Shown piece after piece: positions 1-31,212 of a stretch of 31,212 nt of DNA; position 1 is the stretch's first letter, and each line of letters starts with the position of its first letter. The stretch comes from a virus, in the IMG/VR virus record IMGVR_UViG_3300044302_003410, positions 1 to 31,212 of that record, one strand, 5' to 3'. Both the position numbers and the translations under genes were made by a program. The notes under the pieces are model-generated. The model had not been told where the DNA came from. It saw nothing but the letters and a program-made list of their open reading frames with translations, and made no database searches.

Positions 1-149
1 CTTTAGAAAAAGATAAAAGCATAGCTGCTAAAACATCTGACGAAATATTAAAAGCTGCTTTGGTTTTAAAAGAATCAGAAGTTATTAAGGCTACAGCTCA
101 AAATGCTAATGATTTACACATTATTTTAAGTGTGTTAGAGATAAGTTAA
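1..149 (+). CDS. 3' end of an unidentified phage protein (partial)
   Basis: An open frame enters from the left edge (first full codon at 3) and stops with TAA at 147-149, leaving 48 residues. The fragment is charged and helical, rich in Lys, Glu and Ala, and ends with ILSVLEIS. No motif identifies it. It lies just upstream of the virion-protein block on the same strand and probably belongs to that operon. The start is outside the window. Confidence 0.6.
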   Translation, partial: LEKDKSIAAKTSDEILKAALVLKESEVIKATAQNANDLHIILSVLEIS

Positions 150-170
150 TTATTGCAATAAGGAGAAAAA

Positions 171-404
171 ATGGCTATAAAAGACGATATTACCGTGATG
201 GCAGGAAAACCAACATTACCTGCTGTCGATATAGATACTAAATCTACTATCAAACACGCAACAACAGGGAAGGTTTATGCTGACGAAACAGAGGCAGAAA
301 ACGACATCAATAACCCTGAAACTAGCACAACAAAAGAGGACATAAAGCGAGACGTGGCAATAACAGTTAATAAATTACCGGACATATTTGGCGGAACATC
401 ATAA
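171..404 (+). CDS. Hypothetical phage protein, 77 aa
   Basis: A 77-residue, polar, mostly acidic protein rich in Thr, Asp and Asn, with no membrane segment or recognisable motif. The ATG follows a good ribosome site (AAGGAG, about 6 nt before the start). Its stop overlaps the start of the next gene by one base (TAATG), so the two are probably translationally coupled. By position it may be a small virion or assembly protein, but no function can be assigned. Confidence 0.7.
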   Translation: MAIKDDITVMAGKPTLPAVDIDTKSTIKHATTGKVYADETEAENDINNPETSTTKEDIKRDVAITVNKLPDIFGGTS

Positions 405-1540
405 TGGGATTTTTAAGTAAATTAATGAAGAACCCAATAGTGCAAATGGCACTACCAATGGCGCTTACAGGTGGAGCAAGTGCATTATTTGGAGGTGGAT
501 TAGGTGCAAAATTAGGAATTGGAAGTTTATTTAGTGGAATGAATCCACTCATGGCCAACGCGTTAAAACAAACAGCACTTGGTTATGGTACAGCAGCACT
601 TAGTGGATCAAGAAGACCAGGTAAAGCAGCAATGGCTGCAGGTCTTACATCAATACCGTTTTCATATTTAAGCGCAGCAAACGCCGCAAGAGGATTTAAC
701 GCAGCAAATGCAGGTGCTACAACACAAGAAGCATTAACAATGCAGCCAGGTGGAGCTATGAAAAATATACCTTTTGATCCTGTTGATGTAGAACAAGGTT
801 TCTTCATGCCATCTCGAACACCAACACCAGGTTTAGTTCCAACAACAGTGCCTTACACAGCACCAACTGTAACAGCACAAGATATTTTATTTGGCAGAAC
901 ACCAGAATCAGTAATGATGGGTCCATCTTCGTTAGATCAATACGTGGGTAATCAAGCTGATGCTATGCCAGGATTTAGTAAAACATTAAATCCAAATGCA
1001 ACTGGTCTTGCAGATGAATTTTTATACTCACAAGAAGTTCCAGGTAAAGCATTGACAATGCCTTCAGCAGATATATTTACTAAAGCAGTAAGAGATAAAG
1101 CTGGTAATATTATACCAGGTGAATTTACAACTAATTTTTTACCTACAGCAGTATCACAAGCAGCAGGATTATATGCAGGACGTGACACGCCGGAGGAAGA
1201 ATTTGAAGCAGCTAAACGTAGAAGAAGAAAAGAATTAGCATTTTTATATGGTGTTGATGAAAGTTTAATCGAAGGTGAGATGGACAATCCATTTTACACT
1301 GGAGCGATGATGAACGCTGGAGGAATAGCATCACTAAACATGGACATGGGCGGCAACGTCAGTGGCCCAGGTGGTCCAAAGGACGATATGATTGATGCAA
1401 AACTATCTGACGGTGAATTTGTTATGACAGCAAAAGCCGTGGAAAACTTCGGTAACGGTGATCGTTATGCAGGAGCAAAAAAAATGTATCAGATGATGAA
1501 CAAACTAGATCCAGAATCTGAAACAATGAGTGAGGTATAA
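404..1540 (+). CDS. Putative virion structural protein (378 aa)
   Basis: The N-terminal ~100 residues are rich in Gly, Ala and Met with weakly hydrophobic stretches. The middle is Pro/Thr-rich. Residues ~270-280 form a basic cluster (KRRRRKE). The C-terminus carries a GGIASL motif followed by a Gly-rich stretch and SDGEFVMTAKAV...GNGDR, a tail I know from virion proteins of uncultured marine phages, whose role is unsettled. It starts the large structural run and is coupled to its neighbours (TAATG upstream, next ATG right after the stop). A tail or virion-internal protein is the best guess; the exact role is not known. Confidence 0.7.
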   Translation: MGFLSKLMKNPIVQMALPMALTGGASALFGGGLGAKLGIGSLFSGMNPLMANALKQTALGYGTAALSGSRRPGKAAMAAGLTSIPFSYLSAANAARGFNAANAGATTQEALTMQPGGAMKNIPFDPVDVEQGFFMPSRTPTPGLVPTTVPYTAPTVTAQDILFGRTPESVMMGPSSLDQYVGNQADAMPGFSKTLNPNATGLADEFLYSQEVPGKALTMPSADIFTKAVRDKAGNIIPGEFTTNFLPTAVSQAAGLYAGRDTPEEEFEAAKRRRRKELAFLYGVDESLIEGEMDNPFYTGAMMNAGGIASLNMDMGGNVSGPGGPKDDMIDAKLSDGEFVMTAKAVENFGNGDRYAGAKKMYQMMNKLDPESETMSEV

Positions 1541-1888
1541 ATGGCAAAAAGTAAATTACTAAAAGCAGGTGTTAAAAAACTAGCTAGTCTTGGTAAAAAA
1601 ACTAAGCCTTATGCAAAGTTTAAAGGTAAACAAGCTGAACTAGCAAAACGTAGAGCTAAAATAATGGGCGAACGTATGCCTACTAAAGCACCAAAAAAAC
1701 CAGGATTTAAGTCTGGAGTAGCAGCTGGCGCTGCAACAACTTACGGTGCACAAAAAATAAAAAGTAAAAGTGCAGAAGCAAAAGATAAAAAACGAACAAC
1801 AAAAAAAGCTGCTGATGAGTTATATAAAAAACAAAAAGAAAAACAAAAAAAATATTACGATAAAAAAACGGAGAGTAAAAGGAAGTAA
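1541..1888 (+). CDS. Small, very basic virion-associated protein
   Basis: A 115-residue protein with extreme Lys content, in the N-terminal third and again over the last 40 residues, and almost no acidic clusters. Around residues 54-70 it has a short hydrophobic module, GFKSGVAAG...TYGA, preceded by KPYAK. A near copy occurs at the N-terminus of the 648-aa protein encoded at 3351-5297. The charge suggests nucleic-acid or membrane binding inside the virion. It begins directly after the previous stop and shares one base with the next start. No family is recognised. Confidence 0.65.
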   Translation: MAKSKLLKAGVKKLASLGKKTKPYAKFKGKQAELAKRRAKIMGERMPTKAPKKPGFKSGVAAGAATTYGAQKIKSKSAEAKDKKRTTKKAADELYKKQKEKQKKYYDKKTESKRK

Positions 1889-2343
1889 TGAAATGGAGGT
1901 TCGTAGAACCTCAAGATTATGAGTGGGTCATTGCTACTAGCAAGGAACACCACAAGGAATCTGACTGGAGTGAGGTAGAGTATAACGATGTCAAAGCTAA
2001 ACGATACTTTGATGTTGCAATAACAGATCCAAATTATTTTGCGATCCTTGTTGAGAAAGGTGACAAAAGAATTGGGTTTATGGCTGGAAGGATATTAGAG
2101 TATTCTTATAGTTACGAAACATTTGCGAAGGAACTAGAATTGTATGTAGATCCTAAGCATAGAAACGGGATGGCAGGAATATTTATGATGAAAAAATTTA
2201 TGGATTGGGCTAAGATAAAAGGAGTACGTGAAGTTCTCTTTGAGCCACGCCTTTCTGATAACGCAGTAAAAAAATTTGATGCGATGGCAAAACGTCTAGG
2301 TATGGAACATTTTGCGAACGCATATAGGAGAAGATTTGTATGA
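1888..2343 (+). CDS. GNAT-like acetyltransferase (phage)
   Basis: 151 residues with the layout of a GCN5-related N-acetyltransferase. An N-terminal helix-strand region is followed by central strands (FAILVEKG, RIGFMAGRI), then ELYVDPKHRNGMAGIFMMKKF. That last stretch matches the family's beta4 strand plus the acetyl-CoA pyrophosphate-binding loop (R/Q-x-x-G-x-G/A) and alpha3, here HRNGMAG. It ends with REVLFEP, the usual beta5 position. GNAT-like genes are often found among phage structural genes; the substrate is unknown. It overlaps both neighbours by a few bases, the next start by ATGA. Confidence 0.75.
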   Translation: MKWRFVEPQDYEWVIATSKEHHKESDWSEVEYNDVKAKRYFDVAITDPNYFAILVEKGDKRIGFMAGRILEYSYSYETFAKELELYVDPKHRNGMAGIFMMKKFMDWAKIKGVREVLFEPRLSDNAVKKFDAMAKRLGMEHFANAYRRRFV

Positions 2344-3347
2344 GTTTTGGTGCAGGCGATAGTCCACAGAATACACAGTTTCAAACAACGTATCAACGTG
2401 ACGCGCCACAAATAGAAGCAGCTAAGCTAGGCTTAATGGATGCCGCAAAAGAATATACCATGTTTGGTATGAGTCCTTTTGAGGCTGTTGATCCAACTTT
2501 AAAACCTGGTGACGAAGGCTACGGCGAATACAAATACACTGGCACTGACGGCAAGTATGCTGAAGGCACAAAGTATTCTGATCTTACAAGAGAACAGAGA
2601 ATGCGTGAAGGACAAGTTGATATACCTACACAAGGTGTAGCAGAGTTTGATCCGTTACAACAACAAGCTTTTCAACAAGCACAAGCTGGTATTGGTGCAT
2701 ACCAACCTTTTTTAAACCAGTCAACACAACTAACACAATTAGCAACACAAGCATACGACCCTTCATCATACCAACAATACATGAATCCATTCCAAGATGA
2801 AGTTATTGCAGGCATAGAACAACAATTTGAAAAAGCTAGAAATCAAGCAGCAGCTGGTGCAGGAACACAGGGTGCTTTTGGCACAGAACGTGAAGGAATA
2901 CAACGTGCAGAATTAGATAGGCAACAAGCATTAGCTGTTGGATCTGCACAAGCACAAAATTACGGACAAGCGCAACAAATGGCGCAACAAAGATTTGACA
3001 ATCAAATGGGGAGATACGGAGCAGCAGCTCAACAAATGGCTGGTCTTGGTGGTCAAGTGCAACAACAAGGATTAACAGATATTGGATCTCTAATGTCTGC
3101 TGGTTCAATACAACAGCAACGTGAACAACAGTTAACGGATGCACAGTACCAACAACAGTTGCAACAAATTTATGAACCATACCAACGACTAGGATTTACT
3201 TCTGATATCTATCAAGGTAACGTACCATCTGGAGCCATGGCTATATCAATGGGAACTGCACCAGGCAGCAATCCATTGGCGCAGACTGTAGGAGCTGGAA
3301 TTTCAGGTCTCGCTGCATATCAGGGCTATCAAAACATGACAGGGTAG
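2340..3347 (+). CDS. Gln/Ala-rich putative virion protein (335 aa)
   Basis: The central part, residues ~90-290, is exceptionally rich in Gln and Ala and predicted to be long helices. It includes YMNPFQDEVIAGIEQQ followed by a GAFGTEREG segment. I recognise this combination (a YMNPY/F-Q-x-x-V start, then a GAFG loop) from virion proteins of marine phages, but no function is established. The last 40 residues are Gly/Ala-rich and weakly hydrophobic. Translation is coupled to the acetyltransferase gene (ATGA). Likely an internal virion or tail-associated protein. Confidence 0.7.
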   Translation: MSFGAGDSPQNTQFQTTYQRDAPQIEAAKLGLMDAAKEYTMFGMSPFEAVDPTLKPGDEGYGEYKYTGTDGKYAEGTKYSDLTREQRMREGQVDIPTQGVAEFDPLQQQAFQQAQAGIGAYQPFLNQSTQLTQLATQAYDPSSYQQYMNPFQDEVIAGIEQQFEKARNQAAAGAGTQGAFGTEREGIQRAELDRQQALAVGSAQAQNYGQAQQMAQQRFDNQMGRYGAAAQQMAGLGGQVQQQGLTDIGSLMSAGSIQQQREQQLTDAQYQQQLQQIYEPYQRLGFTSDIYQGNVPSGAMAISMGTAPGSNPLAQTVGAGISGLAAYQGYQNMTG

Positions 3348-3350
3348 GAA

Positions 3351-5297
3351 ATGAACCCATTTCTTCGACCATTATTTAAACCTATTATTAATAAAGCTGC
3401 AAGAGCTGCATACAAAATGCAAGGCACTGCAGAAGAAGCTGCCAGTAAAGCATTTGAAAAGGCTAGACCTTACGCAAAAAATTACATGGACGCTGCAGCT
3501 GGTAATCAAGGTAGATTTAAACAAGGTGTTGCACTAGGTGGACCACTAGCCGCTTACGGTGCTTTTCCGGAAAGAACTACTACGCCAGAAAGAGACGATG
3601 CAGTTAAACAAGAAGATCCAACAATTAAACCTCCAACACAAGAAGATGATATATTTGTAGATGAAAATCAAGAAAAAGTTTCTGAAGATATAGAAATAAG
3701 TGAAGAGGTAAATGCAACTAATGACCAAGCAGACAATGCAGAAGCTAATACAAAAGCTGTAGTAGATTCTACTAACGCATACGCAGGATTAATTGAGAAC
3801 GAAAGCCTTACAAGAATAGAAGGATATAAAGATATTATAAGACAGATAATGGGTGATGGTGACGGCGCACAACAAATGCAAAGCACTGCACTATTAATGC
3901 AACTAGGTTCAGCACTCATGTCCGGTAAGTCCTTGGACCCAGGTCTAAAAGGTTTTATGGACATTGTAGGACAAGCAGGAATGCAAGTTGCACCAACACT
4001 ATTCCAAATGGGTGTAGAAAAAGGCAAGGCGGAGCGTGAGATAGGAGCAGCAGCTCTTAACATGTACATGTCAGAGCTTGATAAAATGCAAGACAGAAGT
4101 GGACCTTTTACTGTTGTCTATGAAAATTTATACAAAACAGATAAAAATGGTCAAATGATATATGGGCCAAATGGTGATCCAGTTAAAACAGGGTCACGAA
4201 GAGTGCAAACTTTCTACCGTAAGAGTCCAGAGATACAAAACTTTATGAACATGAACAGTGAATTAGGATATGACAGATTTACATTTGTAGATACATCAGC
4301 ATCAAAAGAAGGAATGAATGTTGCTGGGTATGGTGGAGGCACTGCTACATTCCAAACTGACGCTGCACAAGCTGACCAATTAAAATATTCTAAATATTTA
4401 AAACGTACACTCGATACAATGGCTGATTACATTATGCCTATATTAATAGACCAGAAAGATGTAGTGGCAGGTGCAATTGGAGAGTTTGGTAGATACGTTG
4501 GACCTAAAATATCTTTGCTTAACCAAATAATGAGCACTGCTGTTAGTGAAAGTGGTGACTTAAAACAATTTGAAACACAAGCATTTGATTTTGCAAAAGA
4601 AATAACTGTACCAGAAAAAGCTACTTATCAAATGGATATAGGTGGTGGCACTACTATTGGTGTATTTGTAGACACAGGAAACAAGTACGGACAAAACGAA
4701 GGTGCTAGGTATTCTGATGATGGTAAAACAATGCTTGACCCAGGTACACCAGCAGAAATTGTAGTGTGGGATGACATGAAATTAATTCTTGAAAATCCTA
4801 ATCGTTCTGCATTAATGACTTTTGAAACAACACTTGGTCTTGCACTTGCAAGAGACAGACAGCCAACTGGTCGTATGTTAGCAGACGTTCTTCGTAGATC
4901 ATTTGCAGACACAAGAATGACTGGTTTTGGTGGCACGACATCTACTGATCCAAATCAAGTAATAGAAAACTATGCATTTATATTTAACCAATTATCTAGA
5001 AACATGGCTGGTGCTTTAGAAGGTGCAGGGTTGACAAGTGATTATGATAAATCACAACAGTTTGGATTAACATATGCACCTGATGATTTTAAAATTAAAG
5101 GTATAGATAAATTTGCTAACTCTTATTATATGCTTAGACAAAACGATAAAACAAATTTCTTTAAGCATGATATTGTAGGTGCAGAGTTGTATGGTGCATA
5201 CGCACAATCAATAAAAGGTGGTTTAAACGCTGACCACAATGAAAACAAACAAAGTAGTGAAGATATTAAAAACAGTTACTTGGAGCAACTTGAATAA
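3351..5297 (+). CDS. Large putative virion protein (648 aa), possibly ejected
   Basis: The N-terminal ~75 residues hold a basic amphipathic segment, RPYAK and RFKQGVALGGPLAAYGA, resembling the basic protein at 1541-1888. Residues ~80-130 are an acidic low-complexity linker. The rest looks globular, with no enzymatic motif I recognise. It ends in the last bases before the next start (TAATG). Size, position and the N-terminal membrane-like module fit an internal or DNA-ejection protein of a short-tailed phage, which is inference. Confidence 0.7.
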   Translation: MNPFLRPLFKPIINKAARAAYKMQGTAEEAASKAFEKARPYAKNYMDAAAGNQGRFKQGVALGGPLAAYGAFPERTTTPERDDAVKQEDPTIKPPTQEDDIFVDENQEKVSEDIEISEEVNATNDQADNAEANTKAVVDSTNAYAGLIENESLTRIEGYKDIIRQIMGDGDGAQQMQSTALLMQLGSALMSGKSLDPGLKGFMDIVGQAGMQVAPTLFQMGVEKGKAEREIGAAALNMYMSELDKMQDRSGPFTVVYENLYKTDKNGQMIYGPNGDPVKTGSRRVQTFYRKSPEIQNFMNMNSELGYDRFTFVDTSASKEGMNVAGYGGGTATFQTDAAQADQLKYSKYLKRTLDTMADYIMPILIDQKDVVAGAIGEFGRYVGPKISLLNQIMSTAVSESGDLKQFETQAFDFAKEITVPEKATYQMDIGGGTTIGVFVDTGNKYGQNEGARYSDDGKTMLDPGTPAEIVVWDDMKLILENPNRSALMTFETTLGLALARDRQPTGRMLADVLRRSFADTRMTGFGGTTSTDPNQVIENYAFIFNQLSRNMAGALEGAGLTSDYDKSQQFGLTYAPDDFKIKGIDKFANSYYMLRQNDKTNFFKHDIVGAELYGAYAQSIKGGLNADHNENKQSSEDIKNSYLEQLE

Positions 5298-8200
5298 TGG
5301 CAACTAAAAATTCAGTACAAGCTTTTAATGAAACCGTAAGACCTTTTTACGAACACAAAACTGCATACACAGCAGAGAAAGGATTTACAGGAGAGACAAC
5401 TGAGGGTGGCGTTCCACAATCAATAGAAAGACAAAAAATAATGGAGGGCAGACAAGCTATTGATACAGTTCTTGATGTCCCTATGGCAGCAATTGGTTCT
5501 GCTTGGAATATACCATTTGGTAAAACAGGATGGCGTTACGGAAAAGATAACTGGATTTTACAATCCAAAGCAGACAAAGAGTTACGAAAAACAGAATTAC
5601 AAAACGCAAGAAATTACCGTGAAAGAAGAGACCGTGTAAGAGATGACATTTTAGAAATAGCACAAGCTGCAAAACTTAAATACGAAACAACAGGTGATAG
5701 TAAATTTTTAGATCTAGCTACACAAGCAACAAATGATTTACTTGCTAACGAAGGTTTAACACCAGAAAATGATTATGTTGTACTAACACCTGAAGTACAA
5801 GATTTACGTGACGGCATAGGATTATTCACAAACAATCCTAATCCTTATCCGGCAGTAGAAGCTAGTATGTATATTGCTGGTGGTATTGCAGGATCTGTAA
5901 AAGGTGAAAAACTTGTAAGAGATAAATTTTTAAAAGGTGCAGCAAAGTCATTTGCAAAATCAAAAGGCAACTGGTTTGCAAGATCTGTAGGAGCAGTTAC
6001 TGGTGGAGCTTTAGCTGTTGGAGTAGCAGATTATGGTTACGAAGGCATGTTAGATCTTATGGACAGAGCCGGTAAAGCAAAAGGATACATGCGTGACCCT
6101 AATCAACAAGCTAGTCTTGTTGATGCAGCATTAGCATCAGTTGTGCCGGACGCATTAACGTTTGGACCACAAGGTATTAATAGACCAGAACAAATGGAAA
6201 GAGTTAAAAATGCTACAAGTGCAGCAATATGGGATGCAGGATTAACTTCAGGTTTCTTTGCACTTAGACCAACGTTTTATGGTTTAAGAAGAACAGTAGG
6301 CACATACCCATTTGGTATGTTTAAACAAAAACCTAGTAAAGCACCAGGAGTTGTTAGTGGTAAAGAAATATTAGAAGGTGAACAAAGAATATTAGAACGA
6401 TGGATGCCTTCACAAAGTGAGCTTGATCAAGTTGCAACAAAAGGATTAAAACAACCAAAAGAAAAATTATCATACAACATGCCACTTGGTCTTGGTAATT
6501 TTTTATTTCGTTTATCTAATTCAAAAGCATTTAATTGGCTTGGTCCACGTGATCCAATAAAGCCTGGCACTAACGAATGGTTTCCTGAAGCTGCAGAAAT
6601 AGGTGGCACTATGGTTGCACGTACAAGTGTTGGCGGTGGATTTGGTGGCAAAATATCGTCTATGCTATCACCAGCTCCTATATTTGGTATTAGTATAAAA
6701 AACAACATGGCAAAACAAAGTGACTTTTACATTGATGGTGTCATGAGAAAAATGATTGGTGCGTTCGCACCGTATGCACACTTAGATGAAATGATAGATG
6801 ACTTTTCTTTCTTGGCATCTAAAAACTATAGAGGTTTTGTTGCACATGCAAAACAATTAGAAGATGATTTTGTTAAAGCTGCAGAAGGCATGGGCAAAGG
6901 TTTTTCTGATGAAAATTTAGTTAATGTTGCTAAACAAACATTAAGAGAATATGAATTAAAACTACAAAGAGATCCATCTGGTAATATTATACCATCAGAA
7001 GTTCGTGATAAATTAATTAATGTTTTAAAAAACCAAATAATAAAACCAGTTGGCGAAGGCAGAACACATGGCTTACGTGACGTATACCAAATGAAAGGAT
7101 TACGTGAACAACTTGATGATTTACTAGCACCACTTAAAGATAAGACATTAGCAGAAACATCTTATGCAGATGACATATCAAGATTAATGAAAGCGTGGGA
7201 AAATGATGTAGCATCAATAGAAAGAATGGGTTATCCTGACGTGGCAAAAGCTTTTGATGCGTACGATAAATTTGTATCATCAGGTTTAATGTTATACGGA
7301 ACCAACGTGGGTAAAGCAGCAGCTGGTGGTGAAGTTGCAACAAGAGGATTTGGTGTTGTACTTAATAATAGCACGACACGTGGTTCACATAGTTTATGGG
7401 ATACAGTAATTAAATCTGCAAGAGCAGGCAATCCTAATAGTAAAGCAGAAATACAAGCACTTAGAAGAATTGTAGGCGACCGTGGATATGTAAATGGTTT
7501 AGGTATGTACATAAGAGATTCTTTTGATGCAGCAATAAAAGAAAAAGAAGGAGTACAGTTTTTTGACGCAGCAGCATTTAGAGGTGCACTTGGTATAGGA
7601 ACAACTGGACCATTAAATAGATTATTTAAAGAAGCATTACCAGGACCAACAGTATCTAAATTAGAAATATTTGATCCAGCAACAGGAATATTTAAAAAGT
7701 TTGATGATGAAATATATGAAACTGGTGTAGGTAAAGGTTTAAAAGAAATATTAGGGGAAGAAGTTCCTGAAGGCATGATGAAAACAAATGCAACAAGGTT
7801 ACCAACGTTAGCAGAGTTTGATGATTTAACAAGAGTATTAGAAAAGTTATTTGAAAACGGTGTGCCTAGTGGTTCTAAGTTTATGATGCGTCGTGCAACA
7901 ATGGCCGGAACTAGAGGAGCTGCACGTTCTTTATTACCATCGACTGCAATTGGCAGAGGTGTGGCAGAGGGTGCAGGTGTTATTGGCGTAGGTCCTTTAA
8001 TGGCAAGTGCCGCAGCATTTTTAATTAACTATGGCGGTAAAGTTTTAACAAATCCAGTTGCAATTAGAGTGTTAAAAAATTTAACTGATGTAAATCTACC
8101 TAGCACAATTAGACAAGCAAACTTTGCTAGATTAGTTAGAATGTATCCAGAAGAGTTTGCAGCGTTTGATGCAGACCTTGCAGAAATGGAACAAGTACAA

Positions 8201-8674
8201 AAAGAATACAACAGAAATTCTAGAGTTGCACAAAAAGTAAAATCAACAAGACAAAACGTTATGGAGGGCATAGGAGAGGCAATACAACAAGCACCATCTA
8301 TTCCAGGAAAAATATTTGACAGTCCTCTTAATCCTAAAATATTAGATTTATTACCTAGTCAATCACCACCGTTAGGTGCACCACAGTTTGCACCAGAAGC
8401 AGCAGATGCTTCTGTCGGCGGTTATGATTCTGCCAGTGCAGGGTCGGTGATAAATAGGAACCAGAATTTTAACCCAGCAGCAGCTGGCGCGTTATATACA
8501 GGTAATACAGATGCAGCACTTGCTGCACAGTATGGTGGCGGAACACAATACGCCGCAGGAGGTGGGCTAATGGAAATGAATCCAATAATGAATAACCAAG
8601 GTAAATATGTCAAACCACAACAAGGCATGAATGACAATCCGTTTACTAAAAAAGGTATAGGGAGTTTAGTGTGA
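5297..8674 (+). CDS. Very large putative internal virion / DNA-ejection protein (1125 aa)
   Basis: The longest gene in the window. Several Gly/Ala-rich weakly hydrophobic stretches (around residues 195-205, 230-250 and 890-920) are separated by long helical, charged regions. The C-terminus is low complexity and carries GGGLMEMNPIMNN, similar in style to the GGIASL tails of neighbouring proteins. No lytic transglycosylase, protease or nuclease motif is seen. Its size and place next to the other large virion proteins suggest the internal-core or ejection proteins of podoviruses. The alternative is a large tail protein. It overlaps the next gene by GTGA. Confidence 0.7.
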   Translation: MATKNSVQAFNETVRPFYEHKTAYTAEKGFTGETTEGGVPQSIERQKIMEGRQAIDTVLDVPMAAIGSAWNIPFGKTGWRYGKDNWILQSKADKELRKTELQNARNYRERRDRVRDDILEIAQAAKLKYETTGDSKFLDLATQATNDLLANEGLTPENDYVVLTPEVQDLRDGIGLFTNNPNPYPAVEASMYIAGGIAGSVKGEKLVRDKFLKGAAKSFAKSKGNWFARSVGAVTGGALAVGVADYGYEGMLDLMDRAGKAKGYMRDPNQQASLVDAALASVVPDALTFGPQGINRPEQMERVKNATSAAIWDAGLTSGFFALRPTFYGLRRTVGTYPFGMFKQKPSKAPGVVSGKEILEGEQRILERWMPSQSELDQVATKGLKQPKEKLSYNMPLGLGNFLFRLSNSKAFNWLGPRDPIKPGTNEWFPEAAEIGGTMVARTSVGGGFGGKISSMLSPAPIFGISIKNNMAKQSDFYIDGVMRKMIGAFAPYAHLDEMIDDFSFLASKNYRGFVAHAKQLEDDFVKAAEGMGKGFSDENLVNVAKQTLREYELKLQRDPSGNIIPSEVRDKLINVLKNQIIKPVGEGRTHGLRDVYQMKGLREQLDDLLAPLKDKTLAETSYADDISRLMKAWENDVASIERMGYPDVAKAFDAYDKFVSSGLMLYGTNVGKAAAGGEVATRGFGVVLNNSTTRGSHSLWDTVIKSARAGNPNSKAEIQALRRIVGDRGYVNGLGMYIRDSFDAAIKEKEGVQFFDAAAFRGALGIGTTGPLNRLFKEALPGPTVSKLEIFDPATGIFKKFDDEIYETGVGKGLKEILGEEVPEGMMKTNATRLPTLAEFDDLTRVLEKLFENGVPSGSKFMMRRATMAGTRGAARSLLPSTAIGRGVAEGAGVIGVGPLMASAAAFLINYGGKVLTNPVAIRVLKNLTDVNLPSTIRQANFARLVRMYPEEFAAFDADLAEMEQVQKEYNRNSRVAQKVKSTRQNVMEGIGEAIQQAPSIPGKIFDSPLNPKILDLLPSQSPPLGAPQFAPEAADASVGGYDSASAGSVINRNQNFNPAAAGALYTGNTDAALAAQYGGGTQYAAGGGLMEMNPIMNNQGKYVKPQQGMNDNPFTKKGIGSLV

Positions 8675-9213
8675 GCAGTTTAAAAAAAGGTGTATTAACA
8701 TCTGGTGATAATTTTTCTAGACGAGAGGATATAAGAAACCGAAGAGGTGAAATGTTTAGACAATTTAAAAATTCTTTGTCTCCTCAAATATCTGAAAGAA
8801 GAAATAATATTGTTGATGCAGCAAAAAATTCTGGTGTATTAGGACCTATTATAGAAAGTTATGAAAAAATAGATCCGTATTTACCTGACGTAGATATAGG
8901 GGACAAATCAATAAGGTACGACTACGAGAAGCCTATGGGCCCAGGTATCTTTAGTCTTGGTGGTCAATATGATATTGACGATAATCAATACGGTTTAGAT
9001 TTTGGATACAAATTTAGTTTTGATGATGGAGGAATAGCATCATTACCAACACCAGAAGGAATGCAAGAAAGTGAAAGAGTTCCTTTAACAGACGAACAAA
9101 AAGATTATTTATACGATTACATGTTAGACTTTATGTTTAAACAAAAACAAAGAGAGCAAATGGAAAACGAAGGTAGAATACCTCCGTTCAATTATTTTGA
9201 CATGGAAGTATGA
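8671..9213 (+). CDS. Hypothetical virion-region protein with GGIASL motif (180 aa)
   Basis: Starts at GTG, overlapping the previous stop (GTGA), with GGGAG 6 nt upstream supporting this start. The first half is basic and helical; the middle is Tyr/Asp/Gly-rich and looks like beta strands. Then DDGGIASLPTP repeats the motif of the protein at 404-1540, and the two genes share 15 identical bases over it. The C-terminal 50 residues are charged and helical. No family is recognised; a minor virion protein is likely. Confidence 0.65.
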   Translation: MSSLKKGVLTSGDNFSRREDIRNRRGEMFRQFKNSLSPQISERRNNIVDAAKNSGVLGPIIESYEKIDPYLPDVDIGDKSIRYDYEKPMGPGIFSLGGQYDIDDNQYGLDFGYKFSFDDGGIASLPTPEGMQESERVPLTDEQKDYLYDYMLDFMFKQKQREQMENEGRIPPFNYFDMEV

Positions 9214-9413
9214 CCTTTAAAGATATAGTATGGTTAGTTGGTGTTGTTCTAGCTTTAGGCGGAACGTGGGGTATGACTTCACAAAGAGTATCTGCATTAG
9301 AAAAAGACATGGATAGATTAGAAACATCATTACAATTATTATATTCTATAGATTCACGTATTGCTGTCATAGAGACAGAGATAAAACACATCAACGAAAA
9401 GTTAGACAGGTAA
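9210..9413 (+). CDS. Holin-like small membrane protein with coiled coil
   Basis: 67 residues. One N-terminal membrane helix (about residues 5-24, IVWLVGVVLALGG) is followed by a heptad-patterned coiled coil to the end. Small phage proteins with one membrane helix and a coiled coil near the end of a structural block are often holins or lysis accessories, so a holin-like role is plausible. No endolysin is visible next to it, which weakens the assignment. It is coupled to the previous gene by ATGA overlap. Confidence 0.65.
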   Translation: MTFKDIVWLVGVVLALGGTWGMTSQRVSALEKDMDRLETSLQLLYSIDSRIAVIETEIKHINEKLDR

Positions 9414-9432
9414 GGGGCCGCTTGGGGAAAGA

Positions 9433-9954
9433 ATGTACGGTATACTGTCGCTAATTGGGAAAAAATATGGCAAGGATGCGATGCGTCGTGTTCTTGCTGT
9501 AGCCCAAAATTTTCCTGATGATCGTTTTGTTAGATCAATGCGTAACCCTGCTTTTAGAGATGAATCTAGATTTGGTGCAGCAGAAGGCATTATGGAAAAC
9601 GCTTCCAAATATTTAACAGCAGATAATAATCCAACACCTTACAGTGGTATTATGTCAACGCTTCGTGCTAAAATAAATAACGATAACGTCACAAAAGATT
9701 TAATAAATTATTACCGCGCTAATCCTGATGAGTACAACAAAATAAATCAAGCAGGTAGAACATATTGGGGTGAGTTTGGTGGAGATAGATACATAGATGA
9801 CCTAGCACAAAATGCTATTGCTAGCATGGCAAAAAGAAATTTTGCACAACGTGGTTTAACTGACTATGAAAAATATATGATTGCACTTGCAAGACAAAGA
9901 AGACAATCAATGGCTAAAAACCAAAATGTTATTCCCTTTCCAAAGCAGGATTAA
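9433..9954 (+). CDS. Hypothetical phage protein (173 aa)
   Basis: A soluble, mainly helical protein, basic overall, with FGAAEGIMENASKYL in the first half and a basic C-terminus rich in Arg and Gln. GGGGA a few bases before the ATG supports this start. No catalytic motif of a lysozyme, amidase or peptidase is visible, so despite following the holin-like gene it is not called an endolysin. It is the last gene of the structural run; a new promoter lies over its 3' end. Confidence 0.6.
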   Translation: MYGILSLIGKKYGKDAMRRVLAVAQNFPDDRFVRSMRNPAFRDESRFGAAEGIMENASKYLTADNNPTPYSGIMSTLRAKINNDNVTKDLINYYRANPDEYNKINQAGRTYWGEFGGDRYIDDLAQNAIASMAKRNFAQRGLTDYEKYMIALARQRRQSMAKNQNVIPFPKQD

Positions 9955-9965
9955 TGTGATATAAT
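9937..9965 (+). promoter_or_regulatory. Candidate sigma70 promoter for the exonuclease
   Basis: TTTCCA (9937-9942), a 17-bp spacer, then TATAAT (9960-9965) with an extended -10 TG one base upstream. The expected transcription start, about 7 bp downstream, falls on or next to the GTG start codon at 9972, implying a leaderless transcript. Confidence 0.5.
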
Positions 9966-9971
9966 GCCGCA

Positions 9972-10646
9972 GTGCAAATCGTACAGAAATATAATTACGC
10001 AGATTTAAAAAGAAAAGATGGTGCAACAAGATTGTACCTTACACCTGAGGGTGAAGCATTACCTTCCGTTACCACAATATTATCGAAAACTAAAGACAAA
10101 ACGTTTTTAAAAGAATGGCGTGCACGTGTAGGGGAAAAACAAGCAGAAAAAATTATATCTGATTCCTCACAAATTGGAACCGCGCTCCACCTATATATAG
10201 AACATTATGTGAACGAACATGCATACAAGGATCTTACAGATATAGGCATCCAAGCGGGGAAAATGGCCCAGGTAATTATTGATCACGATGAAGGGTTAAA
10301 AAAAATTAGCGAAGTATGGGGATCAGAAGTACATTTGTATTATCCTGGTAAGTTTGCAGGCACTACAGATATGGTTGGTGTATATGATGGCAGGCCAACA
10401 ATTATAGATTTTAAACAAACAAATAGACCAAAGAAAAGAGAATGGGTGCAGGATTATCTAATGCAATTATCTGCATATGCGATGGCACACAATAAATTAT
10501 TTGATACAGAAATAGATCAAGGTGTAGTGCTCATGTGTTCACGTGATTTATTATTTCAAAAATTTGAATTAAAAGGTGAGAATTTTGTGCGTGCAGGTGA
10601 AGCTTTTATGAAAAAATTAGACTTGTATTTACAATCTTTGCTTTAA
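9972..10646 (+). CDS. PD-(D/E)XK exonuclease (RecB/MGME1-like)
   Basis: 224 residues with the full motif set of RecB-type exonucleases: GTALHLYIEHY (residues 69-79, His73), a Glu near 119, GTTDMVGVYDG with Asp133, IIDFKQT with Asp146 and Lys148, and QLSAYA (Gln165-Tyr169). The N-terminus (LPSVTTILSKT) is also typical of this family. It probably degrades or trims DNA ends during replication, recombination or host DNA breakdown. GTG at 9972 is the only standard in-frame start, because TGA precedes it at 9957-9959, and no ribosome site is at normal distance. It converges with the SNF2-type helicase gene, the two stop codons overlapping. Confidence 0.85.
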   Translation: MQIVQKYNYADLKRKDGATRLYLTPEGEALPSVTTILSKTKDKTFLKEWRARVGEKQAEKIISDSSQIGTALHLYIEHYVNEHAYKDLTDIGIQAGKMAQVIIDHDEGLKKISEVWGSEVHLYYPGKFAGTTDMVGVYDGRPTIIDFKQTNRPKKREWVQDYLMQLSAYAMAHNKLFDTEIDQGVVLMCSRDLLFQKFELKGENFVRAGEAFMKKLDLYLQSLL

Positions 10647-12079
10647 ATCCAACTAGCTAATTCTTCTCCATTTATTTCACTAGCAATATTAACTTTATTT
10701 CTTAACGCTTGTATTATTTTTTCATCTACAGTTTGTTTTGCCACTAAATCAATGTATAATACTGGATTTTTTTGACCTATTCTGTGCGCTCTATCTTCTG
10801 ATTGTATTCTTTTTTCTAAATCATAATTATTAGAATAATATACGACGGTGCTAGCTTGTGTCAGTGTAATACCATATCCACCTGTTTGTGTGTTGCCTAT
10901 AAAAAAACGTATAGGATTTTTTTCGTCTTGAAATTTATTTATACAAGCTTGTCTATCTTCTTGTTTAGTTGCACCATAATAAGTGCAATATGATGTAGGG
11001 CCAAATTCTTTTTTAATGGCACTTTCTATCGTATTAATATCATGTATATAATTAGCCCAAATTATTACTTTGCCAGTTGTTTCTCCTAGTATTTGCATCA
11101 ACTCATCTAGTCTAGAATTTTTTAAATTAATAATATCACCACTATCTGTTTTCATGTGACCACAAGTAATTTGATGTAATTTTATTAATTGTGTCAAAAC
11201 ATTGACAGCTGTTGCTGGTTCGCCTTTTAGTATTGTTATGGCACTTGTCTTCATTTCACTGTAAGCTTTTTTCTGTTCATCACTTAATTCTATAATTCTT
11301 TTTGTAAAAATTTTATCAGGTAAATCTAAACAATCTTTTTTTAAAATACGGTATGAATGTGGCGACACTAATTTACCTAATTCTTTTAAATTCTTAAATT
11401 TAACTATTTTTTGAAATTTATGAGTGCCTCCTGCTGCACTAGCTGTAATTAACACAGCATATTTTGTGCGAAAAGCGTAAAAACTTTGTTGTCCTAATAT
11501 TTCTGGTTCTAAAAAATCCATTTGTGACCACAAATCCATAGGGGATTGTGTCACTGGTGAACCTGTTAATATTCTTTTGTAAGGTGCCTCTTTACTTAAT
11601 TCTAATATGTTTTTTGTTCTCTTTGCTTGTGGGTTTTTTATTGTCGTGCTTTCATCTACAATCATCATAGATTTACCAGATAGAAATAACTTTGCGTAAT
11701 AACAACCTTTTTTAGTAGACAATGATTCTACGTTCATAACAAATATTTTTAATTTAAAATTTTCTGCATTACGTATTGCTTTTAATTGTAATTCATATTT
11801 TTCTGTAATATTTGGTTTCCAAGCAAGCACATCTTTCTCTATGTAATCGGGAACGTGAACTGGGATTTCTTGATCTACCCAGTTCATATACGTACCCTTA
11901 GGAGCAACTACTAATAATCTGTCTATTCGACCTTTGTTGTATAAAATACAAGCATTGTCTAATGCTATCTTTGTTTTACCTGTGCCCATTTCAGCAAAAA
12001 TAGCAAAAGCTTTTTTATTCCAACACTTCTTCAATGCATCTTTTTGATGCTCAAACGGCTTCGTCTTAAATTTATACAT
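10643..12079 (-). CDS. SNF2-type SF2 helicase/ATPase
   Basis: 478 residues with superfamily 2 motifs in order. Motif I is EMGTGKTKIA (~30-39), motif II is VDEST (141-145) in place of DEAH, and motif III is LTGSPVTQSP (~171-180). The C-terminal lobe has GYGITLTQAS (motif V) and SEDRAHRIGQ (motif VI). This is the compact Snf2-like core seen in many phages, likely a DNA translocase used in replication or recombination. It is the only minus-strand gene in the replication block and has its own promoter at 12106-12134. AGAAAGA lies just before the ATG. Confidence 0.9.
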   Translation of the reverse strand: MYKFKTKPFEHQKDALKKCWNKKAFAIFAEMGTGKTKIALDNACILYNKGRIDRLLVVAPKGTYMNWVDQEIPVHVPDYIEKDVLAWKPNITEKYELQLKAIRNAENFKLKIFVMNVESLSTKKGCYYAKLFLSGKSMMIVDESTTIKNPQAKRTKNILELSKEAPYKRILTGSPVTQSPMDLWSQMDFLEPEILGQQSFYAFRTKYAVLITASAAGGTHKFQKIVKFKNLKELGKLVSPHSYRILKKDCLDLPDKIFTKRIIELSDEQKKAYSEMKTSAITILKGEPATAVNVLTQLIKLHQITCGHMKTDSGDIINLKNSRLDELMQILGETTGKVIIWANYIHDINTIESAIKKEFGPTSYCTYYGATKQEDRQACINKFQDEKNPIRFFIGNTQTGGYGITLTQASTVVYYSNNYDLEKRIQSEDRAHRIGQKNPVLYIDLVAKQTVDEKIIQALRNKVNIASEINGEELASWI

Positions 12080-12096
12080 TTAGTCTTTCTTTATTC

Positions 12097-12125
12097 TTGT
12101 AATGCATTATATACTATGTTATAAT
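12097..12125 (+). promoter_or_regulatory. Rightward sigma70 promoter of the replication operon
   Basis: TTGTAA (12097-12102), 17-bp spacer, TATAAT (12120-12125). Transcription would start near 12132, giving a leader of about 13 nt with AAGAAAGAG before the ATG at 12145. It overlaps the leftward promoter. Confidence 0.6.
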
Positions 12126-12134
12126 AAGAGTCAA
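12106..12134 (-). promoter_or_regulatory. Leftward sigma70 promoter of the SNF2 helicase gene
   Basis: On the minus strand TTGACT (12134-12129), 17-bp spacer, TATAAT (12111-12106). It is a near-consensus match and reads into the helicase gene with a leader of about 20 nt. It shares 20 bp with the rightward promoter, so the two cannot be occupied at once. Confidence 0.65.
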
Positions 12135-12144
12135 GAAAGAGAAT

Positions 12145-12453
12145 ATGGCAAAAGTATACATACCGCAAGTAATGGATTATAACGTTCGTTCAGCTGAAAA
12201 GTTTGGCGATTTAAAAGTTATGTTACCAGATAATAAACAAATGATTTTAGCATCTGGACCTTTAACATTTAAACTTAAACAAGAATTAAAAGAATTTAGT
12301 GATGATGACTACTTGCTTTTAATTGGTGACCCTGCTATAATAGCAGTTTGCGGTGCAATTGCTGCAAAGAATAATGGTGGTAGATTTAAGGTTCTAAAGT
12401 GGGACCGTAATGATAAAAGATACTACGATTTAGAAATAGATTTGAGAGGTTGA
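12145..12453 (+). CDS. Conserved-type phage replication-region protein (102 aa)
   Basis: A small mixed alpha/beta protein: MAKVYIPQV, then LLLIGDPAIIAVCGAIAA (hydrophobic but with the pattern of a buried strand-helix rather than a membrane segment), then KVLKWDRNDKRYYDLEIDL. Short proteins of this look open the early operons of marine phages, but I know no function. It is the first gene after the promoter at 12097-12125 and has AAAGAG upstream. Confidence 0.7.
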   Translation: MAKVYIPQVMDYNVRSAEKFGDLKVMLPDNKQMILASGPLTFKLKQELKEFSDDDYLLLIGDPAIIAVCGAIAAKNNGGRFKVLKWDRNDKRYYDLEIDLRG

Positions 12454-12454
12454 T

Positions 12455-13021
12455 ATGACAAGTTTAGATCCAAAAGATTTAGTTATGCAAATGCAAGAAG
12501 ATGCTGAAACTATACCTGAAGATAACATGGGTAAGATTGGTGCAGTAGCTACAGACATTGCAGAAACAGAAAACGAAATACAAAAAATAAAAGAAGAATT
12601 AAAAAGAAAAGAAGATTATAAAACAAAATTATCAGAAGAAGTTTTACCTAGTCTTTTTTCAGAAGTAGGATTATCAGAATTAAAATTGTCTGATGGTCGT
12701 AAAATTAAAGTTTCCGAGTATTACCGTGCAGCTATTAAAGTAGAGAATAGAGATGCAGCATATACTTGGCTAAGAAACAATGGATTTGGTGATTTAGTAA
12801 AGAACCAAGTCACTTGTAGCTTTGGAAGGAATGAAGATGAGAAAGCTAGTAGTCTTATATCTGATCTCAATGAGAAAGGATTAGAGCCTGCACAACGCGA
12901 GTGGGTCGAACCTTCCACCCTTCGCGCATTCGTCCGTGAACAATATGAGGCAGGCAGAGAACTTCCTATGGATCTTCTTGGTGCTTATATTGGTCACAAA
13001 ACAACAATTAAATCTGAATAA
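12455..13021 (+). CDS. Coiled-coil phage protein of the replication operon (188 aa)
   Basis: Residues ~30-62 form a strongly charged coiled coil. They are followed by LKLSDGRKIKVSEYYRAAI and a WLRNNGFGDLVKNQV segment, then EWVEPSTLRAFVREQYEAG. The order of coiled coil, small beta unit and helical C-terminus recurs in phage proteins encoded beside recombination or ssDNA-binding genes, and I cannot put a firm name on it. GAGAGG lies before the ATG, one base after the previous stop. Confidence 0.7.
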   Translation: MTSLDPKDLVMQMQEDAETIPEDNMGKIGAVATDIAETENEIQKIKEELKRKEDYKTKLSEEVLPSLFSEVGLSELKLSDGRKIKVSEYYRAAIKVENRDAAYTWLRNNGFGDLVKNQVTCSFGRNEDEKASSLISDLNEKGLEPAQREWVEPSTLRAFVREQYEAGRELPMDLLGAYIGHKTTIKSE

Positions 13022-13029
13022 GGTAAATT

Positions 13030-13812
13030 ATGAATACTAAAAATGTAAAAACTAAAGATACTTTGGATCTAGCTGTTTTAGCAGAAGATTCAAAAGCCAT
13101 GAGTGGTTTTGGTACTATAAACCTTGCAAGAGATACAGCTATTCCTTACATTAGCATCTTGCAAACATCAAGCCCTCAAGTGAATCCATCAAAAGCAGAG
13201 TATATAGAATCTGCAAAAGCTGGACAACTGTTCAATACAGTTACACAAGAAACCTTTGATAAACTCGAAGTCATTCCTGTTTTCTACCACCTCAAATATG
13301 TAGAGTGGAAACCTAGAGAACAAGGTGGAGGGTTTATTGACTCACATAGTGCCGACAGTGGCATTATTGGACAAACTAAACGTGACCCTATGACCGGTAA
13401 ACAAGTATTACCAAATGGTAATCATATCGTTCAAACAGCTTATCATTTTGTATTAATGTTAAGTGGTGACGGATACCAAAATGCTGTGATTAGCATGTCT
13501 TCAAGTCAACTCAAGAAGAGTAGACGTTGGAACAGCTTAATGCTATCGCAAAAAATTAAGGGTCCACAGGGTATGTTTACACCTCCTACGTATGCATTTA
13601 CTTACAATCTATCGACTGTAAGTGAATCTAACGACAGAGGTAGTTGGTTTGGGTTCTCTATTGAGAAAGGTAATCAGGTAACTGATGCTTCCATCTATGG
13701 TGAAAGCAAAGCTTTTGCACAATCCGCAGCGTCTGGCGCTGTGGATGCAAAGCCAGAAACCCCCAAATTAATATCAGAAGAAAAACCAAGCGAAGAATCA
13801 GTACCGTTTTAA
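13030..13812 (+). CDS. Putative phage ssDNA-binding protein
   Basis: 260 residues with a beta-rich core: IPYISILQTSSPQVNP near 37-52, then VIPVFYHLKYVEWKPREQGGGF. The C-terminal tail is disordered and acidic and ends EESVPF. Bacterial SSB proteins end in an acidic tail closing with a Pro-Phe pair that docks partner enzymes, and this end fits that pattern. It sits directly before the primase and among the helicases and polymerase. The fold resembles a family common in phage replication modules but is not diagnostic, so the role is likely rather than proven. Confidence 0.7.
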   Translation: MNTKNVKTKDTLDLAVLAEDSKAMSGFGTINLARDTAIPYISILQTSSPQVNPSKAEYIESAKAGQLFNTVTQETFDKLEVIPVFYHLKYVEWKPREQGGGFIDSHSADSGIIGQTKRDPMTGKQVLPNGNHIVQTAYHFVLMLSGDGYQNAVISMSSSQLKKSRRWNSLMLSQKIKGPQGMFTPPTYAFTYNLSTVSESNDRGSWFGFSIEKGNQVTDASIYGESKAFAQSAASGAVDAKPETPKLISEEKPSEESVPF

Positions 13813-13837
13813 TAAATAAAAAGGAACTGGAGGGTTC

Positions 13838-15355
13838 GTGGAAGTTGAGAAATTTAAACTTATATTTGAAGGTTTAGATGTAGCTTATGGTCAGCACCAG
13901 CCGAATGGCTCACGTGCTGACGGTAAGCAGCAAGGTAAATCTTATATAGTTAGACAGGAAGTTACAGATGAGCTTTGGCAAAAACATTTGGAGGGAGAGG
14001 GTCCGTCTCTTGGTATTATTCCTATTAGGGCTGATAATACTACTAAGTGGGGATGTATTGATATTGATAGTTATCCTTTGGACCATGGTGCTCTATTCAA
14101 AAAAATAAAAAAATTAAATATACCTTTGGTATACTGCAAATCTAAGAGTGGAGGTGCACACTTATTTTTGTTTATGAAAAAAACAATTGCATCAAAATTA
14201 ATAAGAAATAAATTAACACAGATAGCTGCATTAATAGGCCATTCTACGTCAGAAATATTTCCTAAGCAATCTAGTATATCATTAGAAAAAGGTGACTTAG
14301 GTAATTTTTTAAATTTACCATATTACAATGGTAATAAATCAGTGCGTTATGCATTAAAAGAAAATGGCACAACAGCGTCTTTAGAAGAATTCTATGAGAT
14401 TTACAGTAGAAACGTTGTAGATAACATAGATGATGTTGGGGGGAAAAATAGTGAAGAAATTATAAAAGATGGACCACCTTGTTTGCAGGCTCTATGTGGA
14501 CAAGGTTTTCCTCCTGGTACACGAAATAACGGATTATTTAATATTGGTGTGTATACAAAGAAATTTGATCCAGACAATTGGGAAAGATTATTAGAAGAGT
14601 ATAATCAAAAATATATGCAACCACCACTAGATCACAAAGAGGTTGCCACAGTTGTAGCGCAATTAAATAAAAAAGGTTATCAATACAAATGTAAAGATCA
14701 ACCTATTAGTTCTTTTTGCAATGTAAACGTTTGCAAGACAAGAAAGCACGGTGTTGGTGCAGAGAATGTATCACAACAGTTAGGATCTTTATCTAAGTTA
14801 GAAACAGAACCACCTATATGGTTTTTAGAAATACCTACAGATGATAATGAACAAGATCTTAAAATACAATTAACAACAGAAGAATTACAAATACAAACAA
14901 AGTTTCAGAAGAGGGTTATGGAAGTATTAACCATGATGCCTCCTTTGATGAAGGCGTCTGATTGGCAACAATTAGTGAATAGTAAGATGCAGAGTGCTCT
15001 TAAAATTCCTGTGTCAAATGACGGATCTGTGTCCGGCCAGTTTTTAGCTCACCTCCAGGAGTTCTGTACTGGTCGTGCACAGGGACAAGTAAAAGAAGAT
15101 ATATTATTACGTAAACCTTATACAGAGGCAGGTAAAATATATTTTAGACTGCAAGATTTACATGCATATCTTATACGAAATAAGTTTACACACTACAGCA
15201 ATACAGGTCAAATTATTGCTGAGTTGCGTAAAATAAATGGAGAACATAAATTTTGGAAACTAAAGAACAAGGGAGTTAACACATGGGGTGTACCATCTTT
15301 TGATGAACAAGATTCAGAATACGAAGTGAGGAAACAAGATGCCACACCGTTTTAA
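13838..15355 (+). CDS. Archaeo-eukaryotic-type primase (primase-polymerase) with PriCT-like and Zn-finger regions
   Basis: 505 residues. The catalytic AEP core shows CIDIDSY (Asp75/Asp77), SKSGGAHLFLF (Ser104, His108, the sxH-type motif) and GNFLNLPYYNG (~155-165), as in primases of TOTE and related mobile elements. A PriCT-like region follows (PPGTRNNGLFNIGVY, then PPLDHKEVATVV), with a Cys cluster near 280-300 that could hold zinc. The C-terminal third is helical. It starts at GTG with GGAGG 5-6 nt upstream. It probably makes primers for the family A polymerase. The last residues, ATPF, faintly resemble the preceding protein's SSB-like tail. Confidence 0.85.
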   Translation: MEVEKFKLIFEGLDVAYGQHQPNGSRADGKQQGKSYIVRQEVTDELWQKHLEGEGPSLGIIPIRADNTTKWGCIDIDSYPLDHGALFKKIKKLNIPLVYCKSKSGGAHLFLFMKKTIASKLIRNKLTQIAALIGHSTSEIFPKQSSISLEKGDLGNFLNLPYYNGNKSVRYALKENGTTASLEEFYEIYSRNVVDNIDDVGGKNSEEIIKDGPPCLQALCGQGFPPGTRNNGLFNIGVYTKKFDPDNWERLLEEYNQKYMQPPLDHKEVATVVAQLNKKGYQYKCKDQPISSFCNVNVCKTRKHGVGAENVSQQLGSLSKLETEPPIWFLEIPTDDNEQDLKIQLTTEELQIQTKFQKRVMEVLTMMPPLMKASDWQQLVNSKMQSALKIPVSNDGSVSGQFLAHLQEFCTGRAQGQVKEDILLRKPYTEAGKIYFRLQDLHAYLIRNKFTHYSNTGQIIAELRKINGEHKFWKLKNKGVNTWGVPSFDEQDSEYEVRKQDATPF

Positions 15356-15644
15356 ACTACCAAAAATAAAAAAGGGAATGAAAAGTGAACAGATAGCCAT
15401 ACTGTATTTAATAGAAAAAGGTTATTTTGTTTTTAAAAATTTATACGGCGTAGGACCTGCAGATCTTATTGCTATTAATGAAAAAGGTGCATTAGAAATA
15501 TACGATGTAAAGAGTGAAAGTTATCGTAAAACATGGAAGCCAGGAACACGTATATGTAGAAAACTAACACAAGAACAAAAGAAATTAAAAATGAAATTTA
15601 TATTTGTAGACAAGAATGGAGGGTGTCGCATTGCCGGACGTTAA
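15339..15644 (+). CDS. Small PD-(D/E)XK nuclease, Holliday-junction-resolvase-like
   Basis: 101 residues: Glu17 in the first helix, GVGPADLIAI (Asp42), ALEIYDVKSES (Asp56-x-Lys58), and a basic C-terminal half. Size and motif spacing fit archaeal-type junction resolvases and related phage endonucleases that cut branched DNA before packaging. It overlaps the primase gene end by 17 bp and the helicase start by a few bases, inside the recombination-replication operon. A second start at Met14 is possible but would leave Glu17 very close to the N-terminus. Confidence 0.8.
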   Translation: MPHRFKLPKIKKGMKSEQIAILYLIEKGYFVFKNLYGVGPADLIAINEKGALEIYDVKSESYRKTWKPGTRICRKLTQEQKKLKMKFIFVDKNGGCRIAGR

Positions 15645-17130
15645 TATAATATTAGGACCACCTGGCACAGGTAAAACTGAAAACTTACTGCGGATCGTGG
15701 ACCAGGAACTTAAAAGTGGTACACCACCTGATAGAATTGCATTTGTAAGTTTTACAACAAAAGCAACAAATGAAGCACGTGATAGAGCAAAGGTAAAATT
15801 TAATTTAACAGACAAAGATTTTCCTTATTTTTGTACGCTGCATGCATTTGGTAAAAGGCAGATGGGATTTACAAAATCAGAAATTATGGACAATAAAGAT
15901 TATTTAGAATTTTCTGATAAGTATGGTGTAGATTTAAAAAGAGTTACAACTGATTGGGAAGAGAATGGCGTTGTGTCTACCGACAATAAATATTTAAGAG
16001 ATATAAATAAGTCAAAGATGCAAGATTTAGAATTACAAGATTTTTATAACGCAGCTAATTTAGATTATGCTTGGGAAGAATTGTTGTGGGCTTATCGTTC
16101 TTTTGAAGATTATAAACAAACAAATAACAAATTTGATTTTACAGATATGTTGACACAGTTTACACAGTTTGGACACACACCACCTCTTGATGTTGTTATT
16201 GTAGATGAAGCACAAGATTTGACAAAGTTACAATGGAGAATGTGTGAAAAGATATGGGCTAATTCTAAAAGAGTGTACATAAGTGGCGATGATGACCAGG
16301 CAATATTTAGATGGGCTGGTGCTGACATTGAGCATTTAATTAAGATGGATGGCAATATAAGTGTTTTAAATCAATCATATAGAGTTCCTCTTGATGTGCA
16401 TTTAATAGCAACACAAGTTGTGTCAAGAATTAAAAACAGAAGACCTAAAGAGTGGGCACCAAGAGCATATAAAGGAGAAGTTAGATACCATGCATATCCT
16501 GGTGCTGTTGATGTTTCTGAAGGTAATTGGTTAGCACTTGCAACATGCAGCTACATGCTAAATGATATTGAAGAAGATTTACGCCACTTAGGATTGCCTT
16601 ATACAATTTATGGCAAGACACCAATTAAACAAGATTTGTTAAAAGCTATTAGTGCTTGGAAAAGATTAAATCAATTTGAACAATTAAATTACAATGACGT
16701 TGCGGCTATTTATGCAAATCTAAAAACAGGTTTTAATATAAAAAGAGGTTACAAAACTTTAAAAACATTAGAAGAAGGGCAAATGTATGATTTAGAATCA
16801 TTGACAATGCACCATGGATTAATAAATGCTGGTGTGCCTTGGGATGTGGCTTTTACTACAATAGGAGAAAAAGATAAATCGTATGTGATGTCATTAGAAA
16901 AACATGGAGGATTAGGTGTAGATCCAAAAATAAATTTAAGTACAATACACATGGCAAAAGGTGGAGAATGTGATAATGTTATGTTATTAACAGATTTGTC
17001 TCGTGCAAATCAAAATGAAATGGAAGTTAATCCAGATGATACAGATAGAGTTTTTTATGTAGGCGCAACTCGTGCGAAAAAATCACTGCATATTATAAAC
17101 CCCCAAACAGAGAGAGGATATTTCATATGA
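15631..17130 (+). CDS. UvrD/Rep-like SF1 helicase
   Basis: About 499 residues with superfamily 1A motifs: GPPGTGKTEN (Walker A near the N-terminus), FVSFTTKATNEA (Ia), VVIVDEAQDLT (II), ISGDDDQAIFRWAGA (III), LNQSYRVP (IV), STIHMAKGGE (V) and YVGATRAKKSL (VI). It likely unwinds DNA at the fork or in recombination. Two starts are possible. ATG at 15616 has no ribosome site, whereas TTG at 15631 lies 7 nt after GGAGGG (15618-15623), and I chose it for that reason; the difference is five residues. It overlaps the previous gene and is joined by ATGA to the next. Confidence 0.9.
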   Translation: MPDVNIILGPPGTGKTENLLRIVDQELKSGTPPDRIAFVSFTTKATNEARDRAKVKFNLTDKDFPYFCTLHAFGKRQMGFTKSEIMDNKDYLEFSDKYGVDLKRVTTDWEENGVVSTDNKYLRDINKSKMQDLELQDFYNAANLDYAWEELLWAYRSFEDYKQTNNKFDFTDMLTQFTQFGHTPPLDVVIVDEAQDLTKLQWRMCEKIWANSKRVYISGDDDQAIFRWAGADIEHLIKMDGNISVLNQSYRVPLDVHLIATQVVSRIKNRRPKEWAPRAYKGEVRYHAYPGAVDVSEGNWLALATCSYMLNDIEEDLRHLGLPYTIYGKTPIKQDLLKAISAWKRLNQFEQLNYNDVAAIYANLKTGFNIKRGYKTLKTLEEGQMYDLESLTMHHGLINAGVPWDVAFTTIGEKDKSYVMSLEKHGGLGVDPKINLSTIHMAKGGECDNVMLLTDLSRANQNEMEVNPDDTDRVFYVGATRAKKSLHIINPQTERGYFI

Positions 17131-17423
17131 TAAACAAAGAAGAAATATTAAAGAAGGCAAAAGATCTTGTCGCTGGTGACAGGAACAAAACACATGGAGA
17201 TGCATTTAAAAATCATGCAGAGATTGCAGAGTTTTGGAATATATTTCTAGACAAAAAATTACAACCAATGGCTAGTATCACAGCTGAAGATGTAGCTTTA
17301 ATGATGGTGCTATTAAAAATATCTAGACACACGCAAGGAACGAAAAACAATTTGGATAACTTCATTGACATGTGTGGTTATGCAGCAATAGCAGGAGAAA
17401 TTAATGAATCAGGATCTTTTTAG
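17127..17423 (+). CDS. DUF6378-like phage protein
   Basis: 98 residues. The N-terminal AKDLVAGDRNKTHGDAFKNH, the central DVALMMVLLKISR and the C-terminal NFIDMCGYAAIAGE match the pattern of DUF6378 phage proteins (R-x-x-x-(Y/H)-G-D, then a helical DVA-mM-LLK-aR segment). The all-helical layout recalls MazG-like nucleotide pyrophosphohydrolases, but no function is proven. It sits between helicase and polymerase and overlaps both, by ATGA upstream and 20 bp downstream. Confidence 0.75.
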   Translation: MINKEEILKKAKDLVAGDRNKTHGDAFKNHAEIAEFWNIFLDKKLQPMASITAEDVALMMVLLKISRHTQGTKNNLDNFIDMCGYAAIAGEINESGSF

Positions 17424-19269
17424 AAAAGACGAAGTAAAAGCAGAGTGGTTGCATCCCACAGAAACACCTTCAATGAAGGGTAAAGACGTGGTAGCAATTG
17501 ACTTGGAAACGTGTGATACAGAGTTAAAAAAGATGGGTCCTGGTTGGCCTAGAAAAATTGGATCTGTTATAGGTATTGCTATATCCAGTGGTGACTTTAC
17601 TGCTTATTATCCTATAGCGCACGAAGGTGGTGGTAACATGGATAAATCAATTATCGTAGAGTATATTAAAGAAGTGTGTGAAGATGAGTCTATACAAAAA
17701 GTATTTCACAATGCACAGTATGACATTGGATGGTTATCTACTTTAGGTATAGAGGTAAAAGGTTACATACATGACACTATGATAGCTGCTGCATTATTAA
17801 ATGAGAATAGATATTCTTTTACATTAAATAGCATGGTAGCAGAGTATTTAGGTGAGTTTAAAAATGAATCATTATTAAAAGCGAAAGCAGAAGAATTGGG
17901 GTTAGACCCTAAAGCTGATATGTATAAAATGCACGCATCATTTGTTGGGGAGTATGCAGAAGCAGACGCTAAATTGACATGGCGTTTACACGAAAGATTT
18001 ATTACTGAAATAGAAAAAGAAGATTTAACAAAAGTATATGATGTAGAATGCAGATTAATACGTGTTATATTTAACATGACTAAACGTGGTGTACGCGTAG
18101 ACATGGAGAAAGCATTTGGTCTTAAAAAGAAATTACTTAACAAAGAAAAACAATACTTAAAAAGAATAAAAGATTTAGTAGGTCAAGATGTACAAATCAA
18201 TGCAGCACGGTCTGTGGCCCAGGCATTTGATAGTGTTAATTTAGAATATCCTAGAACAGCACTTGGAGCTCCTAGTTTTACACAAACATTTCTTGAAACA
18301 CATGCACATGAATTACCACGCATGATAACAAAGGCACGTGTGTTAAACAAACTACAAGGAACATTTGTTGATGGTGTAGCTAAATATGTACACAATGGTA
18401 GATTACATGCACATATAAACCAGATACGTGGCGATAATGGTGGCACAGTGACAGGTAGGTTTTCTATGTACGCTCCTAATTTACAACAGATGCCTATAAG
18501 AAATGAATATGGATCAGAGTTACGTAAAATATTTATACCAGAGCAAGGAGAGTATTGGTTGTCTGCTGACTATTCACAACAAGAACCTAGAATATTGACA
18601 CATTTTGCCATATTAAATAAAAATGCAGGCGCAGAAGAAGTGCAACAAGCATTTGTAAAAGGATTAGACTTTCATAAACAAACAGCAGAGATGGCAGGAA
18701 TTGATCGTAGACTAGCTAAAACAATAGGTTTAGGGGTAATGTATGGCATGGGGTATAAAAAGATGGCTGTGGACCTAGATATAGCTCCTATGGAGGCAAA
18801 AGAAATGTTAAAAGAGTTTAGAGAAAAAGTTCCGTTTATGCAGGGTATGTTAGAGGCTGTAATGAATCGTGCAAACCAAATAGGATCTGTAAGAACATAT
18901 TTAGGACGTAGATGTAAATTTGATCTATGGGAGCCCTCTTGGTACGAAGCTGGTGTATTTCATAAAGCATTACCACACAATGAAGCAACAACAAAATGGG
19001 GTGGTTCTATAAAAAGAGCTGGCACATATAAGGCATTGAATAGGTTAATACAGGGCACAGCTGCTGATCAAACTAAAAAAGCCATGGTTGATATATACGA
19101 ACAATTGGGTATAATACCGCTTATACAGGTTCATGATGAGTTGAATTGTAGTGTAAAATCTGATAAAGAGGCAAAAGAAATAAAAGATATGATGGAAACA
19201 TGTATAGATTTAAAAGTGCCTTCTAATGTTGATTACAAAATTAAGGATAACTGGGGAGATGCCAAGTGA
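17404..19269 (+). CDS. polA: DNA polymerase I (family A, T7-type, with 3'-5' exonuclease)
   Basis: 621 residues, the short phage size. The proofreading domain keeps its metal ligands: AIDLET (Asp33, Glu35), FHNAQYDIGWL (Exo II) and EYAEADAKLTW (Exo III, YxxxD). The polymerase domain has motif A LSADYSQQEPR (Asp near 388), motif B RRLAKTIGLGVMYG (~434-448) and motif C QVHDE (near 577). There is no 5'-nuclease domain. This is the replicative polymerase. The symbol refers to the family. AGGAGA precedes the ATG, and the stop overlaps the next gene by GTGA. Confidence 0.95.
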   Translation: MNQDLFRKDEVKAEWLHPTETPSMKGKDVVAIDLETCDTELKKMGPGWPRKIGSVIGIAISSGDFTAYYPIAHEGGGNMDKSIIVEYIKEVCEDESIQKVFHNAQYDIGWLSTLGIEVKGYIHDTMIAAALLNENRYSFTLNSMVAEYLGEFKNESLLKAKAEELGLDPKADMYKMHASFVGEYAEADAKLTWRLHERFITEIEKEDLTKVYDVECRLIRVIFNMTKRGVRVDMEKAFGLKKKLLNKEKQYLKRIKDLVGQDVQINAARSVAQAFDSVNLEYPRTALGAPSFTQTFLETHAHELPRMITKARVLNKLQGTFVDGVAKYVHNGRLHAHINQIRGDNGGTVTGRFSMYAPNLQQMPIRNEYGSELRKIFIPEQGEYWLSADYSQQEPRILTHFAILNKNAGAEEVQQAFVKGLDFHKQTAEMAGIDRRLAKTIGLGVMYGMGYKKMAVDLDIAPMEAKEMLKEFREKVPFMQGMLEAVMNRANQIGSVRTYLGRRCKFDLWEPSWYEAGVFHKALPHNEATTKWGGSIKRAGTYKALNRLIQGTAADQTKKAMVDIYEQLGIIPLIQVHDELNCSVKSDKEAKEIKDMMETCIDLKVPSNVDYKIKDNWGDAK

Positions 19270-20336
19270 GCATAAATAAAGAAACAAGGAAAAAAAGATT
19301 AGAGAATAAAAAGAATAGCTTTGCTATTAATCCGGAGCAGATGGAATTTGAAAGAAGAAAAGTACTTGAACAAATGTCTACGAAAATTGATCGTAAAAAG
19401 CTCAACAATATGGCAGCAGTTGCGGCGACAAAAGAACCAGAGTACTTTGACGAAGAAGGAAACAAACGCGAACCGACGATGCGCATATTATCACTCGGGG
19501 CAGGGGTACAGTCTTCCTGTTTGGCACTCATGGCGCAAGAAGGATTAACAAAACATAAACCAGACTACATGATATTTGCAGACACTGGGTGGGAACCTAA
19601 GTTTGTGTATGAACATGTAGAATATTTAAAGAAAGCAATAACAATTTGTCCGCTGATCACTGTGGAAAGAGGTAACATCCGCGAGGATCTTATCAAAGCA
19701 GCGAACCCAGAACCAGGGTCTAGAGAAGAGGAAAAATCGTTTGCTGGACGTGTACCAAACCCACCGTTGTTTGCTGCTCGTCCTGGTGGAAGAGTAGGAA
19801 TGCTTTATCGTCAGTGTACACATGATTATAAAGTTATTCCTATTCAAAAAAAGATTAGAGAGTTGTTAGGTATTAAACCACGACACCGTGTTAAGAAAGG
19901 CATGTTGGTTGAACAGTGGATTGGTATATCTACCGACGAGGCTATGCGTATGAAAAACGCTAGGCTACCATGGTTAACATCACGTTGGCCTTTAATAGAA
20001 ATGAAGATGTCTCGTATGGATTGTCTTCAGTGGTATCGTGATATTAAAAAACACCCTATGCCAGGTAAATCATCGTGCATAGGGTGCCCTTATCATCATA
20101 ACGACCAATGGAAAAACATGCAAAAGAATTATCCGGAAGATTTTGCAGATGCATGTGAAGTTGATGATAAGATTAGACATGGTTTAAAGAATACAACATC
20201 AGAATTGTTTTTGCACAAATCAGCAAAACCACTTCGCGATATAGATTTCTTGGAACCAAAAAAACAAGCTTCATTATTTGGCGAAACATTCGATGAGGAA
20301 TTTGCCGATGAGTGTGAAGGATTATGTGGAGTATAG
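19266..20336 (+). CDS. PP-loop ATPase, PAPS-reductase-like (adenine nucleotide alpha-hydrolase family)
   Basis: 356 residues, GTG start with GGGGAG upstream. After ~70 charged residues comes the PP-loop, LSLGAGVQSS (75-84), then FADTGWEP and the Cys residues RQCTHDYK (Cys184), Cys253 and SSCIGCPYHH (Cys271, Cys274). Four such cysteines could hold an iron-sulfur cluster or carry sulfur. The family activates substrates with ATP. CysH-type members reduce PAPS; DndC-type and tRNA-thiolation members move sulfur onto nucleic acid. The LSLGAGVQSS version is frequent in phages and not assigned. The nearby sufE-like gene supports a sulfur-transfer role. Confidence 0.85.
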   Translation: MSINKETRKKRLENKKNSFAINPEQMEFERRKVLEQMSTKIDRKKLNNMAAVAATKEPEYFDEEGNKREPTMRILSLGAGVQSSCLALMAQEGLTKHKPDYMIFADTGWEPKFVYEHVEYLKKAITICPLITVERGNIREDLIKAANPEPGSREEEKSFAGRVPNPPLFAARPGGRVGMLYRQCTHDYKVIPIQKKIRELLGIKPRHRVKKGMLVEQWIGISTDEAMRMKNARLPWLTSRWPLIEMKMSRMDCLQWYRDIKKHPMPGKSSCIGCPYHHNDQWKNMQKNYPEDFADACEVDDKIRHGLKNTTSELFLHKSAKPLRDIDFLEPKKQASLFGETFDEEFADECEGLCGV

Positions 20337-20337
20337 A

Positions 20338-20535
20338 ATGAAAGAAAAAATATTAGAGAGAAAAAAAGAATTAGAAAAACAAGGAAAAGATCTTATTGAT
20401 AAAATTAATCAAGGTAAAGAAGCAATTAGAAACATGGAGTCAAGTGTTGGACAAATACAAGGTGCAATACAACAGTGCAATTGGACAATAGATCAAATGG
20501 AGTTGACAGATGACAAATCATTGGCGAAAAAATGA
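20338..20535 (+). CDS. Small coiled-coil protein (65 aa)
   Basis: A Lys/Glu-rich heptad pattern over almost the whole length predicts one long coiled coil; there is no membrane segment. A longer frame would start at 20278 inside the previous gene, but ATG at 20338 has GGAG 6 nt upstream and starts just after the PP-loop gene's stop, so it is preferred. The 3' end overlaps the next gene by 26 bp. Function unknown. Confidence 0.55.
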   Translation: MKEKILERKKELEKQGKDLIDKINQGKEAIRNMESSVGQIQGAIQQCNWTIDQMELTDDKSLAKK

Positions 20536-20830
20536 GGAAATGGCCGTTTGGGGCTATGACAAAAAAACCAAGGGTTTCCGCCAAATAAAAGAGGCCGTAA
20601 AGGCACCGCTAGCAGGGTTTAAACTAATGACCCGGGTGATTCTATGGTCAATTTTTATTGTTTTTTACTTTTTTATCTTTGTTTTGCTTGTTTCTGGTTG
20701 TTCGTTCATAAAAAAGAATAATGATGAAATTAAAATTACAGATTTACCTCCAATTGAATACGAAGAACCTGTTGTTGATAAAATAAATATTGTTTCATGT
20801 ATAAAAATGTTACCGGAATGCAATGCCTAA
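20510..20830 (+). CDS. Single-pass membrane protein or lipoprotein (106 aa)
   Basis: A basic N-terminal ~38 residues, then one strong hydrophobic segment (VILWSIFIVFYFFIFVLLVSG) ending in a Cys, then a 40-residue Pro/Glu-rich tail with a Cys near each end of its second half. GGAG 7 nt before ATG 20510 supports this start. If translation instead begins at ATG 20627, the protein would be a classic lipoprotein with LVSGC as lipobox, like an outer-membrane spanin. Which form is made cannot be told from sequence. Confidence 0.6.
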   Translation: MTNHWRKNEEMAVWGYDKKTKGFRQIKEAVKAPLAGFKLMTRVILWSIFIVFYFFIFVLLVSGCSFIKKNNDEIKITDLPPIEYEEPVVDKINIVSCIKMLPECNA

Positions 20831-20978
20831 ATATATTTTACAAACATACAAAGAAAAAAGAAAAGTATATCCGTACGAAGAAACAACAGCATATTATTAT
20901 GGACCTAAAGAAAGTTGGATGAAAGAAGTTAAGAATGATAAAAAGAAAATTAGAAAGATATCTGCAAGTACTAAATAA
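20823..20978 (+). CDS. Small basic protein (51 aa)
   Basis: A short frame, ATG at 20823, overlapping the previous stop by 8 bp and the next start by 44 bp, with GGA 6 nt upstream. The product is Lys- and Tyr-rich (KYILQTYKEKRK; TTAYYYGPKESW) and soluble. It fills what would otherwise be the only gap in this packed operon. Function unknown. Confidence 0.45.
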   Translation: MPKYILQTYKEKRKVYPYEETTAYYYGPKESWMKEVKNDKKKIRKISASTK

Positions 20979-21357
20979 TATAGATTCAGATCAAGATAAA
21001 TTTTTATGGATTATGGATTTTGGAAAAAATTCTAGAGACATGAATAAAGATCATAAAGTTAAATCATTTGAGATTCCTGGATGTCAATCACAGACATGGT
21101 TAGTACCACATTTTGTTGACGATAAAATATATTTTAGTGCTGACTCAGCTGCATTGATTAGCAAAGGCATGGTCTGTATTATTGCGGACGTGTACAGTGG
21201 ATCTAGGGCCCAGGATATTAATGATTTTAATCAAAAAGAGTTTGAGAAAATGAATCTTGATTCATTGTTAACACCAGGAAGAAACAATGGTGTGCACAGT
21301 ATGTTAAAAAAAGTAAAATTTTATGCCAAAGAAAATAATAATAAAGTGGCTGTTTAG
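20935..21357 (+). CDS. sufE: SufE-like sulfur-acceptor protein
   Basis: 140 residues, the normal size of SufE. DKFLWIMDFGK aligns with the family's first helices. IPGCQSQTWLV contains the active Cys50, equivalent to Cys51 of E. coli SufE. It is followed by FSADSAALISKGMVCIIADV, then LTPGRNNGVHSMLKKVKFYA. All landmark residues are kept. SufE takes persulfide sulfur from a cysteine desulfurase and passes it on. In a phage it may feed host Fe-S assembly, support the phage's own Fe-S proteins, or supply sulfur to the PP-loop protein four genes upstream. Confidence 0.9.
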   Translation: MIKRKLERYLQVLNNIDSDQDKFLWIMDFGKNSRDMNKDHKVKSFEIPGCQSQTWLVPHFVDDKIYFSADSAALISKGMVCIIADVYSGSRAQDINDFNQKEFEKMNLDSLLTPGRNNGVHSMLKKVKFYAKENNNKVAV

Positions 21358-21433
21358 ACTTTATATTGCATGGTCTTTATCTTTGGACGTTAGTATAATT
21401 TTAGGTCTTATATATTATTTCTTTATTCTTTAG
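21323..21433 (+). CDS. Membrane microprotein (36 aa)
   Basis: ATG at 21323 inside the 3' end of the sufE-like gene, stop TAG at 21431-21433. A short basic start (MPKKIIIKWLF) is followed by one hydrophobic helix (VSIILGLIYYFFIL). Its stop overlaps the stop of the convergent minus-strand gene by two bases, exactly the tail-to-tail arrangement seen at 10643-10646, which supports a real gene. No clear ribosome site; function unknown. Confidence 0.4.
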   Translation: MPKKIIIKWLFRLYIAWSLSLDVSIILGLIYYFFIL

Positions 21434-21735
21434 TCCCACTTTGCTTTAGCGCGTAGAGACCATCTTTCAAATGCTGCTGCATCTATTTCTTTTTTAACCA
21501 TTTTGGCACCAGCTGGCACTTCATTGTATAATGCAATTACTTCACCGTCTTCTATGTGTACAATACCAGGTCCACAAAAAGCATCCTTATCATAACCTGT
21601 ATTTTTCTTCTTCATTAGTCTTACTTCTTTCATACAAGAAGATAATGATTTCATAGGAATGTATTGTGTCATTTGAGTATTTTGATCATTCATGTTACCA
21701 AAAACAAACATGAGTATTACGCTAATGACTTCCAT
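21430..21735 (-). CDS. Small exported protein with Cys pair (101 aa)
   Basis: Begins with a short hydrophobic segment (VISVILMFVFG) that could be a signal peptide or anchor. The mature part has SLSSCMKEVRLM and DAFCGPG, two cysteines about 20 residues apart that could form a disulfide, then a helical C-terminus. It resembles in outline the first gene of the same cassette (25118-25360), which also has a Cys followed by DAFC. AAGG is 5 nt before the ATG. Last gene of the minus-strand cassette; overlaps its neighbour by 14 bp. Confidence 0.6.
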   Translation of the reverse strand: MEVISVILMFVFGNMNDQNTQMTQYIPMKSLSSCMKEVRLMKKKNTGYDKDAFCGPGIVHIEDGEVIALYNEVPAGAKMVKKEIDAAAFERWSLRAKAKWD

Positions 21736-22114
21736 TTTGCCTTACTTTGTCCTCAAGTTTTTCTGTATCTATAATTAATTTTTCTATGTCTTGCTGAGCT
21801 CTTTTTATGTTTACGGTATTTGACATCATACCTTCCATTTCTTCTTGCATAGCCTCAATTTGAGCTGCCATAAATTCTATAAGCATATCTTGTTGACTAT
21901 CCGCGGGCAAATTGCCCATTTCACCACGAGGCCATTTAATTCTAAATTCTGTATTTTTATCAACATCAGCAATCATTAGTTTGCCATTTGTTTCAATATT
22001 ATTCAGGCGTTCAATAATCCCAAAATAACTATACACTCCAATCCCAACGGCCGCGAGTATGCTGAGAAGATTTCTCATAGGCATACTGATCGCTGTGTTA
22101 TCAGATACCTTCAT
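21722..22114 (-). CDS. Membrane-anchored coiled-coil protein (130 aa)
   Basis: One membrane helix near the N-terminus (LLSILAAVGIGVYSYFGI), then a long soluble part with a Met/Glu-rich helix (around residues 80-95) and a coiled-coil end. The predicted layout is N-terminus inside, bulk in the periplasm. Same plan as the gene before it. It starts on the previous stop (TAATG), with no ribosome site of its own. Function unknown. Confidence 0.6.
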   Translation of the reverse strand: MKVSDNTAISMPMRNLLSILAAVGIGVYSYFGIIERLNNIETNGKLMIADVDKNTEFRIKWPRGEMGNLPADSQQDMLIEFMAAQIEAMQEEMEGMMSNTVNIKRAQQDIEKLIIDTEKLEDKVRQNGSH

Positions 22115-22638
22115 TACTTAGCTAAAGGATTGTCAGCCTTCTTTTTTATTTCTTTAATTTGTATGTCTTGTAATTCGTTTTCTTTTGATACAATTGCAGT
22201 TTGTTTAGAAAGTTCTTCAAGATCTTCTTCTATTTCCCAACCATACTCTTCTAACATTTGAAGTTTGTTTAGAATAGGTTGCAAATCAGCAGGTTCAGGT
22301 AGCATGGCTATTTGCTCTCTAACTTTACCAATTTCTTTAAATACAGATGTTAGATCAACTTGTTCTGGCATCTCTTCTCTTACAGCTACAAATTCTTTTA
22401 AAACCCATGTCATGTCTTGTGTTTCAGGAATACTATCCTCTACTGCATCAATACGATCTATAAGTTCTATTTTATTTTGATTTATTTTTTTATTTATTGC
22501 GCCCACATCAACAGCTGGTGTTGCTTCTATTGCATCAAGACGTGTATTAAACTGGCCCCAGGTGTAAAAACCTCCGCCTATGGCCCCTATAACGCCAATT
22601 AATGCGGCATATGTGCTTAATTTCTCTATAATTTTCAT
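22114..22638 (-). CDS. Membrane-anchored coiled-coil protein (174 aa)
   Basis: A membrane helix at residues ~9-27 (YAALIGVIGAIGGGFYTWG) followed by ~145 residues of heptad-like helix with repeated units (VREEMPEQVDLTSVFKEI, then VREQIAMLPEPADLQPIL), suggesting internal duplication. The anchor places the coiled coil in the periplasm. AGGAG stands before the ATG. It lies one base after the stop of the acidic exported protein. It could be a scaffold at the cell envelope; no family is recognised. Confidence 0.6.
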   Translation of the reverse strand: MKIIEKLSTYAALIGVIGAIGGGFYTWGQFNTRLDAIEATPAVDVGAINKKINQNKIELIDRIDAVEDSIPETQDMTWVLKEFVAVREEMPEQVDLTSVFKEIGKVREQIAMLPEPADLQPILNKLQMLEEYGWEIEEDLEELSKQTAIVSKENELQDIQIKEIKKKADNPLAK

Positions 22639-22639
22639 T

Positions 22640-24397
22640 CTATTCTCCTCTCAAGAGCTTTAATTCTATCATAATTCCAGCTTTTTGTATAGCCAATTCT
22701 TCCAGCTCCTGTTTGTACACAGTCACCGGATCTGTCTGTATGTAGGCTATTAAAGTAACATTTGTGTATATTTCTTTGTTGTATTGAATCATGCTTGCTT
22801 GGTCAAAGAAATCGTCATTTACTTTGTATTGGAGGCCCTTATCCTTGTAAAAATCCTTACTTTCGTATGAATCTAGGCTAACGACCTCCTTAAATATATC
22901 TTTTGGGTTGACGGTTATTTTTATTTCACCGACATCCACGTCTTTAATCTTTATATTCTTGCTGACTTCGATATTCTTAGTCTTGATTCCTCCTTTGTCA
23001 GCAACATCTGTGTCTCCCACTGTCTTTTCTTCATTCGAAGCAGTCTCTGAAACGCTTTCTTCCGATCCCGACTCTTCTTCCAGTGTTTCTTCAGAACCTT
23101 CGCTAGATTCTTCATCCTCTTTGGGGTCTTCCATGGTATCTTCATTTTCAGCTACCTCCATTTCTTCTGCCTCTTCTTCAGGCATTTCCATGGTATCTTC
23201 CTCTGTTTTCATCTCCATGTCAACAGTTTCTTCTTCTGCCATGTCCATTTCTGCAGGTTCTTCCTTGACTTCTTCCATGTTTGGTTTATCTTCCTCCATT
23301 TCCATTTCCACAAATTCTTCTTCCATCTCCATTTCAGTAGGTTCTTCTGTCATCTCCATTTCTGGCATTTCTTCTGATATGATTGTAAATGCGTCTTCCA
23401 TGTCTGCAGGCATTTCCATGTCAGGCATTTCTTCTGGCATTTCCATGGCCATTTCTTCAAATTCTTCTGGCATCTCTATAATTTGAAATTCTTCTGGCAT
23501 TTCATACACGGTAAAATCTTCTTCAAAAAAATCATCCTCAAAATAAAAATCATCTTCCCACGTAAAATATTCTTCTTCAAATGTAAAATCTGGTTCTTCA
23601 AATATATCTTCTGGTATGTCAGGTATATTTTCTTCTATGTCATCTATTGCATCAGCTGCGTCATCGTCTATTGGATTGTACTCGGTGTTGTTGTAGGTCA
23701 TTGTAACCTTTGCACCAAGTAAGTTTGGTCCTTGTCTAGATTGATTAGTATAATTACTGTCAACACCACGCCATGACCAATCAAACTTGTTTGCACCCAC
23801 ATCGTTGTGTGTAACTGTGTCAGTGTACTGCCCACATGCTGACGATATGCCAGCGGCACTTGAGCCCGGATAACCATTACAATTACCTTGGAATCCTGTA
23901 ACTTCGTTTCTTGTCTGTGTTGTTGTACTTAGTACATTACCACTTGAATCTTTTAATACTATTGTGGTTGTATGTGTGTCATTTGCACCGCCTTTAGATT
24001 CACAATTACCTTCTGTGCTTTCGCAGTTTGCAACGTCAATGTGACTATTTAATGTTACACCATTATCTAACATTTGTTGTGTTATGGAGTTTGTTGTTAA
24101 TCCTACATCTTCAACAGATACTGTAGTATCACCTGTTACTTCAAAATCACCACCTACGCTGTATTTATATCCACAGTTAGATTGATTAGTACAAGTAATA
24201 TCAAATCCACCTACAGTGCTGCCGTTGGTAACGTAACCGGAACTAGATCCAGAATGTATTTGATCTGTGCTACTGGATCCCCAGTCTACACCATCATTTG
24301 CGTTTGGTAATAAATTTCCTGTAGTTACTTCTACACTATTCGCCGTGCATGTTAACAGGCACAGGGTCAATAACAGGCTCGATATCGTTAACTTCAT
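22640..24397 (-). CDS. Exported protein with Met/Glu-rich acidic repeats (585 aa)
   Basis: Signal peptide at residues 1-20 (LLLTLCLLTC...). Residues ~22-240 are Gly/Ser/Thr/Asn-rich and beta-like with several Cys pairs. Residues ~245-460 are an extremely acidic low-complexity tract built from EMPEE/MEMPE units. The last ~120 residues form a folded-looking domain. AAAGGAAG before the ATG supports a start inside the previous gene (62-bp overlap). Possible roles are metal or calcium binding, an extended spacer, or an adhesin. I recognise no family. Confidence 0.65.
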   Translation of the reverse strand: MKLTISSLLLTLCLLTCTANSVEVTTGNLLPNANDGVDWGSSSTDQIHSGSSSGYVTNGSTVGGFDITCTNQSNCGYKYSVGGDFEVTGDTTVSVEDVGLTTNSITQQMLDNGVTLNSHIDVANCESTEGNCESKGGANDTHTTTIVLKDSSGNVLSTTTQTRNEVTGFQGNCNGYPGSSAAGISSACGQYTDTVTHNDVGANKFDWSWRGVDSNYTNQSRQGPNLLGAKVTMTYNNTEYNPIDDDAADAIDDIEENIPDIPEDIFEEPDFTFEEEYFTWEDDFYFEDDFFEEDFTVYEMPEEFQIIEMPEEFEEMAMEMPEEMPDMEMPADMEDAFTIISEEMPEMEMTEEPTEMEMEEEFVEMEMEEDKPNMEEVKEEPAEMDMAEEETVDMEMKTEEDTMEMPEEEAEEMEVAENEDTMEDPKEDEESSEGSEETLEEESGSEESVSETASNEEKTVGDTDVADKGGIKTKNIEVSKNIKIKDVDVGEIKITVNPKDIFKEVVSLDSYESKDFYKDKGLQYKVNDDFFDQASMIQYNKEIYTNVTLIAYIQTDPVTVYKQELEELAIQKAGIMIELKLLRGE

Positions 24398-25097
24398 TTT
24401 CTTCCTTTAATGTAAGTAGTTCTTGTTCAATTCTTTCTGCCTCTATTCTTGCTGCTTCTGCCTCTTCGGCAGCTATTCTCTCTGCCTCTATTCTTTCTTT
24501 TTCTGCAATTTCAGCATTTATTTTAGCGACTACTTGTTCTTTAGCAAGATGTTCTTCGTAATCAGGTCTAAGTTCAGGGTATTTTTCCCACATTTCCGCG
24601 GCCTGTGGACCTATGAGGCCTGAGTATGGGCATGGTGTGCCTGCAGCTTCCATGGCTGCAAATACACGTTTGTCTTGACAAAGCACCGCCACGCTTGCAA
24701 CCTTCATGCCGAAATCTTGAAGGACCTTGGCTAATTTTATACGCTCGCAGTTTTCATCGACCACATGTTTGCCCCCCGATAAACCAAAAACACCAGTAGA
24801 AACAGATCCACTAATACCCATGGAGCACACATCTTGGCTCATGGACGAGTAAGATGGTGAGTTAGCAGATGGTGGTGGTATATCTGATGCGTTAGATGTT
24901 GTTGAATTCGTTGTTGTTGACGTAGTTGTGTTTGTTTGTCCGTCGTTATTGTTTGTTGTGGTAGCCGTGTATCCACCCGTAATATTTGTATTGGAACCAG
25001 AAGTATTTGTCTGTGAATTTGTGTCGTTGGCAAATGACACAGTGCTTACACTAAGTATAAAAGTTAGTAATACTAATAATATTATGTTGTTTTTCAT
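24336..25097 (-). CDS. Exported Thr/Asn-rich protein with conserved-looking Cys domain (253 aa)
   Basis: A clear signal peptide (residues 1-23, cleavage after SFA), a Thr/Asn/Ser-rich linker to ~70, then a compact Cys-containing domain (SQDVCSMGISGSVSTG; DENCERIKLAKVL; VLCQDKRVFAAME; TPCPYSG, ~85-165), then an Ala/Glu/Arg-rich long helix. I have seen similar Cys domains in proteins of marine phages but know no function. GGAGGAG 3-4 nt before the ATG gives strong initiation. Confidence 0.65.
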   Translation of the reverse strand: MKNNIILLVLLTFILSVSTVSFANDTNSQTNTSGSNTNITGGYTATTTNNNDGQTNTTTSTTTNSTTSNASDIPPPSANSPSYSSMSQDVCSMGISGSVSTGVFGLSGGKHVVDENCERIKLAKVLQDFGMKVASVAVLCQDKRVFAAMEAAGTPCPYSGLIGPQAAEMWEKYPELRPDYEEHLAKEQVVAKINAEIAEKERIEAERIAAEEAEAARIEAERIEQELLTLKEENEVNDIEPVIDPVPVNMHGE

Positions 25098-25117
25098 TTC
25101 TCCTCCAGAAGAAAATT

Positions 25118-25360
25118 TTATGTCTTAAATGATGACTTGTCGTAGTTCATACCTTGTATAGGAAACGCTTCAAAAGGCAAACAAAATGCATCAACGGTAA
25201 CTGAATCTTTGTATACTTGAGGTCTAGCTTCATACAAATTTAAAAATTCTACCTGTGCATTTAAGCATTCTTCTTCAGTTGTATATAATATTCCGTTATA
25301 TTTTACTGAAGGTAAATTTGGTGCTGACATTAGTATCAGCATAAACCATATTTTAATCAC
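25118..25360 (-). CDS. Small exported protein with Cys pair (80 aa)
   Basis: The frame is open upstream to 25501, but GTG at 25360 is the better start: AGGGG lies 5 nt before it and the product then opens with a short signal-like segment (IKIWFMLILMSA). The mature part has TEEECLNAQVEFLN and VDAFCLPFEAF, two cysteines about 30 residues apart. First gene of the minus-strand exported cassette. An 8-bp hairpin that includes the ribosome site (25367-25389) may control its translation. Confidence 0.5.
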   Translation of the reverse strand: MIKIWFMLILMSAPNLPSVKYNGILYTTEEECLNAQVEFLNLYEARPQVYKDSVTVDAFCLPFEAFPIQGMNYDKSSFKT

Positions 25361-25366
25361 GATGTC

Positions 25367-25389
25367 CCCTGAAATAAGTTTTTTCAGGG
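25367..25389 (-). promoter_or_regulatory. Hairpin sequestering a ribosome-binding site
   Basis: On the minus-strand RNA, CCCTGAAA and TTTCAGGG pair perfectly (8 bp, 7-nt loop). The 3' arm supplies most of the AGGGG ribosome site of the GTG at 25360. The hairpin could hold translation off until opened or bound by a protein. Confidence 0.4.
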
Positions 25390-25472
25390 TGGTAGTGTAA
25401 CCATTTTTTAAATTTATACCAGATATTTCTGATTCTTGTTGCCATATTGTTCTCTTTGTTAATGGGACCCTC

Positions 25473-25490
25473 ACTGCTCGAATGAGCAGT
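25473..25490 (-). promoter_or_regulatory. Perfect leader hairpin
   Basis: ACTGCTC, loop of four, GAGCAGT: a perfect 7-bp stem in the predicted leader of the minus-strand cassette. No U-run follows on either strand, so it is not a standard terminator. Confidence 0.35.
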
Positions 25491-25526
25491 ATAGAGTCCA
25501 CTGGGTGAAATGAAGTTGAGAATTTA

Positions 25527-25555
25527 GTTATATGTTACAAGGCGTGACAAGTAAA
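25527..25555 (-). promoter_or_regulatory. Candidate leftward promoter of the exported cassette
   Basis: On the minus strand TTTACT (25555-25550), 17-bp spacer, TATAAC (25532-25527). The match is moderate, but the place is right: it is the only upstream gap of the six-gene minus-strand cassette. Confidence 0.35.
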
Positions 25556-25602
25556 GTTTTTTCTTGACACGATTTGCCGCAGAAATCTGCGAAATAATGT
25601 TC

Positions 25603-25631
25603 TTGTAATGTTTTGGTAAAAATGGTATAAT
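25603..25631 (+). promoter_or_regulatory. Rightward sigma70 promoter of the structured RNA and small-gene operon
   Basis: TTGTAA (25603-25608), 17-bp spacer, TATAAT (25626-25631). It has the same hexamers and spacing as the replication promoter at 12097-12125. Transcription should start near 25638, just before the folded RNA. Confidence 0.6.
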
Positions 25632-25637
25632 ACACGT

Positions 25638-25820
25638 AAATGAGGATGGTGCAACATTCTCCGAGTATGGCTGAACAACAGTCTCCAGGTTGTAAGGCAC
25701 GGCTCTCACAAGGTATGGTCGAATGACTGAGGGTGTGAGGGTTGGTACTGAAGTACTTGTTAGCATAGGAAATGTTGACTGGACGGGAAAAGGTTGGGGG
25801 TAGTCAAAGAACCCCCCTAC
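25638..25820 (+). ncRNA. Structured RNA of unknown class (small RNA or leader)
   Basis: Directly after a strong promoter, the RNA can fold into nested helices. P1 is CAACATT (25652-25658) with AATGTTG (25771-25777). P2 is 25666-25674 with 25760-25767, 8 pairs with one bulged G. P3 is ACAAC/GTTGT (25675-25693). P4 is a 6-bp core CTCACA/TGTGAG (25705-25739), extendable by G-U pairs and topped by GGTC/GACT. P5 is GTAC-TGAA-GTAC (25745-25756). A GGGGGT/ACCCCC hairpin follows (25796-25816). No tRNA, tmRNA, RNase P, 6S or known riboswitch signature is recognised. It may be a free RNA or the leader of the gene at 25837. Confidence 0.55.
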
Positions 25821-25836
25821 TCAAAAAGAAATTATT

Positions 25837-26076
25837 ATGATGAGTCAAAAAGCAATACACACCTGGTTAAATAAATCTAACAAAGGTGATAAGATAACAT
25901 ATTACCGCGGTTACTTATGTGATCCTTTTCTACAGCCAATAGCGCCAACAAATGATCGTGATCGCGTAAAAAAATTAGGCAGCACAGTTTATTCTATGGC
26001 AGATAATGGTTTGTTATTATTAGTGCAAAAGAAACACGCTGACTTTGATTATGAATACATAGCGATACGCACATGA
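25837..26076 (+). CDS. Small phage protein (79 aa), first gene of the operon
   Basis: A soluble alpha/beta protein: KAIHTWLNKSNKGDKITYYRG at the N-terminus, a basic patch (RDRVKKLG), then LLLLVQKKH and a C-terminal strand. It has the look of a small nucleic-acid-binding or regulatory protein, but no motif proves it. ATG at 25840 is an equally good start. Its mRNA would carry the structured RNA as leader. It overlaps the next gene by ATGA. Confidence 0.65.
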   Translation: MMSQKAIHTWLNKSNKGDKITYYRGYLCDPFLQPIAPTNDRDRVKKLGSTVYSMADNGLLLLVQKKHADFDYEYIAIRT

Positions 26077-26180
26077 CCTGGACATTATTTTGGTTTTTAT
26101 TAATACCTATAAAATTGTATGTTGCTTTTTATTTATTGATATGGGTGTATAAAATATTTTTATACATGATAGGGTTATGA
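26073..26180 (+). CDS. Membrane microprotein (35 aa)
   Basis: ATG overlaps the previous stop (ATGA), and the stop in turn overlaps the next start (ATGA). The product is almost wholly hydrophobic with aromatic residues (LFWFLLIPIKLYVAFYLLIW), one or two tight membrane helices. The coupling on both sides argues that it is translated. Function unknown. Confidence 0.5.
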   Translation: MTWTLFWFLLIPIKLYVAFYLLIWVYKIFLYMIGL

Positions 26181-26353
26181 GTGGTCCAATAATTAAAATG
26201 GTTAGTGTGCACGATGAACTAAAACGTGCACGTGATGCATTTTATGATGCTATGTTTAGAGAAAACGAAGAAGAAATGTGTGCAGCAAATAATGCTGTAG
26301 GTTATTATGAATCAATGGACGGCACGTCTTGTCCAGAGTACCCAGGATTTTAA
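26177..26353 (+). CDS. Small acidic protein (58 aa)
   Basis: Coupled by ATGA to the microprotein before it and followed immediately by the next ATG. Helical N-terminal half (VHDELKRARDAFYDAMF), then an acidic stretch and a C-terminus with Cys and Pro. Soluble, no known motif. Function unknown. Confidence 0.5.
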   Translation: MSGPIIKMVSVHDELKRARDAFYDAMFRENEEEMCAANNAVGYYESMDGTSCPEYPGF

Positions 26354-26434
26354 ATGGAAGAAAAACTTATAATAATGCTTGGTTGTATTGTTGTTGTTAT
26401 ATTTATGTTATTATTTAATGAGCGATTATTATGA
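26354..26434 (+). CDS. Membrane microprotein (26 aa)
   Basis: Starts right after the previous stop and ends with ATGA overlap onto the next gene. One hydrophobic helix (IIMLGCIVVVIFMLLF) between a charged start and an Arg-containing end. The coupling pattern is the main support, since 26 residues alone would not be convincing. Confidence 0.4.
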   Translation: MEEKLIIMLGCIVVVIFMLLFNERLL

Positions 26435-26883
26435 AGAAAAAATTAAATACACCGGAAGAAAAAAAGCATGCTGAATTACGTGATGCTATAATAAAAGAAC
26501 GTCCACAAGAATGGGACCATATACAAAAAGAACGACAAAAAATACGTGATGCAAGAGCTGAGGTAGCGTTGGCGGAAGCAGAATCAAATCCTACTGACCC
26601 TACAGTAACATTTACACAGCCTGTGGAAGGTACATCAATTGGTGGCATGAAGTCATTCCATGTAGAAAAAGGCGAAGAAAAGCATACATACCAAATTACA
26701 ACGAAACGTGAGATAACATTTAGTTACATGATTCGTGCAAAGAATGAAGAAGATGCCATGATTAGAACGTTATCCTTTGTTAGTAAAGATGGCAGTGGGC
26801 AACGAGAGGATCTTAAAAGACCCATGTATAATAGTAAACCTATGATACGTGAGTGGATAGAAAAAATAACTAAGCTTAGTTAA
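26431..26883 (+). CDS. Hypothetical phage protein (150 aa)
   Basis: A charged helical N-terminal half (residues 1-50, rich in Lys, Glu, Arg and Ala) and a beta-rich C-terminal half (HTYQITTKREITFSYMIRAK). Soluble, no recognised domain. Its start overlaps the previous microprotein's stop, and the next gene starts directly after its own stop without a ribosome site of its own, so translation is probably coupled. Confidence 0.65.
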   Translation: MKKKLNTPEEKKHAELRDAIIKERPQEWDHIQKERQKIRDARAEVALAEAESNPTDPTVTFTQPVEGTSIGGMKSFHVEKGEEKHTYQITTKREITFSYMIRAKNEEDAMIRTLSFVSKDGSGQREDLKRPMYNSKPMIREWIEKITKLS

Positions 26884-27162
26884 ATGGACATTAACAATGT
26901 GCCAATGGTGCGTGTAACGTGGATGGATGCCCGTGACACAGAGACTGGGTGGATTGATATAAAAGATATTATGGCTGCACCTTTAGCGACATGCCAAGAG
27001 GTTGGGTGGATGACAGTTAATAATGATGAAAAGATAGTGATCATGCGTTCGTGGTGCTTGGACCGGGACGATAACCATGGGGGTGGTGCTATTGCTATTC
27101 CAAAAGGATGGATAAAAAAGATAGAATATTTGAGGGTAACACATGCAGACGTACGAGATTAA
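26884..27162 (+). CDS. Conserved-type phage protein (92 aa)
   Basis: VRVTWMDARDTETGWIDI, CQEVGWMTVNNDEK and AIAIPKGWIKKIEYL form a small beta-barrel-like pattern. I recognise this type from many unrelated phages (V-x-W-x-D-A-x-D, then C-x-x-V-G-W, then IPKGWI), but its role is not known to me. It overlaps the next gene by 20 bp. Confidence 0.7.
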   Translation: MDINNVPMVRVTWMDARDTETGWIDIKDIMAAPLATCQEVGWMTVNNDEKIVIMRSWCLDRDDNHGGGAIAIPKGWIKKIEYLRVTHADVRD

Positions 27163-27538
27163 TTTATGGAAAGACAAAGTAATAGTAGAGAAGATAGTAA
27201 AGCAATTTGAAAGTGATGATAAAGTATTGGAATATATAACTAATAATTTTGACACCAGTCCTACACCAGAGTATCCAAGTTTAGATCCTACAAGAGGATA
27301 TGTAAGGCCAAAGGCATCTGAATACACAATTACGTGGGCAAAAATAAACACGTATGTGCGTAAGAAAGGGCCAAAAAGAATACAACTTACAGAAGAGGAA
27401 AAAGAAATACAAAAGACACTAGAAAGATCTATTACAAAAGAAGCTATAGATGAGTGGGGTGCAGAAGAAATGTTAAATACAGTTAGGAAAGACTATTGGA
27501 GTCACCCAGATGCAAAAGGATTAGAAGAAAAAAGGTAA
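27143..27538 (+). CDS. Hypothetical phage protein (131 aa)
   Basis: Soluble, charged, mostly helical; the last 50 residues are rich in Glu and Lys (LTEEEKEIQKTLERSI). GAGGG about 6 nt before the ATG, which lies within the previous gene. The stop overlaps the next start (TAATG). No motif recognised. Confidence 0.6.
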   Translation: MQTYEINLWKDKVIVEKIVKQFESDDKVLEYITNNFDTSPTPEYPSLDPTRGYVRPKASEYTITWAKINTYVRKKGPKRIQLTEEEKEIQKTLERSITKEAIDEWGAEEMLNTVRKDYWSHPDAKGLEEKR

Positions 27539-27639
27539 TGGAGTTATGGGAATTTTGGTTATTATTAATGGTGACTGTGAATACAATACAAAATCTTATT
27601 GTATTCTTTGTAGGCCGTAAGTTTAAGAAGGAAAAATAA
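27538..27639 (+). CDS. Membrane microprotein (33 aa)
   Basis: Starts on the previous gene's stop (TAATG, with AAAAAGG just upstream) and ends one base before the first operator of the LexA-like gene. One hydrophobic helix (WLLLMVTVNTIQNLIVFFVG) with a basic C-terminal tail (RKFKKEK), so the C-terminus probably faces the cytoplasm. Function unknown. Confidence 0.5.
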   Translation: MELWEFWLLLMVTVNTIQNLIVFFVGRKFKKEK

Positions 27640-27661
27640 GGTATTGGCGAGGTATTATGAG
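27640..27661 (+). promoter_or_regulatory. Operator 1: tandem GTAT-N7-GTAT site over the regulator's start
   Basis: Two direct 11-bp units, GGTATTGGCGA (27640-27650) and GGTATTATGAG (27651-27661). The second covers the ATG of the LexA-like gene at 27657, so binding here would block its own expression. Confidence 0.5.
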
Positions 27662-27878
27662 TAATAAGAAAGGATTAACACCAAAACAGATGAATTTTTT
27701 AGCTAAAATTAAGGATTTTATAGAGGCAAATGGCTATTCTCCATCGTACGAAGAGTTAAAACAAATGAATAACATGAAGTCAAAGAGTAATGTGCATGCA
27801 TACGTGCAAGCACTAAAAAAGCGCGGATATGTTGACGATATACCATATTCGAAGAGAAGTATTGTCGTATTACCATAG
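27657..27878 (+). CDS. LexA-type winged-helix DNA-binding protein without protease domain
   Basis: 73 residues that match the N-terminal domain of LexA nearly end to end: LTPKQMNFLAKIKDFIEANGYSPS, the recognition-helix region (MKSKSNVHAYVQAL), KKRGYVDD and a closing strand (RSIVVLP). The Ser-Lys autoprotease domain is absent, so it cannot be cleaved in the SOS response. It is likely a small constitutive repressor of phage genes. Tandem sites at its own start and before the terminase gene share one sequence and are the probable targets. Confidence 0.8.
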   Translation: MSNKKGLTPKQMNFLAKIKDFIEANGYSPSYEELKQMNNMKSKSNVHAYVQALKKRGYVDDIPYSKRSIVVLP

Positions 27879-27989
27879 GTATTGTATTGTGCGCTGGATG
27901 CTAAAAAGTTTTTTTGTTTTTTTATTTACCGGGATTTGCCAATACCGTAATACCTTTTGCCAATTCTCTATATGGGATAAGGGATACCA

Positions 27990-28011
27990 GGTATTACGAA
28001 GGTATTACGAG
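27990..28011 (+). promoter_or_regulatory. Operator 2: perfect tandem GTAT-N7-GTAT site upstream of the small terminase gene
   Basis: GGTATTACGAA (27990-28000) followed directly by GGTATTACGAG (28001-28011): ten identical bases at an 11-bp period, 42 bp before the terminase start. Related units occur in reverse at 27942-27954. Confidence 0.55.
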
Positions 28012-28052
28012 TTCATGGGTAAAGAGTCAAATTATTGTATTTTGGAGTTAAA

Positions 28053-28688
28053 ATGAGTGAAAAAGATATATATAACAGTAAGTTAAAGAAGATTGAAGAG
28101 AAGGTGGTTGGTAATACCATCCGTAATACTCGTGATATGGCATTAAAACACCCAAGAGGTGCTGATGGATTGACAGATAGGCAAAGAATATTTGTAGATA
28201 TATATGTTGCTAACGAAGGTAGAATAACACCAACAGAATGTGCAAGACAAGCAGGCTATAAACCTGAACGTGCTGCAACAACAGCTTCTGAGTTGTTGAA
28301 TGTAAAGAAATATCCTAAAGTGGTACAAATAGTGAACAAAAAAAGAAATGAATTGTACGAGACACACAAGGTAGAAATGAATAAACATGTGACAGAATTA
28401 GCAAGACTACGTGAGAAGGCATTACAAGACAAATCACACAGTGCTGCTATAAATGCAGAACGGTTACGAGGACAAGCTGCAGGATTGTATGTTGAGAGAA
28501 AAGAAATTAGAACAGGATCTATTGATGACATGTCTCGAGATGATGTACTAAGACAATTAAAGGAGCTAGGATTAACAGGTGAATTCAAAAAAGAGGGAGT
28601 CAACACAGTCTTATCGGTCGAAGAGAAATCCGATAGCGAAGGACCTAAAGACATCACGCCAGTATCATCAGAGAGTCAAGAAGAGTAA
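28053..28688 (+). CDS. terS: Terminase small subunit
   Basis: 211 residues. LTDRQRIFVDIYVANEGRITPTECARQAGYKP followed by ATTASELLNVKKYPKVVQIV is the helix-turn-helix and following helix of the Terminase_2 family. The central part is a helical oligomerisation region and the C-terminal ~60 residues are acidic and disordered. The protein recognises phage DNA for packaging. ATG at 28053 has GGAG 7 nt upstream and is preferred over ATG 28035. The large subunit is not next to it; nuclease, small genes and origin-like DNA follow. Confidence 0.85.
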   Translation: MSEKDIYNSKLKKIEEKVVGNTIRNTRDMALKHPRGADGLTDRQRIFVDIYVANEGRITPTECARQAGYKPERAATTASELLNVKKYPKVVQIVNKKRNELYETHKVEMNKHVTELARLREKALQDKSHSAAINAERLRGQAAGLYVERKEIRTGSIDDMSRDDVLRQLKELGLTGEFKKEGVNTVLSVEEKSDSEGPKDITPVSSESQEE

Positions 28689-28696
28689 GAAAAGTT

Positions 28697-29149
28697 ATGA
28701 CCGCAAAGACGGAAACAAACTTTTGGAAGAGTTTAAAGACATGTTTAAGCGATGGTAATTTTGTTGTGTCTCGTATTGAGTCCTACGTTACGCCAGGTTT
28801 CCCAGATTGCGTAGTATTTCATAAAGACACAGGATTTTTTACGCTTGAATTAAAGGTGCTTAAACGTAATAAAAATGGTACCGAAACGGTACTAATTTCA
28901 CCCTTACAAAATGCATGGCATGTCAAACATGGTATGCTTGGCGCACCTGTATTTATTATGGTATACGACCCAGACTCACGCACCGTAAACGTTTTTCACG
29001 GCACCGAAACTCCCAAACTCCGTCAAAAATACACCCAAGGGCCAAGGTCCTTGTGGCATGGTCCAGTAGCCCGGGCGCCCGCTGGTCTTCTGGCAGCTGT
29101 CCGAAGCTCGCAAACTCCCAAACTCCAACAAAACCGCCAAAAAATATAG
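28697..29149 (+). CDS. VRR-NUC-like PD-(D/E)XK nuclease with repeat-derived C-terminus
   Basis: 150 residues. Residues ~25-95 carry the nuclease motifs: Glu28, GFPDCVV (Pro36-Asp37), TLELKV (Glu51-x-Lys53) and SPLQNAWHVKH (Gln71), as in VRR-NUC nucleases. The fold seems complete near residue 100. The remaining ~48 residues are read from two copies of the repeat element (both giving TPKL-Q/R) and are basic, Pro/Ala-rich and probably disordered. It may process replication or packaging intermediates. Confidence 0.75.
   Translation: MTAKTETNFWKSLKTCLSDGNFVVSRIESYVTPGFPDCVVFHKDTGFFTLELKVLKRNKNGTETVLISPLQNAWHVKHGMLGAPVFIMVYDPDSRTVNVFHGTETPKLRQKYTQGPRSLWHGPVARAPAGLLAAVRSSQTPKLQQNRQKI
29007..29081 (+). 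repeat. 75-nt element, copy 1
   Basis: Left end AAACTCCCAAACTCC (29007-29021), right end CCCGGGCGCCCG (29070-29081). In between, GGGCCA can pair with TGGTCC. It lies inside the nuclease gene's 3' part. Confidence 0.6.
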
Positions 29150-29179
29150 TTGATGTCTTCCATCAGTTGACCAGGGCCC
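29111..29179 (+). repeat. 75-nt element, copy 2 (diverged right end)
   Basis: Left end CAAACTCCCAAACTCC (29111-29126) is perfect. The right end is GGGCCC (29174-29179) instead of CCCGGG. A TGATG/CATCA hairpin lies between. It spans the nuclease gene's stop codon. Confidence 0.5.
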
Positions 29180-29209
29180 AGCTGCGCAGCAGGATGGTAA
29201 CTTCTGCCA

Positions 29210-29238
29210 TTGACATGTGGATAACTTTCTGCTATAAT
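29210..29238 (+). promoter_or_regulatory. Perfect consensus sigma70 promoter with a DnaA box in its spacer
   Basis: TTGACA (29210-29215), 17-bp spacer, TATAAT (29233-29238), identical to consensus in both hexamers. The spacer begins with TGTGGATAA. It drives the small gene at 29270. Confidence 0.75.
29216..29224 (-). promoter_or_regulatory. DnaA box 1
   Basis: TGTGGATAA, the exact complement of the strong DnaA box TTATCCACA, placed inside a promoter spacer. Confidence 0.6.
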
Positions 29239-29269
29239 AGGACTTAGAATTAGAAACAAAGGAGTTATC

Positions 29270-29482
29270 ATGGTATTACCAGAAGATAAATACGATCCAA
29301 TAGTGGATGCGTTAAATAGAATCAACGAATCATTAGAAGAACAAAACGATACCTTGCGAAAGATATCACAGCACTATGATAGTGTTGTTCCTGTAATGAA
29401 GCGAAATGCTGATAGAGTCGATGAGGCACATTCAGATAACAGAAGTACATTGGACAAGATGTACGAGGTGTTTAGCAACTGA
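29270..29482 (+). CDS. Small coiled-coil-like protein (70 aa)
   Basis: An acidic, fully helical protein (DALNRINESLEEQNDTLRKISQ) with heptad character in the first half; no membrane segment. AAAGGAG stands 8 nt before the ATG, and the perfect promoter at 29210-29238 gives a leader of about 25 nt, so this should be a highly expressed early gene. It sits among DnaA boxes. A regulatory or DNA-associated role is possible but not shown. Confidence 0.7.
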   Translation: MVLPEDKYDPIVDALNRINESLEEQNDTLRKISQHYDSVVPVMKRNADRVDEAHSDNRSTLDKMYEVFSN

Positions 29483-29490
29483 AAGTAGGC

Positions 29491-29565
29491 AAACTCCCAA
29501 ACTCCGATGAATATCTCCCTCGCCTATAGGTGGGGGTGATATGGTGTCATTGTAGCCCGGGCGCG
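29491..29565 (+). repeat. 75-nt element, copy 3
   Basis: AAACTCCCAAACTCC (29491-29505), then a long hairpin (ATATC ... GATAT, about 13 pairs), then CCCGGGCGCG (29556-29565). It begins just after the stop of the gene at 29270. Confidence 0.6.
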
Positions 29566-29832
29566 ATCCCGTTAACCTAAAAAGTTTTTTCGTGGTTTTC
29601 CGCCATTATTTTTCGAAGCATGACTGTTGACAGACGCTTCCAGATGGGATACACCTGAAGATAGAATGAGAAAGAGAGGTAAATATGGACTGACTAATGC
29701 TACTTATACCTGTAAAATTGGCGGTTTTCTGCCTTTTGGCATGGTACATATTAATATACTAAACAGCTGCGTAGCTGCAGCAGGAGATGCAGGTACTGCT
29801 GGTCAGTAGCTGCCAGGCAGCAGGAGCTGCTG

Positions 29833-29909
29833 CAAACTCCAAACTCCTGGAACAACCAACCAGCATAATGTTGGCTGGTTGTCGACTAACTACACCGGGC
29901 GCGCCGGGG
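29833..29909 (+). repeat. 75-nt element, copy 4
   Basis: CAAACTCCAAACTCC (one C fewer) at 29833-29847, then a hairpin with AACCAGC/GCTGGTT stem, then CCGGGCGCGCCGGGG at 29895-29909. Confidence 0.55.
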
Positions 29910-29976
29910 AACTGCTGAGTTATGATATATTATAATAGAAAGACATGGTTTGGTACTGCACAGTATAAGAATTGGG

Positions 29977-29985
29977 TTATCCACA
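29977..29985 (+). promoter_or_regulatory. DnaA box 2
   Basis: TTATCCACA, exact consensus, close to the AT-rich stretch at 29917-29940 that could serve as an unwinding element. Confidence 0.6.
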
Positions 29986-30003
29986 AGATATTTGTTAATG
30001 TCC

Positions 30004-30032
30004 TTGGACGACCGACCTTGGTGTGGTATAAT
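30004..30032 (+). promoter_or_regulatory. Sigma70 promoter in the non-coding region
   Basis: TTGGAC (30004-30009), 17-bp spacer, TATAAT (30027-30032). No gene follows within 300 bp; it reads into a foldable sequence. Confidence 0.55.
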
Positions 30033-30038
30033 AAGAAT

Positions 30039-30156
30039 AGTTAACTAAGAGGCATGGTAGTTATATCTGTAAGCCCTCGCAAAAAAGGGAAGTCGTGAAC
30101 ACTAACCTAGAGTTAGTGGGGAAACTTCTAAGAATACCTAAAGCCTTCTTCCCTTA
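30039..30156 (+). ncRNA. Candidate small RNA with two alternative folds
   Basis: Predicted transcript from the promoter at 30004-30032. A perfect hairpin CACTAAC-CTAGA-GTTAGTG (30100-30118) is enclosed either by AAGGGAAG/CTTCCCTT (30085-30092 with 30148-30155) or by the shorter GAAGT/ACTTC (30089-30093 with 30124-30128). These two cannot form together. No protein gene of useful size is present. It ends at repeat copy 5. Type unknown. Confidence 0.4.
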
Positions 30157-30227
30157 AAACTCCCAAGCTCCCTAACAACCAACACAACTAGTAGCTGAAG
30201 CTCCCACGTTTATACACCGGGCGCCCG
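30157..30227 (+). repeat. 75-nt element, copy 5
   Basis: AAACTCCCAAGCTCC (30157-30171, one change) to CCGGGCGCCCG (30217-30227). The 12 bases TACACCGGGCGC at the right end are identical to copy 4. Confidence 0.55.
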
Positions 30228-30277
30228 CTTCCTTCCCATCTTCATCCATTCACATCTGCCATCTCGCTACCAGTTAT

Positions 30278-30300
30278 TTGCCCGGGTGCGACAATTTGTC
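30278..30300 (+). repeat. TTGCCCGGGTG repeat, copy A
   Basis: TTTGCCCGGGTGCGACAAT followed by TTG; a close copy lies at 31088-31110. The two share TTGCCCGGGTG, GACAAT and TG at the same spacing. Here GACAATTTGTC is also a short palindrome. Confidence 0.5.
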
Positions 30301-30360
30301 ATCTTATTATTGTCTTATTTATGTGCATAGTGGTAGGTTAATAAATAGAAAGAGAAAGAT

Positions 30361-30627
30361 ATGACTAAGAATCAATTTAAAGATATTGTTAAACGTGGTT
30401 TCTTTAGCTGTAAGTGGAGAAAGAACAACGGACAAATAGGACACATCAAACTAGGTGTACTTGGTAAACTTGGATATAGATTTACCCAAGAAAAGAAAGT
30501 GACTGAACACCCTAACTATGTATTAGTATTTAAGATTAATAGTAGAGCTAAAGAGGGGTTTCAACGTTGGGCTAATGTCAATCCTAATACTGTATTTGAG
30601 ATTAGCGGAAAGAGTTATCCACAATGA
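30361..30627 (+). CDS. Hypothetical phage protein (88 aa), basic
   Basis: A basic, beta-rich small protein (CKWRKNNGQIGHIKLGVLGKLGYRF; YVLVFKINSRAKEGFQRW) that could bind nucleic acid. AGAAAGA stands before the ATG. The stop overlaps the next microprotein's start by ATGA. A DnaA box lies in its last codons. No family recognised. Confidence 0.65.
   Translation: MTKNQFKDIVKRGFFSCKWRKNNGQIGHIKLGVLGKLGYRFTQEKKVTEHPNYVLVFKINSRAKEGFQRWANVNPNTVFEISGKSYPQ
30615..30623 (+). promoter_or_regulatory. DnaA box 3
   Basis: TTATCCACA, exact consensus, within the last codons of the gene at 30361. Confidence 0.5.
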
Positions 30628-30701
30628 ATATTATAACATTAATAATAGGTGTATCTATTATGTGGTTTATAGGATATAGCTTTATATTATCAATTAGTTA
30701 A
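30624..30701 (+). CDS. Membrane microprotein (25 aa)
   Basis: ATGA-coupled to the gene before it. The product is one hydrophobic helix (IITLIIGVSIMWFIGYSFIL) with hardly any charge. Support is the coupling and the repeated occurrence of such frames in this phage. Function unknown. Confidence 0.4.
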   Translation: MNIITLIIGVSIMWFIGYSFILSIS

Positions 30702-30717
30702 CAAAGGAGAATTAGAA

Positions 30718-31014
30718 ATGACTAATGAATCTAAAGAAGTAGTTAAAGTAGAATCAGTAAAGGGTGTGGATATTACACCTGTACTTACGGAAGTAGTTGA
30801 GTATGCTAAAGACCAAGCAAGCGTTGGCGACCTCGAATCAATTATATCAAGTGTTCCTCGTAAGGATAGCTTGGATTGGAAGTTGATTAGTGGTGTATTA
30901 TGTAATTCTATTGTTGAATGGATTGCAGAAGATAAAGACAATCGTATGCAGTTGCTACATCATATGCAAGGTGATGTTGGCTATCTGTTAAAGCGACTAG
31001 GTTTAGCTGGTTAG
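30718..31014 (+). CDS. Hypothetical phage protein (98 aa)
   Basis: Acidic, helical, soluble (VEYAKDQASVGDLESIISSV; HMQGDVGYLLKRLGL). AACAAAGGAG upstream is the same initiation sequence as for the gene at 29270. It is followed closely by a strong intrinsic terminator, so it ends a transcription unit. No family recognised. Confidence 0.65.
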   Translation: MTNESKEVVKVESVKGVDITPVLTEVVEYAKDQASVGDLESIISSVPRKDSLDWKLISGVLCNSIVEWIAEDKDNRMQLLHHMQGDVGYLLKRLGLAG

Positions 31015-31033
31015 TCTCAGCTAATTCTCGAAG

Positions 31034-31062
31034 AAAGGGCTACTATATGTAGCCCTTTTTTT
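31034..31062 (+). terminator. Intrinsic terminator
   Basis: AAAGGGCTAC, loop TATAT, GTAGCCCTTT: a perfect 10-bp stem running into seven Ts. It lies 20 bp after the stop of the gene at 30718. Confidence 0.9.
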
Positions 31063-31087
31063 ATGCCCTGACCACAGTATGTAGTGG

Positions 31088-31110
31088 TTGCCCGGGTGTG
31101 ACAATATGCT
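31088..31110 (+). repeat. TTGCCCGGGTG repeat, copy B
   Basis: GTTGCCCGGGTGTGACAAT then ATG: the partner of the copy at 30278. It lies 9 bp before the tandem DnaA boxes. Confidence 0.5.
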
Positions 31111-31118
31111 ACATTGAC

Positions 31119-31138
31119 TGTGGATAACCTGTGGATAA
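31119..31138 (-). promoter_or_regulatory. Tandem DnaA boxes 4 and 5
   Basis: TGTGGATAA at 31119-31127 and again at 31130-31138, head to tail with an 11-bp period (about one helical turn). The preceding bases CATTGAC match those before DnaA box 1. Confidence 0.65.
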
Positions 31139-31212
31139 CTTTTGCCCGGGACATAAACGACCCCCAACCCCCCCTTTTTGCGTAAGCATGCTTTGAATTA
31201 TGTAGAGGCATT

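Follow-up and report, generated by a model that had tools for sequence, protein, structure and literature searches.

A distant, unannotated relative of manA RNA between a promoter and a phage gene

Results

Promoter, RNA and first gene

The window, which is the whole stretch of 31,212 nucleotides of viral DNA analysed here (IMG/VR record IMGVR_UViG_3300044302_003410), contains on its + strand a sigma-70-type promoter, an RNA of about 180 nt and a short gene, in that order. The promoter, TTGTAA-N17-TATAAT at 25603-25631, is present as claimed in a preliminary description of this DNA, and the TG preceding its -10 box makes it of the extended -10 kind. The RNA spans approximately 25642-25822, and the first open reading frame (ORF) after it, of 79 amino acids, occupies 25837-26076, with its start codon at 25837. 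This gene has relatives at 36 viral loci; its product gave no match in Pfam or PHROG, hence none to a single-strand-binding protein (SSB), and its predicted fold, of moderate confidence (pLDDT 75), found no significant match in the PDB.

Promoters, terminators and ORFs were predicted from sequence. The bare promoter pattern occurs at chance level in the window (35 promoter-like sites, against 39.5 expected from shuffles), and the single-sequence folding energy of the RNA is unremarkable (z -1.79, with 12 of 200 shuffles equally good). Since promoter-like strings are no rarer than chance in this AT-rich DNA and the fold barely beats shuffles, the case rests on comparison with relatives, for which sites drawn at random from one strand of the same contigs served as controls. 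A promoter scoring at least 9/12 lies just upstream in 64 of the 98 distinct RNA copies, compared with 31 of 260 random sites; an ORF follows within 60 nt in 77 copies versus 101 of the 260 sites, and a terminator behind a single copy versus five sites. The ORF usually starts about 20 nt past the RNA, usually with a ribosome-binding site between them; for about one fifth of the copies no ORF begins in the 60 nt past the RNA, the gene lying 74-110 nt away in the gp32 copies. No tRNA was found near the RNA at 107 copies of this branch. With a promoter before it, an ORF after it and no terminator between, the RNA is most likely the leader of the operon at 25837, one of the two roles that had been suggested for it.

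A palindrome, GCCGCAGAAATCTGCGAAATAA, lies immediately 5' of the promoter at 25576-25597, and it may be an operator, since related versions (for example GGCGGAAAACAGCC) hold the equivalent place in relatives; a second exact GCNGAAANCNGC site is found at 29721-29732. Elsewhere in the window, a perfect TTGACA-N17-TATAAT at 29210-29238 precedes a 70-aa ORF, another promoter-linked stretch, at 30036-30165, folds no better than shuffles, and a phosphoadenosine phosphosulfate reductase-like phage gene occupies 19266-20336 (PHROG E 5e-47).

Relatives of the RNA

The core pattern GGCUGAACAAC-N-GUAARGC was found in at least 120 viral stretches, nearly all with a spacing of 30 nt, and 131 full-length copies were kept, 87 of them below 93% identity. 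These fall into types: type A is window-like, with the closing stem GAGUA/UACUC, while types B and C have many other closing stems and an additional helix, P0, the gp32-linked copies belonging to type C. Among the pattern matches in cellular genomes only two were real copies (L361 and L385), the former accompanied by phage-type terminase and resolvase/helicase genes. Phage 023Pt_psg01, the nearest named relative by DNA polymerase, carries an isolated copy, encoded on the other strand from its genes.

Covariation defines the fold

In an alignment of 57 diverse sequences (A2), 85.3% of cells are paired over the 43 proposed pairs, compared with 64.7% after shuffling, and covariation reaches 0.530 against 0.157 for shuffled alignments (0 of 500 shuffles) and 0.146 at most for slid pairings. 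This strong covariation, seen in homologues with no conserved reading frame, bears out the multibranched RNA and the terminal GC hairpin that had been claimed for the locus. The closing helix had been misplaced: the 7-bp stem put forward, 25652-25658/25771-25777, is paired in 48.4% of cells versus 45.7% after shuffling and is thus unsupported. The true partner of 25655-25661 is 25642-25648, with which it forms the hairpin P1 (25642-25661), and the real closing stem, PC, joins GAGUA at 25663-25667 to UACUC at 25818-25822.

P1 is kept in relatives with changed letters (GTCGATG/CATTGAC and GTCGGTG/CACTGAC, for instance); it is paired in 60% of cells of A2, where it aligns poorly because its register varies among subtypes. 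PC is paired in 97.5% of cells, with compensation at all five pairs (CCUCC/GGAGG, CUCUC/GAGAG, GUUUA/UAAAC, GCGUA/UACGC and GAGCA/UGCUC replace the window's letters). Its permutation z is 9.5, a value which, like the other permutation z-scores below, is an upper bound on surprise, since the tests took one row per distinct strand and ignored relatedness, and related sequences are not independent. PC is nested and closes the core, which begins with P2 (25669-25698; pairs 25670-71/25697-98 and 25676-79/25689-92), whose sequence, GGCUGAACAAC...GUAAGGC, is nearly invariant in A2. The stem-loop P4/P5 follows at 25701-25742 (25701-25710/25734-25742, inner helix 25717-25720/25725-25728) and also covaries, with ten of ten P4 pairs compensated and 88% of cells paired, and P5 paired in 100%. 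P6, a small GUAC-UGAA-GUAC hairpin at 25745-25756, is paired in 72.8% of cells, varies little and is absent from the gp32-type branch, and the GC hairpin P8 (25796-25817; 25796-25800/25813-25817) is paired in 99.3%. Across the copies the long invariant stretches are GGCUGAACAAC, GUAAGGC and GGUUG. Outside these helices, P0 encloses the RNA in types B and C (z 10.3, 0 of 1000 permutations), usually starting a few bases past the -10 box; in the window's own type it is not present (z 1.0).

Between P6 and P8 the permutation tests detect two pairings that draw on one strand. The hairpin P7 (25759-25779; 25759-25766/25772-25779) has z 9.6 over all types and z 4.0-5.5 in types B and C alone. The only pseudoknot of the fold pairs UUGACUG at 25775-25781, overlapping the 3' strand of P7, with the P8 loop at 25801-25807 (z 7.7, 0 of 2000), as UUGAC/GUCAA, CAUGAU/GUCAUG, UGUGAU/GUCACA, AUUGG/CCAAU or UGGAU/AUCCA in different copies. 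In 71 of 78 copies the two share 2 nt or more, and the window's duplex energies for them lie close together (-6.2 kcal/mol for P7, -5.7 kcal/mol for the pseudoknot). Since 25775-25779 serves both, P7 and the pseudoknot compete, although the two could form together if P7 opened at its ends only.

A coding region at this place was ruled out, as ORFs across it are not conserved and the relatives differ by indels and by compensatory changes. An anti-Shine-Dalgarno switch was also rejected: by inspection, no pairing of the RNA with a Shine-Dalgarno sequence is conserved, and the Shine-Dalgarno-like letters in some closing stems and in P1 are not kept across types.

A divergent branch of manA

Since 2010 manA RNA has stood as an orphan riboswitch candidate. 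In the window none of the Rfam families attains its gathering score; when 601 nt were searched against 4227 families with the threshold lifted, manA (RF01745) matched 25642-25827 co-linearly over its full length (model positions 1-192) with 30.6 bits and E 4.4e-6, against a gathering score of 55.2 bits, and the runner-up lay on the reverse strand (E 0.011). The earlier view that the RNA belongs to no known class therefore fails, the RNA being distantly related to manA. Nine of the 37 records with the downstream ORF match manA at 36-41 bits (the best at 40.7, none above 55.2), with per-record E values of 7e-12 to 6e-10 for relatives of the window, and the annotated manA of S-CREM1, taken as a positive control, scores 96.6 bits. 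One contig (L314) links the two groups because it matches both models, RF01745 with 59.5 bits, above the cut-off, and R1, a model built from the window's branch, with 24.8 bits (E 4e-4). R1 misses most manA copies, which makes the window's group a distinct branch. By the criterion of the preliminary description, the Rfam match takes away most of the novelty at the level of a class; what is left is a branch of manA that is large, lacks annotation and differs in structure. On L314 a tmRNA-like gene of the permuted (two-piece) family is also present, at 3137-3435 on the - strand (88.6 bits).

The two branches have much in common: a 5' hairpin, a 5-bp closing stem, the CUGAA..UAAGG core of P2 (CUGAAUAA...UAAGG in manA), a long middle domain, P7, P8 with a similar loop, a P7-P8 loop contact, a short gap to a phage gene, and occurrence in marine phages. 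In both, the closing stem joins the 5' region to a strand past P8, as GAGUA/UACUC in the window and GGGAG/CUCCC in manA. They differ in the middle domain, which in manA is a three-hairpin junction and in the window the single P4/P5 stem-loop with the small P6; the interior of the manA model remains unaligned in the window, and P4/P5 covaries instead. Types B and C carry the additional P0, unlike manA, and the window's branch occurs in phages of SAR11-like hosts, not in cyanophages alone. The partner of the P8 loop differs as well, being the 3' strand of P7 in the window's branch and the apical loop of P7 in manA. In manA proper the P7 and P8 loops match each other (z 3.8, 1 of 2000), and this contact is probably the one marked 'pseudoknot?' in the 2010 description of the family (PMC2864571). 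A CaCoFold structure of the original manA alignment contains, according to Rfam 14, 48 significant pairs (PMC7779021).

Genes behind the RNA

Downstream proteins of the window's branch fall into 27 families, including gp32 (Pfam gp32, E 5e-44; behind ten copies), a gp2.5-like SSB and a helix-turn-helix protein; for a 288-aa protein behind another copy (L206) structure prediction failed (pLDDT 35). The RNA is missing from three relatives (L017, L021 and L022) whose promoter is of like kind and whose gene is the same; R1 finds no match there. In a fourth, the leader retains only a P4/P5-like hairpin on a longer stem (L023:841-879, 21.5 bits to R1), a hint that the hairpin may be functional as a unit. 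These four loci show the RNA to be an optional cassette, placed between promoter and ribosome-binding site. At L018, L023, L024, L029, L030 and L169 further, different hairpin modules are present after the RNA and ahead of the ribosome-binding site, so the leader is assembled from exchangeable pieces.

In manA proper a terminator comes soon after 21 of 88 copies, and the gene found most often behind the RNA is gp32 (20 of 75). A recurrent terminator hairpin, (A)AGACCTAAGATGCAACT...GGGGCAGA(T/G)GGTCTT, follows manA at L249, L251, L262, L281 and L288, and in some loci it stands directly before an ORF.

Discussion

This RNA is almost certainly a real structured RNA related to manA, and its structure is well supported by the comparison of related sequences. 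As to its function, we put at roughly 60% the probability that it acts mainly in cis, as a gene-independent leader at the 5' end of a phage operon transcript. The 27 unrelated downstream families, together with the absence of the RNA from relatives that keep the same gene, argue for an exchangeable cassette rather than for feedback by a single gene product. Host RNA polymerase would start just upstream of P1, and the leader would fold as it is transcribed and act on the mRNA that it heads. The strand 25775-25779 would pair alternately within P7 or with the P8 loop, and this exchange, beside PC, which borders on the ribosome-binding site, would alter translation or stability of the transcript. 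That the exchange is a working switch is a tentative proposal, somewhat short of an even chance. Wider still, and doubtful, is the idea that the whole manA superfamily is a gene-independent device, set by marine phages at the 5' end of operons and based on strand exchange between P7 and the pseudoknot, that senses the general state of the infected cell or acts on polymerase or ribosome. Against the leader reading itself stand the score of the window below the manA cut-off, the failure of R1 to recover most manA copies, the fifth of copies without a nearby ORF and the stand-alone copy of 023Pt_psg01.

That copy leads to the main rival, a stand-alone function, in which a phage small RNA, acting in trans or sufficient in itself, has its own promoter and the downstream genes are merely co-transcribed in packed genomes. 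In 023Pt_psg01 promoter and RNA are followed by a gene in antisense, with no same-strand ORF annotated, the manA copy of S-CREM1 sits between two tRNA genes, the downstream genes are unrelated, and 11 of the manA-proper copies with an intrinsic terminator have no ORF within 80 nt. In the window's branch, however, terminators and neighbouring tRNAs are virtually missing and an ORF usually begins about 20 nt beyond the RNA, so that we regard a small RNA as possible but on the unlikely side. The ten manA copies with a terminator between RNA and gene bear on a different proposal, an RNA-only antitermination element like HK022 put, whose nascent RNA would bind polymerase and allow read-through; the position at or near +1 at the head of phage operons, whatever the gene, would suit it too, but with no terminator close behind the RNA in the window's branch we consider it quite improbable. 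HK022 putRNA (PMC9378689) is likewise a promoter-proximal and gene-independent phage RNA.

A passive, non-regulatory 5' shield, protecting the mRNA end from decay or serving as a ribosome standby site, would fit P0, which in types B and C seals the RNA from just past the -10 box to its end, and the frequent location upstream of probably abundant SSBs (gp32, gp2.5-like). It is improbable given that P0 is absent from the window's own type and that invariant stretches and two covarying, competing pairings exceed what a shield needs. The prominence of gp32, behind manA proper and behind some copies of the window's branch, also brings to mind the T4 gene 32 operator, in which an unstructured UUAAA comes after a pseudoknot (PMC535899). 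Both are pseudoknotted phage mRNA leaders, but they differ in size, fold and downstream gene: the T4 pseudoknot is about 28 nt long, far smaller than the window's fold, the gene in the window is not gp32, and most downstream genes are not SSBs. An operator of this type, bound by the phage SSB, therefore receives hardly any credence from us. The wcaG RNA (RF01761), which lies near manA in S-CREM1, is likewise a phage-carried candidate regulatory RNA; its fold differs, and the window gives no match to it.

For manA, the leader reading aside, what is new is a large set of homologues with strong covariation for the pseudoknot, a second pairing that competes with it and the outer helix P0. Marine phages commonly carry this previously missed branch of the family. 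One of them, HTVC008M, infects bacteria of the abundant SAR11 group and forms with its host Ca. Pelagibacter HTCC1062 a cultured pair carrying a testable copy. A published Riboswitch Scanner search of pelagimyophages found no such RNA (PMC7029224). In HTVC008M (KC465899) the copy lies at 5030-5218, upstream of gp32, and scores 156.6 bits. It is overlapped by the annotated coding sequence 4993-5163 (AGE60342.1, hypothetical protein), which may be spurious.
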